From assembly GCF_005795905.1 (NCBI RefSeq), contig NZ_VAWE01000001.1, positions 1,736,001-1,800,000 on the forward strand: a DNA stretch of 64,000 nt, given 5' to 3'. Positions 1-64,000 of the stretch are shown one piece after another; positions within the stretch are counted from its first letter, which is position 1; each line of letters begins with the position of its first letter. The translations under genes and the position numbers were made by a program. The notes beneath the pieces were generated by a model. It was not told where the DNA came from and did not search any database. It saw only the letters and a list, made by a program, of their open reading frames with translations. The stretch is from Streptomyces marianii (GTDB taxonomy: Bacteria; Actinomycetota; Actinomycetes; Streptomycetales; Streptomycetaceae).

Positions 1-768
1 GACAACGACGGCTACGCGGACGCGGCCGTCACCTACCGCGACTCGGCGGGCGTCGGCCGACTGCTCGCACTCAAGGGCTCGGCCACCGGGCTGCAGCGGG
101 TCGGCATCCTCTACCCGCGCGGCGGCCGCTCGCTGGCGGCCGGCGACATCAACGGCGACGGATACGACGACCTCGTCATCGGCCAGCCGAACGCCACCGA
201 GTCCGGTCACACCGCGAAGGGCGGGGCCGTCGCCACCGTTCTGGGGTCCGCGACCGGACTGACCACGACCGGCCGTCAGACCTTCCAGCAGAACACCACG
301 GGCATCCCCGGCGCCGACGAGTCCGGTGACACCATGGGCGCCTCGGTCTCCATCGGTGACGTCGACCTCGACGGGTACGGGGACATCCTGACCGGTCTGC
401 CCGGCGAGGACCTCCCACGGGGCGGCGTCAACCAGTCCAACGCCGGGATGGCCATCCTGATCCGCGGCTCCGCCGCGGGAATGACGGCCACCGGGTCGGT
501 CTCCTACCACCAGGACACCACCGGCGTGCCCGGCTCGACCGAGCCGAACGACCGGCTCGGCTCCGCCGTGTCGCTGACGGACCTGTCGGGCTACTCACGG
601 GCGGACCTTGCCCTGGGCGCGGACGGCGAGGACTCGAACAACGGCACGATCCTGCAGTTGGACAACAGCAGCGCCTCCGGCGTCATCCCCTCCTCGGGGG
701 TCTACTACGGCCGAACACTGCTCGGCGCGCCCGCGGGTGTCGGCATCGGCCGGCTGATCACCCCGTGA
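1..768 (+). CDS. FG-GAP / integrin-alpha-like repeat protein, C-terminal part
   Basis: The reading frame is open from the first base, so the start lies outside the window; 255 residues are visible. Calcium-loop motifs of the FG-GAP type (D-x-D/N-x-D/N-G) recur: DNDGYADAA at the first residues, DINGDGYDDL near residue 50, DVDLDGYGD near residue 120 and a weaker DLSGYSRAD near residue 195. Each is followed by a short beta-rich blade, as in seven-bladed integrin-alpha-like propellers. In Streptomyces such proteins are usually secreted and have no known enzymatic role. The signal peptide would be upstream and cannot be seen. It ends with a normal TGA and is followed by two strong hairpins. Confidence 0.85.
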   Translation, partial: DNDGYADAAVTYRDSAGVGRLLALKGSATGLQRVGILYPRGGRSLAAGDINGDGYDDLVIGQPNATESGHTAKGGAVATVLGSATGLTTTGRQTFQQNTTGIPGADESGDTMGASVSIGDVDLDGYGDILTGLPGEDLPRGGVNQSNAGMAILIRGSAAGMTATGSVSYHQDTTGVPGSTEPNDRLGSAVSLTDLSGYSRADLALGADGEDSNNGTILQLDNSSASGVIPSSGVYYGRTLLGAPAGVGIGRLITP

Positions 769-855
769 GCCGGTGACGACCCAACCGCACCGACGGCACG
801 GGTGACGCACAGGTCGTGACCCGTGACCGGTGACACGTCACGCACCACCACCGGG

Positions 856-899
856 GTGCGGCGCCGCAGAGTACGTCTTCGCACCCTGCGGCGCCGCAC
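856..899. terminator. inverted repeat, possible terminator
   Basis: A perfect 13-bp inverted repeat, GTGCGGCGCCGCA at 856-868 and its complement at 887-899, with an 18-base loop. It lies 88 bases after the FG-GAP stop codon. There is no U-tract, which is usual for actinobacterial terminators. Confidence 0.5.
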
Positions 900-908
900 C
901 GCGGCCCG

Positions 909-952
909 GCGGACGGCCGGGACCCCAGGAGAAGGGGGTCCCGGCCGTCCGC
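909..952. terminator. strong terminator hairpin
   Basis: A perfect 18-bp stem (909-926 with 935-952; left arm GCGGACGGCCGGGACCCC) with an 8-base loop. It lies between the FG-GAP gene on the plus strand and the DUF488 gene on the minus strand, so it could serve both. Confidence 0.75.
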
Positions 953-1362
953 TGTCCCGGCGGCACCGCGCGGGCGGAGCCGTCTCCCGCCGGAGTGACC
1001 CGCCGGAGTGGGGGTCGCATCCGCTCCGCGCCGTCACCCGCCCTTGGGTGTGACGTCGTTTCCGCTGGAGCGCGCTCCGAGGCGCGGGCGGCCACGTCGA
1101 GCCGGCCGGCGGGCACGGGCGGTTCCCACCCGGAGGTCCGCCACGTCGCCGGAAGCAGTCGGTGTGGCCGCTCCGGGCGGGCCGGCCAACGGGCTGCGGG
1201 CCCACGCGACCGACCTCGGCGGCGCCGCGCGCCCGTGAGCGCCGCCGGCGCGCTCACGGGAGTGGACGCCCTCGTTCCAGGCCGCAGGCCTGACGACCTT
1301 CCCACCCGCCGACCCGCGCGGTGCTCTCCCCCCGTACCGGACGGGACCCCGGTGGGCGGCGT
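953..1362. other. intergenic, no gene seen
   Basis: GC-rich stretch with open frames in several phases, none with a convincing ribosome site or a recognisable protein. It separates two convergent genes. Confidence 0.6.
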
Positions 1363-1740
1363 CTACCGGCCCGCCGGCGGCTCGGCGGACTTCTCCAGCA
1401 CGTCGACGAGCGTGGGCACGTGGCTGCCCTCGACGCTCTTCACCGAGGTGACCAGGGTGACCGGGCCGCCGCGGACGAGTGCGCACAGCCGCTCCAGGGC
1501 CTGCGCCGCCGCGCCGTACTCGAGTTCCGAGCGGTAGCGGGCGTCGAAGTCCTCGTACCGCGAGCGGTCGTGGTGGTACCAGCCGCGCAGCTCACCGGAC
1601 GGGGCGACCTCCTTGAGCCATGCGTCGACGGCGGCCCGCTCCTTGGAGACACCGCGCGGCCAGAGCCGGTCGACCAGTACACGGGTGCCGTCTTCCGGGT
1701 CGGGGGCGTCGTAGACCCTGCGCACCTTGATGGTCGCCAT
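1363..1740 (-). CDS. DUF488 family protein
   Basis: 125 residues from an ATG at 1740. The protein has the hallmarks of DUF488: an N-terminal beta strand (IKVRRVYDAP), the conserved VDRLWPRGVSKE segment near residues 21-32 and a GWYHHD motif near residue 53. The frame is open upstream to 1836, but homologues begin near the MATIKVRRVYD methionine, so the shorter start is chosen although the upstream ribosome site is weak. The biochemical function of the family is not established. It is divergent from the SPFH gene with about 120 bases between starts. Confidence 0.85.
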   Translation of the reverse strand: MATIKVRRVYDAPDPEDGTRVLVDRLWPRGVSKERAAVDAWLKEVAPSGELRGWYHHDRSRYEDFDARYRSELEYGAAAQALERLCALVRGGPVTLVTSVKSVEGSHVPTLVDVLEKSAEPPAGR

Positions 1741-1859
1741 GCCGTCAGCCTGCTGCGCGGGACGGCGTGGCGCAAGCGCGGGGATCCGGCCTTTCGTCTT
1801 ATTGACGATAACCCTGCCGGCCCGATATCGTCTCAATGACGAAAAGAGGGGGTCGCCAC

Positions 1860-2870
1860 ATGGCCGACATCACCAGGCGCCTCGGTTGGCGCCATCTGCG
1901 TTCCGCGCCCACCGCACACGTCCGCCACCACCGCCGCGGCCGGCTCGTCCACGACGGACCCGGCCTCAGTCTCTGGTTCCGGGCCCTGACCTCCGTGCTG
2001 TCCGAGGTGCCCGTCGACGACCGGGAACTGGCCATGACCTTCCACGCCAGGACGTCCGACTTCCAGGACGTGTCGGTGCAGGCGACGGTGACGTACCGGG
2101 TCAGCGATCCGGCGACGGCGGCCGCCCGGCTGGACTTCTCCGTCGACCCGGACACCGGCACCTGGCGGGGAGCGCCGCTGGAGCAGATCGCGACCCTGCT
2201 GACCGAGACCGCCCAGCAGCACGCACTGGACGTGCTGGCCCGCACCCCGCTTTCGGCGGCCCTGGCCGACGGTGTCGCCGCCGTGCGGGAGCGGATCTCC
2301 GGCGGGCTGGGCGCGGAACCGCGGCTGTCCGCCACGGGCATCGAGGTGGTGGCCGCGCGCGTCATCGCGCTGCGGCCCGAGCCCGAGGTCGAACGGGCCC
2401 TGCGCACCCCCGCCCGCGAGCAGATACAGCAGGAGGCCGACCGCGCGACGTACGAGCGGCGGGCCGTGGCTGTGGAGCGGGAGCGGGCCATCGCCGAGAA
2501 CGAGCTGGCCAGCAGGATCGAACTCGCACGCCGGGAGGAGCAGTTGGTCGACCAGAAGGGCACCAACGCCCGGCGCGAGGCCGAGGAGAGCGCCGCGGCG
2601 GACGCCGTGCGCGCCGAGGCGGAGGCCGCCCGGAAGGTGCGGCTCGCCGAGGCCGAGGCCACCGCGGCGCGCGAGGTGGGCGAGGCCGGCGCCGAGGTCC
2701 AGGCCGCGTGGCTTCGGGTGCACTCCGAGGCCGACCCGTCGACCCTGCACGCCCTGGCCGTCACCCGGCTCGCGGAGAACCTGCCGCGCGTCGACAGCAT
2801 CACCCTCTCCCCCGACGTCCTCACCGGACTGCTCGCACGGCTGGGCGGGACGGGGGCGGAGGGAGCGTGA
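1860..2870 (+). CDS. SPFH / band-7 domain protein
   Basis: 336 residues. The first half is an SPFH (stomatin/prohibitin/flotillin) domain: beta-rich with VSVQATVTYRVSD near residue 80 and the typical end GIEVVAARVIALRPEPEVERAL. Then follows a long charged, alanine-rich segment (about residues 180-285) expected to form a coiled coil, and a short C-terminal helix. No N-terminal membrane anchor is obvious. An in-frame ATG also exists at 1836, but ATG 1860 has a purine-rich GAGGGGG ribosome site 8 bases upstream, so it is preferred. Its stop overlaps the start of the next gene (GTGA), so the two proteins are probably made together. Confidence 0.85.
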   Translation: MADITRRLGWRHLRSAPTAHVRHHRRGRLVHDGPGLSLWFRALTSVLSEVPVDDRELAMTFHARTSDFQDVSVQATVTYRVSDPATAAARLDFSVDPDTGTWRGAPLEQIATLLTETAQQHALDVLARTPLSAALADGVAAVRERISGGLGAEPRLSATGIEVVAARVIALRPEPEVERALRTPAREQIQQEADRATYERRAVAVERERAIAENELASRIELARREEQLVDQKGTNARREAEESAAADAVRAEAEAARKVRLAEAEATAAREVGEAGAEVQAAWLRVHSEADPSTLHALAVTRLAENLPRVDSITLSPDVLTGLLARLGGTGAEGA

Positions 2871-3850
2871 GCCTCGCCCCACGGGCCGTGGTCGTGCACC
2901 GCACCACCGAGTACGAGGAACTGCTCGCCCGCCACGGCACGCACGGCCAGGCCGAGTTCTTCCTCGCCTCCCGCGGCCGGAGCGTCCGTGAGGTCGCCGA
3001 GCGGCACCGGCGCACCCGCCAGGCACTGGCCGCCGTCTCGGCGGCCGTGCCCGCGCGGTGGCGCCGGGCCCGGGTGGAGCGGTCGGACCTCGACCGGTTC
3101 CTGTTCGCTCCCGGGGACGTGGTCGTCGTGGCCGGACAGGACGGGCTCGTCGCCAACACGGCGAAGTACCTGTCCGGTCAGCCGGTGGTGGGCATCGACA
3201 CCGATCCCGGCCGCAACACCGGCGTGCTGGTACGGCACCTGCCCGGCGACACCGGGCGGCTGCTACGGGCCGCCGTCGGCCGCGGGGCCACGACGGAAGA
3301 ACTCACCATGGTGGAGGCGGTCGCCGACGACACCCAGCGGCTCGTCGCGCTCAACGAGATCTACCTGGGCCGGCCCGACCACCAGACGTCCCGCTACCGG
3401 CTGGAACTCGACGGCGGCCGGGGCGGTCCCGCGGGACCGGCGCGGGCCGCCGCGGGCGGGGACGGCAGGAGCGCCGGGGGCGCCGGTCACGAGTCCGACG
3501 GGGCCATGGCCGGTGAGGCACAGGCGTCCTCCGGGGTGCTCGTCGGCACGGGGACGGGGGCGACCGGCTGGCTGCGGTCGCTGTGGCGGGAACGCGGCGG
3601 CGGCCGGCCGCTGCCGGCACCCGGCGAGGCGCGGCTGCTCTGGTTCGTACGGGAGGCCTGGTCCTCTCCCGCGACCGGGACGTCGCTGGTCGACGGGGAC
3701 CTGTCCGCCGGGCGCGGGCTGCGGCTCACCGTCGAGTGCGACCGGCTGGTGGCTTTCGGTGACGGCATGGAGTCCGACGCGCTCGAGCTCACCTGGGGTC
3801 AGTCGGTCCGCGTCGGGGTGTCGGATACGTCGCTGAGGCTCCTCGTCTGA
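2867..3850 (+). CDS. NAD kinase-like (diacylglycerol/NAD kinase fold) protein
   Basis: 327 residues from a GTG that overlaps the SPFH stop. The region GDVVVVAGQDGLVANTAKYL (about residue 80) occupies the place of the GGDGT nucleotide-binding loop of NAD kinases, and GTGTGATGWLRSL (about residue 225) resembles the second, TG-rich NAD-binding loop. The classic GGDGT is altered to GQDGL, so activity and substrate are uncertain. The middle (about residues 185-220) is a low-complexity Gly/Ala-rich linker. The stop-start overlap with the SPFH gene suggests a functional pair, perhaps a membrane-scaffold-linked NAD(H) or lipid kinase; that link is inference. Confidence 0.7.
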   Translation: MSLAPRAVVVHRTTEYEELLARHGTHGQAEFFLASRGRSVREVAERHRRTRQALAAVSAAVPARWRRARVERSDLDRFLFAPGDVVVVAGQDGLVANTAKYLSGQPVVGIDTDPGRNTGVLVRHLPGDTGRLLRAAVGRGATTEELTMVEAVADDTQRLVALNEIYLGRPDHQTSRYRLELDGGRGGPAGPARAAAGGDGRSAGGAGHESDGAMAGEAQASSGVLVGTGTGATGWLRSLWRERGGGRPLPAPGEARLLWFVREAWSSPATGTSLVDGDLSAGRGLRLTVECDRLVAFGDGMESDALELTWGQSVRVGVSDTSLRLLV

Positions 3851-4107
3851 CCTCCCCTCCGGGAGGGCATGCGTCGGCCCCGCCTGCTGGAGGGGGCGGC
3901 GGGCGGGGCCGTTCGCGGGGCGGCGGGGGGTGCCGCCCCCTTCGTGGGGGGCTATCGCGGACTTCGGATACCCGGGGAGCACGGGTTCATGCGCGGCGAC
4001 GTCGAGGAGTTCCGGAGCGGTCGGCACCCGACTCGAAGGGCACCACCGGCCTGCCAGGCCCGATGGCCGCCCCGTATCGAACAATCACCTCCACCGCCGG
4101 GCCCGGC

Positions 4108-4356
4108 TCAGCGGCTTCCCGGGTCGAACGCCGTCACCGTCCGGTCCCGTTCCCGCCACGAGCCGCAGGGCTGGAAGCCGCCGCCACAGGCGCGGTCCCA
4201 GTGGGCGCGCCGCGATCCGCCGTCCGGTTCGCCGCCGCCGCCGGCGGCGGCGCGGGCGGTCGAGCGGCGGTGGGCGACGACGGTCAGCACGGCCATGACG
4301 GCGGCCAGTTCCTCGGCGTCCGGAGCGCCGTGCACGATGCGCAGGTCCACGTCCAC
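4108..4356 (-). CDS. acyl-CoA carboxylase epsilon subunit-like protein
   Basis: 82 residues from a GTG at 4356, with GAGG 5-8 bases upstream. The N-terminus DLRIVHGAPDAEELAAVMAV matches the small epsilon subunits of actinobacterial acyl-CoA carboxylases, which start with a beta strand, an EELAA helix and a downstream Trp. Epsilon subunits bind and stabilise the carboxyltransferase beta subunit. No alpha or beta subunit gene is nearby. Its only neighbour is a decayed cytochrome P450 6 bases upstream, so it may be the last gene of a lost biosynthetic cluster. The C-terminal third is unusually Arg/Gly-rich. Confidence 0.65.
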   Translation of the reverse strand: MDVDLRIVHGAPDAEELAAVMAVLTVVAHRRSTARAAAGGGGEPDGGSRRAHWDRACGGGFQPCGSWRERDRTVTAFDPGSR

Positions 4357-4362
4357 GCGGCC

Positions 4363-5036
4363 TCACCACCTCACCGGGAGGGACTCGGGCCCGCGGATCA
4401 GCGCGCCCTCCTGCCAGGCGATCTCCTCCTCTGGCACCGCCAGGGCCAGCCGCGGACAGCGGCGCAGGAGCGTCGCCGGCATCACCTCGGACTCCATCCG
4501 CGCCGGCATCGGGCCCACGCAGTGGTGCGGGCCGTGTCCGAAGGAGAGATGCGCGGCCGCGGGGCGGCCGAGGTCCAGGGTGTGCGGGTCGGGGAAGACC
4601 GAGGGGTCCCGGTTCGCGGCCAGGTACGAGCAGTAGACGGCCTCGCCGGCTCCGATGCGCCCCCGCCGACCTCCACGTCCTCGGTGGCGATCCTCGGCAG
4701 GCCCACGCCGTTGCGGTGCGGGACGAAACGCAGCCTGGCGGCGACGGCATGCGGGGATCCGCCGGTCACGTCCCGATCGGCGAGAGCCCGGCGGCTGAAC
4801 CGGGGGTCCGACGTGATGGACTCGACGTCGTCGTGGCGTGTCACGAGCCACGCGGTGCCCTCGCCGTACCGGAGCCGGATGGGCACCACCGGCTCGTCCC
4901 GGAGGACCGTGGTCAGGAACGGGTCGAAGTCCAGGGCCCTCAGGTCCTCGAGGTGCCAGTGGCGAACGCCCTCGTCCTCCCGCGGACCGGGTCCGGACAC
5001 GGCCGGCGTCCCGGGTTCTGACGTCTTCACGTTCAA
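4363..5036 (-). pseudogene. cytochrome P450, internal deletion and frameshift
   Basis: The N-terminus is intact from an ATG at 5036 (HWHLEDLRALDFDPFL, then RYGEGTAWLVTRHDDVESI), but around residue 100 it jumps directly to the segment RNGVGLPRIATEDVEVGG, which in family members lies some 190 residues further on. The I-helix and ExxR motif are therefore gone. At about 4665-4670 a run of G has lost two bases, shifting the frame. The other frame continues with GEAVYCSYLAANRDPSVF and the haem loop FGHGPHHCVGP with its Cys ligand, ending at 4363. It cannot make an active P450. Confidence 0.85.
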
Positions 5037-5120
5037 CTCCCAACGTCCGACGCCCGATGCCGCCGCGGCCCCTGGTCACGCCGGGTGAGCGGAGCGGGCG
5101 GCGGTCAACGGCTCTCACAT

Positions 5121-5240
5121 CCCTTCCCGGTCGCCGCGCCGTCGGGACGGCACCGGCGCGCCATCACCCGGACGGACCAGCCCTTCACGGCCGCCGCGCC
5201 GTCGGGACGGCACCGGCGCGCCATCACCCGGACGGACCAG
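5121..5240. repeat. 2 x 60-bp tandem repeat
   Basis: Two adjacent 60-bp copies, 5121-5180 and 5181-5240, differ at only two positions (5127/5187 and 5131/5191). Each contains GTCGGGACGGCACCGGCGCG. The unit is a multiple of three, but no reading frame through it is convincing as a gene. The repeat lies upstream of the P450 remnant, just beyond its start codon. Confidence 0.9.
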
Positions 5241-5276
5241 CCACAAGGGCTTTCCTCGGCGGGCGCGAACGGGTGA

Positions 5277-5390
5277 CCTCACGGATCCTTTGGACTCGAC
5301 GCGGGCGGCCCGCCCGACCACGGGGCGATCGTCGAACTCCGGGCCCGTTACGACATCGAGCAGCTCACGCCCCTGCGCCACGAGGCGTGA
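5277..5390 (+). pseudogene. possible C-terminal scrap of a lost gene
   Basis: A short frame, opened after a TGA at 5274, reads FGLDAGGPPDHGAIVELRAR followed by YDIEQLTPLRHEA and a stop. The composition is protein-like, with balanced acidic, basic and hydrophobic residues, unlike neighbouring shadow frames. There is no start codon context. It overlaps the 3' end of the next minus-strand gene by 26 bases. The family is not recognised. Confidence 0.25.
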
Positions 5391-5703
5391 CGCGCGCCGG
5401 CCGCGGACCGCGATGCGCCGCCGGGTCCGACGGATTCGACGGATTCGAAGGATTCGACGGCTCTGACGGGCTCCTGCGGTGCAGCCCCGTCACCAGACCG
5501 AACAACGCCATCTCGTTGCCCACGAGGCCCGCAGCGGCGAGGGCCTCGTCCGCCTCCGCCATGGGGGCGCTGAGCAGCACGGGAGGCGGCGGGGCTTCGG
5601 CACCGGGAGGTTCGGTGAGCGCGGCGCGCACGGCGCCGAGGAGCCGCACGTACGCCTGGGCGGCGGCTCGTTCACGGGACGTCATCACAGCGGTGGCACT
5701 CAT
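5365..5703 (-). CDS. small hypothetical protein with SNP-repeat tail
   Basis: 112 residues from an ATG at 5703, preceded by GAGAGGAA about 10 bases upstream. The first 70 residues are helical and Ala-rich (RERAAAQAYVRLLGAVRAAL). The tail contains SEPSNPSNPSNPSDP, encoded by a 9-bp tandem repeat (GGATTCGAC variants around 5431-5462). No known domain is recognised; similar short proteins occur in streptomycetes without assigned function. It is divergent from the serine hydrolase gene. Confidence 0.55.
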   Translation of the reverse strand: MSATAVMTSRERAAAQAYVRLLGAVRAALTEPPGAEAPPPPVLLSAPMAEADEALAAAGLVGNEMALFGLVTGLHRRSPSEPSNPSNPSNPSDPAAHRGPRPARVTPRGAGA

Positions 5704-5903
5704 CGGTCGGCCGTTCCTCTCGGGTCGTCTCGCGTCATATGTGACGGTGCACTCGCCACCCTGCCGCACGGCACTGACAACGCCTCCCCGTCGCGCTCCC
5801 GTTGGGGTGACCGCGCCCGCCGTCTTCCCGTCGGTCCGACCAGTCGGTATGTTCCTGGCCGCCGGCCGGTGCAGGACGGCGCACGACGGACCAGGGAGGG
5901 GCC

Positions 5904-7070
5904 ATGACCGACACCGGGACACGCATCGAGGGCCACTGCGACGCACGGTTCACCGCGGTGCGCACCGCCTTCGAGGAGAACTTCGCCGAACGGGACGAAC
6001 TGGGTGCCGCCGTGACGGTCCGGGTGGGCGGACGGGCGGTCGTCGACCTGTGGGGCGGCTGGGCGGACGCGGGGCGCACCCGGCCGTGGGAGCGGGACAC
6101 CGTGGTCAATGTGTGGTCGACAACGAAGGGCCCGACCGCACTGTGCGCGCACGTCCTGGCCGACCGGGGGCTGCTGGACCTGGACGCACCGGTCGCCTCG
6201 TACTGGCCGGAGTTCGCCGCCGCCGGCAAGGAGTCCGTCCTCGTCCGCCATCTGCTGTCGCACCGCTCCGGGCTCGCCGGACTGCGGGAGCCCCACACGT
6301 TCGCCCAACTCTGCGACTGGGAGCTGACGGTGGCCCGGCTCGCCGCGACCGAGCCGTGGTGGACGCCCGGAACCCGGTCCGGCTACCACGCGATGACGTA
6401 CGGCTTCCTGGTCGGCGAGGTGGTGCGGCGCGTCACGGGTCTGCTGCCCGGGGCCTTCCTGCACGAGGAGGTGACGGGGCCGTACGGCGTCGACTTCTCC
6501 ATCGGGCTGCCGGAGAAGGAGTACCACCGAGCCGCCGAGCTGGTGCACGCGCCCGTCGCGTCGGACAGCGAACAGGCCGCGGTCTTCGCCCAGTTGGAGC
6601 CCGTGGCGCTGGCCGCCCTGGCCAACCCCGCCGTGGGCGCCGCGGAGGCCGGCAGCCCGGAGTGGCGGGCTGCCGAGATCCCGGCCGCCAACGGCCACGG
6701 CAGCGCCCGCGCGATCGCCGAGCTGTACGGGATCATCGCCTCGGGCGGTCTGCTCGGTGGGCGGCGGCTGCTGTCGGCCACCGCCGCCGAACGGGTCCGC
6801 GAAGGCCAGGGGCCCTGCCGGGACCTCGTCCTCGGCGCGGGCTCCGCCCATGACACGGAGGTCGCGCTCGGGCTGTGGCTGAGCGGCCCCAACGGGTCGT
6901 ACGGTCCCAACCCGCGGGCGGTCGGCCACGACGGCTTCGGCGGCTCCTGCGGGCTCGCGGACCCGGAGGCGGACCTGTCGATGGGGTACGTCATGAACCG
7001 CATGGGCTCACGGATCGCCGACGACCCACGCAAGATGGCGCTGGTCGAGGCGGTGTACCGGGCCCTGTGA
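5904..7070 (+). CDS. serine hydrolase, beta-lactamase/EstB family
   Basis: 388 residues. The class-C beta-lactamase / penicillin-binding fold is shown by the S-x-x-K motif (WSTTKG, Ser72 and Lys75), then HLLSHRSGLAGL around residue 115, the tyrosine region GYHAMTYGFLVGEV around residue 160, and GHDGFGGSCGLADPEADL near the end, which takes the place of the HxG box. No signal peptide is present, so it should be cytoplasmic. This family contains esterases (EstB type), and the substrate here is unknown. The start is supported by GGGAGGGG just upstream of the ATG. Confidence 0.88.
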   Translation: MTDTGTRIEGHCDARFTAVRTAFEENFAERDELGAAVTVRVGGRAVVDLWGGWADAGRTRPWERDTVVNVWSTTKGPTALCAHVLADRGLLDLDAPVASYWPEFAAAGKESVLVRHLLSHRSGLAGLREPHTFAQLCDWELTVARLAATEPWWTPGTRSGYHAMTYGFLVGEVVRRVTGLLPGAFLHEEVTGPYGVDFSIGLPEKEYHRAAELVHAPVASDSEQAAVFAQLEPVALAALANPAVGAAEAGSPEWRAAEIPAANGHGSARAIAELYGIIASGGLLGGRRLLSATAAERVREGQGPCRDLVLGAGSAHDTEVALGLWLSGPNGSYGPNPRAVGHDGFGGSCGLADPEADLSMGYVMNRMGSRIADDPRKMALVEAVYRAL

Positions 7071-7347
7071 CGCGGGACGCCGCCTCGGCGGCCCACCGCC
7101 GGCGCCGGGAGGAACCCGGCACGTCCCTGCGGGATGGGCCGGACCCCCGTGCGGGGGCTCGCGGTCGGGTGCGGGGGGCGGCGACCGGCGCGGGGGGGTG
7201 TCCACCGGCCGGGTCGCGACCGGCACAGAACCGACCCGGTAGCCCTTCCGGTGCGGACGCCGAAGCGACGCGGTGGGTCGGAGCGGCCCGGAGCCACCGC
7301 AGGCACCGGGCACGTCGGCGCCGGCGGCCGCGGGCGGGGAGGGCGGG

Positions 7348-8466
7348 TCACGGGGCGGCCGGGAGGGTCACCTCGAAGCGGCAGCCGCCCGACACGTTGT
7401 GCACCCCGGCGCGTCCTTCGTGCGCCTCCACGATGCCTCTGACGATCGCGAGACCGAGGCCCGCCCCCGCGGGAGGCGTGCGGGCCTCGCTGCCGCGCCA
7501 GCCGGTGTCGAAGACCCTCGGCAGATCCTCCTCCGGGATACCCCCGCAGCCGTCGGTCACGGACAGCACGACGGAGCCCTCGCGGCGTTCGGCGGCCACC
7601 GCGACCGTCCCGTCGGCCGGGGTCCGCCGGATCGCGTTCACCAGCAGATTGGCCAGGACCCGCGTCATCTCCTCGGCGTCGACCTCGATCGGCACCTGCT
7701 CGACCCGGTCCCCCACGAGCCGTACACCGTGCTCCCGGGCCAGTGGGACGGCGCCCGCCAGGGCCTCGCCGACCAGGTCGTGCACGGACATCCGCGTGGG
7801 CGTCAGCGCGAGCGCGCCGGCGTGGATGCGGGACAGTTCGAAGAGGTCGCCGACCATCCGGTTCATCCGCTCGACCTCCGCACGGATCTGCCGGAAGTAC
7901 CGCTGGGGGTCGGGTACGACCCCGTCCTCCAGCGCCTCCGACATGGCCCGCAGCCCGGCGAGCGGGGTCCGCAGATCGTGCGAGATCCAGGCGACGAGTT
8001 CCCGCCGGGAGGTCTCCAGCGCCCGTTCCCGTTCCCGGGACTCGGCGAGCCTGGCGCTGGTGGCGGCGAGTTCCCGGCCCAGCTCGGCGAGTTCGGCCGT
8101 GGCCTCCCCTCCGGGCGCGGCGAAGCTGCCGTCCTCCCCGAAGGTACGGGCGGCGAGGGCGAGTTCGCGGCTGCGCGCGACGACCCACCGGCCGAGCAGC
8201 AGGGCCGTGGCGAGGGACACCACCGCGGCCATCGCGACGACCGTGGTGACGACCGTCAGATCGTGCGCGGACAGGAACATCGCCTGGGCGACCGCCAGGG
8301 TCCCGGCGAGCATCGCGACGACGGTCACTCCGGCGACCACGGTCAGCGAGACGGTGAGGGACCGCCGGCGCAGCATCCGCAGCACGACGGCACCGGCCAG
8401 TCCCGCCGCGGCGGCGCCGAGGAACGCGAAGAGGGCGATGAGGAGGACGTCACGCACGGCGTTCAC
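7348..8466 (-). CDS. two-component sensor histidine kinase
   Basis: 372 residues from a GTG overlapping the regulator stop (GTGA). Two or three N-terminal membrane segments (about residues 6-30, 38-62 and 70-92) are followed by a HAMP-like linker, a HisKA domain with phospho-acceptor His163 (ISHDLRTPLAGL) and a HATPase domain with the N box NLLVNAIRRTP, G1 DGCGGI and G2 GAGLGLAIV. The periplasmic loop is very short, suggesting it senses the membrane or an intramembrane signal. It is co-transcribed with, and downstream of, the response regulator. Confidence 0.93.
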   Translation of the reverse strand: MNAVRDVLLIALFAFLGAAAAGLAGAVVLRMLRRRSLTVSLTVVAGVTVVAMLAGTLAVAQAMFLSAHDLTVVTTVVAMAAVVSLATALLLGRWVVARSRELALAARTFGEDGSFAAPGGEATAELAELGRELAATSARLAESRERERALETSRRELVAWISHDLRTPLAGLRAMSEALEDGVVPDPQRYFRQIRAEVERMNRMVGDLFELSRIHAGALALTPTRMSVHDLVGEALAGAVPLAREHGVRLVGDRVEQVPIEVDAEEMTRVLANLLVNAIRRTPADGTVAVAAERREGSVVLSVTDGCGGIPEEDLPRVFDTGWRGSEARTPPAGAGLGLAIVRGIVEAHEGRAGVHNVSGGCRFEVTLPAAP

Positions 8467-9257
8467 GCCCCTTCCGCCGGGTCGGTGCCCTCACCCGGGG
8501 TGCCCCCGCCGGCTCGGCGGTCCGGTTGCCCGTCGGACACCCGCGCCGATGCCGCCGGCGGTTCCGGTTCCGCGGGCGCGTCGAAGCGGTAGCCGACACC
8601 CCAGACCGTGTGGATCAGGCGCGGCCGGGCCGGATCGTCCTCGATCTTGCCGCGCAGCCGTCGCACGTGCACGGTGACGGTCGACAGATCGCCGAAGTCC
8701 CAGCCCCACACCTCATGCATCAGCCGCTCCCGCCCTATGGCCAGCCCACGGTGGCGCATGAGGTGCAGGAGCAGATCGAACTCGCGCAGGGTCAGACCGA
8801 TCTCCACTCCGTTCTTGGTGACGCGACGGGCAGCCGGGTCCACGGTGATCCCGGCGCAGCCGAGCACGGGCCCGCCCGGGTCCGCGTCGGCGGCCGCCCG
8901 GCCGCGGCGCAGCACGGACTCGACCCGCAGCACCAGTTCGCGCGGGCTGAACGGCTTGGTGACGTAGTCGTCCGCGCCGGTCTCGAGACCGAGGATCCGG
9001 TCGTCCTCGTCACCGCGCGCGGTCAACATGATCACCGGAACCGGTCCCCGGCCGCGGAGCCTTCGGCAGACCTCGAGGCCGTCCATGCCGGGCAGCATCA
9101 GATCGAGGACCACCAGGTCCGGCCACCGCTCTCCGGCGGCCTCCAGGGCCCCGGGCCCGTCCGCGGCGCGGGCCACCGTGTACCCGGCGCGCTCCAGATA
9201 GCCGGTGACCACTTCGGCGACGGTCGGATCGTCGTCGACGACCAGGATGTTGTGCAT
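8463..9257 (-). CDS. OmpR-family response regulator
   Basis: 264 residues from an ATG at 9257. The receiver domain (residues 1-120) has the acidic pocket VVDDD, phospho-acceptor Asp52 in LDLMLPGMDG and the conserved Lys in YVTKPFSP. The C-terminal winged helix (about residues 135-235) has LTLREFDLLLHL and STVTVHVRRLRGKI, typical of OmpR/PhoB DNA-binding domains. A Pro/Ala/Gly-rich tail follows. It forms a GTGA-coupled operon with the histidine kinase. Targets are unknown. Confidence 0.94.
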   Translation of the reverse strand: MHNILVVDDDPTVAEVVTGYLERAGYTVARAADGPGALEAAGERWPDLVVLDLMLPGMDGLEVCRRLRGRGPVPVIMLTARGDEDDRILGLETGADDYVTKPFSPRELVLRVESVLRRGRAAADADPGGPVLGCAGITVDPAARRVTKNGVEIGLTLREFDLLLHLMRHRGLAIGRERLMHEVWGWDFGDLSTVTVHVRRLRGKIEDDPARPRLIHTVWGVGYRFDAPAEPEPPAASARVSDGQPDRRAGGGTPGEGTDPAEGA

Positions 9258-9525
9258 GCCCCCAGTCTTCTCCCCCCCGGCCCCCGGGCGCGCGCCCCAC
9301 CCCTTACGAATCGATGACGCCGCCCCGCGGGCGGTCGCCACGTCGGACACGGTACTCCTCCGGAGAAGCGGTGCCCGGTGCGGTGCGGCCGGAGGAAGCG
9401 CCCGCGTCGTCCGGCAGGACGATGCCGTTCCCGGACTCTCCTCGGCCCGCGCCTGCGCGGAAGAGCCGGCGGCCGTGTCCGATTCCTTCAAGCCCCCGCC
9501 GCGTCACCGCCCCTACGGTGGCCGC

Positions 9526-9936
9526 ATGACTCCACGACTCGATGCTGTCGGCCTGGTCGTCTCCGACATGGCCGCCTCGCTCGCCTTCTACCGCCGGCTC
9601 GGCCTGGACGTCCCCGAGGGGGCCGCGGCCGCACCGCACGTCGAGGCCGTGCTGCCCGGTGGGCCGCGCGTGCTGTTCGACACCGAGGACACCGTCCGCT
9701 CCTTCGACCCGGACTGGACCCGGCCCGAGGGCGGGGACCGGGTGGGGCTCGCCTTCCTCTGCGACAGTCCCGCCGAGGTGGACAAGGTGTACGAGGAGCT
9801 CGTCGGGGCGGGACACCGCGGCCACCTCGCGCCCTGGGACGCGGACTGGGGGCAGCGCTACGCGGTCGTCCTCGATCCGGACGGTGCCGCGGTGTCGCTG
9901 TTCGCGGGCCAGGACGCGGCGGCCAGCTCGGCGTAG
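9526..9936 (+). CDS. VOC / glyoxalase-like protein
   Basis: 136 residues. It has the two beta-alpha-beta-beta-beta modules of the vicinal oxygen chelate fold: [20 protein letters not shown] at the start and [20 protein letters not shown] later, ending with the typical [14 protein letters not shown]. Such small proteins are dioxygenases, lyases or drug-binding resistance proteins; the substrate cannot be told. Its 3' end overlaps the 3' end of the convergent AraC-type gene by 79 bp, so the two genes share coding DNA on opposite strands. Confidence 0.85.
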
Positions 9937-10604
9937 CGGCCGAGGGTGAGCCCGGTCAGGGACCGCATCTCGCGTGCGAGGTGCGCCTGGTCCGAGCAGC
10001 CCGCGGCCAGGGCGGCCTCCGCGTACGGCACGCCGTCCCGTACGAGGGCCAGGGCACGTTGCAGCCGCAGTACGCGGGCGAGTGTCTTCGGCCCGTAGCC
10101 GAAGGCGTCCAGGGAGCGGCGGTGCAACTGGCGGGCGCCCATCCCGACGGCCGCGGCGGTCGCGGCCACGGTCGCGCCCGCGTCCAGCCCCTCCGCGACG
10201 GCCCGCAGCAAAGGGTCGGGCGGGGGCGAGTCCGCCGCGTGCCGCAGGGCCACGGCCTCCAGAGCGGAGGCCCGGTCCGGCGCGTCGGTGACCCGGTGCG
10301 CCAGCGGGCGCACCTGCCGGGCGGGCCACAGTTCGGTGAGGTCCACGCGCAGGTCGCGCAGTTCGTGGGCCGGGACGCCGAAGAAGGCGGGTGCGGCGCC
10401 GGGCGGGAAGCGTACGCCTGCGTAGGCGGCTCGCACGCCGTCGAGAGGTTGCGCGCGGGTGTCGGGTCCGGCGACCAGCAGCCGCCCTTCGGTCCAGAGC
10501 AGGTCCATACAGCCGTCGGGCAGGACGGGCACCGCCGGGCCGGGCCCCGGCTCGTTGTGCCAGAGGACGGCTCCGGGAAGCAGGGAGGTCCGTTCCGCGT
10601 ACAT
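9858..10604 (-). CDS. AraC-family transcriptional regulator
   Basis: 248 residues from an ATG at 10604. The N-terminal half (residues 15-100) resembles the cupin-like sensor found in many actinobacterial AraC proteins ([14 protein letters not shown], then [19 protein letters not shown]). The C-terminal half carries two helix-turn-helix motifs: [19 protein letters not shown] and [20 protein letters not shown]. It overlaps the convergent VOC gene tail to tail, and it may regulate that gene, though no operator can be recognised. Confidence 0.9.
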
Positions 10605-10739
10605 GCTGTCGAGGTTAGGGGCTGCTCCGGACGTTGCGCCGCTCCCCTTCCCCCCGTGCCCCGGGGCTCACCCTCACATGCGGCCGGCTCCTCGTCGCAC
10701 GCCCCCGAGCTCCGCTGCCGAGGCTTCCACCGCCCCTCG

Positions 10740-12053
10740 TCAGAGTTTCCGCTCCCCCTTGTCCTTGTCACGCGCGTCCCGGTCACGCGCGTCCCGGTCA
10801 CGCGCGTCCCCGTTGTCCCGGTCGCCCCTGCCACGGGCGTCCCGGTCGTCCCCCTCGCCCCGGTCGCCCCGGTCGCCCTTGTCGCCCTTGTCGCGAGCGT
10901 CCCGGGTGTCCCGGGTGTCCCGGGTGTCCCGGTCACGGTGCTCCCGGCTCCCGTGCAGCCGGGACCGCACGTCGTCCGGCGGCAGGAACTTCGACCAGCG
11001 CTCGGGGAACTCCGAGGGCATGTCCCCGCCGCCCTCCTCCAGGTCCTCGCTCTCCCCCTCCGCCGCCCGGGCGCGGGCGACCAGCTCGGCGGCGTGGGCG
11101 GCCCGGACGCGCTGTTTGGCGGCTCGGGCGGCGGCCGTGGCGACCGACGGCCACACCCGGTCGATCGCCGCGTTGACGGCGGCGCCGACGAGGACCGCGA
11201 ACGCCGAGATGCCGATCCACAGCAGTACCGCGATGGGCGCGGCGAGGGAGCCGTAGATGGTGGGGCCCTCGACGGTGCTGGTCAGATAGATGCGCAGCAG
11301 GAAGCTCCCGAGCACCCACATGCCGAGGGCCACCAGTGCGCCCGGGACGTCCTCCACCCAGGGCGATCGGACCGGCACGGACACGTGGTACAGCGTGGTG
11401 AGGAAGGCGACCGACAGCAGGATCACCACCGGCCAGTACAGGACGCTGACGAGGTCCGCGCCGAACGGCACGAACTCGACGACCCGGTCCGGGCCGACCA
11501 CGGCGAGCGGCAGTACCACGGCGCCGATCAGCAGTGCGATCAGATAGAGCAGGAACGCCAGCAGCCGGGTGGCGACGATGCCGCGCTGGCCGTCGAGTCC
11601 GTACATCACGGTGATGGTGTCGATGAACACGTTCACCGCGCGGGAGCCCGACCACAGGGCGATCGCGAAGCCGAGGGAGATGACGTCGGGGCGGCCGCCG
11701 CGGGTGACGTCCTCGAGCAGGGGTTTGGCGATCTCGTTGACGCCGCGGTCGGACAGCACGGTGCCGGCGGCGCGGAGGATGTTCTCCTGGATGGAGGCGA
11801 CGGTGGTGGTGCTGGTCCAGTCGTCGACGTAGCCGAGGAGGCCGAGCAGGCCCAGCATCAACGGCGGCAGGGACAGCAGGGTGAAGAACGCGGCCTCGGC
11901 CGCGAGCCCCAGGATCCGGTACTCGATGCACGAATTGACCGTGTCCTTCAGCAGCAACCAGGCGAGCTTCCGCTTGGAGACGTTGCGGTAGAGGACTCTG
12001 ACCCGGTGGAGCCGGCCGGCGGGCCGGTCAGGTGTTTCGTTTGCTGCCTGCAC
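10740..12053 (-). CDS. YihY/UPF0761-family membrane protein with Arg/Asp-rich tail
   Basis: About 437 residues. Residues 20-320 form the YihY (virulence factor BrkB-like) core, with at least five hydrophobic segments (FFTLLSLPPLMLGLLGLLGY, LLAFLLYLIALLIGAVVLPL, and others). From about residue 370 the protein becomes a charged low-complexity tail of RD, GD and KGD units, encoded by 15-bp and 9-bp tandem repeats near the gene end (10766-10940). The start is uncertain: GTG 12053 is the only start in the right place, but the sequence TAAGGAG abuts it directly. It is divergent from the AidB-like gene, with only 17 bases between starts. The function of the family is unsettled. Confidence 0.75.
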   Translation of the reverse strand: MQAANETPDRPAGRLHRVRVLYRNVSKRKLAWLLLKDTVNSCIEYRILGLAAEAAFFTLLSLPPLMLGLLGLLGYVDDWTSTTTVASIQENILRAAGTVLSDRGVNEIAKPLLEDVTRGGRPDVISLGFAIALWSGSRAVNVFIDTITVMYGLDGQRGIVATRLLAFLLYLIALLIGAVVLPLAVVGPDRVVEFVPFGADLVSVLYWPVVILLSVAFLTTLYHVSVPVRSPWVEDVPGALVALGMWVLGSFLLRIYLTSTVEGPTIYGSLAAPIAVLLWIGISAFAVLVGAAVNAAIDRVWPSVATAAARAAKQRVRAAHAAELVARARAAEGESEDLEEGGGDMPSEFPERWSKFLPPDDVRSRLHGSREHRDRDTRDTRDTRDARDKGDKGDRGDRGEGDDRDARGRGDRDNGDARDRDARDRDARDKDKGERKL

Positions 12054-12070
12054 CTCCTTACCGTATCGGC

Positions 12071-13744
12071 ATGGCGACCAGCACCCACACCGTGACCAAC
12101 CAGCCTCCGCCCCTGGTGGCGTACGACGTGTTCTCCGCGGACCGGGCGCTCGCCGAGGCGGTCGAGCGGCACTTGGACCCGTCGGTCCACGGCACGGCGC
12201 GGCGGGAGCTGGCGGAGCTCGGCCGGGCCGCGGGCTCGGCCCAGGCACAGCGCTGGGCGGTCGAGGCCGACAAGAACCCGCCGGTGCTGCGCACGCACGA
12301 CCGGTACGGGAACCGGATCGACGAGGTCGACTTCCATCCGGCGTGGCACCGGCTGCTGGGCAAGGCGGTCGCCTCGGGGCTGACGAACGCCTGGGGACGG
12401 CCCGGCGGGCACGTCCGGCGTGCGGCCGGGTTCCTGGTGTGGTCGCAGGCGGAGGCCGGGCACGGCTGTCCGGTGTCGATGACACACGCGGCGGTGCCCA
12501 CGCTGCGCACCGACCCCGAGCTGGCGGCGGAGTGGGAGCCGCGGCTGACGTCCGGGGTGTACGCGCAGGGACTGCGGCCGGCCGCGCGGAAGCCGGGCGT
12601 GCTGTTCGGGATGGGCATGACGGAGAAGCAGGGCGGCAGTGACGTCCGCGCGATCACGACGCGGGCTGTGCCGCTGGCCGCTGCCGGGGAGTACGAGCTG
12701 ACCGGGCACAAGTGGTTCTGCTCGGCGCCGATGAGCGACGGGTTCCTGGTGCTGGCCCAGGCCCCCGGGGGGCTGTCGTGCTTCCTGGTGCCGCGGGTGC
12801 TCGACGACGGGACGCGGAACGTGTTCGCGATCCAGCGGCTGAAGGACAAGCTGGGCAACCGGTCGAACGCGTCGGCCGAGGTGGAGTTCGCCGGCACGTG
12901 GGCGCGCCGGGTCGGCGAGGAGGGGCGCGGGGTGCGCACCATCATCGGGATGGTGGCGGCCACCAGGCTCGACTGTGTGGTCGGCTCGGCGGCCCTGATG
13001 CGGCAGGCGGTGACGCAGGCCGTCCATCACACCGCCTACCGGAGCGCGTTCGGCGGCCCGCTCGTCGACAAGCCGCTGATGCGCAACGTTCTGGCCGATC
13101 TGGCGCTGGAGTCGGAGGCGGCGACGGTGCTCGCGATGCGGCTGGCCGCGGCCTACGACGCCGCGGGTGGAGGCTCGGAGTCGGAGCGGGCGCTACTGCG
13201 CATCGCGGTGCCGGCCGCCAAGTACTGGGTCACCAAGCGGTGTACGCCGGTAGTGGCGGAGGCGCTGGAGTGCCTGGGCGGGAACGGCTACGTGGAGGAG
13301 TCGGGGATGCCGCGGCTGCTGCGGGAGTCGCCGCTGAACTCCGTGTGGGAGGGATCGGGCAACGTCCAGGCGCTGGACGTGCTGCGTGCGCTGCGGGGCG
13401 CGCCCCGGACCGCGGGGCGCAGCGGGCGGGAGGTGCTCCCCGTGGACGCCTTCCTCCGGGAGGTCGGCCTGGCCCGTGGCGCCGACCACCGGCTGGACGG
13501 TGCGGTCAAGGCACTGCTGACGGAACTGGCGGACCTGGAGTCCGCGGAGGTGCGGGCACGCCGGCTGACCGAGCGGATGGCCTTGGTGCTCCAGGGGTCG
13601 CTGCTGGTGCGCTGGGCGCCGCCGGAGGTCGCGGACGCCTTCTGCGCCTCACGGCTGGGCGGTGACTGGGGGTCGGCGTTCGGCACGCTGCCGTACGGGC
13701 TGAACCAGGCGGCGGTGGTGGGACGGGCGCGCGTGGAGGTGTGA
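12071..13744 (+). CDS. aidB: AidB-like acyl-CoA dehydrogenase family flavoprotein
   Basis: 557 residues, close to the size of E. coli AidB. It has the AidB N-terminus (TVTNQPPPLVAYDVF) and the family blocks GMGMTEKQGGSDV, GHKWFCSAPMSDGFLVLAQ, RLKDKLGNRSNASAEVEF, ECLGGNGYVEESGMPR and NSVWEGSGN. AidB binds FAD and DNA and protects DNA from alkylation in E. coli; it has only weak acyl-CoA dehydrogenase activity. Whether the streptomycete protein does the same is not shown by sequence. The ATG at 12071 is chosen over upstream in-frame codons because homologues align from there. Confidence 0.85.
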   Translation: MATSTHTVTNQPPPLVAYDVFSADRALAEAVERHLDPSVHGTARRELAELGRAAGSAQAQRWAVEADKNPPVLRTHDRYGNRIDEVDFHPAWHRLLGKAVASGLTNAWGRPGGHVRRAAGFLVWSQAEAGHGCPVSMTHAAVPTLRTDPELAAEWEPRLTSGVYAQGLRPAARKPGVLFGMGMTEKQGGSDVRAITTRAVPLAAAGEYELTGHKWFCSAPMSDGFLVLAQAPGGLSCFLVPRVLDDGTRNVFAIQRLKDKLGNRSNASAEVEFAGTWARRVGEEGRGVRTIIGMVAATRLDCVVGSAALMRQAVTQAVHHTAYRSAFGGPLVDKPLMRNVLADLALESEAATVLAMRLAAAYDAAGGGSESERALLRIAVPAAKYWVTKRCTPVVAEALECLGGNGYVEESGMPRLLRESPLNSVWEGSGNVQALDVLRALRGAPRTAGRSGREVLPVDAFLREVGLARGADHRLDGAVKALLTELADLESAEVRARRLTERMALVLQGSLLVRWAPPEVADAFCASRLGGDWGSAFGTLPYGLNQAAVVGRARVEV

Positions 13745-13821
13745 GCGGTGGCATCGCGCGCCGCTGGCCGCACCCGTGCGTCTTCAGGCAGGCGAGCCGG
13801 GTCTGACCTGCGCAAAAGCGG

Positions 13822-13851
13822 GGGTGGTGCTGCGCCGACACGGCACCACCC
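13822..13851 (+). terminator. hairpin after the AidB-like gene
   Basis: A 9-bp perfect stem, GGGTGGTGC at 13822-13830 and its complement at 13843-13851, with a 12-base loop, lies 77 bases after the stop codon. The remainder of the gap to 14100 shows no gene; GTTGCAGACCGTTGCAGG at about 13892-13911 is a short direct repeat that might be a regulatory site. Confidence 0.5.
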
Positions 13852-14100
13852 TCCGCTCGTGCCACCTTCACCCACCTGTCGTTCGTTGGCCAGAGTTGCA
13901 GACCGTTGCAGGAGTTGTCCGAACTCCGCTTCCGGGTACGGGCACGGGCGGCACGATGGATCCGGACGGTCCGCGGCGGCTCGCGCACCGGGCAGCACCG
14001 ATACGGCACGACCGGCCCGCAGTGTCGCGAGGGCCGGCCGGCCCGGCACCACGCGCATGACCGACCTGCACCGATCGGCGCCGACGACGGGGGGCTTCCG

Positions 14101-15474
14101 ATGAGGAACACGGCTCTGGACATCTCGCGGCTGAGCGCCGCGGACGCCGCGCACGCGGCCCACGTGCTGCACCAGGTGCACGCGGCGACGCTGGCCGGGC
14201 GCCGCCCGCCGGTCCCGCCCCGAGCGGTCATCGACGCCTCCTGGCAGCGCATGCTGCGGCTCGGGCTGGACCCCGACCGTTCCACGAGCAGCGTGCTGCT
14301 CCAGCGGGACGAGCTGGAGCACCGGCGGCGGTCCAGCGTGCTCGGCGAGGTGATGCACACGCTGAGCGGCGGGCTCACCGCGATCGCCGACGCCTCCCTG
14401 CAGATCATGGTGGTGACGGACTGCCAGGGCAGGGTGCTGTGGCGGGAGGGGAACGCGGGTGTGCTCCGGCAGGCCGCCACCATCTGCCTGGAGGAGGGCG
14501 CGGCCTGGAGCGAGGACAGCACCGGCACCAACGCCATCGGCACCGCGCTCGCGGCCCGGCGGCCGGTCCAGGTCCACTCGGCCGAGCACTTCGTCCACAC
14601 GCTGCACAACTGGACCTGCGCGGCCGCGCCGGTCCAGGACCCCCGCGACGGCCGGCTGCTCGGCATCGTCGACGTCAGCGGGCCGGCGTCCAGCTTCCAT
14701 CCGGCGACCCTCGCGCTCGTCAGGTCGGTGGCGCAGCTCGCCGAGGCGGAGCTGCGGGAGCGCCATCTGCGGCAGATCGAACGGCTCCGCTCCGTCGCGG
14801 CGCCGATCCTGTGCCGGATCGGCGGCCGGGCGCTCGTCGTGGACGTGCACGGCTGGACGGCGGCCGTGACCGGAATGGCGCCGGCGGACCGGCTGCCGCT
14901 GCCCAAGTCGTTCCACGCGGGCCGGGTGTGGCTGCCGTCGCTGGGCGTGTGCACCGTCGAACCGCTGCCCGGGGGCTGGCTGGTGCGCCCCGACGAGCCG
15001 CGGCCCGCGGAGTCCGCGGGGCGGGTCGTCCTGGACCTGAGCCGCGCCCGCCGGTGGTCGATCGCGGTCCACGGCCCCGCCGGCAGCTGGACGCAGGAGC
15101 TCAGCCCGCGCCACGCCGAGCTGCTGTACGTGCTGGCGGTGCATCCGCAGGGGCGCACGGCCACGGAGCTCGCGGGCGATGTGTTCGGCGACCCGACGCG
15201 TACGGTCACGGTGCGCGCTGAAATGTCACGTGTGAGGCGCTATCTGTCGGGTGTGCTGGCACACCGCCCGTACCGCTTCAGCGACGAGGTCGAGGTGGAG
15301 GTCGTGTGCCCGGCGCACCCCGCCGATCTGCTGCCGCACTCGTCGGCCCCGGCCGTGGCGGAGGCGCGGGCCGGGACCGGAACGGAAGCCGGGGCGTGGA
15401 CCAGGACCGGTACGGAGACGCGGACCGGGGCCGGGACCGGAACGGAAGCCGGGGCGCGGGGCGGGTCCGGCTGA
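14101..15474 (+). CDS. GAF-domain transcriptional regulator
   Basis: 457 residues from an ATG at 14101, following GGGGGG about 8 bases upstream. Residues 80-225 form a GAF sensor domain (LQIMVVTDCQGRVLWREGN, EGAAWSEDSTGTNAIGTALA, NWTCAAAPVQDP), the type found in activators of the acetoin-catabolism (AcoR) family but without an AAA+ domain. Residues 330-405 form a C-terminal winged-helix-like output domain (LSPRHAELLYVLAVHPQGRT, TVRAEMSRVRRYLSGVL). The last 45 residues are a GTGTEAGA repeat tail caused by DNA duplication. The ligand and targets are unknown. Confidence 0.8.
   Translation: MRNTALDISRLSAADAAHAAHVLHQVHAATLAGRRPPVPPRAVIDASWQRMLRLGLDPDRSTSSVLLQRDELEHRRRSSVLGEVMHTLSGGLTAIADASLQIMVVTDCQGRVLWREGNAGVLRQAATICLEEGAAWSEDSTGTNAIGTALAARRPVQVHSAEHFVHTLHNWTCAAAPVQDPRDGRLLGIVDVSGPASSFHPATLALVRSVAQLAEAELRERHLRQIERLRSVAAPILCRIGGRALVVDVHGWTAAVTGMAPADRLPLPKSFHAGRVWLPSLGVCTVEPLPGGWLVRPDEPRPAESAGRVVLDLSRARRWSIAVHGPAGSWTQELSPRHAELLYVLAVHPQGRTATELAGDVFGDPTRTVTVRAEMSRVRRYLSGVLAHRPYRFSDEVEVEVVCPAHPADLLPHSSAPAVAEARAGTGTEAGAWTRTGTETRTGAGTGTEAGARGGSG
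15369..15456. repeat. 28-bp direct repeat in the regulator tail
   Basis: The 28-bp sequence that begins GGCCGGGACCGGAACGGAAG occurs at 15369-15396 and again at 15429-15456, a 60-bp period. It lies within coding sequence and adds a Gly/Thr/Glu/Ala tail to the GAF-domain regulator. Confidence 0.85.
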
Positions 15475-15737
15475 CGCGTTGCGGGAGCATCTCCGTGCGC
15501 CGAAGTTCGCGCTTCTTCGGGTCCTTGCCGTACAGCGCCGGCGCATGGGCCTTCGCCGGACGGGTGTTGTCATCGGGGCCGGTGCCCTCGGAGCCTCCGG
15601 TGACGGCCGCGACCGTCACGTCCGTGGCCCCGTGCACGACGGCCCCCGTCACCAGCCAGATCGTGCGTGGTGCTCTTCTCGCCCGCCGTTGCGCGGGTCC
15701 CTCTCGGAGTCATGCCTCATCCCTTCTGCGCAACTGA
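15475..15737. other. gap with possible gene debris
   Basis: No complete gene is seen. On the minus strand the frame around 15479-15655 reads protein-like text (LVTGAVVHGATDVTVAAVTG, then KAHAPALYGKDPKKRELRR) without a good start. It may be a scrap of a lost gene interrupted by the RHS rearrangement next door. Confidence 0.35.
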
Positions 15738-15930
15738 TCAGTGGTCGGCGGCGGGCAGCTCGCCGGTGCAGGTGGCGCGGCCGAACTCTCCCATGGCCGT
15801 GGCGCGTTGGACGTGCTTGTCGCGGATGGCGAGCGTGCAGGCGGCCTGGCCGCCCTTGTCGTCGAGGACGATGGCGACGACCGGGTCCTTGCCGGTCGGG
15901 ACGTCGGCCGTCTTCTTCCAGATCGAGAAG
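15738..15930 (-). pseudogene. C-terminal fragment of an unknown protein
   Basis: The minus strand carries a protein-like C-terminus of about 63 residues: FSIWKKTADVPTGKDPVVAI, then TLAIRDKHVQRATAMGEFGR and the end ATCTGELPAADH with a TGA at 15738. Its upstream part is missing, because at about 15930 the DNA switches to RHS-repeat sequence on the other strand. Two cysteines suggest a secreted protein, but the family is not recognised. Confidence 0.45.
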
Positions 15931-17742
15931 AAGCCGAACACCACCCTGGTCTCGTCGCACACCTACGCCTACGACGCCAACGGCAACCAGGCGCAGGACG
16001 TCGCGTCCAAGATGAACGCTGACGACCACGGCGCGTACCTGAACTCCACCACGGACTACACCTACGACCCGGTCAACCGGCTCGCCCAGTCCGTGAAGAC
16101 GGGAACCGGCGCGGGCACCGAGACCTACGTCCACGACAACAACGCCAACGTCGTCACCCAGACGATCAAGAACGTCACAACCAACTACACCTACGACCGC
16201 AACCGGCTCCTCAGCTCCAGCATCGGCGCCGCCAGCAACAGCTACAACTACGACCCGTACGGCCGACTGGACACGGTCGTCGCGGGCGGCAAGGTGGTCG
16301 AGGACAGGGACTACGACGGCTTCGACCACGTGGTCAAGAACGCCAAGCTGCAGACCGACGGGGTTACGACGAAGACCACCGCCTACGTCTTCGACCCCCT
16401 GGACCGCACGGCATCCAAGACGGAGGGCGGCAAGACCACCGACTTCAACTACCTCGGTACCTCCAGCGAGGTTCTCAACGAGGCCGTTGCAGGCGCGGTC
16501 ACCAAGTCCTACCAGTACAGCCCGTGGGGCGAACGCCTGACGCAGCTGAAGCACAACACCGACGGCAGCGAGGAACTCGGCGTCTACGGCTACAACGGCC
16601 ACACCGACGTCGAAACCCTCACCGACACCAGCGGTGACACCAAGTCCACCTACGGCTACACCGCCTACGGCACCAACAACGACGCCGAGTTCACCGGCAT
16701 CGACAAGCCCGACACGGCCCAGCCCGACAAGGAGGCGTACAACCCCTACCGCTTCAACGCCAAGCGCTGGGACGCCGCCAGCGGCACCTACGACATGGGC
16801 TTCCGTGACTACAGCCCCGGCCTGAACCGCTTCACCAGCCGGGACATGTACAACGGCGCCCTGGCCGACATGCGGCTGGGATCGGATCCCTTCACGGGGA
16901 ACCGCTACGCCTTCACCGGCGGCAACCCGATCAGCGGCGTCGAGATCGATGGGCACAACTGGTGCGAAGGTGGCTCATTCTGCCCCTGGGACGACAACTT
17001 CGCCGCTGCCTGGGTCGGCACCGTCACGACTGTCGCCGACACGCTTGCCAGCCCCGTGCTCGCCGCAGAGCCGATTCTTCGGGAGAAGTGCCCTGGATGC
17101 TTCGGAAGTCCCGGTAACCCCAATGGAGTGGATCTGGGATTCGAATGGGTCGCGGGCACCGGTCCCAAGCATCGGGACTTCGGCGGAAACGACGCCTTCA
17201 CACAGTCGCTCATGGACCACTACCACGTCCAGCGCGTGCGGGAGATCGCGGCCGACAACATCAACATCGGCAACTACAATCTGGGCGCAACTGTCGCACA
17301 GGGAAAGCCGGACAAGGAAACAGGCCTCATACCGAATAACGGCCTGAATCACTCGCTGAACTCCAAGACCGTCTTCATGGACTTCACGTCGAACATGTCC
17401 GCGGCGTTCCTGGGTTCCTACAACATGGACTACACGGTCAAGTCCGTCGACAAGGAGGCAGGCACGGCGACCATTCAGTTCCATGTGAGCAACAACAGCA
17501 CCATGAACTCTGGAACGCATATTGCCCCGGAGCTCGGCGGGTACAGCGAGTGGTGGAGCGAGAACATCGCCAAGCCCCTCAACTCGTACTACGATACGGG
17601 GCGTTTCAGCACGAAATCACAGGACATCACGTGGACGGAGACGGTCGACCTCAACGAGGCTCCGTCGCAGTCATCGTCGTCGTCGGAGGAGTCGAGTGGC
17701 TTCCTGGACACCGTGACAAGTTGGCTGGGCAGCCTCTTCTGA
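15931..17742 (+). pseudogene. 5'-truncated RHS-repeat polymorphic toxin with variable C-terminal tip
   Basis: About 600 residues of an RHS protein without its N-terminus. The frame begins abruptly at KKPNTTLVSSHTYAYDANGN and runs through several YD repeats (YTYDPVNRLAQS, YNYDPYGRLDTVV) to the conserved RHS core (NPYRFNAKRWDAASGTYDMG, DYSPGLNRFTSRD, RYAFTGGNPISGVEIDGH). After this boundary (about 16960) there is a 260-residue tip of unknown fold ending in a Ser-rich stretch. Full RHS proteins have over 1500 residues with a secretion signal, so this copy is a displaced toxin tip of the kind used in tip exchange. The tip has visibly lower GC and non-Streptomyces-like codons (ATT, AAT, ATA, CAA). 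No native start or promoter is visible. Confidence 0.8.
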
Positions 17743-17767
17743 TGGCAGGCTGACGCGTCTTGAAAAC

Positions 17768-17807
17768 GGCGGGGCTGTCCCCGGGGATCCCTGGGGACAG
17801 CCCCGCC
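17768..17807 (+). terminator. perfect terminator hairpin after the RHS tip
   Basis: A 15-bp perfect stem (17768-17782 with 17793-17807; left arm GGCGGGGCTGTCCCC) and a 10-base loop, 25 bases after the RHS stop and 26 bases before the lipoprotein start. The lipoprotein would therefore need its own promoter or read-through. Confidence 0.85.
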
Positions 17808-17833
17808 GCCCGGAGCGACTGGAAGTAGATGGC

Positions 17834-18325
17834 ATGAAGTTCGACGTATTTCGCATCAGTACAAGCCTTGCGACTGCCGCTTTGGCGGTGATCGCCTCGA
17901 CCGCTTGTGGAGCAATTAAACCTGCCAAACCCGTCCAGGTCCCGGAGGCCGTACATCATTCCGAGTTGGTCGGCCGATGGGACGGGGGGAAGGAATGCGG
18001 CTCGCCGCTTCCGGTCATTCGACTGCGCGACGATTACACTTTTACCGCCAATGGTGTTCCGGTCGAGTGGGACGGCCCCGTGCCGGACGCGAAGGTGACG
18101 CGCAGTTCAGCCGACGGAAAATGGCATGCGGTCAATAAGGATCCTGGCCTGTCGCCCTATCTGGTGCTTCGTTTCGAGGATCGGAAGGACATTAAGTCTC
18201 TGCAATTCACTTTGGATCACGGAAGGCTGCAGATGGATGGGAGTGTCGAGGCGACGGGCGGGGATCCCTATTCCTACCCATGTGACTACAAGCGCACTTC
18301 TGCCGACCCCGACTTCGGCCGCTAG
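17834..18325 (+). CDS. small lipoprotein, candidate immunity protein to the RHS toxin
   Basis: 163 residues. The N-terminus is a lipoprotein signal: MKFDVFRIS, a hydrophobic segment, then the lipobox IASTAC at about residue 27, so the mature protein would be anchored on the outer face of the membrane. The rest is polar (SELVGRWDGGKECGSPLPVI, SPYLVLRFEDRKDIKSLQ) and predicted beta-rich, somewhat like lipocalin-type lipoproteins. It directly follows the RHS toxin tip and shares its lower GC and unusual codons, so joint transfer is likely. A toxin-neutralising role is inferred from position only. GGAAG 10 bases upstream supports the start. Confidence 0.7.
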   Translation: MKFDVFRISTSLATAALAVIASTACGAIKPAKPVQVPEAVHHSELVGRWDGGKECGSPLPVIRLRDDYTFTANGVPVEWDGPVPDAKVTRSSADGKWHAVNKDPGLSPYLVLRFEDRKDIKSLQFTLDHGRLQMDGSVEATGGDPYSYPCDYKRTSADPDFGR

Positions 18326-18413
18326 CGCGGGTCAGTGAGCCTCTTCCATCCTGTGCTGGAGGGTGAAATGGGCTGGTCAGTGGGTGTGGTGACGAGGCAG
18401 GGCCTCCACGAAG

Positions 18414-18740
18414 CCCCTCACCGGCCTCGGTGAAGACGACCACGTCAGCGTCGACGGCACCCTGATCCCCACCGACCGGATCCGCGCGGACGAGCAGTAC
18501 TACTCGATGAAGCACCGCAAGCACGGCATGAACGTGCAGGTCATCGCCCGTCCCGACGGCACACCGCTCTGGTTCTCCCGCGCGACGCCCGGCAGGACAC
18601 ACGACCTGACCGCGGCCCGGGCCCACGGCATCGTCCAGGCCTGCCCCACCCGACAGATCCTCGTCCTGGCAGACCGCGCCTATCAGGGCGCCGGCGCCAC
18701 CTTCCGTACCCCGTACTCCCACCACCGCGAACAGCCCGAG
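18414..18740 (+). pseudogene. IS5-family-like transposase fragment
   Basis: About 100 residues of a DDE transposase remain: VSVDGTLIPTDRIRADEQYY, the first catalytic Asp region, then KHRKHGMNVQVIARPDGTPL, SRATPGRTHDLTAARAHGI and LVLADRAYQGAGATFRTPY with the second Asp. The N-terminal helix-turn-helix part and the C-terminal Glu region are missing, and terminal inverted repeats are not visible. After TPY the sequence becomes unrelated. It is a dead remnant, consistent with past insertion near the RHS cassette. Confidence 0.75.
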
Positions 18741-18848
18741 CCGACCGGAAAGGCGCCGGTACCCCATGTAATCGATAGGTGTCGCTGCGACCATCGCGAT
18801 AGGCGGGCGAGGCGAGGCGGCTGACTGGTGCCGACGGGGCCGAAGGGG

Positions 18849-19031
18849 TCAGAGAAGTTGCTGCTGGATCCACCAGAAGGCCAGGCCGACGACGCCGGCG
18901 CCAAGGGCGTAGGCGGCGCCGCGCAAGGCGCCGGAGAGCAGGGCGTGGCGTCGGCGGCGGATCCATGCGAGTAGGCGGGTCAGTGGGTTGGGCTCCGGTT
19001 CACCGGAGTCGTGGCCGTTGGTCTGGTGCAC
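18849..19031 (-). CDS. small membrane protein
   Basis: 60 residues from a GTG at 19031, with GAGGA about 9 bases upstream. It has a polar N-terminus (EPEPNPLTRLLAW), a basic cluster RRRRH near residue 26 and one membrane segment at the C-terminus (AAYALGAGVVGLAFWWIQ). It lies 85 bases downstream of, and on the same strand as, the sigma-factor pair and may belong to that operon. No family is recognised. Confidence 0.6.
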   Translation of the reverse strand: MHQTNGHDSGEPEPNPLTRLLAWIRRRRHALLSGALRGAAYALGAGVVGLAFWWIQQQLL

Positions 19032-19116
19032 GGTGATGCTTCCTCGTGTGAATGGGTGTCCGGCCGGGCCCGGCGGCGGTGTCTCCTTCCGGCACGCCGG
19101 GCTCTGGTGTGGTCGG

Positions 19117-19839
19117 TCAGCGCTGTGCGGCGAGCTCCTGGATTTGGTCGGGCAGTTCCCGGTCGGGGCGGCAGACGAGTCCGCCGTCGTCCTGTCGGTG
19201 CGCGAGGCGTTCGAAGCGCTTCTCCAGGCCGCGGGGGGGCCGGGGGCGGGCGGTGCGGTGGCGGGCGCTGTAGCAGGTGAAGGACTCGAGCCCGTCTATC
19301 AGCTCCTCGGTGAACTCCTCAGCGGACCCGTCGAACTCTGCGGGCACGTCGTCCCGCAGTGCGCTCATCTGCTCTTTCCAGAAGGCTGCCTCGCGCGTCT
19401 CCCCCATGCTGAGGTGGTGCAGGTACAGGCAGTAGGCGGCGCCGGGGTGTGTGGCGCCGGCGGCGAACTGCCACCAGAACAGTGCGCTCTCGGGGTGGTT
19501 GGCCAGGAAGAGAATGCAGGCGAAGACGTGGACGCCGTGTATGTCCACAGCATCGGTCCAGCCGTCGAAGTCGGCCGGGTTGAGCTCGCCGGTTCCGTCG
19601 TCGCCGATGAGCTCGGTCAGTTCCTCGACGTGCTCGGCCGCTCCGGCCTCGGTGACGGTCCAGTGGGCGATGAGGGCGAGCCGGTGGCGGGCATGCGAGC
19701 TCCGCGGTTCGGTCGCGGTCGGCTCGAGGTAGCCGGCCTCCCGGGCCAGGCGGCGCAGGCCCGCAGCCACGTCGAAGGGGCGGCGCGGCTCCCGGGCGGA
19801 GATGTCGGCTTCGGCCAGCCGCTGGTGCCAGATGCTCAC
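19117..19839 (-). CDS. hypothetical protein coupled to a sigma factor
   Basis: 240 residues from a GTG that overlaps the sigma-factor stop (GTGA), which indicates translational coupling. The sequence is helical and acidic. HPGAAYCLYLHHLSMGETRE followed by AAFWKEQ resembles a TPR/Sel1-type helical repeat, and the middle has NPADFDGWTDAVDIHGVHVF. There is no membrane segment and no zinc motif of the ZAS anti-sigma type. Given its position it may control the upstream sigma factor, but this is only an inference from gene order. Confidence 0.65.
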   Translation of the reverse strand: MSIWHQRLAEADISAREPRRPFDVAAGLRRLAREAGYLEPTATEPRSSHARHRLALIAHWTVTEAGAAEHVEELTELIGDDGTGELNPADFDGWTDAVDIHGVHVFACILFLANHPESALFWWQFAAGATHPGAAYCLYLHHLSMGETREAAFWKEQMSALRDDVPAEFDGSAEEFTEELIDGLESFTCYSARHRTARPRPPRGLEKRFERLAHRQDDGGLVCRPDRELPDQIQELAAQR

Positions 19840-20351
19840 TTGGGGTCCTCCTTCGTCCCGTACCGGCTCTGGTAGACGGGGGCGAGCCGCTCGCGGGCCT
19901 TGCGGCAGTGGTAGTCGACGGTGCTGGGGGTGACGCCCAGGTACCAGCTGATGCGTGCGGTGTTGTAGTCGAAGATGTAGCGCAGGACGATCACGTCGAA
20001 CTGGCGCTGGGGGAGCTTGCCGAGCGCCGGGTAGAGGCCGACACCGCTGTCCATCGCGGCGAGCTCCTCGCGGAAGTCCTGGAGCAGCTCGTCGATGACC
20101 ACGCGGCGCAGGATCGCCCAGGTCTGCTGCTGGAGGTCGGCCTCGGCGAGCAAGGCGTTCCAGTGCCGAAGGATCTCCAGAAACACCCGGTGGACCGCTT
20201 CCTCCGCCGCATCGTTGGTGCGCAGGAAGTGCAGTGCGTACGCGTGCCAGGCTTCCTGGTTCATGAGGTAGTGCGCCTGGAAGTCCAGCGGGAGTCTGAG
20301 CGGGGCGGCCACGGGACTGCGGCCGTCGTCCTCGCGGACGTCTTCTGACAT
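19836..20351 (-). CDS. ECF-like RNA polymerase sigma factor
   Basis: 171 residues. Region 2-like helices (EAWHAYALHFLRTNDAAEEA, then VHRVFLEILRHWNALLAE) are followed by a region 4 helix-turn-helix (LPQRQFDVIVLRYIFDYNTA, ISWYLGVTPSTVDYHCRKAR). The -10-contacting residues of region 2 diverge from classic ECF factors, so the promoter target cannot be guessed. It is the first gene of a minus-strand operon with the hypothetical gene and perhaps the small membrane protein. No zinc-binding anti-sigma factor is present. Confidence 0.8.
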   Translation of the reverse strand: MSEDVREDDGRSPVAAPLRLPLDFQAHYLMNQEAWHAYALHFLRTNDAAEEAVHRVFLEILRHWNALLAEADLQQQTWAILRRVVIDELLQDFREELAAMDSGVGLYPALGKLPQRQFDVIVLRYIFDYNTARISWYLGVTPSTVDYHCRKARERLAPVYQSRYGTKEDPK

Positions 20352-21254
20352 GAGCCCTCTTCATTGAGGTGGTGGACGGGGTGATCCGGCGCGTACGCCG
20401 GTGCCGTTCACTCAACCGGCCGACAGCCCCGAACACGCATGCCTCCATCGACAAAATGTCACGGGAGGGAGCTTCGGAGTCGCGCAGGGTGATCATCGCG
20501 ACTGGGTGAACGAGGGTGTGACCTGCCGCGATTCGTTGGCTCTCGCAACACCTCGGGGCGCCGCACGTGATGGACGTCACGGGCCGACGAGACGCGGTTC
20601 GGCCAGCGCCAACTACCCGATTCAGCCGCGCAGTTGCCCATCCACAGCCAAGGGATCTTGGCAGCCGCGAATCCCGCAGGATGCCCTAGGACGACGCGAC
20701 GAGGTGTGCGCCGCCGGCGCCATGCTGGATGAGATCACCCCACGGGCGGGGCTCCGTGGTACCGCACCCCGCCTGCTTCGCGTTCCGCCACGTTGATGGT
20801 CACCAACTGCCAAGACCTCCCCGCCGGCTGACCTTCACGAGACAGTGCCTGGCTGCGATCCCGACCGGGGCGGCTTCACCGTGGCCCTGGAGGCTCCGCG
20901 CGACACGGTCGTTGGCGTCGCTGGGACGGCTGCGGCCGCAACTACGAGCCCGCCGCCTGAGGCGCCCGGATCCCGGAGTCCCGGGCCCCGCGTACCTGCG
21001 CCGCCGGCGCCGTCCACTCGTGCCGCGGCGCACGTACCTCCCGGTTCCGAGCCGCCGACCGCCATGTGGACCGCGGGCCGCCATGTGGACCGCCGGCCGC
21101 ACGGCTCCGAGGCCGGGGCCGGGTGCCGTGCTCCGGGCGGGCCGACGGGCACCGCACCGCGTGCGACGCCCGGCCCGTCGGGCGGGCCGTCGGGCGGGCC
21201 GTCGGGCGGGGTCCCCTTTGTCCCGGGCGGGGCGCCCGTGGTTCCCTGACGGTC
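20352..21254. other. 900-bp intergenic region, no gene recognised
   Basis: Holds the upstream region of the sigma-factor operon (20352 onward) and of the GNAT gene. Open frames exist but have no ribosome sites or recognisable proteins. Short direct repeats are present: GCCATGTGGACCGC at about 21061 and again at about 21081, and a 12-bp unit (GTCGGGCGGGCC) in almost three tandem copies at 21177-21210. Confidence 0.5.
21177..21210. repeat. 12-bp tandem repeat
   Basis: GTCGGGCGGGCC occurs nearly three times in tandem, 45 bases upstream of the GNAT gene start. Confidence 0.8.
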
Positions 21255-21821
21255 ATGAGCATCACCGTGACCACGTGGTCCCTGGAGCAGACCTCGCCCT
21301 CCGATCTGCGCCCCGCCGCCGAGCCCTCGGGGCACGTACGGATCGTGCGCGCCGAGGTCCCCTCGCCGGAGTTCAGCCGCTTCCTCTACACGGCGGTCGG
21401 CGGGGACGTCCGCTGGACCGACCGGCTGGGCCTGACCTACGCGCAGTGGGAGGAGACGCTGAACAGGCCGGGGGTCGAGACGTGGGTGGCGTACGAGCGG
21501 GGTACACCCGCCGGGTACGTCGAGCTGGAGGCGCAGGAGGAGGGTGCCGTCGAGATCGTCTACTTCGGGCTGATCCCGGCCTTCCGGGGCAGGCGGATCG
21601 GCGGTCATCTGCTGTCGTACGGCACCGCTCGCGCCTGGGACCTCGCGGAGCGCTGGCCGGGACGCGCCCCGACGAAGCGGGTCTGGCTGCACACCTGCTC
21701 CAAGGACGGCCCGCACGCGATGGACAACTACCTGCGCCGGGGCTTCGCGCTCTTCGACACCAAGCTGGAGGAGGAGCCGGAGGCCGCCACTCCCGGGCCC
21801 TGGCCCGGCGCCCTGGGCTGA
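21255..21821 (+). CDS. GNAT-family N-acetyltransferase
   Basis: 188 residues from an ATG at 21255. The GNAT core is clear: ETWVAYERGTPAGYVELEAQ (beta strands 2-4), EIVYFGLIPAFRGRRIGGHL containing the acetyl-CoA-binding R/Q-x-x-G-x-G/A loop, and a C-terminal part with HTCSKDGPHAMDNYLRRGF. The substrate is unknown. The ribosome site is weak, but the start matches the usual beginning of homologues. It lies upstream of the cys block and is transcribed in the same direction, with the leader peptide 257 bases later. Confidence 0.85.
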   Translation: MSITVTTWSLEQTSPSDLRPAAEPSGHVRIVRAEVPSPEFSRFLYTAVGGDVRWTDRLGLTYAQWEETLNRPGVETWVAYERGTPAGYVELEAQEEGAVEIVYFGLIPAFRGRRIGGHLLSYGTARAWDLAERWPGRAPTKRVWLHTCSKDGPHAMDNYLRRGFALFDTKLEEEPEAATPGPWPGALG

Positions 21822-22078
21822 CCCCTGGTCCGCACCCCCGGCCGGGGTCCTCGACCGACGCCGACCCGCCGCCCGGGCCCCGGCGCGGCGCCCCCGGCCT
21901 GCCCCGCGGGCCGGCCCCGCAGGCCGACCCCGGGGCCCGGTCAGCACGCGGCGCGCCGGCCGGGCCCGACATCCGAGGCCGAGTGACCGGCCCCACAGTG
22001 TCTCGCGATGCAGGACACTCTTGTCCAAATACTGGATAGCGGTGGACTGGGTCCAAAGTCCCGTGACACGCTTCCGTC

Positions 22079-22162
22079 ATGTCTCGAGCTGGAATTGCCT
22101 TGGTGAGTCGGCGGCACGTCGACCTCGGCCGCATGTCCAGCGCCATGTGTCGCGCGGCCTGA
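22079..22162 (+). CDS. Cys-codon leader peptide of the sulfate-assimilation operon
   Basis: A 27-residue ORF: MSRAGIALVSRRHVDLGR followed by MSSAMCRAA and TGA. Streptomycetes carry closely similar leader peptides (RAGIALVSRRHVDLGRMSSA) ahead of sulfur genes. One Cys codon (TGT) sits four codons before the stop. The arrangement suggests that ribosome stalling at Cys when cysteine is scarce controls the operon. The peptide is followed within 10 bases by a GC-rich hairpin. It is too short for standard gene prediction. Confidence 0.85.
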   Translation: MSRAGIALVSRRHVDLGRMSSAMCRAA

Positions 22163-22168
22163 GTGTCC

Positions 22169-22190
22169 CCGGGGGCCGATCGGCCCCGGC
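22169..22190 (+). promoter_or_regulatory. attenuator-like hairpin after the leader peptide
   Basis: CCGGGGGCCGA pairs with TCGGCCCCGG, a 10-bp stem with one bulged G, starting about 7 bases after the leader stop. With the Cys codon just upstream, a stalled ribosome would affect folding here. Upstream, GGACTGGGTCC at 22044-22054 is an 11-bp palindrome close to the likely promoter (TTGTCC at 22021). The exact promoter was not resolved. Confidence 0.5.
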
Positions 22191-22311
22191 ACCAGTTCCC
22201 CCGCGTTCCCTGAGATCCCCGACCTCCGCGCATCGCCGCGCCTACCCGTGAAACGGGCGCGCATGTGCAGGTCAGAGCCGCCCTCCCGTAGTCCCGAAGG
22301 ACGTAACCGCC

Positions 22312-24009
22312 ATGGCCGCCACCCCCGGAAAGCCCGCCACCGCCACGCCCCGCCGCAAGGCCGGACGCCACCGCGGCGAGGGCCAGTGGGCCGTTGGCCA
22401 CTTCACGCCCCTGAACGGCAACGAGCAGTTCAAGAAGGACGACGACGGTCTCAATGTGCGGACACGTATTGAGACGATCTACTCCAAGCGCGGATTCGAC
22501 TCGATCGACCCGAACGACCTCCGCGGCCGTATGCGCTGGTGGGGCCTCTACACCCAGCGCCGGCCCGGGATCGACGGCGGCAAGACCGCGATCCTGGAGC
22601 CGGAGGAGCTGGACGACGAGTACTTCATGCTGCGCGTCCGCATCGACGGCGGGCGGCTGACCACCGAGCAGCTGCGCGTCATCGGCGAGATCTCGCAGGA
22701 GTTCGCACGCGGTACCGCCGACATCACCGACCGGCAGAACGTCCAGTACCACTGGATCCGCATCGAGGACGTGCCCGAGATCTGGGAGCGGCTGGAGGCC
22801 GTCGGCCTGTCCACCACCGAGGCCTGCGGTGACACCCCGCGCGTCATCCTCGGCTCCCCGGTCGCGGGCATCGCGGAGGACGAGATCGTCGACGGCACCC
22901 CGGCCATCGACGAGATCCAGCGCCGCATCGTCGGCAACAAGGCCTTCTCCAACCTCCCCCGCAAGTTCAAGTCGGCGATCTCCGGCTCGCCGCTGCTGGA
23001 CGTGGCGCACGAGATCAACGACATCGCCTTCGTCGGGGTGAACCACCCCGAGCACGGCCCCGGCTTCGACCTGTGGGTGGGCGGCGGCCTCTCCACCAAC
23101 CCGAAGATCGGCGTCCGGCTGGGCGCCTGGGTGCCGCTGGACGACGTCCCCGACGTCTACGAGGGCGTCATCTCGATCTTCCGCGACTACGGCTACCGCC
23201 GGCTGCGCACCCGCGCGCGGCTGAAGTTCCTGGTCGCCGACTGGGGAGCGGAGAAGTTCCGCCGGGTGCTGGAGGACGAGTACCTGGGGCGCCCGCTGAC
23301 CGACGGCCCGGCGCCGGAGCAGCCCCTGCAGCGCTGGCGCGACCACGTCGGTGTGCACCGGCAGAAGGACGGCCGCTTCTACGTCGGCTTCGCGCCGCGC
23401 GTCGGCCGGGTCGACGGCGCGACCCTCACCAAGATCGCCGAGGTGGCGGAGGCGCACGGCTCGGGCCGGGTGCGTACCACCGCCGAACAGAAGATGATCG
23501 TCCTCGACGTCGAGGAGTCACAGGTCGAGTCACTGGTGTCCGGGCTGGAGTCGCTGGACCTGCGGGTCACCCCGTCCCCGTTCCGGCGCGGCACGATGGC
23601 CTGCACCGGCATCGAGTTCTGCAAGCTGGCCATCGTCGAGACCAAGGCCCGCGGTGCCTCGCTGATCGAGGAACTCGAGCGCCGCATCCCGGAGTTCGAC
23701 GAGCCGATCACCATCAACATCAACGGCTGCCCCAACGCCTGCGCCCGTATCCAGGTCGCGGACATCGGTCTCAAGGGCCAGCTGGTCCTGGACGAGAACG
23801 GCGAGCAGGTGGAGGGCTTCCAGGTGCACCTCGGCGGTGCGCTGGGCCTGGAGGCCGGATTCGGCCGCAAGGTCCGCGGACTGAAGGTCACCGCGGCGGA
23901 ACTCCCCGACTACGTCGAGCGCGTGCTGGGACGTTTCCAGGGGGAGCGCGAGGACGGCGAGCGCTTCGCCGCCTGGGTGGCTCGCGCCGGCGAGGAGTCA
24001 CTCTCATGA
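22312..24009 (+). CDS. sirA: ferredoxin-type sulfite reductase (siroheme, 4Fe-4S)
   Basis: 565 residues. It reduces sulfite to sulfide. The duplicated nitrite/sulfite reductase half-domains are visible, and the cluster/siroheme ligands are Cys431 and Cys437 (MACTGIEFCKLA) and Cys473 and Cys477 (NGCPNACARI). The segment ADITDRQNVQYHWI (near residue 137) is the conserved substrate/siroheme region. The absence of an NADPH subunit gene and the size fit the actinobacterial ferredoxin-dependent SirA type. GAAGGA lies upstream of the ATG. Its stop overlaps the first ATG of the 93-bp repeat array. Confidence 0.95.
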   Translation: MAATPGKPATATPRRKAGRHRGEGQWAVGHFTPLNGNEQFKKDDDGLNVRTRIETIYSKRGFDSIDPNDLRGRMRWWGLYTQRRPGIDGGKTAILEPEELDDEYFMLRVRIDGGRLTTEQLRVIGEISQEFARGTADITDRQNVQYHWIRIEDVPEIWERLEAVGLSTTEACGDTPRVILGSPVAGIAEDEIVDGTPAIDEIQRRIVGNKAFSNLPRKFKSAISGSPLLDVAHEINDIAFVGVNHPEHGPGFDLWVGGGLSTNPKIGVRLGAWVPLDDVPDVYEGVISIFRDYGYRRLRTRARLKFLVADWGAEKFRRVLEDEYLGRPLTDGPAPEQPLQRWRDHVGVHRQKDGRFYVGFAPRVGRVDGATLTKIAEVAEAHGSGRVRTTAEQKMIVLDVEESQVESLVSGLESLDLRVTPSPFRRGTMACTGIEFCKLAIVETKARGASLIEELERRIPEFDEPITININGCPNACARIQVADIGLKGQLVLDENGEQVEGFQVHLGGALGLEAGFGRKVRGLKVTAAELPDYVERVLGRFQGEREDGERFAAWVARAGEESLS

Positions 24010-24377
24010 GCGACGCACGCGCGGCCACCGCCCCGCAGCCGACCGACAAAGCCGCACCCCCGCGCCGCGCGGGCGGAGAAGCGAAACGGGATGCACGGTT
24101 GAGCGACGCACGCGCGGCCACCGCCCCGCAGCCGACCGACAAAGCCGCACCCCCGCGCCGCGCGGGCGGAGAAGCGAAACGGGATGCACGGTTGAGCGAC
24201 GCACGCGCGGCCACCGCCCCGCAGCCGACCGACAAAGCCGCACCCCCGCGCCGCGCGGGCGGAGAAGCGAAAGGGGATGCACGGTTGAGCGACGCACGCG
24301 CGGCCACCCGGCCGCAGCCGACCGCGAAAGCCGCACCCCCGCGCCGCGCGGGCGGAGAAGCGAAAGGGGATGCACGG
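24006..24377. repeat. 4 x 93-bp tandem array inside the cys operon
   Basis: Units start at 24006, 24099, 24192 and 24285. Copies 1-3 are nearly identical; copies 3 and 4 have AAAGGGGATG where copies 1 and 2 have AAACGGGATG, and copy 4 has a few further changes. Every unit begins with a start-like codon followed by AGCGACGC (ATG once, TTG three times). The sequence after the array (GTGAGCGAGCG) is the start of the zinc-ribbon gene and resembles the unit start. Each unit end thus looks like a ribosome site plus start. Confidence 0.95.
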
Positions 24378-24380
24378 TGA
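24006..24380 (+). CDS. repeat ORF of four 31-residue units
   Basis: An ORF of 124 codons starts with an ATG overlapping the sirA stop (ATGA) and ends with a TGA that overlaps the GTG of the zinc-ribbon gene. It consists only of four tandem units, each reading SDARAATAPQPTDKAA followed by PPRRAGGEAKRDAR, with small changes in copies 3 and 4. No folded domain is expected: the units are rich in Arg, Ala and Pro. Whether it is translated, or is merely a spacer that keeps ribosomes flowing from sirA to the next gene, cannot be told. Confidence 0.45.
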   Translation: MSDARAATAPQPTDKAAPPRRAGGEAKRDARLSDARAATAPQPTDKAAPPRRAGGEAKRDARLSDARAATAPQPTDKAAPPRRAGGEAKGDARLSDARAATRPQPTAKAAPPRRAGGEAKGDAR

Positions 24381-24556
24381 GCGAGCGGGCTGCCCCCTTC
24401 TACTGCCCCTACTGCGGCGACGAGGACCTTCGTCCGAGCGAGCAGGGCCACGGCGCCTGGGAGTGCGCGTCGTGCAGCAGGGCCTTCCATCTGAAGTTCC
24501 TCGGGCTGCTCGCCCGCGGGGTTCGGCGCAACGACGACGGAGGGGACGCGATATGA
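24377..24556 (+). CDS. small zinc-ribbon protein of the sulfate-assimilation operon
   Basis: 59 residues from a GTG at 24377, with AAAGGGGA 7 bases upstream (supplied by the repeat unit). Two Cys pairs, YCPYCG and ECASCS, form a zinc ribbon, followed by RAFHLKFLGLLARG. Short proteins of this type sit between the sulfite reductase and cysH in streptomycete cys operons. The function is not established; a role in handling iron-sulfur or sulfide chemistry is possible. It overlaps the cysH start (ATGA), so translation is coupled. Confidence 0.8.
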   Translation: MSERAAPFYCPYCGDEDLRPSEQGHGAWECASCSRAFHLKFLGLLARGVRRNDDGGDAI

Positions 24557-25254
24557 CGGCGGTACGGACCGGCGAGGAGCTCAGGTCGCTGGCCGAGTCG
24601 GCCGGGCGGGACCTCGAGGAGGCGTCCGCCCTCGACATCCTGACGTGGGCGGCGGACACCTTCGGCCCGCGCTTCTGCGTCACGTCCTCCATGGAGGACG
24701 CGGTCGTGGCCCATCTGGCATCGCGCGCTTTCCCCGGGGTCGACGTGGTCTTCCTGGACACCGGCTACCACTTCCCCGAGACCATCGGCACGCGTGACGC
24801 GGTCGGGGCCGTGATGGACGTCAACCTCATCACGCTCACCCCGCGCCGGTCGGTAGCCGAGCAGGACGCCGAGCACGGCCCGCGGCTGCACGACCGCGAC
24901 CCCGACCTGTGCTGCGCGCTGCGCAAGGTCAAGCCTCTCGAGGAGGGCCTCACCGCCTACGACGCTTGGGCGACCGGGCTACGCCGCGACGAGTCCCCGA
25001 CCCGGGCGGGCACCCCCGTCGTCGGCTGGGACGAGAAGCGGCAGAAGGTCAAGGTCTCGCCGATCGCCCGCTGGACACAGGCGGATGTGGACGCCTACGT
25101 CGCCGAACACGGCGTCCTCACCAACCCGCTGCTCATGGACGGTTACGCCTCGGTGGGCTGCGCACCCTGCACCCGGCGGGTGCTGGAGGGCGAGGACGCG
25201 CGAGCCGGCCGCTGGGCGGGCCGCGCCAAGACCGAGTGCGGGCTGCACGGCTGA
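24553..25254 (+). CDS. cysH: APS/PAPS reductase
   Basis: 233 residues. It reduces activated sulfate to sulfite using thioredoxin. The nucleotide-binding region has VTSSMEDAVVAHLA and FLDTGYHFPET. The Cys pairs CC (120-121, DLCCALRKVKP) and CxxC (203-206, GCAPCTR) would hold a 4Fe-4S cluster, which marks the APS-using type, and the catalytic Cys229 is in the C-terminal ECGLHG. Because cysC is next in the operon both APS and PAPS would be available. The start overlaps the preceding stop. Confidence 0.95.
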   Translation: MTAVRTGEELRSLAESAGRDLEEASALDILTWAADTFGPRFCVTSSMEDAVVAHLASRAFPGVDVVFLDTGYHFPETIGTRDAVGAVMDVNLITLTPRRSVAEQDAEHGPRLHDRDPDLCCALRKVKPLEEGLTAYDAWATGLRRDESPTRAGTPVVGWDEKRQKVKVSPIARWTQADVDAYVAEHGVLTNPLLMDGYASVGCAPCTRRVLEGEDARAGRWAGRAKTECGLHG

Positions 25255-25319
25255 TGACGGCACCCGCGACCACAGCAGACCATTCGACCGAACCGACCCT
25301 GAACCAACGGGAGATGCAC

Positions 25320-25853
25320 GTGACTGGGGCCACGATCTGGCTCACCGGACTGCCGAGCGCGGGCAAGACCACCATCGCGTACGAGCTGGCGAGCCGGCTG
25401 CGCGGCGGGAGCCGGCGCGTCGAGGTGCTCGACGGCGACGAGATCCGCGAGTTCCTGTCCGCGGGTCTCGGCTTCAGCCGTGAGGACCGGCACACCAACG
25501 TCCAGCGGATCGGTTTCGTCGCCGAACTGCTGGCGTCCAACGGTGTGACGGTCCTGGTGCCGGTGATCGCCCCGTACGCGGACAGCCGCGAGGCCGTCCG
25601 CAAGCGGCACGGGGCCGAGGGCACGCCGTACGTGGAGGTGCACGTGGCGACCCCGGTCGACGTGTGCGCGGTGCGCGACGTCAAGGGCCTGTACGCCCGG
25701 CAGGCGGCCGGCGAGATCAGCGGCCTGACCGGGGTGGACGACCCCTACGAGGCACCGGAGTCCCCGGACCTGCGGATCGAGTCGCACACCCAGACCGTGC
25801 AGGAGTCGGCGCAGGCGCTGCACGCGCTGCTCATCGAGAGGGGACTGGCATGA
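25320..25853 (+). CDS. cysC: adenylyl-sulfate (APS) kinase
   Basis: 177 residues from a GTG at 25320. It phosphorylates APS to PAPS. The P-loop GLPSAGKTT is at residues 10-18, followed by VLDGDEIREFLSAGLGFSRE and VIAPYADSREAVR of the APS-kinase fold. The frame is open from ATG 25254, which overlaps the cysH stop (TGATG). However, the extra 22 codons use codons rare in this genome (ACA, GCA, CAT, CAA), and the shorter GTG has GGGAG 6 bases upstream, so it is preferred; length also agrees with streptomycete CysC. Confidence 0.92.
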   Translation: MTGATIWLTGLPSAGKTTIAYELASRLRGGSRRVEVLDGDEIREFLSAGLGFSREDRHTNVQRIGFVAELLASNGVTVLVPVIAPYADSREAVRKRHGAEGTPYVEVHVATPVDVCAVRDVKGLYARQAAGEISGLTGVDDPYEAPESPDLRIESHTQTVQESAQALHALLIERGLA

Positions 25854-26788
25854 CGACCAGCATCGACGTCGTGGACGGGAGCACGGACAGCCCGTACGCG
25901 CTGACGCATCTGGACGCGCTCGAGTCCGAGGCGGTGCACATCTTCCGCGAGGTGGCGGGCGAGTTCGAGCGGCCGGTGGTCCTCTTCTCCGGCGGCAAGG
26001 ACTCCATCGTCATGCTGCATCTCGCGCTGAAGGCGTTCGCTCCCTCGGCGATCCCGTTCTCGCTGCTGCACGTGGACACGGGGCACAACTTCCCCGAGGT
26101 CATCGAGTACCGGGACCGTGTGGTCGCACAACACGGTCTGCGGCTCCATGTGGCCTCCGTGCAGGACTACATCGACCGCGGTGTGCTCCGCGAGCGCCCC
26201 GACGGCACCCGCAACCCGCTGCAGACCGTGCCGCTGACGGAGGCCATCCAGCAGCACCGCTTCGACGCCGTGTTCGGCGGCGGGCGGCGCGACGAGGAGA
26301 AGGCCCGGGCCAAGGAGCGGGTGTTCTCGCTGCGCGACGAGTTCTCCCAGTGGGACCCGCGGCGCCAGCGCCCCGAGCTGTGGCAGCTCTACAACGGCCG
26401 CCACGCGCCCGGTGAGCACGTCCGGGTGTTCCCCCTCTCCAACTGGACCGAGCTGGACGTCTGGCAGTACATCCAGCGCGAGCGGATCGAGCTGCCGGAG
26501 ATCTACTTCGCCCACGAGCGGGAGGTCTTCGCCCGCAACGGGATGTGGCTGACCGCCGGTGACTGGGGCGGCCCGAAGGACGGCGAGACGCCCGAGAAGC
26601 GGCTGATCCGCTACCGCACCGTCGGCGACATGTCCTGCACGGGCGCCGTCGACTCCGACGCGACCACGCTGGACGCCGTGATCGCCGAGATCGCCGCCTC
26701 CCGGCTCACCGAGCGGGGCGCGACCCGCGCCGACGACAAGCTGTCCGAGGCCGCGATGGAAGACCGCAAGCGCGAAGGGTACTTCTAG
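25850..26788 (+). CDS. cysD: sulfate adenylyltransferase subunit 2
   Basis: 312 residues. Small, catalytic subunit of the GTP-driven ATP sulfurylase: ATP plus sulfate gives APS. The PP-loop motif SGGKDS is at residues 47-52, followed by LHVDTGHNFPEVIEYRDR and the conserved FGGGRRDEEKARAKERVFSL. The C-terminal part, SNWTELDVWQYIQRE and YRTVGDMSCTGAV, is typical. Its ATG overlaps the cysC stop (ATGA). Confidence 0.96.
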   Translation: MTTSIDVVDGSTDSPYALTHLDALESEAVHIFREVAGEFERPVVLFSGGKDSIVMLHLALKAFAPSAIPFSLLHVDTGHNFPEVIEYRDRVVAQHGLRLHVASVQDYIDRGVLRERPDGTRNPLQTVPLTEAIQQHRFDAVFGGGRRDEEKARAKERVFSLRDEFSQWDPRRQRPELWQLYNGRHAPGEHVRVFPLSNWTELDVWQYIQRERIELPEIYFAHEREVFARNGMWLTAGDWGGPKDGETPEKRLIRYRTVGDMSCTGAVDSDATTLDAVIAEIAASRLTERGATRADDKLSEAAMEDRKREGYF

Positions 26789-26790
26789 AC

Positions 26791-28131
26791 ATGACCAGCT
26801 CCACCGAGCAGTCGGCCGAGCAGTCGTCGGCCACCACCCTGCTGCGCTTCGCCACCGCCGGGTCCGTCGACGACGGCAAGTCCACCCTGGTGGGCCGGCT
26901 GCTGCACGACTCCAAGTCGGTGCTCGCCGACCAGCTGGAGGCCGTCGAGCACGCCTCCCGCTCCCGCGGCCAGGAGGCTCCCGACCTGGCGCTGCTCACC
27001 GACGGTCTGCGGGCCGAGCGGGAGCAGGGAATCACGATCGACGTGGCGTACCGCTACTTCGCCACCCCCCGGCGGCGGTTCATCCTGGCCGACACCCCGG
27101 GGCACGTGCAGTACACCCGGAACATGGTCACGGGCGCCTCGACGGCCGAGCTGACGGTGATCCTCGTCGACGCCCGCAACGGTGTGGTCGAGCAGACCCG
27201 CCGGCACGCCGCGATCGCCGCGCTGCTGCGCGTGCCGCACGTCGTCCTCGCCGTGAACAAGATGGACCTGGTGGGCTACGAGGAGTCCGTCTTCGCCGCG
27301 ATCGCCGAGGAGTTCACGGCGTACGCGAGCGAGCTGGGCGTCCCGGAGATCACCGCGATCCCGATCTCGGCGCTGTCCGGCGACAACGTGGTGGACGCCT
27401 CCGCGAACATGGACTGGTACGGCGGCCCGACGGTGCTGGAGCACCTGGAGACCGTGCCGGTGAGCCACGATCTGACCAGCTGCCACGCGCGCTTCCCGGT
27501 GCAGTACGTGATCCGTCCGCAGACCGCCGAGCACCCGGACTACCGCGGCTACGCGGGCCAGATCGCCGCCGGCACGTTCCGCGTCGGCGAGGGCGTGACC
27601 GTGCTGCCGTCGGGCCGGACGTCGCGGATCGCGGGGATCGACCTGCTGGGCGAGCCGGTGGACGTCGCCTGGACCCCGCAGTCGGTGACGCTGCTGCTGG
27701 AGGACGACATCGACGTCTCCCGCGGCGACATCGTCGTACCGAGCGACGACGCGCCCGCGACGACGCAGGACGTCGAGGCCACGGTCTGCCATGTCGCCGA
27801 CACTCCGCTCACCGTGGGCGCGCGGGTGCTGCTGAAGCACACCACCCGCACGGTGAAGGCGATCGTGAAGGAGATCCCGTCGCGGCTGACGCTCGACGAC
27901 CTGTCCCAGCACCCGGCTCCCGGGCAGCTGGTGGCCAATGACATCGGCAGGGTCCGGGTCCGCACCGCCGAGCCGCTGGCGCTCGACGCCTACGCGCACT
28001 CCCGCCGTACCGGGTCCTTCCTGCTCATCGACCCGGCGGACGGTACGACCCTGGCGGCCGGGATGGCGGGCGAGTCCTTCGCCACCGCCGGGGCCGCGCC
28101 GGCCCGGGACGACGAGGGGTGGGACTTCTGA
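26791..28131 (+). CDS. cysN: sulfate adenylyltransferase subunit 1 (GTPase)
   Basis: 446 residues. Regulatory GTPase subunit of ATP sulfurylase, related to EF-Tu: G1 GSVDDGKST (residues 24-32), EREQGITIDVAYRYF switch, G3 DTPGH, and G4 NKMD. Beta-barrel domains follow (VQYVIRPQTAEHPDYRGYAG). It lacks a fused CysC domain, consistent with a separate cysC gene. It begins two bases after cysD. Confidence 0.96.
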   Translation: MTSSTEQSAEQSSATTLLRFATAGSVDDGKSTLVGRLLHDSKSVLADQLEAVEHASRSRGQEAPDLALLTDGLRAEREQGITIDVAYRYFATPRRRFILADTPGHVQYTRNMVTGASTAELTVILVDARNGVVEQTRRHAAIAALLRVPHVVLAVNKMDLVGYEESVFAAIAEEFTAYASELGVPEITAIPISALSGDNVVDASANMDWYGGPTVLEHLETVPVSHDLTSCHARFPVQYVIRPQTAEHPDYRGYAGQIAAGTFRVGEGVTVLPSGRTSRIAGIDLLGEPVDVAWTPQSVTLLLEDDIDVSRGDIVVPSDDAPATTQDVEATVCHVADTPLTVGARVLLKHTTRTVKAIVKEIPSRLTLDDLSQHPAPGQLVANDIGRVRVRTAEPLALDAYAHSRRTGSFLLIDPADGTTLAAGMAGESFATAGAAPARDDEGWDF

Positions 28132-28232
28132 TGACGATCGACGCGTACGCGACCTTCGCCAAGGAGGGCGGCCGCGTGGGCAGCGGTGTGCTCGGCGCGG
28201 GTTCGGGAGGTGTCACGCGATGTGTCCGATGA
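28131..28232 (+). CDS. short ORF between cysN and the transporter (uncertain)
   Basis: 33 codons: MTIDAYATFAKEGGRVGSGV and so on, ending TRCVR, TGA. The ATG overlaps the cysN stop (TGATG). A Cys codon occurs three codons before the stop, which invites comparison with the Cys leader peptide upstream of sirA, but there is no sequence similarity. It could be a coupling peptide, an upstream regulatory ORF for the transporter genes, or chance. Confidence 0.25.
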   Translation: MTIDAYATFAKEGGRVGSGVLGAGSGGVTRCVR

Positions 28233-28356
28233 CCGGCGCGACACGCCGACCGCATCCCGGACGAAGACACCGACCTGCCGACGTCCCGGCCGCGTCCCGT
28301 ACCAACCGGAACCACCGGGGGACGTGAGCCCGGGCCCCCGAGAGGAAAAGCCTCCC

Positions 28357-29463
28357 GTGCCTGCATCCCGTACGACCCTGCGCCGCGGTCTCGCCGCCGC
28401 CCTGCTCCCCCTGCTGGCCGTCGCGGCCACCTCCTGCGGCTACGGTTCCCAGGCCAAGGACGGCGGGAGGCCCGTGGTGGCCGCCGAGGGCAGGAAGCTC
28501 TCCGCCGACACCGTCCGCGTCGGCTACCTCCCGAACCTGACCCACGCCACCGCTCTCGTCGGCGTCCAGGAGGGGATCATCCAGAAGGAGCTCGGCGGCA
28601 CCAGGCTCGCACCGCAGGCCTTCAACGCGGGCCCGTCCGTGATCGAGGCCCTCAACGGCGGCTCCCTCGACATCGGCTTCATCGGCCCCTCGCCGGCCGT
28701 CAACGGGTACGTGAAGTCCAAGGGCAGGAACCTGCGGATCGTCTCCGGTTCCGCGTCCGGCGGCGTGAAGCTCGTCGTCAACCCGGACCGGATCAGGACC
28801 CTGGACGACGTCGAGGGCAAGCGGATCGCCACCCCGCAGAAGGGCAACACCCAGGACGTCGCGTTCCTGAACTGGGCCTCCGGGAAGGGCTGGAAGGTCG
28901 ACGCGGAGAGCGGCGAGGGCGACGTCTCCGTGGTCCGCACGGACAACAAGGTCACCCCGGGCGCCTACGAGTCCGGCTCCGTCGACGGGGCCTGGGTGCC
29001 GGAGCCGACCGCCTCCAAGCTGGTCTCCGAGGGCGCGAGGGTCCTCCTCGACGAGACGGCGCTGTGGCCCGGCGGGAAGTTCGTGACCACGAACGTCATC
29101 GTGTCGCAGACGTTCCTGAAGGAGCACCCGGACGTCGTCGAGGCCGTGCTCCGCGGCACGGTGAGGACGAACGCGTGGATCAACGCCAACCCGGAGAAGG
29201 CCAAGGCGTCCGCCAACGCGGCCCTGAAGACCGAGACCGGCAAGGCGCTCCCCCCGGAGGTCATCGACCCGGCCTGGCCGAGCATCCGGATCACGGACGA
29301 CCCGCTGGCCGCCACGCTCAGGACCCAGTCCGAGTGGGCGGTGAGGGCCGAGCTCATCGACGAGCCCGACCTGAACGGCATCTACGACCTGACGCTGCTG
29401 AACAAGGTGCTGAAGGCCGAGGGCAGGCCCGGGGTCGCCGACGCCGGCCTCGGCGCGAAGTAG
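28357..29463 (+). CDS. sulfonate/taurine-type ABC transporter, substrate-binding lipoprotein
   Basis: 368 residues from a GTG at 28357, with GAGGAAA about 9 bases upstream. A lipoprotein signal (TTLRRGLAAALLPLLAVAAT then the lipobox ending in Cys at about residue 26) anchors it outside the cell. The mature part has the NrtA/SsuA/TauA-type fold: TVRVGYLPNLTHATALVGVQ, SLDIGFIGPSPAVNGYVKSK, GKRIATPQKGNTQDVAFLNW and SVDGAWVPEPTASKLV. Position after the cys operon and the following ATPase and permease indicate uptake of an organosulfur compound or sulfate; the exact ligand is not determined. Confidence 0.9.
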   Translation: MPASRTTLRRGLAAALLPLLAVAATSCGYGSQAKDGGRPVVAAEGRKLSADTVRVGYLPNLTHATALVGVQEGIIQKELGGTRLAPQAFNAGPSVIEALNGGSLDIGFIGPSPAVNGYVKSKGRNLRIVSGSASGGVKLVVNPDRIRTLDDVEGKRIATPQKGNTQDVAFLNWASGKGWKVDAESGEGDVSVVRTDNKVTPGAYESGSVDGAWVPEPTASKLVSEGARVLLDETALWPGGKFVTTNVIVSQTFLKEHPDVVEAVLRGTVRTNAWINANPEKAKASANAALKTETGKALPPEVIDPAWPSIRITDDPLAATLRTQSEWAVRAELIDEPDLNGIYDLTLLNKVLKAEGRPGVADAGLGAK

Positions 29464-29506
29464 GCACACGAGTACCCGAACCGAACGTTCCCAGGAGGTG
29501 ACGACC

Positions 29507-30298
29507 ATGGCCACCACATTCGCCGAGGCCGCCGAGGACACCACCGCGGTGTCGCACGCCGCCAGGATCGAGCACGTCTCGAAGTCCTTCTCCGGTCCGG
29601 CCGGATCGCAGCTCGTCCTCGACGACATCAGTCTCGATGTCGCCGCCGGCGAGTTCGTCACCATCCTGGGGGCTTCGGGATGCGGCAAGTCCACGCTGCT
29701 CAACCTGGTCGCGGGGCTGGACCGGCCGAGCGCCGGGTCCATCGAGACGCCCGGCGGGCGGCCCGCCCTGATGTTCCAGGAGCACGCCCTCTTCCCGTGG
29801 CTGACCGCGGGCAAGAACATCGAACTGGCCCTGAGGCTGCGCGGGGTCCCCAAGGCCGGGCGCCGTACCGAGGCCGAGCGGCTGCTGGAGCTGGTCCGGC
29901 TCGGCGGCGCGCACGGCAAGCGCGTCCACGAGCTGTCCGGCGGCATGCGCCAGCGGGTCGCCCTGGCCCGGGCGCTCGCGCAGGACAGCGATCTGCTGCT
30001 GATGGACGAGCCGTTCGCGGCGCTCGACGCCATCACGCGTGACGTGCTGCACGGCGAGCTGACCCGGATCTGGCGCGAGACGAACGTGTCGGTCCTCTTC
30101 GTCACGCACAACGTCCGCGAGGCGGTGCGGCTCGCCCAGCGCGTGGTCCTGCTGTCCTCACGGCCCGGCCGGGTGGCCCGCGAGTGGGCCGTGGACATCC
30201 CGCAGCCGCGCCGTATCGAGGACGCCGCCGTGGCGGAGCTGTCCGTCGAGATCACTGAACAACTGCGTGGGGAGATCCGCCGACATGGCCAGCACTGA
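29507..30298 (+). CDS. sulfonate/nitrate-type ABC transporter ATPase
   Basis: 263 residues from an ATG at 29507, with AGGAGG 8 bases upstream (an in-frame GTG at 29498 is less likely). Walker A GASGCGKST, Q-loop MFQEHALFPW, signature LSGGMRQRVALARAL, Walker B LLLMDEPFAALDA and H-loop FVTHNVREA are all intact. It energises uptake with the adjacent lipoprotein and permease. Its end overlaps the permease start by 14 bases. Confidence 0.95.
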   Translation: MATTFAEAAEDTTAVSHAARIEHVSKSFSGPAGSQLVLDDISLDVAAGEFVTILGASGCGKSTLLNLVAGLDRPSAGSIETPGGRPALMFQEHALFPWLTAGKNIELALRLRGVPKAGRRTEAERLLELVRLGGAHGKRVHELSGGMRQRVALARALAQDSDLLLMDEPFAALDAITRDVLHGELTRIWRETNVSVLFVTHNVREAVRLAQRVVLLSSRPGRVAREWAVDIPQPRRIEDAAVAELSVEITEQLRGEIRRHGQH

Positions 30299-31199
30299 AG
30301 TCCGCGACGGCGTCACGAAGGCGGGCACGTCCCCCGCCGGGCGCGACGACCTCGCCGGTCTCGAGGCCGGCCTGGACGCGCTCGACGCCGTCGAGATCCG
30401 CCGCACGCCGGTGCGCGAGCTCCTCGTGAAGAAGGTCGTGCCGCCGGTTGTGGCGGTCGCCCTCGTCCTCGCGGTGTGGCAGGTCCTGGTCTCGGCCCAG
30501 GTCACGACCGAGGACAAACTGCCCGCGCCGTCCGCGGTGTGGACGGGCCTGTCCGACATGTGGCTGCAGGGCACCCTGTTCGACGTCATCTGGACCAGCG
30601 TGTCGCGCGGTCTGTTCGGCTTCCTGCTGGCCCTCGCCATCGGTACCCCGCTCGGTCTGCTCGTGGCGCGGGTGAAGTTCGTCCGTGCCGCGATCGGCCC
30701 GATCCTGTCCGGCCTGCAGTCGCTGCCGTCGGTGGCGTGGGTGCCGCCGGCCGTCATCTGGCTGGGCCTGAACGACTCGATGATGTACGCGGTGATCCTG
30801 CTCGGCGCGGTGCCGTCGATCGCGAACGGACTCGTGTCCGGCGTCGACCAGGTGCCCCCGCTGTTCCTGCGGGCCGGACGGACCCTCGGCGCCACCGGGC
30901 TGAAGGGCACCTGGCACATCGTCATGCCGGCCGCCCTGCCGGGCTATCTGGCGGGACTGAAGCAGGGCTGGGCCTTCTCCTGGCGCTCGCTGATGGCGGC
31001 GGAGATCATCGCCTCCTCCCCCGACCTGGGCCTCGGCCTCGGCCAGCTGCTGGAGAACGGCCGCAACAACATCGACATGCCCGGCGTGTTCCTCGCGATC
31101 CTCCTGATCCTGATCGTCGGCATCGCCGTCGACCTGCTCGTCTTCAGCCCGCTGGAGCGCTGGGTGCTCCGCAGCCGCGGGCTTCTCGTCAGGAGCTGA
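30285..31199 (+). CDS. sulfonate/nitrate-type ABC transporter permease
   Basis: 304 residues from an ATG at 30285 with GGGGAG 11 bases upstream. About six membrane segments follow a polar N-terminus (VVPPVVAVALVLAVWQVLVS, FGFLLALAIGTPLGLLVA, and VFLAILLILIVGIAVDLLVF near the end). The EAA-type loop is TLGATGLKGTWHIVMPAALP. It forms a homodimeric channel for the preceding transporter components. Confidence 0.95.
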   Translation: MASTEVRDGVTKAGTSPAGRDDLAGLEAGLDALDAVEIRRTPVRELLVKKVVPPVVAVALVLAVWQVLVSAQVTTEDKLPAPSAVWTGLSDMWLQGTLFDVIWTSVSRGLFGFLLALAIGTPLGLLVARVKFVRAAIGPILSGLQSLPSVAWVPPAVIWLGLNDSMMYAVILLGAVPSIANGLVSGVDQVPPLFLRAGRTLGATGLKGTWHIVMPAALPGYLAGLKQGWAFSWRSLMAAEIIASSPDLGLGLGQLLENGRNNIDMPGVFLAILLILIVGIAVDLLVFSPLERWVLRSRGLLVRS

Positions 31200-31209
31200 G
31201 CTGATCACC

Positions 31210-32001
31210 GTGCACCGACCTCACCGCCCCGCGCGCCCTCACCGGCCGGCCCTTCTCGTCGTCGCCCACGGAAGCCGCGATCCGCGCCACGCGGCGACCG
31301 TGCACGCCCTCGTACGGCACATCCGGTCGCAGGAGCCCGAGCTGCGGGTCGGCACGGCGTTCCTGGACTTCAACGCGCCGTCCGTGCCGCAGGTCCTGGA
31401 GCGGATGGCGAACGACGGGGTGGGGGACGTGGTCGCGCTGCCGCTGCTGCTGACCCGCGCCTTCCACGCGAAGTCGGACATCCCGTCGGTGCTGAACGAG
31501 GCGCGGGCGAGGCATCCGCGGCTCCGCATCACCCAGGCGGACGTACTCGGCCCGTCCCCCCTCCTGCTGGACGCGGTCGAACAGCGGCTGTACGAGGCCG
31601 GGCTGACCCCGGCCGACAAGAGCTCGACCGGGGTCGTCCTGGCCTCTGCGGGCTCCTCCGACCCGGAGGCGATGGCAGTGATCGCTGACATGGCGCGGGA
31701 GCTGCGGCACACCGGTTGGTGCGCCGTGCGGCCCGCGTTCGCCTCCGCCGTCACCGCCGGGAGCCCACCCCGTCCCGAGGACGCGGTGCGGGCACTGCGG
31801 GCCGAAGGAGTGGCCCGGGTGGCCGTGGCACCGTACGTCATCGCCCCGGGCCGGCTGCCCGACCGGATCGCGGACGGCGCCCGGTCGGCGGGAGCCGAGG
31901 TACTGGCCGGCGTCCTCGGCCCGTCGCCGGAGCTGGCCCGGCTGATGCTGCGCCGGTACGACGAGGCCCGGCCGGCACGCCGCCTCGCCGCCGCGGGCTG
32001 A
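31210..32001 (+). CDS. sirohydrochlorin chelatase (CbiX/SirB family)
   Basis: 263 residues from a GTG at 31210, 11 bases after the permease. The CbiX-type double domain is seen: PALLVVAHGSRDPRHAATVH with a His ligand region, DVVALPLLLTRAFHAKSDIP containing the second His, and a second half, TGVVLASAGSSDPEAMAVIA and VAVAPYVIAPGRLPDRIA. In this operon it most likely inserts ferrous iron into sirohydrochlorin to make siroheme for SirA. Cobalt insertion for cobalamin is the alternative activity of the family. Confidence 0.88.
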   Translation: MHRPHRPARPHRPALLVVAHGSRDPRHAATVHALVRHIRSQEPELRVGTAFLDFNAPSVPQVLERMANDGVGDVVALPLLLTRAFHAKSDIPSVLNEARARHPRLRITQADVLGPSPLLLDAVEQRLYEAGLTPADKSSTGVVLASAGSSDPEAMAVIADMARELRHTGWCAVRPAFASAVTAGSPPRPEDAVRALRAEGVARVAVAPYVIAPGRLPDRIADGARSAGAEVLAGVLGPSPELARLMLRRYDEARPARRLAAAG

Positions 32002-32166
32002 GCGTCCGCTTCCGGCGGGCCTTACGCGCCCCTGCGGCCGGGCACGGGCGGCGGTTCGGACGTCGACCGGCCCGGTGCGCCGCGACCCCGGGTGTCCGGC
32101 CCGGCGCGCCGCGGGCCCCCCGGGGTGTCCGGCTCGGCTCGTTCCTGGCTCGGCGTTTCCGTGCTG

Positions 32167-32510
32167 GGCGCGCCGCACGCTCGGCGCGGGTCTGGCTTCC
32201 CCCTGCGCCGCACGCTCAGTGCGGGTCGAGCTTCCCCCTGCCCCGCACGCTCAGTGCGTACCCGGCCCGCGCGCTGCACACGCTCCGTGCGGGTCGAGCT
32301 TCCCCCTGCCCCGCACGTTCAGTGCGTACCCGGCCCGGCGCGCCGCACGCTCGGCGCGGGTCTGGCTTCCCCCTGCGCCGCACGCTCAGTGCGGGTCGAG
32401 CTTCCCCCTGCCCCGCACGCTCAGTGCGTACCCGGCCCGCGCGCTGCACACGCTCCGTGCGGGTCGAGCTTCCCCCTGCCCCGCACGTTCAGTGCGGGTC
32501 GAGCTTCCCC
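32167..32510. repeat. two 170-bp direct repeats with internal subrepeats
   Basis: Copy 1 (32167-32336) and copy 2 (32337 to about 32499) are identical over at least 160 bases. Inside each, a subrepeat of about 45 bp recurs, based on TCAGTGCGGGTCGAGCTTCC. This core is the 3' end of the neighbouring DsbA-like gene read on the plus strand: its complement encodes GKLDPH plus the stop. The array is thus built from copies of the gene tail and extends away from it. The rest of the 32002-32166 gap contains no gene. Confidence 0.92.
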
Positions 32511-33127
32511 GTGCGGGTGCGCTTCAGCTCGAAGAAGTCGGGGTGCCTCGCGAGCACGCGGAAGCTGTCGAAGAGCCGCCCCGCCTCCTCGCCCCGGGGC
32601 ACGGAGTTGAGGACGGGCCCGAACCAGACGGCTCCGTCCACATGAAGGGTGGGAGTGCCGACGTATCCGTCCCCCGCCGGGTCCTTCCCGGCGTCATGGC
32701 TGCGGCGCACCGCGTCGTCGTGGCCCGGGTCGTGCGCGGCACCGGCGAGTGCGGCGGGAAGTCCCGTCTCCGCCAGCGACGCGGCGATCACGGTGTCGAA
32801 GTCCTCGGCCTTCTGCCGGTGGATACGGGTGCCCATGGCGGTGTAGAGGTCGCGCAGGACGTGCTCGCCGTGCTGCTCGGCGGCGGCGACCGCGACGCGC
32901 ACCGGTCCGATGGAGCGGTCGACCAGGTCCCGGTACCAGTCGGGGAGTTCGTTCCCGACGTTGTGCAGGAACAGACTCATCGCGTGGAAGCGGACGTCGA
33001 CCGGGCGCCGGCGCTCCACCTCCAGCATCCAGCGCGAGGTGATCCAGGCGAAGGGACAGGCGGGGTCGAACCAGAAGTCGACGGTGGTGCGGTGCGCGTC
33101 GGCGCGGCGCTCGGTGGGCTTGGTCAT
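32489..33127 (-). CDS. DsbA-family thioredoxin-fold protein
   Basis: 212 residues from an ATG at 33127. The segment VDFWFDPACPFAWITSRWML is the start of the DsbA/2-hydroxychromene-isomerase-like thioredoxin fold; the active site is DPACPFAW with a single Cys, as in mycothiol-linked actinobacterial members, rather than CxxC. The cis-Pro region is GYVGTPTLHVDGAVWFGP. It probably acts in thiol or mycothiol chemistry in the cytoplasm. Its last codons (GKLDPH) are duplicated several times downstream, in the repeat array. Confidence 0.85.
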   Translation of the reverse strand: MTKPTERRADAHRTTVDFWFDPACPFAWITSRWMLEVERRRPVDVRFHAMSLFLHNVGNELPDWYRDLVDRSIGPVRVAVAAAEQHGEHVLRDLYTAMGTRIHRQKAEDFDTVIAASLAETGLPAALAGAAHDPGHDDAVRRSHDAGKDPAGDGYVGTPTLHVDGAVWFGPVLNSVPRGEEAGRLFDSFRVLARHPDFFELKRTRTGKLDPH

Positions 33128-33248
33128 GGCTGTGAGCCTAGGACCGGGGTGTCCCGTCCACCCGGGCCAATGGACGCCGGTTCTCCTGGGCCATTCGCCG
33201 CTGCCGGCCCGGCCGTTCAGCCTGACGGTGCGGTGGACGCGCGGCCGT

Positions 33249-33713
33249 TCAGCCCTGAGGGTGCGGTGGACGGACCTCCAGGAAGCGGCGCCGGTTCCGA
33301 CCCCGGTACAGCAGGGCGTCCCAGCCGAGGCGTTGCAGGACCCCGGCGCAGTCGGCGAGGGCGCTCTCCTCCTCGCCGGCGGCCCGGCTGCCGTGGGGTC
33401 CGAGCCACTCGACCGTGACCGTGCCCGGTTCGTCCGGGGCCGGGCCCACCCGGTATCCGGTGGCCACCCGCTGCCCGGAATCGGCGTCGACGGCGGAGGG
33501 GGCGATACCGGCCGCCTCCAGCGCGAGGGCCACGGCACGGACCATCCGGCCCCGTTCCCAGGGTGCGGGCACCGACTCGGGGTCGGTAGCGCCGGTGTTG
33601 GTCAGCCGCCGTATCTGCAGCATGCCTTCGAAGACGCCCCGCACCTCGGCGGCCCGTGCCCGTGCCTCGCGCGTGCCGCCCGGGCGCGGCGGTCCGTCAC
33701 CGTCGTCGTACAT
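33249..33713 (-). CDS. hypothetical protein
   Basis: 154 residues from an ATG at 33713. No known domain is recognised. The sequence is mixed helix and strand: RGVFEGMLQIRRLTNTG, then RMVRAVALALEAAGIAP, a strand VTVEWLGPHGS and a C-terminal ALADCAGVLQRLGWDALLYR. It seems to be a conserved streptomycete cytoplasmic protein. It lies upstream of the DsbA-like gene on the same strand with a 121-bp gap. Confidence 0.65.
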   Translation of the reverse strand: MYDDGDGPPRPGGTREARARAAEVRGVFEGMLQIRRLTNTGATDPESVPAPWERGRMVRAVALALEAAGIAPSAVDADSGQRVATGYRVGPAPDEPGTVTVEWLGPHGSRAAGEEESALADCAGVLQRLGWDALLYRGRNRRRFLEVRPPHPQG

Positions 33714-33906
33714 GGGACCGACGATAGGGCGCGGCACCGACAGGCACCTGCCCGCCCGGGAGCTTGTCCGGAAGTCCGCCCGGTGTGCGCCGGGAATGCC
33801 CGGTCGGGGCCGGGCATGACAGCCCGGCGCCGCGGTGACACCACCGTGGCGCCGTCGTGACGCAGACGTCGAGCCGGCGAAGCATGATGGCTTCGAGGAG
33901 GCCGAC

Positions 33907-34098
33907 ATGTCGCTCTACTACCACAAGCGGATCACGATCGTCCCGAGGCTGCTGCACCTGAACATCGGCACGCACGGGTGGTCGCTGAGCCTGGGCACGC
34001 GCCGGGCCCACATCACCCGGGGCAGCGGCGGCCACGGCAGGGCGTCGGTGCGGCTGCCCGGCGGCTTCAGCTGGCACCGGAACTTCCGGCGGCGGTGA
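33907..34098 (+). CDS. DUF4236-like small protein
   Basis: 63 residues from an ATG at 33907, preceded by GAGGAGG about 9 bases upstream. It is basic and beta-rich (KRITIVPRLLHLNIGTHGWS, then LSLGTRRAHITRGSGG), similar to the DUF4236 pattern in which a short strand, N-hydrophobic and SLS-G motifs repeat. The function is unknown. Confidence 0.6.
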   Translation: MSLYYHKRITIVPRLLHLNIGTHGWSLSLGTRRAHITRGSGGHGRASVRLPGGFSWHRNFRRR

Positions 34099-34278
34099 GC
34101 CCGAGGACGTGCTCGCAAGGCAGGGAGACCGCCCGGCGAGCGGGAAGCAAGGGGCGGCTCCGCGGGGTCCTCGACTCGCGGCACACCACCTGCGGTGGCC
34201 GGTCGGGAGGAGCCGAGGCAGGCGAGGGCGCCCCGCTTCCCGGGTCAGAAGTCGTTTTCATCACGGGAGGAGGAAGTT

Positions 34279-34515
34279 GTGTTCGACCACGTCATCGGGC
34301 TGAGCCCCGAGGACGCCGCACGCTGGACCGATCTGGTCGAGCAGTCCCGACCAGTCCTTGAGAGCGACGGAATGGAGGCTGTCCAGACCCTCCTGGCCGA
34401 GCACGGTACGAGCATCATCCAAGCGATCGCAATCACCCGGGCGCTACTTGGGAATGCCGAGACACCGCTTCGAGTCGCCGTCGACATCGTGGCCACAAGC
34501 AAGGCCCGACAATAA
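34279..34515 (+). CDS. small hypothetical protein
   Basis: 78 residues from a GTG at 34279, with the very good site GGAGGAGG 6-8 bases upstream. It is predicted to be all helical: SPEDAARWTDLVEQSRPVLE, then EAVQTLLAEHGTSIIQAI. No family is recognised, and there is no membrane segment. The use of codons such as AGC, ATC and CGA is slightly less GC-biased than in neighbours. Confidence 0.6.
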   Translation: MFDHVIGLSPEDAARWTDLVEQSRPVLESDGMEAVQTLLAEHGTSIIQAIAITRALLGNAETPLRVAVDIVATSKARQ

Positions 34516-34606
34516 GTTCAGAGACGACGAGCGGTGCTCGGCTGCGATTTCCAGCGCCGGGGCAGGACGACGAACCCTTTGGCGTCCTTGGGTCTGGTGA
34601 CAGTCC

Positions 34607-35167
34607 TCAGGCGGGGTCCCCGGTCATCTCCGCGAGCTTGACGACGGTGTTCCAGTTGCGGGTCGTGGCGACGAGTCCCTTGCTCACGCTCGACCGGGCC
34701 AGCGCGTCGGCCAGCTTGGAGCGGCCGATTCCACCGGGTGTGTACAGGTACAGCGCACGTTCCCCGAGCCGGAAGTCCTCCGGCAGATGGGCGTCCAGGT
34801 CGACGCCTGCGAACCGGTCCGGGTCGACCCGCTCCGAGAAGTAGGTGACGTGCAGCTGCCTCCCCTCGAGCCGGCCGGCCGGGAAGGGGCATTCCTCGAC
34901 GACGGAGGCGAGGTACGGGCCGCCGCGGACGAGGCAGTCCACGGTGAAGCCGAAGCGCTCCTCGACGGCCCGTTCGATGCCGCGGGCGAGTGCGTCCTCG
35001 TCGTCCGTCTCGCTGGTGAACACGGCGTTGCCGCTCTGCAGGTAGGTGCGTACGTGGCCGTGGCCGAGGTCCGTCACCAGGCTGTGCAGGTCGGCCATCG
35101 GGACCTTGCGGTGGCCGCCGACGTTGATGCCGCGCAGCAGCGCGGCGTACGCGTGGGTCTTCGCCAT
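34607..35167 (-). CDS. DUF1697 family protein
   Basis: 186 residues from an ATG at 35167 (a GTG two codons earlier is possible). Family hallmarks are AYAALLRGINVGGHRKVPMA at the start, then TYLQSGNAVFTSE near residue 43 and a C-terminal GRSKLADALARS with TTRNWNTVVKLAEM. DUF1697 proteins are small cytoplasmic proteins of unknown function that are common in streptomycetes. Confidence 0.9.
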   Translation of the reverse strand: MAKTHAYAALLRGINVGGHRKVPMADLHSLVTDLGHGHVRTYLQSGNAVFTSETDDEDALARGIERAVEERFGFTVDCLVRGGPYLASVVEECPFPAGRLEGRQLHVTYFSERVDPDRFAGVDLDAHLPEDFRLGERALYLYTPGGIGRSKLADALARSSVSKGLVATTRNWNTVVKLAEMTGDPA

Positions 35168-35244
35168 GCGCACACCATAGGACGGCCGCCGCGCCCCGTG
35201 GGGGAGGGCACGGCGGCCGCCGGATCATACTGTCGGCCGGTCGG

Positions 35245-36447
35245 CTACTCGACGACCTTCAGCAGCTTGTTGGGCGTACCCTCGCTCGGGTTGCCGATCT
35301 TGTCGGGCGTGGCGCCGTCCGTCAGGGCCTTGGCGACCTGGTCCGGCGTGGCGTCCTGGTGCGCGGCGAGGTACACCGCGGCCGCGCCGACGACGTGCGG
35401 GGTCGCCATGGACGTGCCGGAGATGGTCTTGGTGCCCTCGTCACTGTCGTTCCAGGCGGAGGTGATGTCCGAGCCCGGGGCGTAGATGTCGACGACCGTG
35501 CCGAAGTTGGAGAAGTCGGACTGCTCGTCGTCCTTGGTCGAGGAGGCGACGGTGATGGCCTCCTCGACGCGGGAGGGAGAACCCTGGCCGGCGTCGCTGG
35601 ACTCGTTGCCCGCGGCGACGCCGAAGGTGACACCGGCGGCGATGGCCTTCTGCACGGCCTCGTCGAGCGCGGGGTCGGCACCTCCGCCGAGGCTCATGTT
35701 GGCCACGGAGGGTCCCTGGTGGTTCTTGGTGACCCAGTCGATGCCGGCGATGACCTGCTCGGTGGTGCCGGATCCGCTGTCGTCGAGCACGCGCACGGCG
35801 ACGATCTTCGCCTTCTTGGCGACGCCGTGGGAGGCGCCGGCGATGGTGCCCGCCACGTGGGTGCCGTGGCCGTTGCCGTCGTCGGCGGTCTCGTCGTTGT
35901 CGATGGCGTCGAAGCCGTGGCTGGCGCGGCCTTCGAAGTCCTTGTGCGTGATCCGGACCCCGGTGTCGATGACGTACGCCGTGACGCCCTCGCCGGCGCT
36001 GTCGGGGTAGGTGTACTTGCTGTCCCCGGCGGTGTCGGCCTGGTCGACGCGGTCGAGGCCCCACGAGGGCGGGTTGTCCTGGGTGGCGTTGACGGTGAAC
36101 TTCTTGTTCTGGACGACCTTGTCGACGGCCGGGTCGGCGGCGAGGCGCTTGGCCTCGGTCTCCGAAAGGCCACTGGCGGAGAAGCCGTTCACCGCCGAGC
36201 TGTAATTGCGCTGGAGCGAGCCGCCGTACTCCTCGGCGAGCTCCTTCTTGTCCGTCTTCTCGTCCAGCAGAACGATGTAGCTGCCGGCGACGGCGCCTTC
36301 GGCGTTCGCACCGTAGATCTTGCCCTCGGCGGGCACGGGGGCCGCGCCGGCGAACGAGGTGCTGAGGACGGTCACTCCGGCGGCGGCCGCAACGGCGGTT
36401 ATTGCCGCGGTCAGCTTCGTCCTGTTGGTGCGCTTGTGAGATGCCAT
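35245..36447 (-). CDS. secreted subtilisin-like serine protease (S8)
   Basis: 400 residues from an ATG at 36447. A signal peptide (basic MASHKRTNRTK, hydrophobic stretch, cleavage near AGAAPVP) is followed by an inhibitor-I9-type propeptide (SYIVLLDEKTDKKELAEEYG) and the peptidase domain. The catalytic triad is Asp161 (YVIDTGVRI), His197 (GHGTHVAGTIAG) and Ser346 (SGTSMATPH), with the oxyanion Asn281 (AAGNESS). It should be an extracellular protease matured by autoprocessing. A sigma-70-like promoter lies about 140 bases upstream. Confidence 0.95.
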   Translation of the reverse strand: MASHKRTNRTKLTAAITAVAAAAGVTVLSTSFAGAAPVPAEGKIYGANAEGAVAGSYIVLLDEKTDKKELAEEYGGSLQRNYSSAVNGFSASGLSETEAKRLAADPAVDKVVQNKKFTVNATQDNPPSWGLDRVDQADTAGDSKYTYPDSAGEGVTAYVIDTGVRITHKDFEGRASHGFDAIDNDETADDGNGHGTHVAGTIAGASHGVAKKAKIVAVRVLDDSGSGTTEQVIAGIDWVTKNHQGPSVANMSLGGGADPALDEAVQKAIAAGVTFGVAAGNESSDAGQGSPSRVEEAITVASSTKDDEQSDFSNFGTVVDIYAPGSDITSAWNDSDEGTKTISGTSMATPHVVGAAAVYLAAHQDATPDQVAKALTDGATPDKIGNPSEGTPNKLLKVVE

Positions 36448-36587
36448 GAAGAGGGGTTCTCCTCGTCATCATTTGTGGGGGGATTCGCTCCCGGAAGGAA
36501 AATCTCCGGGGCTGAGTCGAAACCCTGACCGATTGACGGGCTCAGATCAAGCCCTTCACTCAGGTGTGACTTGATCAACAAGAGTTT

Positions 36588-36616
36588 GTAATACGAAATC
36601 GGCCACGACTTCACAA
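36588..36616 (-). promoter_or_regulatory. sigma-70-type promoter of the subtilisin gene
   Basis: On the minus strand TTGTGA (36611-36616) is followed after 17 bases by TATTAC (36588-36593), a good -35/-10 pair for a vegetative streptomycete sigma factor. It would give a 5' leader of about 135 bases. A palindrome, CGACTT-CAC-AAGTCG, at 36606-36620 overlaps the -35 box and may be an operator. Confidence 0.6.
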
Positions 36617-36620
36617 GTCG

Positions 36621-37167
36621 GACCACCGCTCGAACTTCCCTCACAGGCAAGGAATTTCTGTCGAGGAAATGTGCTCATGCGGTAATCGTGGCGTGCCCCC
36701 GGGGAATACGGGTATACGCCGCCGCGCACGCCGGAGCACAGGGAAATCACGCGCCGGCAGATGGGCGGCACACCCGCGGGGAAGCGTGAACGGCCTTGCG
36801 GGGCGCGAGGATCGGCTCGATCCGAAAGGGAGGTTTACGCCCCTTCCGGCACGTGGGGCGCGAAAGCCGCGGAGCGAGCGGCAGGGACGCCGCTCCCGCG
36901 GGACGACGTGGTCATCCGGCGGTCACGGGGTGAAGACGGGACCGGACGCCGGCGACGCCCGCCCGGCCCACCGGGCCCTTTGCCGACGTCACGGACACGG
37001 CCGCGACCGGACGGGGCCCCTGACTGCCCGTCGACGTCTCCGGGGGCGACGACGGGCACGCGCACGGGGGCGCGGCGGGCACGAAGGTACAGCGGCACGT
37101 CAGACACGGCGGGCCTGCGGCCGAGTACCGTCACCCCCGCCCCGTCCACCGGCACGCGCCCTCAGGT
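36621..37167. other. intergenic, no gene recognised
   Basis: About 550 bp upstream of the protease promoter and downstream of the glycosyltransferase gene. No frame shows both a start and a protein-like sequence. No clear terminator stem was found. Confidence 0.5.
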
Positions 37168-38361
37168 CTACGGCAGTTCGGCCTCGATGAGGTCGGCGGC
37201 GCGGCGCGTACCGCCCTCCAGGCGCATCGAGCGGCGGATCTCCTCCAGACGTCGGGCCACCTCGGGGTCGCCCGACAGGGCGAGTACGGCATCCCTCAGG
37301 TTGTCCGCGGTGGCCTCCTCCATCGGCAGATGGCGGGCCACACCGAGCGAGGCGAGCATGTCGGCGTTGCCGAACTGGTCGACCGCCTGCGGGACCGCGA
37401 CCATGGGCGTGGCGGTGGCCAGCCCCTCCTGGCTGCCGCCCGCGCCGGCATGGGTGATGAAGGCGTCCGCCTGCCTGAGGATCGCCTGCTGCGGTACCCA
37501 GTCGTGCACCTCGATGTTCGCGGGCACACGGCCCAGTTCCGCCGGGTCCACGAACTTGCCGATCTGCAGCACCACATGCCACCCGGGCAGTTCGCCGAAG
37601 GCCTTCACGCACTCGCGGTAGAAGCCGGGCTGCTTGGTGAAAGCCGAGCCGAGGGAGACCAGCAGCACCTTCCCGGCGTCCGCGGGCCGTCGCCACTCCC
37701 CCTGCTCCGTGCGGTCGCCGTGGCAGGCACCGACGAAGGAGTGGACACCCTCGTCGACCCGCTCGGCGTTCGGCTGCAGCGCCCTGGGGATCAGCACCAG
37801 GGAGCGGGCCGGGCGGCCGACGAAGGGGTCGGGGTGGACACCGATCCCGTTCTCCGACAGCCAGGACGCGAACCGGGCGTAGTAGGCCCTGCCGCGTTCG
37901 GTGGCCCTTATCGCGGCGGTCATCGGCTCGCCGACCTCCTCCTCGTACCCCTCCCAGGCGACGAGGTTCGGCGAGAGGGAGATCGCGGGCACGCCCCAGC
38001 GATGGGCGAGGACGCGCGCGGGGTAGGAGGTGATGTCGTGCAGGACCAGGTCCGGCTCGTCCCCCGCGAACGCCTCGGCGAGCTGCGGCAGCGCCTGGAT
38101 CGCGTCGTCCAGGAACGGCTCGATGTGGTCGATCGGTTCGGTGCCCCAGGCCTCCGGATCGTCGTCGGTCGGCAGCGTGGAGTTCCACAGCACCGTTTCC
38201 GCACCCGTCGCGGAGACCTTCCCGGCGAAGGACGGCGGGATCGCGTAACTGACGCGGTACCCGCGGGCCACGAGTTCCCGGATCACTTCGATGCTCGGGT
38301 TCACGTGCCCGTGGGCGGCGATGGAGAACATGGCGATGTGGGTCCGCTTCGCTTCGGTCAT
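37168..38361 (-). CDS. OleD/MGT-type macrolide glycosyltransferase
   Basis: 397 residues, the size of OleD. The GT-B protein begins [20 protein letters not shown] with the conserved catalytic His region, followed by [20 protein letters not shown], and has the UDP-sugar-binding motif [20 protein letters not shown] followed by [15 protein letters not shown]. The match to the macrolide glycosyltransferase OleD of Streptomyces antibioticus is strong over the whole length. Such enzymes inactivate macrolides intracellularly with UDP-glucose. No macrolide gene cluster is nearby, so it is a stand-alone resistance or detoxification gene. A palindrome in its promoter suggests ligand-responsive repression. 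Confidence 0.92.
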
Positions 38362-38367
38362 GCCCTC

Positions 38368-38397
38368 ACACTAAACGAGACGATACGTCTCGTGCAA
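38368..38397 (-). promoter_or_regulatory. promoter with operator palindrome, probably leaderless
   Basis: On the minus strand, TTGCAC (38392-38397), an 18-base spacer and TAGTGT (38368-38373) form a promoter. A perfect palindrome, ACGAGACG-ATA-CGTCTCGT (38375-38393), fills the spacer, a classic repressor site of the TetR type. The start codon (38361) is only 6 bases after the -10 box, so transcription would begin at or near the ATG, giving a leaderless mRNA. The cognate repressor is not adjacent. Confidence 0.65.
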
Positions 38398-38532
38398 TCT
38401 CGTTGCGGGCCGCCGCCTGACGCGGCATCAGTCGCGCCGGCAGCGGGCGGGCACCGGGTCGCCGTCCTCGGCCAACCGCTTCCTCGACGTCTCCCGGCCG
38501 ACCCCACCTGCGGGGATGCGAGAATTCGCGCC

Positions 38533-39384
38533 ATGGACGAGACACGCGCGCGGGAGGTGCTGGCGGCGGCCGGACTGCCGCGGACCGCGGAGCTGCTGGC
38601 GCTCGGCGAGAACGCGGTGTTCGCGGCCGGGGGCACCGTGGTGAGGATCGGACGGAGCGCCGAACTGCTGGAACGCGCGGAGCGCGAGCTGGCGGTGTCC
38701 GAGTGGCTGGAAGCCGAGGGTGTCCCGGCGGTACGGGCCGCGGAGCCGGAGGCACGGCTGGTCGAGGGCCATCCGGTGACAATGTGGCACCGGCTGCCCG
38801 AGGCGGTGCGCCCTGCGCAGCCACGTGATCTGGCGCCGCTGCTGCGCCGGGTACACAGGCTGCCGGAGGCGCCGTTCGCGCTGCCGGGGCGGGAACTGCT
38901 CGGGGGTGTGGAGCGCTGGCTGCGGCTGGCGGGCGACGCGATCGACCCGGCGGACGCGGCCTGTCTGCGGGACCGCCGGGACCGCTTCGCGGCCGCGGCC
39001 GCCGCACTGACGCCGCACCTGCCGCGCGGGCCGATCCACGGCGACGCGCTCCCCCGCAACGTGCTCGTCGGGCCCGACGGTCCGGTCCTCGTCGACCTGG
39101 AGACCTTCTCCTCCGACCTGCGCGAGCACGACCTCGTCGTGCTGGCTCTCGCGCGCGACCGCTACGGGCTCGACCCGGCGGCGTACGACGCGTTCACCGA
39201 CGCCTACGGGTGGGACGTCCGCGCGTGGGACGGCTGCGCGGTCCTGCGCGGCGCCCGGGAGACGGCGAGCTGCGCCTGGGTGGCGCAGCACGCTCCCGCG
39301 AACCCCCGTGCCCTCGCCGAGTTCCGCCGCCGCGTCGCGTCGCTGCGCGCGGACGACCCCGAGGTGCGCTGGTACCCGTTCTGA
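38533..39384 (+). CDS. aminoglycoside phosphotransferase-like kinase (APH family)
   Basis: 283 residues from an ATG at 38533. The kinase fold has TVVRIGRSAELLERAERELA (Lys/Arg-containing N-lobe), the catalytic loop PIHGDALPRNVLVGPDG (H-G-D-x-x-x-x-N, near residue 165) and the metal-binding LVDLETFSSD. The normal DFG-like D is present in VDLE. The family phosphorylates antibiotics, sugars or other small molecules; no specific substrate can be assigned. It is divergent from the glycosyltransferase, with 171 bases between starts. Confidence 0.85.
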   Translation: MDETRAREVLAAAGLPRTAELLALGENAVFAAGGTVVRIGRSAELLERAERELAVSEWLEAEGVPAVRAAEPEARLVEGHPVTMWHRLPEAVRPAQPRDLAPLLRRVHRLPEAPFALPGRELLGGVERWLRLAGDAIDPADAACLRDRRDRFAAAAAALTPHLPRGPIHGDALPRNVLVGPDGPVLVDLETFSSDLREHDLVVLALARDRYGLDPAAYDAFTDAYGWDVRAWDGCAVLRGARETASCAWVAQHAPANPRALAEFRRRVASLRADDPEVRWYPF

Positions 39385-39461
39385 CGCTCCCCGCTCCTCG
39401 GCTGCGGGCCGGCCGGCACGGAGGCTAGGTTCCGCCCGTCAAGGAGCGGCGTCCGGTGCAC

Positions 39462-39525
39462 GGGGCCTCCCCAGGCCCTCCGGCCGAGGGGGTGGGGCCT
39501 CCCCCGGCCCTCCCGGGCCGAGGGG
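39462..39525. repeat. about 32-bp tandem duplication
   Basis: Two copies of a unit starting GGGGCCTCCCC and ending GGCCGAGGGG, at 39462-39492 and 39494-39525, lie between the convergent phosphotransferase and exonuclease genes. They can fold into stem-loops and may act as terminators. The remaining bases of this gap hold no gene. Confidence 0.75.
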
Positions 39526-39655
39526 AAGAACGCAAGGCGCCGGATCGACCTCGTAGTGGGCCTACTCGGTTGATCCGGCAACGCCGCGAGTCGCCGTGCC
39601 GGGCACCGCGACGGGACGAACGTCGCCTGACGCGGCACCAGCGAACCCGCCCGGG

Positions 39656-40369
39656 TCACGGGCTCCGCGGGATGACCGGCCAGGCCGACTCGACGACCGC
39701 CGTCGGATTCGTGGTCCGCCTCAGGTATTCCTGCAGTGAGGCCGACTGCGCGGCAGCCGCGCGCACCTGGAGCTCGTGCAGGGCCGTCAGGGACATCCTC
39801 CCGACGGGCCGGTGCCGCTCGCCCATGCGCCGCACCACGCGAGCCGCGGCCACCGCGTCCGCCCTGGCATCGTGCGCGTCCTCGAGCGGAACGCCGTAGT
39901 GCGCACACAGTGCGTGCAGGGCGCGTTTGCCCTTGCGGTACTTGTCGACGTGCTTGTCGATCACCAGGGGGTCGACGACCGGCACGGGCGCGGTTCCCAG
40001 CCGCTCGGTGACCGACTCCAGCCCGTAGCGCCGGCATTCGCGGTCCAGCAGCGACAGGTCGTAGCGCGCGTTCATCACGACCAGCGGGGTCCCCGAGCGC
40101 AGGACCCCGGCAACGGCCTCCGCGATGTCCTCGATCGCGGACGCGGCCGGAACTCCGTGCTCGCGGGCATGGGCCGTGGAGACGCCGTGGATCGCGGAGG
40201 CCTGTTCGGGTATCACGACCCCGGGATCGAGCAGCCAGGTCCGTTCCTCCGAGACGTCCCCGGCCGGCTCCAGTCGCACGACCGCCGCGGTGACGACGCG
40301 GTCGGTCTCGACGTCCGTACCGGTGGTCTCCAGGTCGAAGGCCGCCAGGGGCCCGGTGATCCAGCTCAT
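39656..40369 (-). CDS. DEDDh 3'-5' exonuclease (DnaQ-like)
   Basis: 237 residues from an ATG at 40369. The exonuclease motifs are ExoI LAAFDLETTGTD (Asp and Glu), ExoII VVMNARYDLSLLDRE (Asp) and ExoIII DAHDARADAVAAARV (His and Asp), typical of the epsilon-subunit/RNase T superfamily. Stand-alone actinobacterial members are likely to trim DNA or RNA ends. It is followed by no partner gene. The 312 bp upstream (40370-40681) hold no gene. Confidence 0.9.
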   Translation of the reverse strand: MSWITGPLAAFDLETTGTDVETDRVVTAAVVRLEPAGDVSEERTWLLDPGVVIPEQASAIHGVSTAHAREHGVPAASAIEDIAEAVAGVLRSGTPLVVMNARYDLSLLDRECRRYGLESVTERLGTAPVPVVDPLVIDKHVDKYRKGKRALHALCAHYGVPLEDAHDARADAVAAARVVRRMGERHRPVGRMSLTALHELQVRAAAAQSASLQEYLRRTTNPTAVVESAWPVIPRSP

Positions 40370-40681
40370 CCCGCGACACCCGCTCCGGAACGGACCGCGG
40401 CCCGGCACCCGGCGACGGAACGAGACGTCCGGGGCACGTCGTCCGTGCCGACCGCCGTCACGGTCCGCGCCGGGAGCGGGTCCGTGCCCGTCGTCTCCGG
40501 AGCGGAGCCCACCGGTGGCTCGCGGTGCCAGGTCATCGTCCCCCCCCTTGTCGGTCCTGCTGACCGAGAAACACTCGCACGCGGCACTGACAGTCCCTCC
40601 ACCGGGCCGTCCGCGACGTCCCGCCCCGTGGACGTTCCCCGGGCCACCGGCGCACCCGGCCGGCCCCGGGACGCGGCCCGT

Positions 40682-41926
40682 TCAGGACACCGGCCGGGAG
40701 TCCGCCCAGACCGACTCGAACTCCTCACGGTAGGTCTGGAACAGCCCGTGCTCGGTTTCCTGGCCGGATGTCACCACCGACCGGCCCCCGCCGCGCAGGA
40801 CGAGCACCGGCGCCTCCATGCCGCGGGCCCGCCGGAGGTACGTCTGGACGACGGCGAGCCCGTCCGCCCCGTCCCCGTCGACGAGATAGGCGGTGAAGCG
40901 CGGGGTCTCGTCGAAGACGTGGATCTCGAACGCCCCGGGGTCGCGGAGCCGCGACCGCACCCGCCGCATGTGGAGGATGTTCATCTCCACCGCCCGGCTC
41001 AGCTCCCCCTTGCGCAGCCCGAGTTCGCGCTCGCGGCGCTTCACCGCGCTGCTCGCCGGATTGAGGAAGAGCAGCCGCACCCGGCAGCCGGATTCCGCCA
41101 ACCGCACCAGCCGGCGTCCGGAGAAGTTCTGCACCAGCAGATTGAGGCCTATGCCGACGGCGTCGAGGCGCCGTGCGCCCCCGAACAGGTCCTCCGCCGG
41201 AAGCTGCCGCTGCAGCCGCACGCGGTCGGGGTGGATGGAGACCACGTCCGCGTACCGGTCCCCCACCAGGTCCTCGACCGCGTCGACCGGGAGCCGGTCG
41301 GCGGACGGCACGCCGGCGCCGCTGCCGAGGATCTCCAGCAGCCGCGCCGAGGCCCGTTCGGCCTGGGCCAGCACCGTCTCGTTGAGCGCCCGGTTGCGGG
41401 AGACGACGTTCCGCGCGACCTCCAGCTCGTCCAGCGCCAGTTCCACGTCGCGCCGGTCGTCGAAGTACGGTTCGAAGCAGGGCCAGTGCTGGACCATCAG
41501 TTCCCGCAGCTGCGGCAGCGTGAGGAAGCTGAGGACGTTGTCGTCGGCGGGGTCCAGCAGGTAGCCCTTGCGCCGGCTGACCTCCCGTACCGCGACGGCG
41601 CGCTGCACCCACTCCTGCCCGGCCGGTCCCGCCGCGGCGACGACCCATTCCTCGCCGTGCACGGGTTCGTAGATGGGCCTCAGCACCGCGGCCACGACGG
41701 CACGCAGCCGCTGCTCGACCAGATTCAGCCAGATGTACGCCCGCCCGGCCCGCTGCGCGCGGGTGCGCACCTCGCTCCAGGCGTCCGCGCTCCAGTCCAG
41801 TTCGGGTCCGATCTCGGATCCCGTGTCCACCGGCCGGGCCAGGGAGACGGCGCCCGGCGGCGCGTCGGAGGAGTCCCCGTCGTGACCCGTGTCACCTGGG
41901 GGTAGCTCAAGCCCTCCCGAGCTCAC
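40682..41926 (-). CDS. SAV2148-type HEPN domain protein
   Basis: 414 residues from a GTG at 41926. It is very similar to the streptomycete SAV2148 family: SSGGLELPPGD at the N-terminus, AYIWLNLVEQRLRAVVAAVL in the helical HEPN-like part, and FGGARRLDAVGIGLNLLVQN and SGCRVRLLFLNPASSAVKRR in the second half. HEPN domains often act as RNases in toxin-antitoxin and defence systems, but this family is part of the conserved Streptomyces core and has no proven role. The upstream frame extends to 41971, but homologues start with SSGGLE. Confidence 0.85.
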   Translation of the reverse strand: MSSGGLELPPGDTGHDGDSSDAPPGAVSLARPVDTGSEIGPELDWSADAWSEVRTRAQRAGRAYIWLNLVEQRLRAVVAAVLRPIYEPVHGEEWVVAAAGPAGQEWVQRAVAVREVSRRKGYLLDPADDNVLSFLTLPQLRELMVQHWPCFEPYFDDRRDVELALDELEVARNVVSRNRALNETVLAQAERASARLLEILGSGAGVPSADRLPVDAVEDLVGDRYADVVSIHPDRVRLQRQLPAEDLFGGARRLDAVGIGLNLLVQNFSGRRLVRLAESGCRVRLLFLNPASSAVKRRERELGLRKGELSRAVEMNILHMRRVRSRLRDPGAFEIHVFDETPRFTAYLVDGDGADGLAVVQTYLRRARGMEAPVLVLRGGGRSVVTSGQETEHGLFQTYREEFESVWADSRPVS

Positions 41927-42025
41927 CCGCGCACCGCCTTCTGCTCCCGCACACCCGTCTGCAACGATCAAGGAAGGGTACTCCGGGAGCGGGACGCGGT
42001 GCAGCAGGATCCACAGGCTCTTCGC

Positions 42026-42898
42026 TCAACTCCCCTCCGGGGGCGCACCGTTCTGGTCCGCGAGGTCGGCCGGGGTGAGCGGATTCATAGCCGTGACGTC
42101 CCTGGGCGCGAGCTGGAAGCCCTGCCAGTGGACGGGCATCGGCTGCCGATCCTCGTCCGGGCGACATGGTGGTAGCCGATGTGGACCCACACGACCGGGT
42201 CGGTGAGCGTCTCGCCGTTGACCCATCCGTCCACGCTGTCGGGCGTGTTCCGGCCGCAGTCGAGGGTGTTGTTGCCGGCGCACGCTCACAGGCGCGGTTC
42301 TGGGTGAAGCAGACGTCGTGGCGGGTGTAAGACCGCCCGGCGTGCCTGGCGGTCGGGCCGGGCACGATCTCGTAACTGCGGCCGTGGCCGACGGCGTTGC
42401 GGCCCTTCGCGCTGACCACGCGCCACCAGCGCATGGCCCGGGCGTCCCCGGCCAGTTCCCTGGTGACGGGGGTCCGGGTGGTCCTGGTCGTGGGGCTCCC
42501 CTGGGCGGGGGCGGGGTGGGGCCCGCCGCCGGTACCGCTCCGGCCGTGGCGGGGCCGGCCGCGTTCAGCGCGCCGCCGAGCAGCACGGCGGCGGCCGCCA
42601 TGGAGGCGGCCCTCCGGGGGCGCGCACCCGGGCTCGGCGCTCCGGGGCGGATTCGGCACCGGCCGCGGAGCCCCGGGGGGCGGTTTCGGCACCGGCCGCG
42701 GAGCTCCGGGGGCCTTCCGGGCCGGTGCCGTCTTCCGGGTCGGCGACGGCCGCGGGCGTGGTCCGGGAAACGGCCCGCCGGCAGGGTCCCTTCGCCCACC
42801 GCCGGGGCGGCGGCACCACCCGGCGGCTCGGCTCCCGGGCCGCCGGCCCGGCCGGGCCGCCCGCGGGCATCCGGATGTCCGTTCCTGTCCGTGCGCAT
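42026..42898 (-). pseudogene. copper amine oxidase remnant: signal region fused to C-terminus
   Basis: The minus strand first has a signal-like part (RRAASMAAAAVLLGGALNAA, about 42560-42615) and then, with the whole middle missing, the C-terminus of a copper amine oxidase spread over three frames: RWWRVVSAKGRNAVGHGRSY with HDVCFTQNRAC; then NNTLDCGRNTPDSVDGWV and VWVHIGYHHVAR; then DEDRQPMPVHWQGFQLAPRD and VTAMNPLTPAD. At least two small indels (near 42283 and 42168) separate these. The topaquinone Tyr region is absent. It cannot be functional. Confidence 0.75.
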
Positions 42899-42907
42899 GC
42901 GAACCCC

Positions 42908-43736
42908 TCAGCCGGGCGGCGCGACGACGGCTGCGCGGGCGCTCAGGTCGACGGCGAGGTTCCTCGTGTCGATCCACGGCCCGCCGGTGATCCCGGCGAC
43001 GACGCGCACGCACCGGTGCACGCCGCAGGAGCGGAGTCCGGGCGGCACCCGGGCCCCGCGCTCCTTGCGGTACGCGTAGCCGCTGGGGGTGAGCGGCGCG
43101 GGCGTGGTCAGGCCCGCGCCGGTGGCGTCCCGGTGGTCCGCCCGGAGCCCTGCGCCGTGCGGACTCGCGAGGATCATCTCGACCTCCCGGAGTTCCGCCC
43201 GGACCCGGGAGGGCTGCACACCCTGCCTGGCGTCGCGGCTCTCGAACTTCCCGCCCGTGACGTCGACGGTCGCCGTGACGAGCCGGTCGGTGCGGTAGTC
43301 GTAGTACGAGACGACCGCGCGGAGCGGCGGAGCGGCGGAGCGGCGGAGCGGCGGAGCGGGCCTCGGATGGCAGAGATTCGGCCAGATCGGTGGTGAGGTG
43401 CTGCGGGCCCGGGCCTCCGGCCGCGTTCAGGGCGGTGCGCGCCGCGGGAGCGGCGGCGAGCCGCCGGGCGCGCTCCGGTTCGTCGTCGGTGAGCGGATCG
43501 CGTCCCGTGGCCCCGCCTCCCCTCCGCGGGGGCCGCCGCGACGACGCCGGGTCCGGGCGGGGGAGGGCCGCCCCCGCTCCCGGGCGCCCGCTCCCCGGCA
43601 GAGGCCGGAGCACCGGGGCCCGCCCGGGCGCCCGCCGGGTCGGGCAGGGTGACGGCGACCACCGCGGCCGTGCCCGTCACCGCAATGGCGGTGCCTGCCA
43701 CCGGCTTCCCCAGGTGGCCGCGCATCAATGTGCGCA
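42908..43736 (-). pseudogene. N-terminal part of an amine-oxidase-like secreted protein, frameshifted
   Basis: The start (MRGHLGKPVAGTAIAVTGTA) resembles a signal peptide. Frame changes follow: DPLTDDEPERARRLAAAPAA and GPGPQHLTTDLAE are in one frame, while RAVVSYYDYRTDRLVTATVD, EVEMILASPHGAGLRAD, GYAYRKERGARVPPGLRSCG and GPWIDTRNLAVDLSARAAVV are in another, ending at 42908. The second change lies at an 8-bp microsatellite (43322-43361). The N-terminal domains match actinobacterial primary-amine (tyramine) oxidases. With the downstream fragment it may be the debris of one or two such genes. Confidence 0.65.
43322..43361. repeat. 8-bp microsatellite, about 4.6 copies
   Basis: GAGCGGCG is repeated four times in tandem with a partial fifth copy. 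Since 8 is not a multiple of three, gain or loss of a unit shifts the reading frame of the amine-oxidase-like gene exactly where its two coding frames meet. Confidence 0.9.
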
Positions 43737-43865
43737 CTTTTCCACCCTCGTACCCGTGGTCACCCGGTAGGACGGTGGTAAGTCCTAGGAGGTTGCCCAA
43801 CTTTCGGGGAGGATCTGGCCGAAGAGGTCCCCAGCACCCGGATCAGAAGTGGAAGAGTCTTATCT

Positions 43866-45986
43866 ATGCAGGTCTGGCCGGGACAGGCGTATCCACTCGG
43901 TGCCACGTACGACGGCGCCGGCACCAATTTCGCGGTCTACTCAGAGGCCGCGCACCGAATCGAGCTGTGTCTGCTCCACGACGACGGCTCCGAGACCGCG
44001 GTCGAGCTCCGCGAGACCGACGCGTTCGTGCGCCACGCCTACCTGCCGGGCGTGATGCCCGGACAGCGCTACGGCTTTCGGGTGCACGGACCGTACGAGC
44101 CCGAGCACGGGCAGCGGTGCAACTCCGCGAAACTGCTCCTCGACCCGTACGCGCGGGCGATGAGCGGCCGCGTCGACTGGGGGGAGGCGGTCTACGGCTA
44201 CCATTTCGGCAGACCGGACTCGCGCAACGATCTCGACTCCGCTCCGCACACGATGGCGTCGGTCGTCGTCAACCCGTACTTCGACTGGGGTGACGACCGC
44301 CCGCCGCGCACCGACTACCACCGCACGGTCATCTACGAGGCCCACGTCAAGGGCCTGACGATGCTGCACCCCGCACTGCCGGAGGAACTGCGCGGGACGT
44401 ACGCCGGGCTCGCCCATCCCGAGGTGATCTCGCACCTGACGGAACTGGGCATCACGGCACTGGAGTTGATGCCGGTGCACCAGTTCGTCAACGACCACCG
44501 GCTGGTCGACGCGGGCCTGAACAACTACTGGGGGTACAACACCATCGGGTTCTTCGCCCCGCACAACAGCTACGCGTCCTGGGGCGACCGGGGCCAGCAG
44601 GTCCTGGAGTTCAAGTCCGCGGTGCGGGCGCTGCACCATGCGGGCATCGAGGTCATCCTCGACGTCGTCTACAACCACACCGCCGAGGGGAACCACCTCG
44701 GCCCGACGCTGTCGTTCCGCGGCATCGACAACGCCTCGTACTACCGGCTCACCGAGGACCGCCGGTACTACATGGACACGACCGGCACCGGCAACTCGAT
44801 GCTGATGCGCTCTCCGCACGTCCTCCAGCTGATCATGGACTCGCTGCGGTACTGGGTCACCGAGATGCACGTCGACGGCTTCCGCTTCGACCTGGCGGCG
44901 ACCCTCGCACGTCAGTTCCACGAGGTGGACCGGCTGTCGTCGTTCTTCGACCTGGTCCAGCAGGACCCGGTGGTCAGCCAGGTGAAGCTGATCGCCGAGC
45001 CGTGGGACGTCGGCGAGGGCGGCTACCAGGTGGGCAGGTTCCCACCGCTGTGGACGGAGTGGAACGGTATGTACCGGGACACGGTGCGGGACCTGTGGCG
45101 CGGGGAGCCGCGCACCCTCGCCGAGTTCGCGTCCCGGCTGACCGGCTCCTCCGACCTGTACCAGGACGACGGCCGGCGTCCGCTCGCCTCCGTCAACTTC
45201 GTCACCTGCCACGACGGGTTCACCCTGCACGACCTCGTCTCGTACAACGAGAAGCACAACGAGGCCAACGGGGAGGGCAACCGGGACGGGGAGAGCCACA
45301 ACCGGTCCTGGAACTGCGGCGCGGAGGGGGAGACGGAGGACGGCGGGGTCCGGGAGCTGCGCAACCGCCAGATGCGAAACTTCATCGCGACCCTGATGCT
45401 GTCGCAGGGCGTGCCGATGCTCAGCCACGGCGACGAGTTCGCCCGCACCCAGCGGGGCAACAACAACGCGTACTGCCAGGACAACGAGCTGTCCTGGGTG
45501 CGCTGGCCGGAGTCGACGGCGGACCAGGACGGCACGCTGCTCGCGTTCACGCGTGCGATGGTGTGGCTGCGCCGCGACCACCAGGTGTTCCGGCGGCGGC
45601 GCTTCTTCCACGGCCGGCCGGTGGAGGGCACGCACGACGAGCTCTCCGACATCGCCTGGTTCACGCCGGAGGGCTCGGAGATGACGTCGCGGGACTGGCA
45701 GGCGGCCCATGCGAAGGCCCTGACGGTCTTCCTGAACGGCCACGCCATCTCGGAGCCGGGCCCGCGCGGCGAGCGGATCTCCGACGACTCGTTCCTGCTG
45801 ATGTTCAACGCGAGCGACGACGACCTGGACTTCGCCGTGCCGGTCGACCACGGCCGGCAGTGGCAGGTCGTGGTGGACACCGCGCGGCCCGAGGGTGTCC
45901 CTCCGGGACAGGGGCCGAAGGTGGACGCGGGCGAGCGGATCAGGATGATCAGCCGGAGTCTGACGGTGCTGCGGCGGCCGGCGTAG
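43866..45986 (+). CDS. glgX: glycogen debranching enzyme
   Basis: 706 residues. A GH13 protein of the isoamylase/GlgX group: N-terminal CBM48-like domain (GATYDGAGTNFAVYSEAAHR) and TIM barrel with nucleophile Asp342 (GFRFDLA), acid Glu378 (LIAEPWD) and Asp450 (NFVTCHDGFT). It also has the group-typical NNYWGYNTIGFFAPHN and ARTQRGNNNAYCQDNELSW. It cleaves alpha-1,6 branches of glycogen to release maltodextrins, which feed the trehalose and phosphorylase enzymes downstream. A long terminator follows. Confidence 0.95.
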   Translation: MQVWPGQAYPLGATYDGAGTNFAVYSEAAHRIELCLLHDDGSETAVELRETDAFVRHAYLPGVMPGQRYGFRVHGPYEPEHGQRCNSAKLLLDPYARAMSGRVDWGEAVYGYHFGRPDSRNDLDSAPHTMASVVVNPYFDWGDDRPPRTDYHRTVIYEAHVKGLTMLHPALPEELRGTYAGLAHPEVISHLTELGITALELMPVHQFVNDHRLVDAGLNNYWGYNTIGFFAPHNSYASWGDRGQQVLEFKSAVRALHHAGIEVILDVVYNHTAEGNHLGPTLSFRGIDNASYYRLTEDRRYYMDTTGTGNSMLMRSPHVLQLIMDSLRYWVTEMHVDGFRFDLAATLARQFHEVDRLSSFFDLVQQDPVVSQVKLIAEPWDVGEGGYQVGRFPPLWTEWNGMYRDTVRDLWRGEPRTLAEFASRLTGSSDLYQDDGRRPLASVNFVTCHDGFTLHDLVSYNEKHNEANGEGNRDGESHNRSWNCGAEGETEDGGVRELRNRQMRNFIATLMLSQGVPMLSHGDEFARTQRGNNNAYCQDNELSWVRWPESTADQDGTLLAFTRAMVWLRRDHQVFRRRRFFHGRPVEGTHDELSDIAWFTPEGSEMTSRDWQAAHAKALTVFLNGHAISEPGPRGERISDDSFLLMFNASDDDLDFAVPVDHGRQWQVVVDTARPEGVPPGQGPKVDAGERIRMISRSLTVLRRPA

Positions 45987-45995
45987 TCCCTGACG

Positions 45996-46045
45996 GGCGA
46001 ACGCGCCCCGGCCCGGGTCCTCCCCGGGGCCGGGGCGCGTTCGCC
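45996..46045 (+). terminator. perfect 19-bp terminator stem after glgX
   Basis: GGCGAACGCGCCCCGGCCC (45996-46014) pairs fully with 46027-46045; the loop has 12 bases. It begins 10 bases after the glgX stop and ends 85 bases before treY, so the two genes are probably separate transcription units. Confidence 0.9.
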
Positions 46046-46130
46046 GTATCAGGTGAACGTTCGGACGGTGACCGCCGCCGGTGCGGCGGCCGATGACACA
46101 GAGCGCCGCGATCCGGGTACGTACGTTCGC

Positions 46131-48446
46131 ATGACGCCCACCGCCACGTACCGGCTCCAGCTGCAACCGGACTTCCCCTTCCGGGCCGCCGAGGAGGCGG
46201 TCCCCTACCTCGCCGGCCTCGGCGTCTCCCATCTGCACCTCTCCCCCGTCCTGGAGGCGGTGCCCGGCTCCCCGCACGGGTACGACGTCGTCGACCACGA
46301 CCGGGTGCGGGAGGAGCTCGGCGGCGAGGAGGGGTTGCGCGCGCTGGCCCGCACGGCACGCCGGCACGGTCTCGGACTGGTGGTCGACATCGTGCCCAAC
46401 CACATGGCAGCCGCCCCCCGGTACAACCGGGCCCTCCGGGAGGTTCTGCGGGAGGGCCCGGAGTCGCCCTTCGCCCGCTGGTTCGACATCGACTGGGACG
46501 CGGGCGGCGGGAAGGTGCTGATGCCGGTGCTGGGCGAGCGGCTGGGCGAGGAGCTCGGAGCACTGCGGGTGGAGGGGCGGAGCCTCCACTACGGCGAACA
46601 CACGTTCCCGGTGCGGGAGGGCACGGAGGAGCTGCCGCTGCCGGAACTGCTGGACGCGCAGTGGTACCGGCTCGGCTGGTGGCGGCTGGCCCGCACCGAG
46701 CTCAACTACCGGCGGTTCTTCACCATCTCCGAACTGATCGGGGTCCGGGTGGAGGACCCGGAGGTGTTCGCCGCCACCCACGCCAAGATCCTGGAGCTGG
46801 TGCGGGACGGGGTGGTGGAGGGCCTGCGGATCGACCACCCGGACGGGCTCGCCGACCCGGAGGGCTATCTGCTGCGGCTGGACGAGGCCACGGGCGGCTG
46901 CTGGACGGTCGTCGAGAAGATCCTCACCGGCGACGAGCGGCTGCCGGCGTCCTGGCCGGTCGCCGGCACCACCGGGTACGACGCGCTGTACCGGATCGAC
47001 GGGCTGTTCACCGACCCGGACGGGGCCGGGGAACTGCTCCGGCAGTACCGGGACCACGCGACCCCAGCCGGGGACCGCGGCGGCTACTGGGGGGCGACCG
47101 TGCGGCGTGCCGCCCACAAGGTGGTGACGCACGAGCTGGCGGCCGAGACCGAGGCCCTGGCCCGGCTGGCCGAGCGGGTCTGTGCGGCGGACACGGCGCT
47201 GCGCGACCACGCGCCCTGGGCGCTGCGCACCGCGATCCGCGAACTGCTGGTGCGCGTGCCCGTGTACCGCCCGTACCGCACCGGCGGCGAGTCGGTGGTG
47301 ACGGCCGACGCGGCTCTGCGGGCGAAGGCGGTGTTCGCGGTGGCCCGGGAGGGCGACGCCGTCGACGTGGTCCGCGACCTGGCGCTGGGCCGGCTCGGCA
47401 ACGGCCCGGACCAGCGGGCGTTCCGGGCGCGGTTCGCGCAGACCTCGTCGGCACTGCGGGCGAAGTCGGTGGAGGACACGGCCTTCTACCGCTACGTACC
47501 GCTGCTGTCGGCCAACGAGGTGGGCGGCGATCCCGGCCGGCCGGCGGTGGCGCCGGAGGAGTTCCACGCCTACTGCGCCCGGCTCGCCCGGGACTGGCCG
47601 GCCACGGGGACGGTGCTCTCCACTCACGACACCAAGCGCAGCGCGGACGTACGGGCGCGCATCGCGGTGCTGTCGGAGTGCCCGGAGCGGTGGGAGCGGC
47701 TGCTGACGAGCCTGGCCTGGGCTCCGGCACCGGACCGGCACTTCGCGTGGGTGGCGTGGCAGACGGCGTCCGGATTCGGGTTCCCCTCCCCGGAACGGCT
47801 CGGTCCGGCGCTGCTGAAGTCGGTGCGGGAGGCGGGGCTGCACACCAGCTGGACCGAACCGGACGAGGGGTACGAGCAGGCCGTGGAGGAGTTCGTGGAG
47901 GCGGGGCCCGCCGGGCCGCCCGTGTACCAGGTGGCCCTGTTCGCCCGGGAACTCGACCCGTACGTACGGGCCAACTCGCTCGGCGCGGCACTGGTGCACC
48001 TGACGATGCCGGGGGTGCCCGACCTGTACCAGGGCACGGAGGGCGAGTACATCGCGCTGGTGGACCCGGACAACCGGCGGCCGTTCCGTGAGCCGGACGG
48101 GGACCGGAAGACGGCGGTGACGAAGGCGGCGCTGGACGTGCGCCGGCGGCGCCCGGACGTCTTCGGCGAGTCGGGCACGTACGCCGCCCTGACGGCACTG
48201 GGGCCCGCGGCCGGGCACTGCCTGGCGTTCTCCCGCTCGGGCGAGGTGATCACGGCGGTGACCCGGCTGGCGCTTCGGCTGGAGGAGGCGGGCGGCTGGC
48301 GGGACACCGCGCTGCCCCTGCCGGCCGGGCGGTGGACGGATCTGCTTTCCCCCGGCCGGGAGTTCACGGGCGGCGGTCCCGTGCCGCTGGCGGATCTCTT
48401 CGCCACGGGCCCGGTCGCGCTGCTGGAACGCACCGCGGACGGCTGA
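46131..48446 (+). CDS. treY: maltooligosyl trehalose synthase
   Basis: 771 residues from an ATG at 46131 (in-frame upstream codons lie in the terminator spacer). It turns the reducing-end linkage of maltodextrins into alpha,alpha-1,1. The GH13 TreY markers are TATYRLQLQPDFPFRAAEEA, VSHLHLSPVLEAVPGSPHGY, VVDIVPNHMA, GLRIDHPDGLADPEGYLLRL with Asp235, VVEKIL with Glu262, and the late GVPDLYQGTEGEYIALVDPD. The partner hydrolase TreZ, which releases trehalose, is not in the window. Confidence 0.95.
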   Translation: MTPTATYRLQLQPDFPFRAAEEAVPYLAGLGVSHLHLSPVLEAVPGSPHGYDVVDHDRVREELGGEEGLRALARTARRHGLGLVVDIVPNHMAAAPRYNRALREVLREGPESPFARWFDIDWDAGGGKVLMPVLGERLGEELGALRVEGRSLHYGEHTFPVREGTEELPLPELLDAQWYRLGWWRLARTELNYRRFFTISELIGVRVEDPEVFAATHAKILELVRDGVVEGLRIDHPDGLADPEGYLLRLDEATGGCWTVVEKILTGDERLPASWPVAGTTGYDALYRIDGLFTDPDGAGELLRQYRDHATPAGDRGGYWGATVRRAAHKVVTHELAAETEALARLAERVCAADTALRDHAPWALRTAIRELLVRVPVYRPYRTGGESVVTADAALRAKAVFAVAREGDAVDVVRDLALGRLGNGPDQRAFRARFAQTSSALRAKSVEDTAFYRYVPLLSANEVGGDPGRPAVAPEEFHAYCARLARDWPATGTVLSTHDTKRSADVRARIAVLSECPERWERLLTSLAWAPAPDRHFAWVAWQTASGFGFPSPERLGPALLKSVREAGLHTSWTEPDEGYEQAVEEFVEAGPAGPPVYQVALFARELDPYVRANSLGAALVHLTMPGVPDLYQGTEGEYIALVDPDNRRPFREPDGDRKTAVTKAALDVRRRRPDVFGESGTYAALTALGPAAGHCLAFSRSGEVITAVTRLALRLEEAGGWRDTALPLPAGRWTDLLSPGREFTGGGPVPLADLFATGPVALLERTADG

Positions 48447-48613
48447 GCGGCGGACGGCTGAGCGGCGGACGCACCTCCGGCCGAACCCGGCGTGCTCGGG
48501 TGGGGGTAAGGCCGGCCGTACCCCACCCGAGCCCACCGGGCGCGATCCGCCCCGGCGGGCGAGGGCCTCGGCCCCGGCGGTCCCGGGGCGCACCCGGGGC
48601 GCAGCGGCGGACG

Positions 48614-48668
48614 GTCGCCCGTCGCCTGTCGGTATCCGGGGCCCTGATGCCGACAGGCGACGGGCGAC
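48614..48668. terminator. bidirectional terminator, 19-bp perfect stem
   Basis: GTCGCCCGTCGCCTGTCGG (48614-48632) pairs with 48650-48668 across a 17-base loop. It lies between the convergent treY and GH65 genes, 4 bases from the GH65 stop, and can terminate both. Confidence 0.9.
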
Positions 48669-48672
48669 GGGG

Positions 48673-51069
48673 TCAGCCGTCCGCGCACTCGTCGGCGGCG
48701 GGCCCGGCGAACGCGCGGTCCGCCGGACGGCGGCCCTTGGGCTGCTGCGGCTCGGGGAGCACCGGCACCGGCGGAAGGGGGCACTCCGTGGAACTGCCCG
48801 CGGAGAGCTCGACCGGCTTGCCATGGTGCAGGATATGCAGCGGGTCCCCGTCCTCCAGGGTGTAGCGGACCGCCTGGGGGCGGATGTCCACCCGCAGTCG
48901 GCGCCCCCGGATCAGCACGGTGAACTTCAGGCCGGACAGCTTCTCCGGCAGCCGGGGGGCGAAGCCCAGCCGGCGCACCCCCTCCTCGTCCTGGTGCTGG
49001 CGCATGCCGCCCAGGCCGACGACCAGGGCCATCCAGGTGCCGGCGAGCGAGGCGATGTGCAGCCCGTCGCGGGTGTTGTGCTCCAGGTTGTCCAGGTCCA
49101 TCAGGGCCGCCTCGCCGAGATAGGCGTAGGCGAGCCGCATGTGCCCGGTCTCGGCGGCCATCACGGCCTGGCAGCACGCCGAGAGCGACGAGTCCCGTAC
49201 CGTCAGCGCCTCGTAGTACGCGAAGTTGCGGGCCTTCTCCTCCGCCGTGAAGTCGTCCGGGCAGGTCACCATGGCGAGGACCAGGTCGGCCTGCTTGACG
49301 ACCTGCTTGCGGTAGAGGTCGAAGTAGGGGAAGTGCAGCAGCAGCGGGTACCGGTCGGGAGAGGTGTTCGCGAAGTCCCAGTGCTGGAACGTGGTGAACC
49401 CGGCCGACTGCTCGTGCACGCCGAGGGCCTCGTTGTACGGCACGGCCGTCCGGGCTGCGGCATCCCGCCAGGCCGCGGTCTCCTCGTCGCCGACGCCCAG
49501 TTGCTCGGCCTGGTCGGCGTGCCGGGCCGCCGCCTCCGCCGCGGCCAGCAGGTTCCACCGCGCCATCAGGTTGGTGTACAGGTTGTCGCGGGCGATGGCG
49601 CTGTACTCGTCCGGGCCGGTCACCCCGTCGATGTGGAAGACGCCGTCCGGGTCGTGGTGGCCGAGCGAGTGCCACAGCCGTGCCGTGTGCACCAGGAGTT
49701 CGAGTCCCGGCCCGCGCTCGAACTCCTCGTCCCCGGTGGCCGCCACGTACCGCGCCACGGCTCGCGCGATGTCCGCGTTGACGTGGAAGGCGGCCGTGCC
49801 GGCGGGCCAGTAGGCGGAGCACTCGGCGCCGCTGATGGTCCGCCACGGGAACGCCGCCCCGGCCAGCCCGAGCTGGTGGGCCCGGTCCCGTGCCGCCGGC
49901 AGGGTCGCGTGCCGCCAGCGCAGCACCGGGGCGACGGCCCGGGGTGCCGTGAAGGTCAGCATCGGGAGGACGAAGGACTCCACGTCCCAGAACGAGTGCC
50001 CGTCGTAGCCCGTACCGGTCAGCCCCTTGGCGGGAATGGCCCGCTCCTCGCTGCGGGCCGCGGCCTGGAGGACGTGGAACAGCGAGAAGCGCACGGCCTG
50101 CTGGATCTCCGCGTCGCCCTGCACTTCGACGTCGGCGCACGACCAGAAGTGGTCCAGGAACGCCCTCTGCTCCGCGAGCAGCCCTTCCCAGCCCGTGCTG
50201 CGGGCGGCGGCGACGGCCGCGTCGGCCTGGTCGTGCATGGCCGGCAGCGACCTCTCGGCCGACCACCCGTACCCGACGAACTTCACCAGCCGCAGCCTCT
50301 CCCCCCGCTTCAGCCTGGCGGTGACGGTGAGCCGGCTGACGTCCGGCTCGCTCTCCGCGGACCAGGCCGTCCCCTCCGGGCCCTCGACGAGGTGGTCGGC
50401 CGCGGCCGCCACCCGCTGGCCGCTGCGCCGGGTGCGGTGGACCAGCCGCAGCCCGGTGTCCCGGGCGAAGTGCTCCTCCGGCTCCAGTGGCGCGTCGACG
50501 GCGGCGGCGACGCGCGGGTCGCCGGGTTCGCGGGGCATCTGCTCGTTGGCGACCAGCTCGGACTGGACCGCCGCGTGGACGGGTCCGTCCAGCGGCTCGA
50601 CCTCGTAGGCGATCGCCGCGATCGCTCGCTGGGTGAACGACACCAGCCGCTCGGAGGTGATGCGCACGGAGCGTCCGCCCGGCGAGGTCCACTCCACCGT
50701 CCGGCGCAGGACTCCGGTGCGGAAGTCCAGTACCCGCTCGTGGGAGTCGAGTTCGCCGTAGCGCAGGTCGAAGGGGTGGTCGTCCACGAGCAGCCTGACG
50801 ATCTTGCCGTCGGTGACGTTGATCATTGTCTCGCCGGACTCCGGATAGCCGTATCCGGCCTCGGCGTACGGCAGCGGATGGAGTTCGTGGACGCCGTTGA
50901 GGTAGGAGCCGGGCAACCCGTGCGGCTCGCCCTCGTCGAGGTTGCCGCGCCAGCCGATGTGGCCGTTGGCGAGGGCGAAGACGGACTCGCTCTGGGCGAG
51001 GACGCCGAGGTCGAGCCCGGTCTCGCGCAGACACCACGGTTCGATCGTGTAGCCGGAGTGGGTGATCAT
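48673..51069 (-). CDS. GH65 glycoside phosphorylase (trehalose/maltose/kojibiose type)
   Basis: 798 residues. GH65 structure: N-terminal beta-sandwich ([20 protein letters not shown]), then an alpha/alpha barrel with [19 protein letters not shown] at residues 352-370, the catalytic acid Glu488 in [11 protein letters not shown] and the phosphate-binding KQADLVLAM region. It cleaves an alpha-glucosyl disaccharide with phosphate to give beta-glucose-1-phosphate plus glucose. The order after a beta-phosphoglucomutase gene is the same as in the M. tuberculosis pair Rv3400-Rv3401. The exact disaccharide is not determined. Its ATG overlaps the preceding stop (ATGA). Confidence 0.92.
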
Positions 51070-51809
51070 CGTGGCTCCATCAGTTCGGCCAGGTCTTCCA
51101 CCACGACGTCCGCACCGTGCCGCCGCAGCTCCGCGGCCTGTCCGGTGCGGTCGACGCCCACGACGAGGCCGAAGCTCCCCGCCCGGCCGGCCTCCACCCC
51201 GGCGAGCGCGTCCTCGAACACGGCCGCGGCCCCCGGCGCGACACCGAGGGCGCGGGCCGCGGCCAGAAAGGTGTCGGGCGCCGGTTTGCCGTGGAGCCCC
51301 TGCTCGCGGGCGACGATCCCGTCGACGCGTTCGTCGAACAGGTCCTCGATACCGGCGGCGGCGAGCACGTCGCGGCAGTTGGCGCTCGAGGAGACGACGG
51401 CGGTACGGAGCCCGGCGCGGCGGACGGCGTGCACGTAGGCGACGGAGCCCTCGTACGCCTCCACGCCGTCCTCGTGGATCCGGCGGAGCACCAGCTCGTT
51501 CTTGCGGTTGCCCAGGCCGCCCACCGTCTCGCGCTCCGGCGGGTCGTCGGGCGCCCCCTCGGGCAGCTCGACGCCGCGGGATGCGAGGAAGGTGCGGACG
51601 CCGTCCTCTCGGGGGCGGCCGTCGACGTACTCGTCGTAGTCGCGGACGGCGTCGAACGGCACGAAGGCGACGCCTTCGCCATCGGCCCGGCGGCGCAGGA
51701 AGTCGTCGAACATCTCCTTCCAGGCGGCGGCGTGGACCTTCGCCGTGCGGGTGAGGACGCCGTCGAGGTCGAACAGACAGGTGTGCACATGATCGGGAAG
51801 CCCCAGCAT
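51066..51809 (-). CDS. beta-phosphoglucomutase (HAD family)
   Basis: 247 residues from an ATG at 51809. HAD motifs: [21 protein letters not shown] with the Asp nucleophile and the beta-PGM-type second Asp; [48 protein letters not shown]. It converts beta-glucose-1-phosphate, the GH65 product, to glucose-6-phosphate. The long insert between motifs I and II ([15 protein letters not shown]) is the cap domain. Transcribed with the GH65 gene, and downstream of zwf with a strong terminator between. Confidence 0.93.
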
Positions 51810-51951
51810 GCGGTCGAGGCTAGGAGGCGCCGGCGGCAGTCGGGGGCAGCAGTGGACTCCCGCCGCACCGCGCGTACCCCGTGGGGATGACGTGCCCGGT
51901 GCCATCCGGAGCAGCCCGCCGCCGGGCACCCGCCGGCCTCCGCTTCCTGAA

Positions 51952-51983
51952 GGGTCCGCGCCCCGGCGGGGGGGCGCGGACCC
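51952..51983 (-). terminator. terminator after zwf
   Basis: GGGTCCGCGCCCC (51952-51964) pairs perfectly with 51971-51983 across a 6-base loop. It lies 16 bases after the zwf stop on the minus strand and so separates the pentose-phosphate operon from the phosphorylase pair. Confidence 0.85.
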
Positions 51984-51999
51984 GTTCGGCTTCCGGCAC

Positions 52000-53451
52000 T
52001 CACCGGCGGCCCGGCAGGCTCCAGTGGTGCGGCGCGATGAGGCGGTCGATGTTCTCCGGCCCCCAGGAGCCGGGGGCGTAGGGCTCCACCGGCGGCGGGT
52101 TCTCCAGCAGCGGGGTGGACACCTCCCAGAGCCGTTCGATGCCGTCGGCACGGGTGAACAGGGACTGGTCGCCGAGCATCGCGTCCAGGATGAGGCGCTC
52201 GTACCCCTCGAGCGCGTACATCGTGTTGAACGACTCGGCGTAGCTGAAGACCATCTCCGCATCGCTCAGCCGCATCGCGGGCCCGGGGTCCTTCACCAGG
52301 AAGCGGGCGGCGATCGTGCCCGGGTCGCCGAAGTCGATCACCAGCTTGTTGGCGCGGGTGCGTTGGCGTGCGGTCAGCGGGAACATCCGCAGGGCGGGCT
52401 CCCGGAAGCCGAGTGTCACGACGTGCCGCCCCTCCCCCAGCGACTTGCCGGAGCGCAGGTAGAACGGCACACCCGCCCAGCGCCAGTTGTCGAGTTCGAC
52501 GCGCAGCGCGACGAAGGTCTCGGTGTCCGAGCGGGGGTCGACGCCGGGCTCCTCGCGGTAGCCCTCGTACTGCCCGCGCACCACGTGTGACGGGTCCAGT
52601 GACCGCATGGACTGGAAGACCTTCTCCTTCTCGTCCCGCAGGGGCTTGGCGGCGAGCGTGGTCGGCGGTTCCATCGCCACGAAGCCCAGCAGCTGGAAGA
52701 GATGGGTGACGATCATGTCACGGAAGGTGCCGGTCCCCTCGAAGAACTGGGCGCGGCCCTCGATACCGATCCTCTCCGGCACGTCGATCTGCACATGGCT
52801 GATGTGGTCGCGGTTCCACACCGGCTCCAGCAGGCCGTTGGCGAACCTCAGCGCCAGGATGTTGTCGACCGACTCCTTGCCGAGGAAGTGGTCGATGCGG
52901 AAGACCCGCGACTCGTCGAAGACGGAGTGGATGGTCGCGTTGAGGGCCCGCGCGGAGGGGAGGTCCGTGCCGAACGGCTTCTCCACGATGACGCGCGCGC
53001 CGTCGGCGAGGCCCGTCGCACCGAGCATCTCGATGACGGAGGCGAACGCCTTCGGCGGCACGGCGAGGTGGAACAGCCGGCGGGGGCCGCCGCCCACGGC
53101 CTGCTCGGCGTCGCGCACGGCCTCCAGCAGCGGCTCCGGGGCCTCGGGGTCGGCGGCCCCGAAGGACAGCGACTCCTCGAACCTCCGCCACTCCTCGCCC
53201 TCGGGCCCGGACCTTCCGAACTCGGCGACCGACTCCCGCGCCCTCTTGCGGAAGTCGTCGTCGCTGAGCGCCGCCTGGGCTGGCGCGGAGCCGACGATCC
53301 GGTAGCGGTCGGGCAGCAGTCCGGCCTTCGCCAGGTGGAAGAGCCCCGGCAGCAGTTTGCGCCGTGCGAGGTCGCCGGTGGCCCCGAACAGCACGATGAC
53401 GTGGTCGTCCGGTACGGCACCGGGGTGCTCCGCTCGGTTTCCTCCGGTCAC
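52000..53451 (-). CDS. zwf: glucose-6-phosphate dehydrogenase
   Basis: 483 residues from a GTG at 53451. Oxidises glucose-6-phosphate with NADP(+), the first step of the pentose-phosphate pathway. NADP-binding [16 protein letters not shown] at residues 24-39, the active-site signature [14 protein letters not shown] and the conserved [16 protein letters not shown] are intact. Third gene of the tkt-gnd-zwf operon; only three bases separate it from the gnd stop. No opcA activator gene is nearby. Confidence 0.96.
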
Positions 53452-53454
53452 GGT

Positions 53455-54486
53455 TCACCCCGCCTTCTCGGCGTGCCCGCCGAACTCGCCGCGCATCGCG
53501 GACAGCACCTTGTCGGTGAACTGCCCCAGCCCGCGTGATTCGTAGCGCTCGATGAGCGCGTTGGTGATGACGGGCGCCGGCACGCTCTCGTCGACCGCCG
53601 CCAGGACCGTCCAGCGGCCCTCACCGGAGTCGGAGACCCGCCCGGAGTACGCGTCGAGCTCGGGCGAGCGGGCGAGCGCGTCGGCGACGAGGTCGACCAG
53701 CCAGGACCCGACGACCGAGCCGCGCCGCCACACCTCTGCGACCTCGGCCACGTCGATCTCGTACCGGTACGCCTCCGGCTCGCGCAGCGGGGCGGTCTCG
53801 GCGTCGACCGTGCGTGAACGCAGGCCCGCGTCGGCGTGCTTGATGATGCTGAGCCCTTCGCCGATGGCCGCCATCATCCCGTACTCGACACCGTTGTGGA
53901 CCATCTTCACGAAGTGGCCGGCCCCGCTGGGTCCGCAGTGCAGATAGCCCTCCGGTGCGGTCCCGCCGGAACGGGTCCGGCCGGGTGTGGGGGCGGCGTC
54001 GCCGACGCCCGGGGCGATGGTGCGGAAGACCGGGCCGAGGCGCGCGACCGGCTCGTCCTCGCCGCCGATCATCAGGCAGTAGCCGCGTTCGAGGCCCCAC
54101 ACGCCGCCGGAGGTGCCGCAGTCCACGTAGTGGATGCCGCTGGGGGCGAGCTGCCGTGCACGGGTGATGTCGTCGCGGTAGTACGAGTTGCCGCCGTCGA
54201 TGACGGTGTCGTCGGCCGCCAGCAGGGCCGCCAGCTGGTCGAGCGTGGACTGCACGACACCGGCGGGCAGCATCAGCCAGACGTTCCTCGGCTGTTCCAG
54301 CCTGTCGACGAGGTCGTGGAGCGAGGAGGCGGCCGTCGCCCCCTCCTTCTCCATCTCCTTCACGGCGTCGGTGTCCAGGTCGTAGACGACGCAGCGGTGG
54401 CCGTCGCGCATCAGCCGGCGCACGAGGTTGGCGCCCATCCGGCCGAGTCCGACCATGCCGAGCTGCATGGGTGTGTCCGTGGTCAT
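53455..54486 (-). CDS. gnd: 6-phosphogluconate dehydrogenase, decarboxylating (short type)
   Basis: 343 residues from an ATG at 54486. The Rossmann motif is GMVGLGRMGANLVRRLM; DCGTSGGVWGLERGYCLMIG and GAGHFVKMVHNGVEYGMMAA are the substrate/catalytic blocks (Lys in FVKMVHNG). The length fits the short (about 300-residue) GndA/YqeC-type class, often NAD-dependent, rather than the 470-residue NADP form. An extra Gly/Pro-rich loop (AAPTPGRTRSGGTAPE) interrupts the middle. Lies 61 bases after tkt. Confidence 0.95.
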   Translation of the reverse strand: MTTDTPMQLGMVGLGRMGANLVRRLMRDGHRCVVYDLDTDAVKEMEKEGATAASSLHDLVDRLEQPRNVWLMLPAGVVQSTLDQLAALLAADDTVIDGGNSYYRDDITRARQLAPSGIHYVDCGTSGGVWGLERGYCLMIGGEDEPVARLGPVFRTIAPGVGDAAPTPGRTRSGGTAPEGYLHCGPSGAGHFVKMVHNGVEYGMMAAIGEGLSIIKHADAGLRSRTVDAETAPLREPEAYRYEIDVAEVAEVWRRGSVVGSWLVDLVADALARSPELDAYSGRVSDSGEGRWTVLAAVDESVPAPVITNALIERYESRGLGQFTDKVLSAMRGEFGGHAEKAG

Positions 54487-54547
54487 GGTCGATCTCCCCG
54501 TTCTCGGTGAGTGCGGACGGTCTGCGGGACTGCTCGGCGACGGCCCG

Positions 54548-56614
54548 TCACGGCGCCGCCTCCCGGCCGGCCGCCAGCAACCCGCGAGCGGTCTCGGCCA
54601 CCCGCTGGGCGGTGAACCCGAACTTGCCGAGCAGTTGTTTCAGGGGCGCCGAGGCGCCGAACGTGTGCATGCCGACGAGGGCACCCCGGTCGCCGACGTA
54701 CCGGTCCCAGCCGAACGTGGAGGCCTGCTCGACACCCACCCGGGCGGTCACGGACGGCGGCAGCACCTCGTCCCGGTACGCCTGCGGCTGACGGTCGAAC
54801 AGCTCCCAGCACGGCATGCTGACCACCCGCGCGCCGATGCCCTCGGCAGCGAGCTCGTCCCGCGCCGCCAGGGCCAGGGACACCTCGGACCCGGTGGCGA
54901 GCAGGATCACCTGCGGGGCGCCGGAGGGCGCGTCGGCCAGGACGTACGCTCCGCGCGCGACGCCCGACGCGGCCCCGAGCCGGGTGCGGTCGAGCGTGGG
55001 GAGCGCCTGACGGGAGAGCACCAGCGCCGCCGGCTCGTGGCGCAGCGCGGCGACGTACCGCCAGGTCTCGGTGACCTCGCCGGCGTCCGCGGGGCGGAAC
55101 ACCAGCAGCCCCGGCAGCGCCCGCAGTCCCGCGAGCTGCTCGACCGGCTGGTGGGTCGGTCCGTCCTCGCCGACGCCGATGGAGTCGTGGGTGAAGATGT
55201 GCACGACGGGCAGCTCCATCAGCGCCGACAGCCGGATGGCGCCCTTGGCGTAGTCGGAGAAGATGAGGAAGCCGGACCAGTAGGGCCGCAGTTTCGTCAG
55301 GGCCATCCCGTTCGAGATGGCGGCGGCCGCGTGCTCGCGGATACCGAAGTGCAGATTGCGTCCGCCCGGCTCGTCGGGTTCCTGGTCTCCCGCGCCGTCG
55401 AACGTGAGCCTGGTCTTCGTGGACGGGGCCAGGTCGGCCGAACCGCCGAGGAGCCAGGGGATGTTCTGCGCCAGGTCGTTCAGCACCCGGCCCGAGGAGT
55501 CCCGGGTGGCGAGGCCCTTGGGGTCCGGAGGGAACTCGGGGAGCGCCCGGTCCCAGCCGTCGGGGAGCTCGCGCCGCTGGATGCGCTCCAGTTCGTCGGC
55601 CTCGGCGGGCCAGGCGGCGCGGTAGTCCTCGAACCGCTTCTCCCACGCGGCGCGCAGTTCGGCGCCGCGGGTGCCGATGCCCTGGGCGAACCGTTCCCGC
55701 ACCGCGTCGGGAACCCAGAAGTCCTCGTCCTCGGGCAGACCGAGGAAGCGTTTGGCCGCACGGACCCCGTCGGGGCCGAGCGGTGAGCCGTGGGCCTTCG
55801 GGGAGTCCTCGACGGGTGAGCCGTAGCCGATGTGGCTGTGCACCAGCACCAGGGTGGGGCGTTCGGTCTCGGCCCGGAAGTCGTGGAGCGCCCGGGCGAC
55901 GGCGTCGAGGTCGTTGGCGTCGGCGACGGTGGTCACGTTCCAGCCGTAGGCGAGGAACCGGGCCGCGACGTCCTCGGTGAAGGCGATGTCGGTGTGGCCC
56001 TCGATGGTGATCCGGTTCGAGTCGTAGATCCAGCACAGATTGGACAGCCGCTGGTGGCCGGCGAACGAGGCGGCCTCGGAGGCGATGCCCTCCATCATGC
56101 AGCCGTCACCGGCGAGGGCGTACACGTCGAAGTCGAAGAGCGGGAAGTCCTCGCGGTTGTACGCGGCACCGAGCCACCGGCCGGCGAGCGCCATGCCGAC
56201 GGACGTGGCGACGCCCTGGCCGAGCGGGCCGGTCGTGGTCTCCACCCCGCTCGTCCAGCGGTACTCGGGGTGCCCGGGGCAGCGGGAGTCGAGCTGGCGG
56301 AAGGACTTCAGATCCTCCATGGTGACCGCCGGACGGCCCAGCATCTCGTAGTCCGGGTCGACGGCGTGGACCCCGGCCAGGTGCAGCAGGGACCACAGCA
56401 ACGTCGAGGCGTGGCCCTCGGACAGCACGAATCGGTCGCGGTTGGGCCAGATCGGGTCCCGGGGGTCGTACCTCAGGAACCGCTGCCAGAGCGTGTACGC
56501 GACGGGGGCCATGCCCATCGGTGTGCCGGGGTGTCCGGACTCGGCGCGCTGGACGGCGTCCATGCACAGGCCGCGGATGGTGTTCACCGACAGGGTGTCC
56601 GGATCGTCGGTCAT
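54548..56614 (-). CDS. tkt: transketolase
   Basis: 688 residues from an ATG at 56614, with GGGGAAGG about 6 bases upstream. The frame is open to 56734, but the extra part is an EHAEHAEHAE repeat made by 9-bp DNA units and is unlikely to be translated. Thiamine-diphosphate binding is shown by GDGCMMEGIASEAASFAGH; other blocks are SGHPGTPMGMAPVAYTLW, FVLSEGHASTLLW, ETTTGPLGQGVATSVGMA and FGIREHAAAAISNGMAL with HDSIGVGEDGPTHQPVEQL. First gene of the tkt-gnd-zwf operon; it interconverts C5, C6 and C7 sugar phosphates. Confidence 0.96.
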   Translation of the reverse strand: MTDDPDTLSVNTIRGLCMDAVQRAESGHPGTPMGMAPVAYTLWQRFLRYDPRDPIWPNRDRFVLSEGHASTLLWSLLHLAGVHAVDPDYEMLGRPAVTMEDLKSFRQLDSRCPGHPEYRWTSGVETTTGPLGQGVATSVGMALAGRWLGAAYNREDFPLFDFDVYALAGDGCMMEGIASEAASFAGHQRLSNLCWIYDSNRITIEGHTDIAFTEDVAARFLAYGWNVTTVADANDLDAVARALHDFRAETERPTLVLVHSHIGYGSPVEDSPKAHGSPLGPDGVRAAKRFLGLPEDEDFWVPDAVRERFAQGIGTRGAELRAAWEKRFEDYRAAWPAEADELERIQRRELPDGWDRALPEFPPDPKGLATRDSSGRVLNDLAQNIPWLLGGSADLAPSTKTRLTFDGAGDQEPDEPGGRNLHFGIREHAAAAISNGMALTKLRPYWSGFLIFSDYAKGAIRLSALMELPVVHIFTHDSIGVGEDGPTHQPVEQLAGLRALPGLLVFRPADAGEVTETWRYVAALRHEPAALVLSRQALPTLDRTRLGAASGVARGAYVLADAPSGAPQVILLATGSEVSLALAARDELAAEGIGARVVSMPCWELFDRQPQAYRDEVLPPSVTARVGVEQASTFGWDRYVGDRGALVGMHTFGASAPLKQLLGKFGFTAQRVAETARGLLAAGREAAP

Positions 56615-56790
56615 GAGGCCTTCCCCGTTCTCCGCGTGCTCGGCGTGCTCGGCGTGCTCGGCGTGCTGTTCTCCGCCGGACGGGCAGGGGTCCGCAGGCC
56701 CGGCGGGTCGGGATCCTTCCCGCATCGTGTCCACGGAGCCCGCGGGCGGGCCTCACCCACGCCGGGTGAAATGCGGGAGCCGTGGCCGAG

Positions 56791-56963
56791 GTGCCCGGGA
56801 CGGAGGGCGTGTCCCGGGCCTGGACCGCTGGGGCGGACGGCGTGCCCGGGACGGAGGGCGTGTCCCGGGCGTGGACCGCTGGGGCGGCCGACGTGTCCGG
56901 GGCGGAGGGCGTGTCCCGGGCGTGGACCGCTGGGGCGGCCGACGTGTCCGGGGCGGACGGGGG
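56791..56963. repeat. 3.4 x 51-bp tandem repeat
   Basis: Units begin at 56791, 56842, 56893 and a partial one at 56944. The shared part includes GAGGGCGTGTCCCGGGC and TGGACCGCTGGGGCGG. Copies differ at a few bases. 51 is a multiple of three, and both strands have open frames through the array (for example EGVSRAWTAGA), but there is no ribosome site. It fills the 420-bp gap between tkt and the universal stress protein gene. Confidence 0.92.
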
Positions 56964-57034
56964 CCACGGACGGATGCCCGTCCCCCGTGCCGGGGTGCCC
57001 GACACGGGCGGCCGCCCTCGGACGCGCCGGCATG

Positions 57035-57895
57035 TCAGCCGTGCGGGACCACGGCCACCGGGCAGGCGGCGTGGTGGATGACGGCGTGGGTGATCGAGCC
57101 GATGTGCGAACCGGAGGCCGCCCGGCGCCGGCCGACGACCACCAGACGGGCGTCCGCGGCGGCCTCCACGAGCTGTGCGGCGGGCCGTCCGGGAGCCGAC
57201 TCCTCCGTCACCTTCACGGTGGGGTACTTGTCGCGGAACGGACGTACGGCCCGGGCGAGCGCCGACGCCATCTCGGACTGCACGCCCGGATCCGGGTCGG
57301 CCCGGTGCCGGTGGTAGAACGGGGCGTTCCAGCCGTGCACCACGTGGAGCGGGGCGTCGCGCCGTGCCGCGTGGTCGAAGGCGAACTCCAGCAGCTCGTC
57401 GGAGGCATCCGTCACGTCGAGGCCGAGGACCACCCTGCGCCGGGCGCCGGCGGGCGAGCCCTGCGGGTCCTCGCGGTAGTCCGGCCGTACCAGCACCACC
57501 GGCTCCTTGGCGCCGGTGACGACCTCCTGCCCCACGGAACCGATGATGAAGCCGCCCACGCCGCCGAGTCCGTGTGACCCGACGACCAGCTCATCGGCCC
57601 GGGACGCCGCCTCCAGCAGGACGCTCGCGGGTGAGTCCTCGATCTCCTCGGCGGTCATCGCGAGCTCCGGCCTGCGGGACCGTACGCGCTCCTCCATCGC
57701 GCCGAGGACGCCTTCCGCCTCGCCGGCCCGGTCCTCGTGGGACATCCGCACGGCCTGCAACTGATGCGCGATCCACCGGGTCGCATACACCAGCCGCAGT
57801 GCCGCACCGCGCAGCGCGGCCTCGTCGGCGGCCCAGTCCACGGCCGCGAGACTTCCGTCGGAGCCGTCCACTCCCACGACGATGGGTCGGGACAT
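57035..57895 (-). CDS. universal stress protein, two tandem Usp domains
   Basis: 286 residues from an ATG at 57895 with AAGGAGGA just upstream. Each half is a Usp domain: RPIVVGVDGSDGSLAAVDWA to the ATP-loop VVGSHGLGGVGGFIIGSVGQ, and RRVVLGLDVTDASDELLEFA to VVVGRRRAASGSHIGSITHA. Both glycine-rich ATP-binding motifs are largely kept. Streptomycete Usp proteins respond to stress, hypoxia or growth arrest. It is upstream of tkt on the same strand, with a repeat array between. Confidence 0.92.
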   Translation of the reverse strand: MSRPIVVGVDGSDGSLAAVDWAADEAALRGAALRLVYATRWIAHQLQAVRMSHEDRAGEAEGVLGAMEERVRSRRPELAMTAEEIEDSPASVLLEAASRADELVVGSHGLGGVGGFIIGSVGQEVVTGAKEPVVLVRPDYREDPQGSPAGARRRVVLGLDVTDASDELLEFAFDHAARRDAPLHVVHGWNAPFYHRHRADPDPGVQSEMASALARAVRPFRDKYPTVKVTEESAPGRPAAQLVEAAADARLVVVGRRRAASGSHIGSITHAVIHHAACPVAVVPHG

Positions 57896-58134
57896 GCCGT
57901 CCTCCTTGCCTCGGGCTCTTGCGAAGGGCCGGGCCCGGTGGGCGCGGCCGTCGACGCGAGAGGACACCTGATCAAGAAAGTACCGACTCCGGAGGAACGG
58001 CGCGATTCAGGAAATCACGGACAGTGACGGAGCGCATCGGCGCACACGTGCGGGTCGGCACCAGCCGTGTCCCTCCATCCGTGCACGGACCGATCCGCGA
58101 CCACCCGTGCAGGAACACGCCGTGAGTGAGGCGT
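57896..58134. other. intergenic upstream of the stress-protein gene
   Basis: Holds the presumed promoter region of the universal stress protein gene (minus strand). No gene is seen. Confidence 0.5.
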
Positions 58135-58284
58135 GCACAGCGCGCCAAGGTCGAGCACGTCCACCGGCACACCTTCGCCACCCGCACCGAGGCCCGGATC
58201 AGGACCGCCACCCGGATCACCGACTTCTGCAACACCGGGCGGATACACGGCGCATGCGGGTTCAAGAGCCCGTTCGGCCCGTGA
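58135..58284 (+). pseudogene. IS3-family transposase C-terminal scrap
   Basis: About 48 codons read RAKVEHVHRHTFATRTEARI, then ITDFCNTGRIHGACGFKSP and a stop. This is the C-terminal integrase-core segment of IS3-type OrfB, usually Y-N-x-R-R-H-S near CGFKSP. Key positions have drifted (FCNTGRIH). Neither the DD part nor the inverted repeats remain. Confidence 0.75.
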
Positions 58285-58405
58285 ACGTGACTGCCGAGCC
58301 ACCCTCGCCGAGGGGCTGGCCGGACAGATCGTCCCCACGCTGCGAGGGGATCGACAGGGCGCCCCTCGTCTCGCGGCACCGCTCCGCACCGCCCGTGTAC
58401 CCGCC

Positions 58406-58957
58406 TCAGCGCGCGTCGAGGCGGAAGCTCATGTGGCCGAAGCCGACCATGTCGCCGGCCCGGACCACCACGGCACCGGTCACACGACGGCCGTTGACGG
58501 TCGTGCCGTTGGTCGAACCGAGGTCGCGGAGGACCCACAGTCCGCCGCGCAGCACCAGTTCGGCGTGCAGCCGCGACACCGTCTCATGGCTGAGCCGCAA
58601 TCCGTTCGACGGGTCACGGCCTATCCGCAGCGGATACGGACCCGGCTCCGGCAGCAGCAGCGGAGGCAGCCGCTCCGCCCGCCAGGCGCGGCCGAGCCTC
58701 ATCGAGAACGCCGAGATCCTCCCCACCGCGCCGAACAGCTTCTCGGACAGCCGGCGGCCTTCGGGCCGCAGGTCCGCGGTGAGCGCGCGGAGTTCGTCGG
58801 GTCCGCGGGCGGCCAGGGCGAGCTCCATGCGCCGCACGAACGTGTCGTGCGACAACCGGCCCTGGACGGCGCCCTCCCGGAGCACTCCGAGGACGCGCTC
58901 CCGCTCGGCGTCGGAGGGCCGCGCGGGATACGTCTGGAACTCGAAGGAGGACGTCAC
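58406..58957 (-). CDS. DUF1707 and FHA domain protein
   Basis: 183 residues from a GTG at 58957. Residues 10-65 are a DUF1707 domain (ARPSDAERERVLGVLREGAV, then RLSHDTFVRRMELALAARG), and residues 105-180 an FHA domain with the phospho-Thr-binding residues in YPLRIGRDPSNGLRLSHETV, SRLHAELVLRG and DLGSTNGTTVNGRRV. It would bind a phosphothreonine partner of a Ser/Thr kinase pathway. DUF1707 is normally attached to membrane segments; none are seen here. The start lacks a strong ribosome site. Confidence 0.85.
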   Translation of the reverse strand: MTSSFEFQTYPARPSDAERERVLGVLREGAVQGRLSHDTFVRRMELALAARGPDELRALTADLRPEGRRLSEKLFGAVGRISAFSMRLGRAWRAERLPPLLLPEPGPYPLRIGRDPSNGLRLSHETVSRLHAELVLRGGLWVLRDLGSTNGTTVNGRRVTGAVVVRAGDMVGFGHMSFRLDAR

Positions 58958-59209
58958 AGTCGTGATTGTCCGGCCGAGCGCCCCGGGTGTCCAGAAGGAA
59001 CCGTGAAGATCACTTCCGTTCCGGTACGGCAGGTCCTGTGCCGGCGGGTCGGAAGCGCGGGCGTCCGCCGGGCCGCGAACGCCCCCGACACCGCCTCCGA
59101 CCGGCGGTGCCTCGGAGTTCGGCGAGGCCGCGCTGCGCGACCGTGTCCAGTGCCTGGTCCGTGCCGCCTGGACGGAACGTGCCCTCGGCCGCGCCGAGGA
59201 CGGCAGCGC

Positions 59210-59480
59210 GCGGATGCGGCGGCCTTGTCGGCGCATGGTGGCGGCTGGCGTACCGGGACGGCGAACTCGTCGGTCTGCGCATCCCGGCGCACAACCCTTC
59301 GGGCCCGTGCATCGGCTTCATCGGAGTCGTTCCGGAGCACCGCGGCAACGGCGACGCGTACGACCTGCTCGCCGAGTGCACGCACCTCCTGGCGGAGCGG
59401 GGCGCGGAGTTCGTCGCCGGCGCCACCGACCAGGGCAACGTACCTTTTCCGGACTACGAGCTCGTCCTTGGCTGTACTTC
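59210..59480 (+). pseudogene. GNAT acetyltransferase fragment
   Basis: A stretch near 59220-59445 reads as the core of a GNAT enzyme: WWRLAYRDGELVGLRIPAHN, then CIGFIGVVPEHRGNGDAYDL, LLAECTHLLAERGAEFVAGA and TDQGNVPF. The N-terminal domain is lost and the last strands after NVPFPDYELVLG turn into unrelated sequence. Upstream (58966-59200) the frame holds no protein-like text. Confidence 0.6.
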
Positions 59481-59542
59481 GTGCAGGGCCCAAGCGGCTT
59501 CGCGGTTTCGCCCGCCTTTGCCGGTGCCGGGCTGCAACGTCT

Positions 59543-60876
59543 TCATTTGTGGTCGCGCAGGAAGGTAGGGATCTCGTCGCGGGTCGGGTAGTTCGGCAGG
59601 GGTGCTGGCTTGTCCTGAAGGAACGCGGTGATGACGGCGGCGGCTCGGTCGTTGTTGTCGTCCAGACCGTTCCACATGTGGTGTCCGACTCCGGGCATGT
59701 AATGCGTGCGCTGGATGGCGGGGTCATTGGCAAGGACGGTGGTCTCCCATTGACGGATCTGGGAGGAGCACTCGGCGATCATCAGCATCGCGGGGTCCGG
59801 GAGCGCCTCAGTTTCGGGGCGATGGAGGGTGAGTCCTTGACCGTTTGCTGGATGCGGAGGCTGGCGGCGGGGCTGAAGGAGAAGTTCTGTGCGGTGTCCT
59901 CGGCGGGGATGCGGTGCGCGTCGCGCGCGCAGTATGCGGATGCGGTGTCGCTGCCGAGGTCTGCGGCGGTGAAGGCGTTGTCGCCTTCCGCCTGTCCGAT
60001 CAGTCCGGTGTCGGGGCTGAGGAGTCCGAGCCGCATGAGGCCGAATGCCACGGCGTACCGGGGGACGTATGTCGATCGCGGTCCGGTCGGGGCCGGCGCG
60101 AGGCCGTGTGCGGATTTTCGGCCCTTGTGCCCGGTGATGTGTGCGGTGGGGCCGTCCATGGGGCCGGGCTCGGCGATGATCGCCCGGTGCAGGCGTGCGG
60201 CGACGCGCGGGTCGGCCAGGGCTCGGGTGAGCACGGCCCCGCCTGAGGAGAAGCCGAGGATGTCGACCTTGCCTTTGTTCAGGCGGTCGATGAAGGCGGC
60301 GAGGTCGCGGACCGGCCTGGAGATCGTGTACTGGCCCATGGGGAGCAGGTCGCTTCGTCCGCCGCCGGCCTGTTCGTAGGCGTAGACGTCGTAGCCCTGG
60401 CGGGCCAGGAGTTGCAGGAACCGGTGGTCGAGTACCGAGATGCCACGGACCGGTCCGCCGTTGAGGTACACGAGCGGGGTGGGATGCCGGGGACTGGGGT
60501 GCGCGGGCGGGTAGTGGTACACCGCGACCCGGCTGCCCGTGGTCAGGCTCCAGTGCTGCGTGGTCACGAAGGGTAGCGCGGGCGGGTACCGCCGGGTCGT
60601 CGGCACGGTCGGGATGCAGACCGATGCCGTCAGCGCCGCCGCGACAGCCACCGGCAGGAACGGCACGAGCCGCGCCGGCCACGTGCGGCGCCGGCTCCGC
60701 CACGTCGCGAGGACAGCCCCGACTCCAAGGGTCGGCAACCATGCGGCGAGCCCCGAGCCTGCCCCGTCCGTGAGGGCGATCAGCGCGAGAAAGACGACGA
60801 CCAGCATCACGAAGGCGGCCAGGGCCAGCAGTAAGCGTCCGGTGAAGCGGACGAGACGTATGGCGGGCGTGGGCAC
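59543..60876 (-). pseudogene. membrane-anchored alpha/beta hydrolase, single-base frameshift
   Basis: From a GTG at 60876 (GGAGG 7 bases upstream) the frame runs 364 codons to 59782: about three N-terminal membrane segments (LLLALAAFVMLVVVFLALIA), then the fold with PLVYLNGGPVRGISVLDHRF, YAYEQAGGGRSDLL and the nucleophile elbow VDILGFSSGGAVL. At 59812-59814 a run of three T (AAA on the coding strand) seems to have lost one base. The other frame then continues PDPAMLMIAECSSQIRQWET and the His region YMPGVGHHMWNGLDDNNDRA to 59543. The truncated product lacks the catalytic His. The gene resembles proline-iminopeptidase-type hydrolases. Confidence 0.75.
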
Positions 60877-60890
60877 AGCGGACCTCCGAA

Positions 60891-60943
60891 GTTTCAGAAC
60901 ACTGTTTCAAAACGACGTTATCAAAGAGGGTAGGCTGCTGGCC
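60891..60943. promoter_or_regulatory. divergent promoter region of the hydrolase and TetR gene
   Basis: The 67 bases between the two starts hold a 10-bp direct repeat, GTTTCAGAAC (60891-60900) and GTTTCAAAAC (60904-60913), and a short palindrome AACGACGTT (60911-60919), which are candidate TetR sites. TAGGCT at 60931-60936 may be the -10 box of the regulator gene, whose GTG at 60944 lies 7 bases later, so that mRNA could be leaderless. Confidence 0.45.
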
Positions 60944-61561
60944 GTGGGTAGGCCCAGAACAAACGATCAGGCCGTCAAAGAGCGGCTTGTGGAGTGCGCG
61001 ACCGAGATGCTCGCCACCCGTCCACGGGAGTCGCTCACGGTCCGCGCCGTGGCCGCTGCTGCCGAGGCGTCGACGACGGCGGTGTACTCCCTGTTCGGTG
61101 GAAAGGACGGGCTGATCGGTGCGGTGCGCGACAGAGCCGTCGCTGGCCTGTTCCAGGACCTGTCGACGGTGCAGACCTCCGCGGACCCTCTAGCCGACCT
61201 CTACGCGCTGGCCGTCGCCTACCGTCGTTGGGGGCGCGGACACAGCCACCTGTACACGGTGCTGTTCGGTGGTGTGCAGTCCTTCGACCCGTCGGGGGAG
61301 GTCGGTGCCAGTGACCCGATCCGTCCGCTCCTCGCGGCAATCGATCGCGCGTTGGCGGTGTCTGTCCTCGCTGGCGACGCAACGGCGATCGCCCTGTCGA
61401 TCTGGGCCACCCTGCACGGGCTCGTCACTCTTGAACTGGCTGGGGCTCTCGACGCCGCCACGGCCGAGGCCGCATTCCGATCGGCGGTTCACGCCACGTT
61501 GCGCGGGTGGGCGACCCCGGCGGTGTTCCGCAGCCTTGGCGAAACCGAACTCGCTCCTTGA
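60944..61561 (+). CDS. TetR-family transcriptional regulator
   Basis: 205 residues from a GTG at 60944. The helix-turn-helix is LTVRAVAAAAEASTTAVYSL followed by FGGKDGLIGAV at residues 27-58. The C-terminal ligand domain has RWGRGHSHLYTVLFGGVQSF and ALSIWATLHGLVTLELAG, close to the TetR_C_33 or WHG-type domain. It is divergent from the frameshifted hydrolase and is expected to repress that gene and itself. Confidence 0.88.
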   Translation: MGRPRTNDQAVKERLVECATEMLATRPRESLTVRAVAAAAEASTTAVYSLFGGKDGLIGAVRDRAVAGLFQDLSTVQTSADPLADLYALAVAYRRWGRGHSHLYTVLFGGVQSFDPSGEVGASDPIRPLLAAIDRALAVSVLAGDATAIALSIWATLHGLVTLELAGALDAATAEAAFRSAVHATLRGWATPAVFRSLGETELAP

Positions 61562-61604
61562 CAGGATCAGGGCCGGTTATCCGGTCCTGGCGGGGGCGGG
61601 GTAC

Positions 61605-61931
61605 GTGGTCAGTGAAGACAGGCATGCCAAGGTCGATCAGCTGTGGCCGACCATCGGTTGGAGATCGCTTGAGGCTGTTGAGTTTGGCCATCGCAGCGTC
61701 GAAGCTGACCTGGAGTCCCTCGACCTCGCCGAGCCAGCCGTTGGCGCGGGCCTCGCGGATGCGTTCTCGGAGGTTCTGGATGATCTCGATGAGGCGTGGC
61801 CTCTGGCGGGGATCCATCTGGAGGGCGGGGCAGCGAATGCAGGCTTCTCTGAACAATCGGTGAGTGACTCGAAGCTGTCGTGCCTCGGTGTTGCGATGAG
61901 AGGTATCAGGATCCAGGAGGCTTCTCCTCAT
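61605..61931 (-). pseudogene. tyrosine recombinase C-terminal fragment
   Basis: The minus-strand frame from ATG 61931 reads RLFREACIRCPALQMDPRQR, then PRLIEIIQNLRERIREARAN and GWLGEVEGLQVSFDAAMAKL. This is the Cys-containing, coiled C-terminal region of large actinobacterial site-specific integrases of the Tn554 TnpB type. The catalytic domain is missing. After about 61605 the sequence loses similarity. Its first codons overlap the end of the XRE gene by 26 bases. Confidence 0.6.
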
Positions 61932-62961
61932 GGCCAGCTCCAGCTATGAGTGCTCGTATGCGGGCTACTCCCTGGGCCTGACTGAAATGTGAAACCTCTG
62001 CCTGACGTCGATCAGAATATCGAGCATCTTCACGAAGCGGATCATCTGTCATCGCCTGGTCGAGTTTTCGCAGCGCCAGGATATTGATGGCCTGCGGGGT
62101 TCGGTCAACCACTTCGGTGCCGAGGAGGCATTCGAATGACGCATACAATGGCGCGAACTCGTCGGTTGCTTCCGTGAGGTGCCTTGCTGCAGCCCAACTG
62201 CCGTAGCCGAAGCTACCAGCAATGACCAGAACCGGAACCTGGGGATTGAATGGGTTCTTGGTTTTCACTACGAGGCCGTAGTCGGTTCCTTCGTCTCCTC
62301 GTGGCTGCAACTCGGGGGCGTAGATTTGATCAGTCTGGCTGTCATGGAGTGAGACATCATGGGGACTTCTTCTACTGAACCCCAGGGAGAGGGAGCTTGA
62401 CAGCCGTTGCATGACTTCATCCGTGATGCCGTTGCTGTCTGGCCCTCCGATCAAGATGAGGGGGTGGCGTCTTTCTGCGCCTTTGATTCGATCACCGTAT
62501 GTGATAACAGGAGATGGTGCGCCGATACGAACAAAGTATTGTTGGAGCTCGGAAAGAGCAAAAGCACAGCCGACTCCGATGAGGCCGGAAGGCTCCCAAC
62601 GGCCGAGCTGATGCAAGCCGACCACCACTGTGAGGTTGGGCTTGCTGAACTCACGCCAGAACGCCCGGGATTGACGACTTCTCGTTTGGGCGGTATGTGG
62701 CTTGGCTAATTGGTAAATCCGGGCCAGCGCGGCTAGCCAAGGCTCCGGATCCTCTCCGCACGCCTCAACAAATTTTTCAAGCGTCTTCTTTCTCGGGATA
62801 TTGGTCTTACCGTCGATCAGGCTGTGAATCGTCGCGCTGCTGAGGCCAGCCGCGTTGGCCAGGCGGTCGAAGCTCCACCCGCCGGCAGCAAACAGCCGTT
62901 CCAGCTGTTTGATCAGATCCTCTCGACTGTGAACTTGATCTGGATTGATCCGAACCCCCAC
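61906..62961 (-). CDS. XRE-type helix-turn-helix protein with unknown C-terminal domain
   Basis: 351 residues from a GTG at 62961, with AGGAGG 5 bases upstream. Residues 25-70 form an XRE helix-turn-helix (WSFDRLANAAGLSSATIHSL, then IDGKTNIPRKKTLEKFVEAC). The C-terminal 230 residues are alpha/beta: NLTVVVGLHQLGRWEPSGLI, then HPLILIGGPDSNGITDEVMQ and DYGLVVKTKNPFNPQVPVLV followed by IAGSFGYGSWAAARHLTE. I do not know this domain; the ILIGGPDSN motif resembles Rossmann-like or S-layer-type folds. The gene has markedly lower GC and more A/T-ending codons than its surroundings, so it was acquired. It sits between recombinase remnants. Confidence 0.7.
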   Translation of the reverse strand: MGVRINPDQVHSREDLIKQLERLFAAGGWSFDRLANAAGLSSATIHSLIDGKTNIPRKKTLEKFVEACGEDPEPWLAALARIYQLAKPHTAQTRSRQSRAFWREFSKPNLTVVVGLHQLGRWEPSGLIGVGCAFALSELQQYFVRIGAPSPVITYGDRIKGAERRHPLILIGGPDSNGITDEVMQRLSSSLSLGFSRRSPHDVSLHDSQTDQIYAPELQPRGDEGTDYGLVVKTKNPFNPQVPVLVIAGSFGYGSWAAARHLTEATDEFAPLYASFECLLGTEVVDRTPQAINILALRKLDQAMTDDPLREDARYSDRRQAEVSHFSQAQGVARIRALIAGAGHEEKPPGS

Positions 62962-63132
62962 GTGGTCCTCCTGGTCTGGCCGTTCGCTTCATTCGGATGG
63001 AAGCGTAGCCGAGATGCTTCATGACCTGGGAAGACGAAAAAACTGGGGCGATATCGATCATCTCTGATGCTTCCGAATGCAGGGGAGGTCCAGGGTGTGC
63101 TCACCAGCCAACACCATTGAAGAAGGAGTCCC

Positions 63133-63333
63133 GTGGTGAGCAGGAACAGGAAGAAGACTCGCCCGGTGCACGACGGTGCGGTGCCGACAGGCACGGTCAC
63201 TCAAACCCTGTGCACCATCCTCGACAAGGCCATGGCCAGCTGGTGTGCTGTCCTCCGTCTCACCGCGGCTTGCATGGCCCTGTGCCTGCCCGTCGCAGCT
63301 GCTGTCACTGTGTACCTCTTCCTCCATTGGTAG
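63133..63333 (+). CDS. small membrane protein within the recombinase debris
   Basis: 66 residues from a GTG at 63133 (a second GTG follows directly), with GAAGGAG 4-5 bases upstream. It is basic at the N-terminus (SRNRKKTRPVHDG) and has one or two hydrophobic segments near the C-terminus (LRLTAACMALCLPVAAAVTV followed by YLFLHW). It is divergent from the XRE gene and lies next to the point where the upstream recombinase breaks off. The family is unknown. Confidence 0.5.
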   Translation: MVSRNRKKTRPVHDGAVPTGTVTQTLCTILDKAMASWCAVLRLTAACMALCLPVAAAVTVYLFLHW

Positions 63334-63335
63334 AG

Positions 63336-64000
63336 CCGGACCCAGATGAACGCCTCCGCGCTCGCGGGCAGCCACTGCTCGGTCTGGGCGCCCTTGCGCA
63401 CTACACGCACGAGCTGGTCGCCCCAGTCCACGTCGGCCCCCTTCATGCCCAGGAGTTCCGAGGCGCGGGCGCCGTTGCTGATGGCGAGCGCGACGAGCGC
63501 CCGGTCTCGGTTGGAGCGCAGCGCGGCGAACAACTCGTTCCACCGTTCGTCCGACATCTGCCGGGGCCGACGGCGTGGGATTTTCGGGATGTACCGGAGT
63601 CGGCCCTCGCCCCGGTACGGATCGAGCGGGTTGTGGTGGGCGTGGGGACGGCGGCACTCGGAGCGCGCCAGCGGCACCGGGTTGATCAGTGGGCCTTCGC
63701 CTGTCTCGATCCAGAAGGTGTAGAAGCTGCGGATCACCGCGTTGCTGTGCCGGATGGTGCGGGGCTTGTAGCGGTCGTCCAGGTAGGGCTTCTTGGTGAT
63801 CGGGTTGATGGTGCCCGCTGTCGCGGTGGACACCGTCCGCGCAGCGTTGGGGACTTTGACCGTCGCCCCCAGCCACAACGCGAAGTCCCGACCTTCGGCA
63901 GGGGTGGCCTGGTTCCACGGAACATTGACCACCCGGAGCCACCGCCACCACCGCAGCAGGTCGAATGCGTAGCTGCGGACGCTGCCGGGCCGGTTGTACC
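63336..64000 (-). pseudogene. tyrosine recombinase (TnpA-type), 3'-truncated and running off the window
   Basis: The minus strand from the window end reads NRPGSVRSYAFDLLRWWRWL, then TPAEGRDFALWLGATVKV, KPYLDDRYKPRTIRHSNAVI and RSFYTFWIETGEGPLINPV, followed by DRALVALAISNGARASELLG with the first catalytic Arg, and WLPASAEAFIWVRLYQ. At about 63335 similarity stops. The remaining catalytic residues (H-x-x-R and Tyr) are missing, so it is inactive. The N-terminus lies beyond the window. It belongs to the large actinobacterial integrases that come as TnpA/TnpB pairs. Confidence 0.7.

Follow-up and report, generated by a model that had tools for sequence, protein, structure and literature searches.

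The junction between sirA and the zinc-ribbon gene in the sulfate operon of Streptomyces marianii carries four copies of an intercistronic element that is real, apparently old and distributed family-wide in Streptomycetaceae. We analyzed a window of 64,000 nucleotides (contig NZ_VAWE01000001.1, positions 1,736,001 to 1,800,000 of the forward strand), and all positions given for it below are counted from its first letter. Judging from sequence comparison, we consider it probable, at about 0.72, that the array is a tandem-duplicated form of an element resembling the MIRUs, the mycobacterial interspersed repetitive units reportedly described by Supply et al. 1997. Such an element, once or still mobile, would preserve the translational coupling of the genes between which it lies. 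The junction comprises the following features, the assignment of sirA being based on Pfam and NCBIfam matches and that of the array on TRF and direct reading of the sequence.

22312..24009, forward strand: sirA, sulfite/nitrite reductase family, upstream gene
24006..24377, forward strand: array, four tandem copies of the intercistronic element
24006..24009, forward strand: ATGA, overlap of the sirA stop with the array ORF start
24006..24380, forward strand: stop-free frame spanning the four units, 124 codons (4 x 31 residues)
24007..24099, forward strand: unit 1, 93 nt, 13/13 helix pairs formed
24100..24192, forward strand: unit 2, 93 nt, same sequence as unit 1
24193..24285, forward strand: unit 3, 93 nt, 1 base different from unit 1
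24286..24377, forward strand: unit 4, 92 nt, 6 bases different from unit 1
24289..24304, forward strand: 5' strand of the helix in unit 4, alignment columns 5-20
24343..24361, forward strand: 3' strand of the helix in unit 4, alignment columns 59-77
24377..24380, forward strand: GTGA, zinc-ribbon gene start overlapping the stop of the array ORF
24377..24556, forward strand: downstream gene for a zinc-ribbon-like protein of 59 aa
24553..25254, forward strand: cysH (PAPS/APS reductase), coupled to the zinc-ribbon gene by ATGA at 24553

TRF places the repeat at 24007-24384 with a period of 93, 4.1 copies, 97% matches and a score of 700, and reading it unit by unit confirmed the tandem array that a preliminary description of this DNA had located between sirA and the zinc-ribbon gene. 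The array had been given as 4 x 93 bp; the four copies stand, whereas the equal period does not, as the units measure 93/93/93/92 nt. The 92-nt length of unit 4 keeps the frame correct at the end of the array. As had been described, every unit starts with a start-like codon (ATG before unit 1, TTG before units 2-4) followed by AGCGACGC, and every unit ends in a purine-rich stretch resembling a ribosome site. The 31-residue repeat frame said to overlap both neighbors is indeed open, running for 124 aa from the ATG at 24006 to the TGA at 24378-24380, with an ATGA overlap at one end and a GTGA overlap at the other. The start of the zinc-ribbon gene had been likened to a fifth unit start, and unit and gene do have TGAGCGA in common, a resemblance that fits an element sitting in a pre-existing overlap. 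The zinc-ribbon gene itself is present in 390/392 same-genus genomes; its product has no Pfam match, and its NCBIfam matches all lie below cut-off. About 150 nt upstream of sirA, a small ORF, MSRAGIALVSRRHVDLGRMSSAMCRAA, was seen by eye at 22079-22162 on the forward strand, which we take to resemble the leader peptide of Streptomyces sulfate operons. TRF further reported two repeats elsewhere in the window: a nested tandem repeat at 32167-32515 with periods of 35, 68, 103 and 170 bp (the 170-bp period being present in 1.9 perfect copies), and a 51-bp repeat at 56784-56957 (3.4 copies).

The array had initially been viewed as a feature of one junction; comparison between genomes instead identifies it as a dispersed element that recurs at dozens of further junctions within operons. 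Used as a DNA query, the unit gave strong matches within its own genome at the four array copies only. A covariance model, R1, located a fifth, diverged copy between nuoB and nuoC, and further own-genome matches beyond the array and nuoB/nuoC were at noise level. Relatives of the unit occur in 148/392 same-genus genomes, own included (DNA query, E up to 1e-4). R1 matched in 48/150 family genomes, covering 9/17 sampled genera with up to 22 matches per genome, and in 16/296 class genomes, 12 of which belong to the same genus; because the class and family searches used strict filters and few scored candidates per genome, these R1 counts are lower bounds and do not prove absence. Four weak hits among the 296 class genomes (G427, G451, G497 and G535), considered as homologues outside the family, were taken as chance; by eye, none ends in NTGA in register, and a GTGA start is seen in one locus only (L142). 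A pattern scan of named genomes yielded 101 stretches, and the 80 listed comprise 78 from Streptomyces and 2 from Streptantibioticus. A repeat private to the sulfate operon is ruled out by this dispersal over genus and family.

From the best-scoring matches listed, which do not amount to a census, we read 176 arrays with 252 units, leaving out eight loci from the first own-genome search, the four chance loci, duplicate window loci and arrays near locus ends. These arrays occupy about 50 kinds of gene junction. By script, the downstream genes fall into 55 clusters, a number that is approximate because the downstream frame was misassigned at some zinc-ribbon loci, with at least one cluster, that of the zinc-ribbon gene, counted twice. 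Best NCBIfam matches, which lie below the curated cut-off for some neighbor proteins that are partial, named ten downstream genes (argJ, nuoC, cysD, pbp2, rodA, nuoE, a siderophore-permease-like gene, ribBA, nuoN and sufS) and six upstream genes (argC, nuoB, mreD, pbp2, nuoD and an adenylyl-sulfate kinase gene). Junctions include argC-argJ, nuoB-nuoC, nuoD-nuoE, adenylyl-sulfate kinase-cysD, mreD-pbp2 and pbp2-rodA. In one array (locus L036 of genome G219, positions 752-1580), nine units follow one another at 92-nt spacing, with mreD upstream and a PBP2-like gene downstream. In Rfam searches of 10 loci at E up to 1, nothing matched the element, the one weak match, in L015, lying away from it. 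Titles and abstract starts in the open-access literature, with subscription journals mostly outside this scope, contained no report recognizable as this element in Streptomyces, which is weak evidence of novelty.

The same comparison defines the insertion site and orientation. The typical unit is 92 nt long, and 168/176 arrays start with (A/G/T)TGA. In 154/176 arrays, a script could walk from the unit through a chain of successive 4-nt overlaps to a long ORF downstream. According to a second and cruder script, the stop of the upstream gene falls exactly at the unit in 141/176, sense genes were detected on both sides in 155/176, and one was detected downstream in 169/176. The chain was not fitted in 22/176 arrays, among them the window array, which was scored outside the chain because the script stops at long frames. 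In some 13 of these 22 arrays the unit frame stays open and joins a long frame that seems to belong to the downstream gene; three (L021, L032 and L055) end in TGATG, a 1-nt overlap. At eight loci (L011, L017, L026, L074, L171, L194, L199 and L210) the unit frame runs stop-free into a long downstream frame, so that the next protein could gain an N-terminal extension from the element.

Element-free versions of these junctions were surveyed as well, with the row for L345 unreadable. Among the 30 loci whose zinc-ribbon proteins are most similar, window included, the sirA/zinc-ribbon junction is a bare ATGA/GTGA overlap in 23 (22 scored by script, L117 by eye), carries the element in 5 (window included) and holds another spacer in 2. 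For argC/argJ, the 30 loci divide into 18 bare 4-nt overlaps, 6 with the element and 6 other or unreadable; for cysC/cysD, 29 of 30 are bare 4-nt overlaps (several rows read by eye) and 1 has the element. Since most element-free sites are bare 4-nt overlaps, the element evidently sits within pre-existing stop/start overlaps, and the 23/30 sirA/zinc-ribbon loci uphold the earlier claim of an insertion at a translational-coupling point.

Comparison of units also points to preservation of the reading frame. Over the first ~85 nt, stop codons interrupt the ORF frame in 0/119 units and the other two frames in 31/119 and 10/119. Within arrays, the spacing modulo 3 is 2 in 53, 0 in 20 and 1 in 3 of 76 cases, or 30, 13 and 1 when each length is counted once per array; these frame and spacing counts are not independent trials, as units and loci are related by descent. 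Tallied by downstream cluster, the phase is approximately 42/10/3 of 55, with the same misassigned frames at some zinc-ribbon loci. Remainders of 2 and 0 keep the chain open, and a remainder of 1 breaks the coupling. A single array among those read, L214 in G686, has a 91-nt spacing, the coupling-breaking phase. The Shine-Dalgarno (SD) core is present at 98/158 downstream starts versus 90/158 of the unit's own starts; as it is about as common at the latter, the unit end represents an ordinary ribosome site, not a clearly enriched one.

We propose the following arrangement for these observations. The element, Streptomycetaceae-wide and in sense orientation to the flanking genes, would occupy the (A/G/T)TGA stop/start overlap of coupled operon genes and bring with it a mini-cistron free of stops, a purine-rich 3' end and a helix of long range. 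The start codon of this mini-cistron would overlap the stop of the gene upstream, and its stop codon the start of the gene downstream. On reaching the end of sirA, a ribosome would restart at the element, translate it and restart at the next gene. Insertion would then do little harm, and its effect on cysHCDN may be nearly neutral. In the window, one 92-nt copy at the sirA/zinc-ribbon junction would have been duplicated upstream to give four, with the 93-nt spacing fusing the mini-cistrons into one 124-codon frame and both couplings kept. The relay of ribosomes through the unit is the strongest part of what we infer, with looping by the helix as a potential alternative or addition.

The long-range helix emerges from covariation between units in two alignments. 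Alignment A1 contains 52 of 82 distinct units, near-duplicates and other lengths having been left out. Alignment A2 contains 19 of 30 units from the family-search loci, the 11 dropped being near-duplicates, units with a column-shifting internal length and one mis-registered unit. For helix columns 5-6/76-77 and 9-20/59-70, 98.2% of cells in A1 are paired, and 6 pairs with 22 cells are changed on both sides, which 0/500 shuffles reach; for the number of additional pair types, 13/500 shuffles attained the observed value. In A2, 91.1% of cells are paired and 7 pairs with 15 cells are changed on both sides, again reached by 0/500 shuffles. All four window units form 13/13 helix pairs. A local hairpin at columns 16-21/26-31 displayed no covariation and was rejected.

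These data bear on two other accounts of the unit. In the first, which we regard as possible but tentative, the unit acts as a structured RNA: the helix folds the insert out, the upstream stop comes to lie no more than about 15 nt from the next start, and coupling is achieved by looping and not by translation of the unit. The covariation in both A1 and A2 is in keeping with this, as is the closure of column 5 with column 77, which leaves 15 nt, including the purine-rich stretch, before the next start. Likewise, at columns 16-17/62-63 of A2, the GC/CG pairs are jointly replaced by tandem G-A mismatches (G-A/A-G) in 7/19 units. Looping, however, leaves the open frame and the kept length phase unexplained, and single units fold no better than shuffles (6/6 tested, z 0.14 to 1.06), so that the case for the helix rests on covariation. 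The second account takes the open frame at face value, as a new protein of 31-residue repeats that is made and used, as the preliminary description had suggested. The 124-codon frame, coupled at both start and stop, would allow for it, but among 50 gap-free rows of the 52 in A1 the ratio of observed to expected non-synonymous over synonymous changes is 1.03 in the unit frame (1.21 and 1.04 in the other frames), so that no purifying selection on the unit peptide is seen, and the array peptide has no Pfam or NCBIfam match. We consider such a protein highly improbable; it seems that the frame matters and the peptide does not.

Copy number at the sirA junction differs between species, ranging over 0, 1, 2, 3 and 4, and the identical number in all relatives that the preliminary description would have taken, together with absent ribosome footprints, to indicate an inert spacer did not occur. 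The 14 genomes found with the element at this junction carry 4, 3, 2, 2 and ten times 1 copy, and many others carry none. Units are 0.929 identical within the same array and 0.722 at the same site in other genomes; at different sites, identity is 0.660 within versus 0.688 between genomes. Dispersal thus appears old or slow and tandem duplication recent. A recent burst within genomes is not visible, as copies at different sites are no more alike within than between genomes. Of the four units, unit 4 is the one most similar to the lone copy that the relative G230 carries at this junction (8/92 mismatches versus 13-14 for units 1-3), so that the array probably grew upstream from unit 4. Against this background, the array could also serve as a copy-number tuner, each extra unit altering the number of ribosomes that arrive at the zinc-ribbon gene and cysHCDN and the whole acting as a rheostat for sulfate assimilation. 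The variable copy number and the recent look of the tandem copies would agree with such a role, as would the link between tandem-repeat length upstream of fpg and expression in M. tuberculosis (PMC2734929). That link is not a simple one, since the abstract associates a longer fpg-upstream repeat with higher expression and one passage reports the lowest level in the type 6 strain (PMC2734929). The rnc-fpg array resembles ours in having a variable number of tandem copies upstream of a gene; it differs in that variation between strains and a link to expression are described for it (PMC2734929), whereas the Streptomyces array was compared between species, with one genome for each. Moreover, arrays occur at many unrelated operons, with nine copies at the mreD/PBP2-like junction, and give no pointer to sulfate-specific control, and we hold the tuner to be unlikely. 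Far less likely still is that the array is an artefact of assembly or a duplication that is inert. Short reads can mis-assemble identical copies such as units 1 and 2, but the assembly comprises 7 contigs, this one being 8.4 Mb long, units 3 and 4 each have differences of their own, and 43/176 of the arrays read contain 2 to 9 units.

If the MIRU-like element is, or was, mobile, its engine would not appear to be a Y1 transposase. Genes of this family are absent in 9/12 copy-rich genomes and present in 5/16 without a detected unit, and no mobilizing enzyme was found by this comparison of the Y1 transposase family in 12 copy-rich and 16 unit-negative genomes. The window genome has 4 Y1 transposase family matches. 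A search for terminal inverted repeats gave at best 8/16 matches between the consensus ends.

To our knowledge, coupling-preserving intercistronic elements are otherwise known from mycobacteria only. That Streptomycetaceae harbor another such family, with no detectable kinship in sequence, suggests that mobile DNA has a general way of living within operons. A bolder version, which is speculative and which we doubt, would have a family-wide coupling parasite that recognizes overlaps, perhaps on translated mRNA, inserts in sense only and combines a fold-out helix with a ribosome-relay mini-cistron; such elements would have arisen independently in mycobacteria and Streptomycetaceae, with copy number letting hosts tune single operon steps. 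Copy number varies naturally, from 0 to 4 at the sirA junction and up to 9 at other sites, and offers a direct test of how such inserts influence operon expression. For annotation, small ORFs and repeat peptides predicted at such junctions are probably parts of elements and not proteins.

Several classes of short repeats invite comparison. REP/REPIN sequences are short, dispersed, helix-bearing elements moved by Y1 transposases. The Streptomyces element is likewise short, dispersed and helix-bearing but differs in its sense orientation, its location at coupling points and its lack of association with a Y1 (RAYT) transposase. MITEs are small and carry no mobility gene, which also holds for the Streptomyces element; unlike them, it lacks a terminal inverted repeat. 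MIRUs are inserted at DTGA stop/start overlaps in operons, in sense orientation and also as tandem copies. Using an 18-base MIRU core as the query, we obtained matches in 6/292 class genomes and none with the reversed control; five of the six belong to a single genus and carry as many as nine copies. Among 14 MIRU-type loci, 8 show an NTGA-unit-NTGA arrangement with an ORF ending in the next overlap (lengths e.g. 50, 53, 59 and 74), the upstream ORF being short in several of the 8. R1 found no significant match on the 14 loci (best E 0.041, away from the repeat; at L333, a match with E 0.081 ends beside it). Given the shared logic and this result, the element operates in the manner of a MIRU, but these data do not place it in the same sequence family. 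By eye, one MIRU-type repeat (L342 in G454, at ~1500) lies behind the apparent end of cysH, an unrelated element in a similar operon.

According to one report, MIRUs appear mobile and insert at start codons, the ORF inside becoming coupled with -4 spacing (PMC12548453). Two differences from MIRUs stand out: the Streptomyces unit typically measures 92 nt, compared with mostly 50-74 for MIRUs, and the host family is Streptomycetaceae as opposed to mycobacteria. The likenesses are that the Streptomyces element is a short dispersed repeat (a 92-nt unit at about 50 kinds of junction, against 40-100 nt and many loci for MIRUs), occupies a DTGA-type site with (A/G/T)TGA at nearly all array starts, carries a unit ORF joined to its neighbors by 4-nt overlaps in the great majority of arrays, and follows the orientation of its flanking genes.
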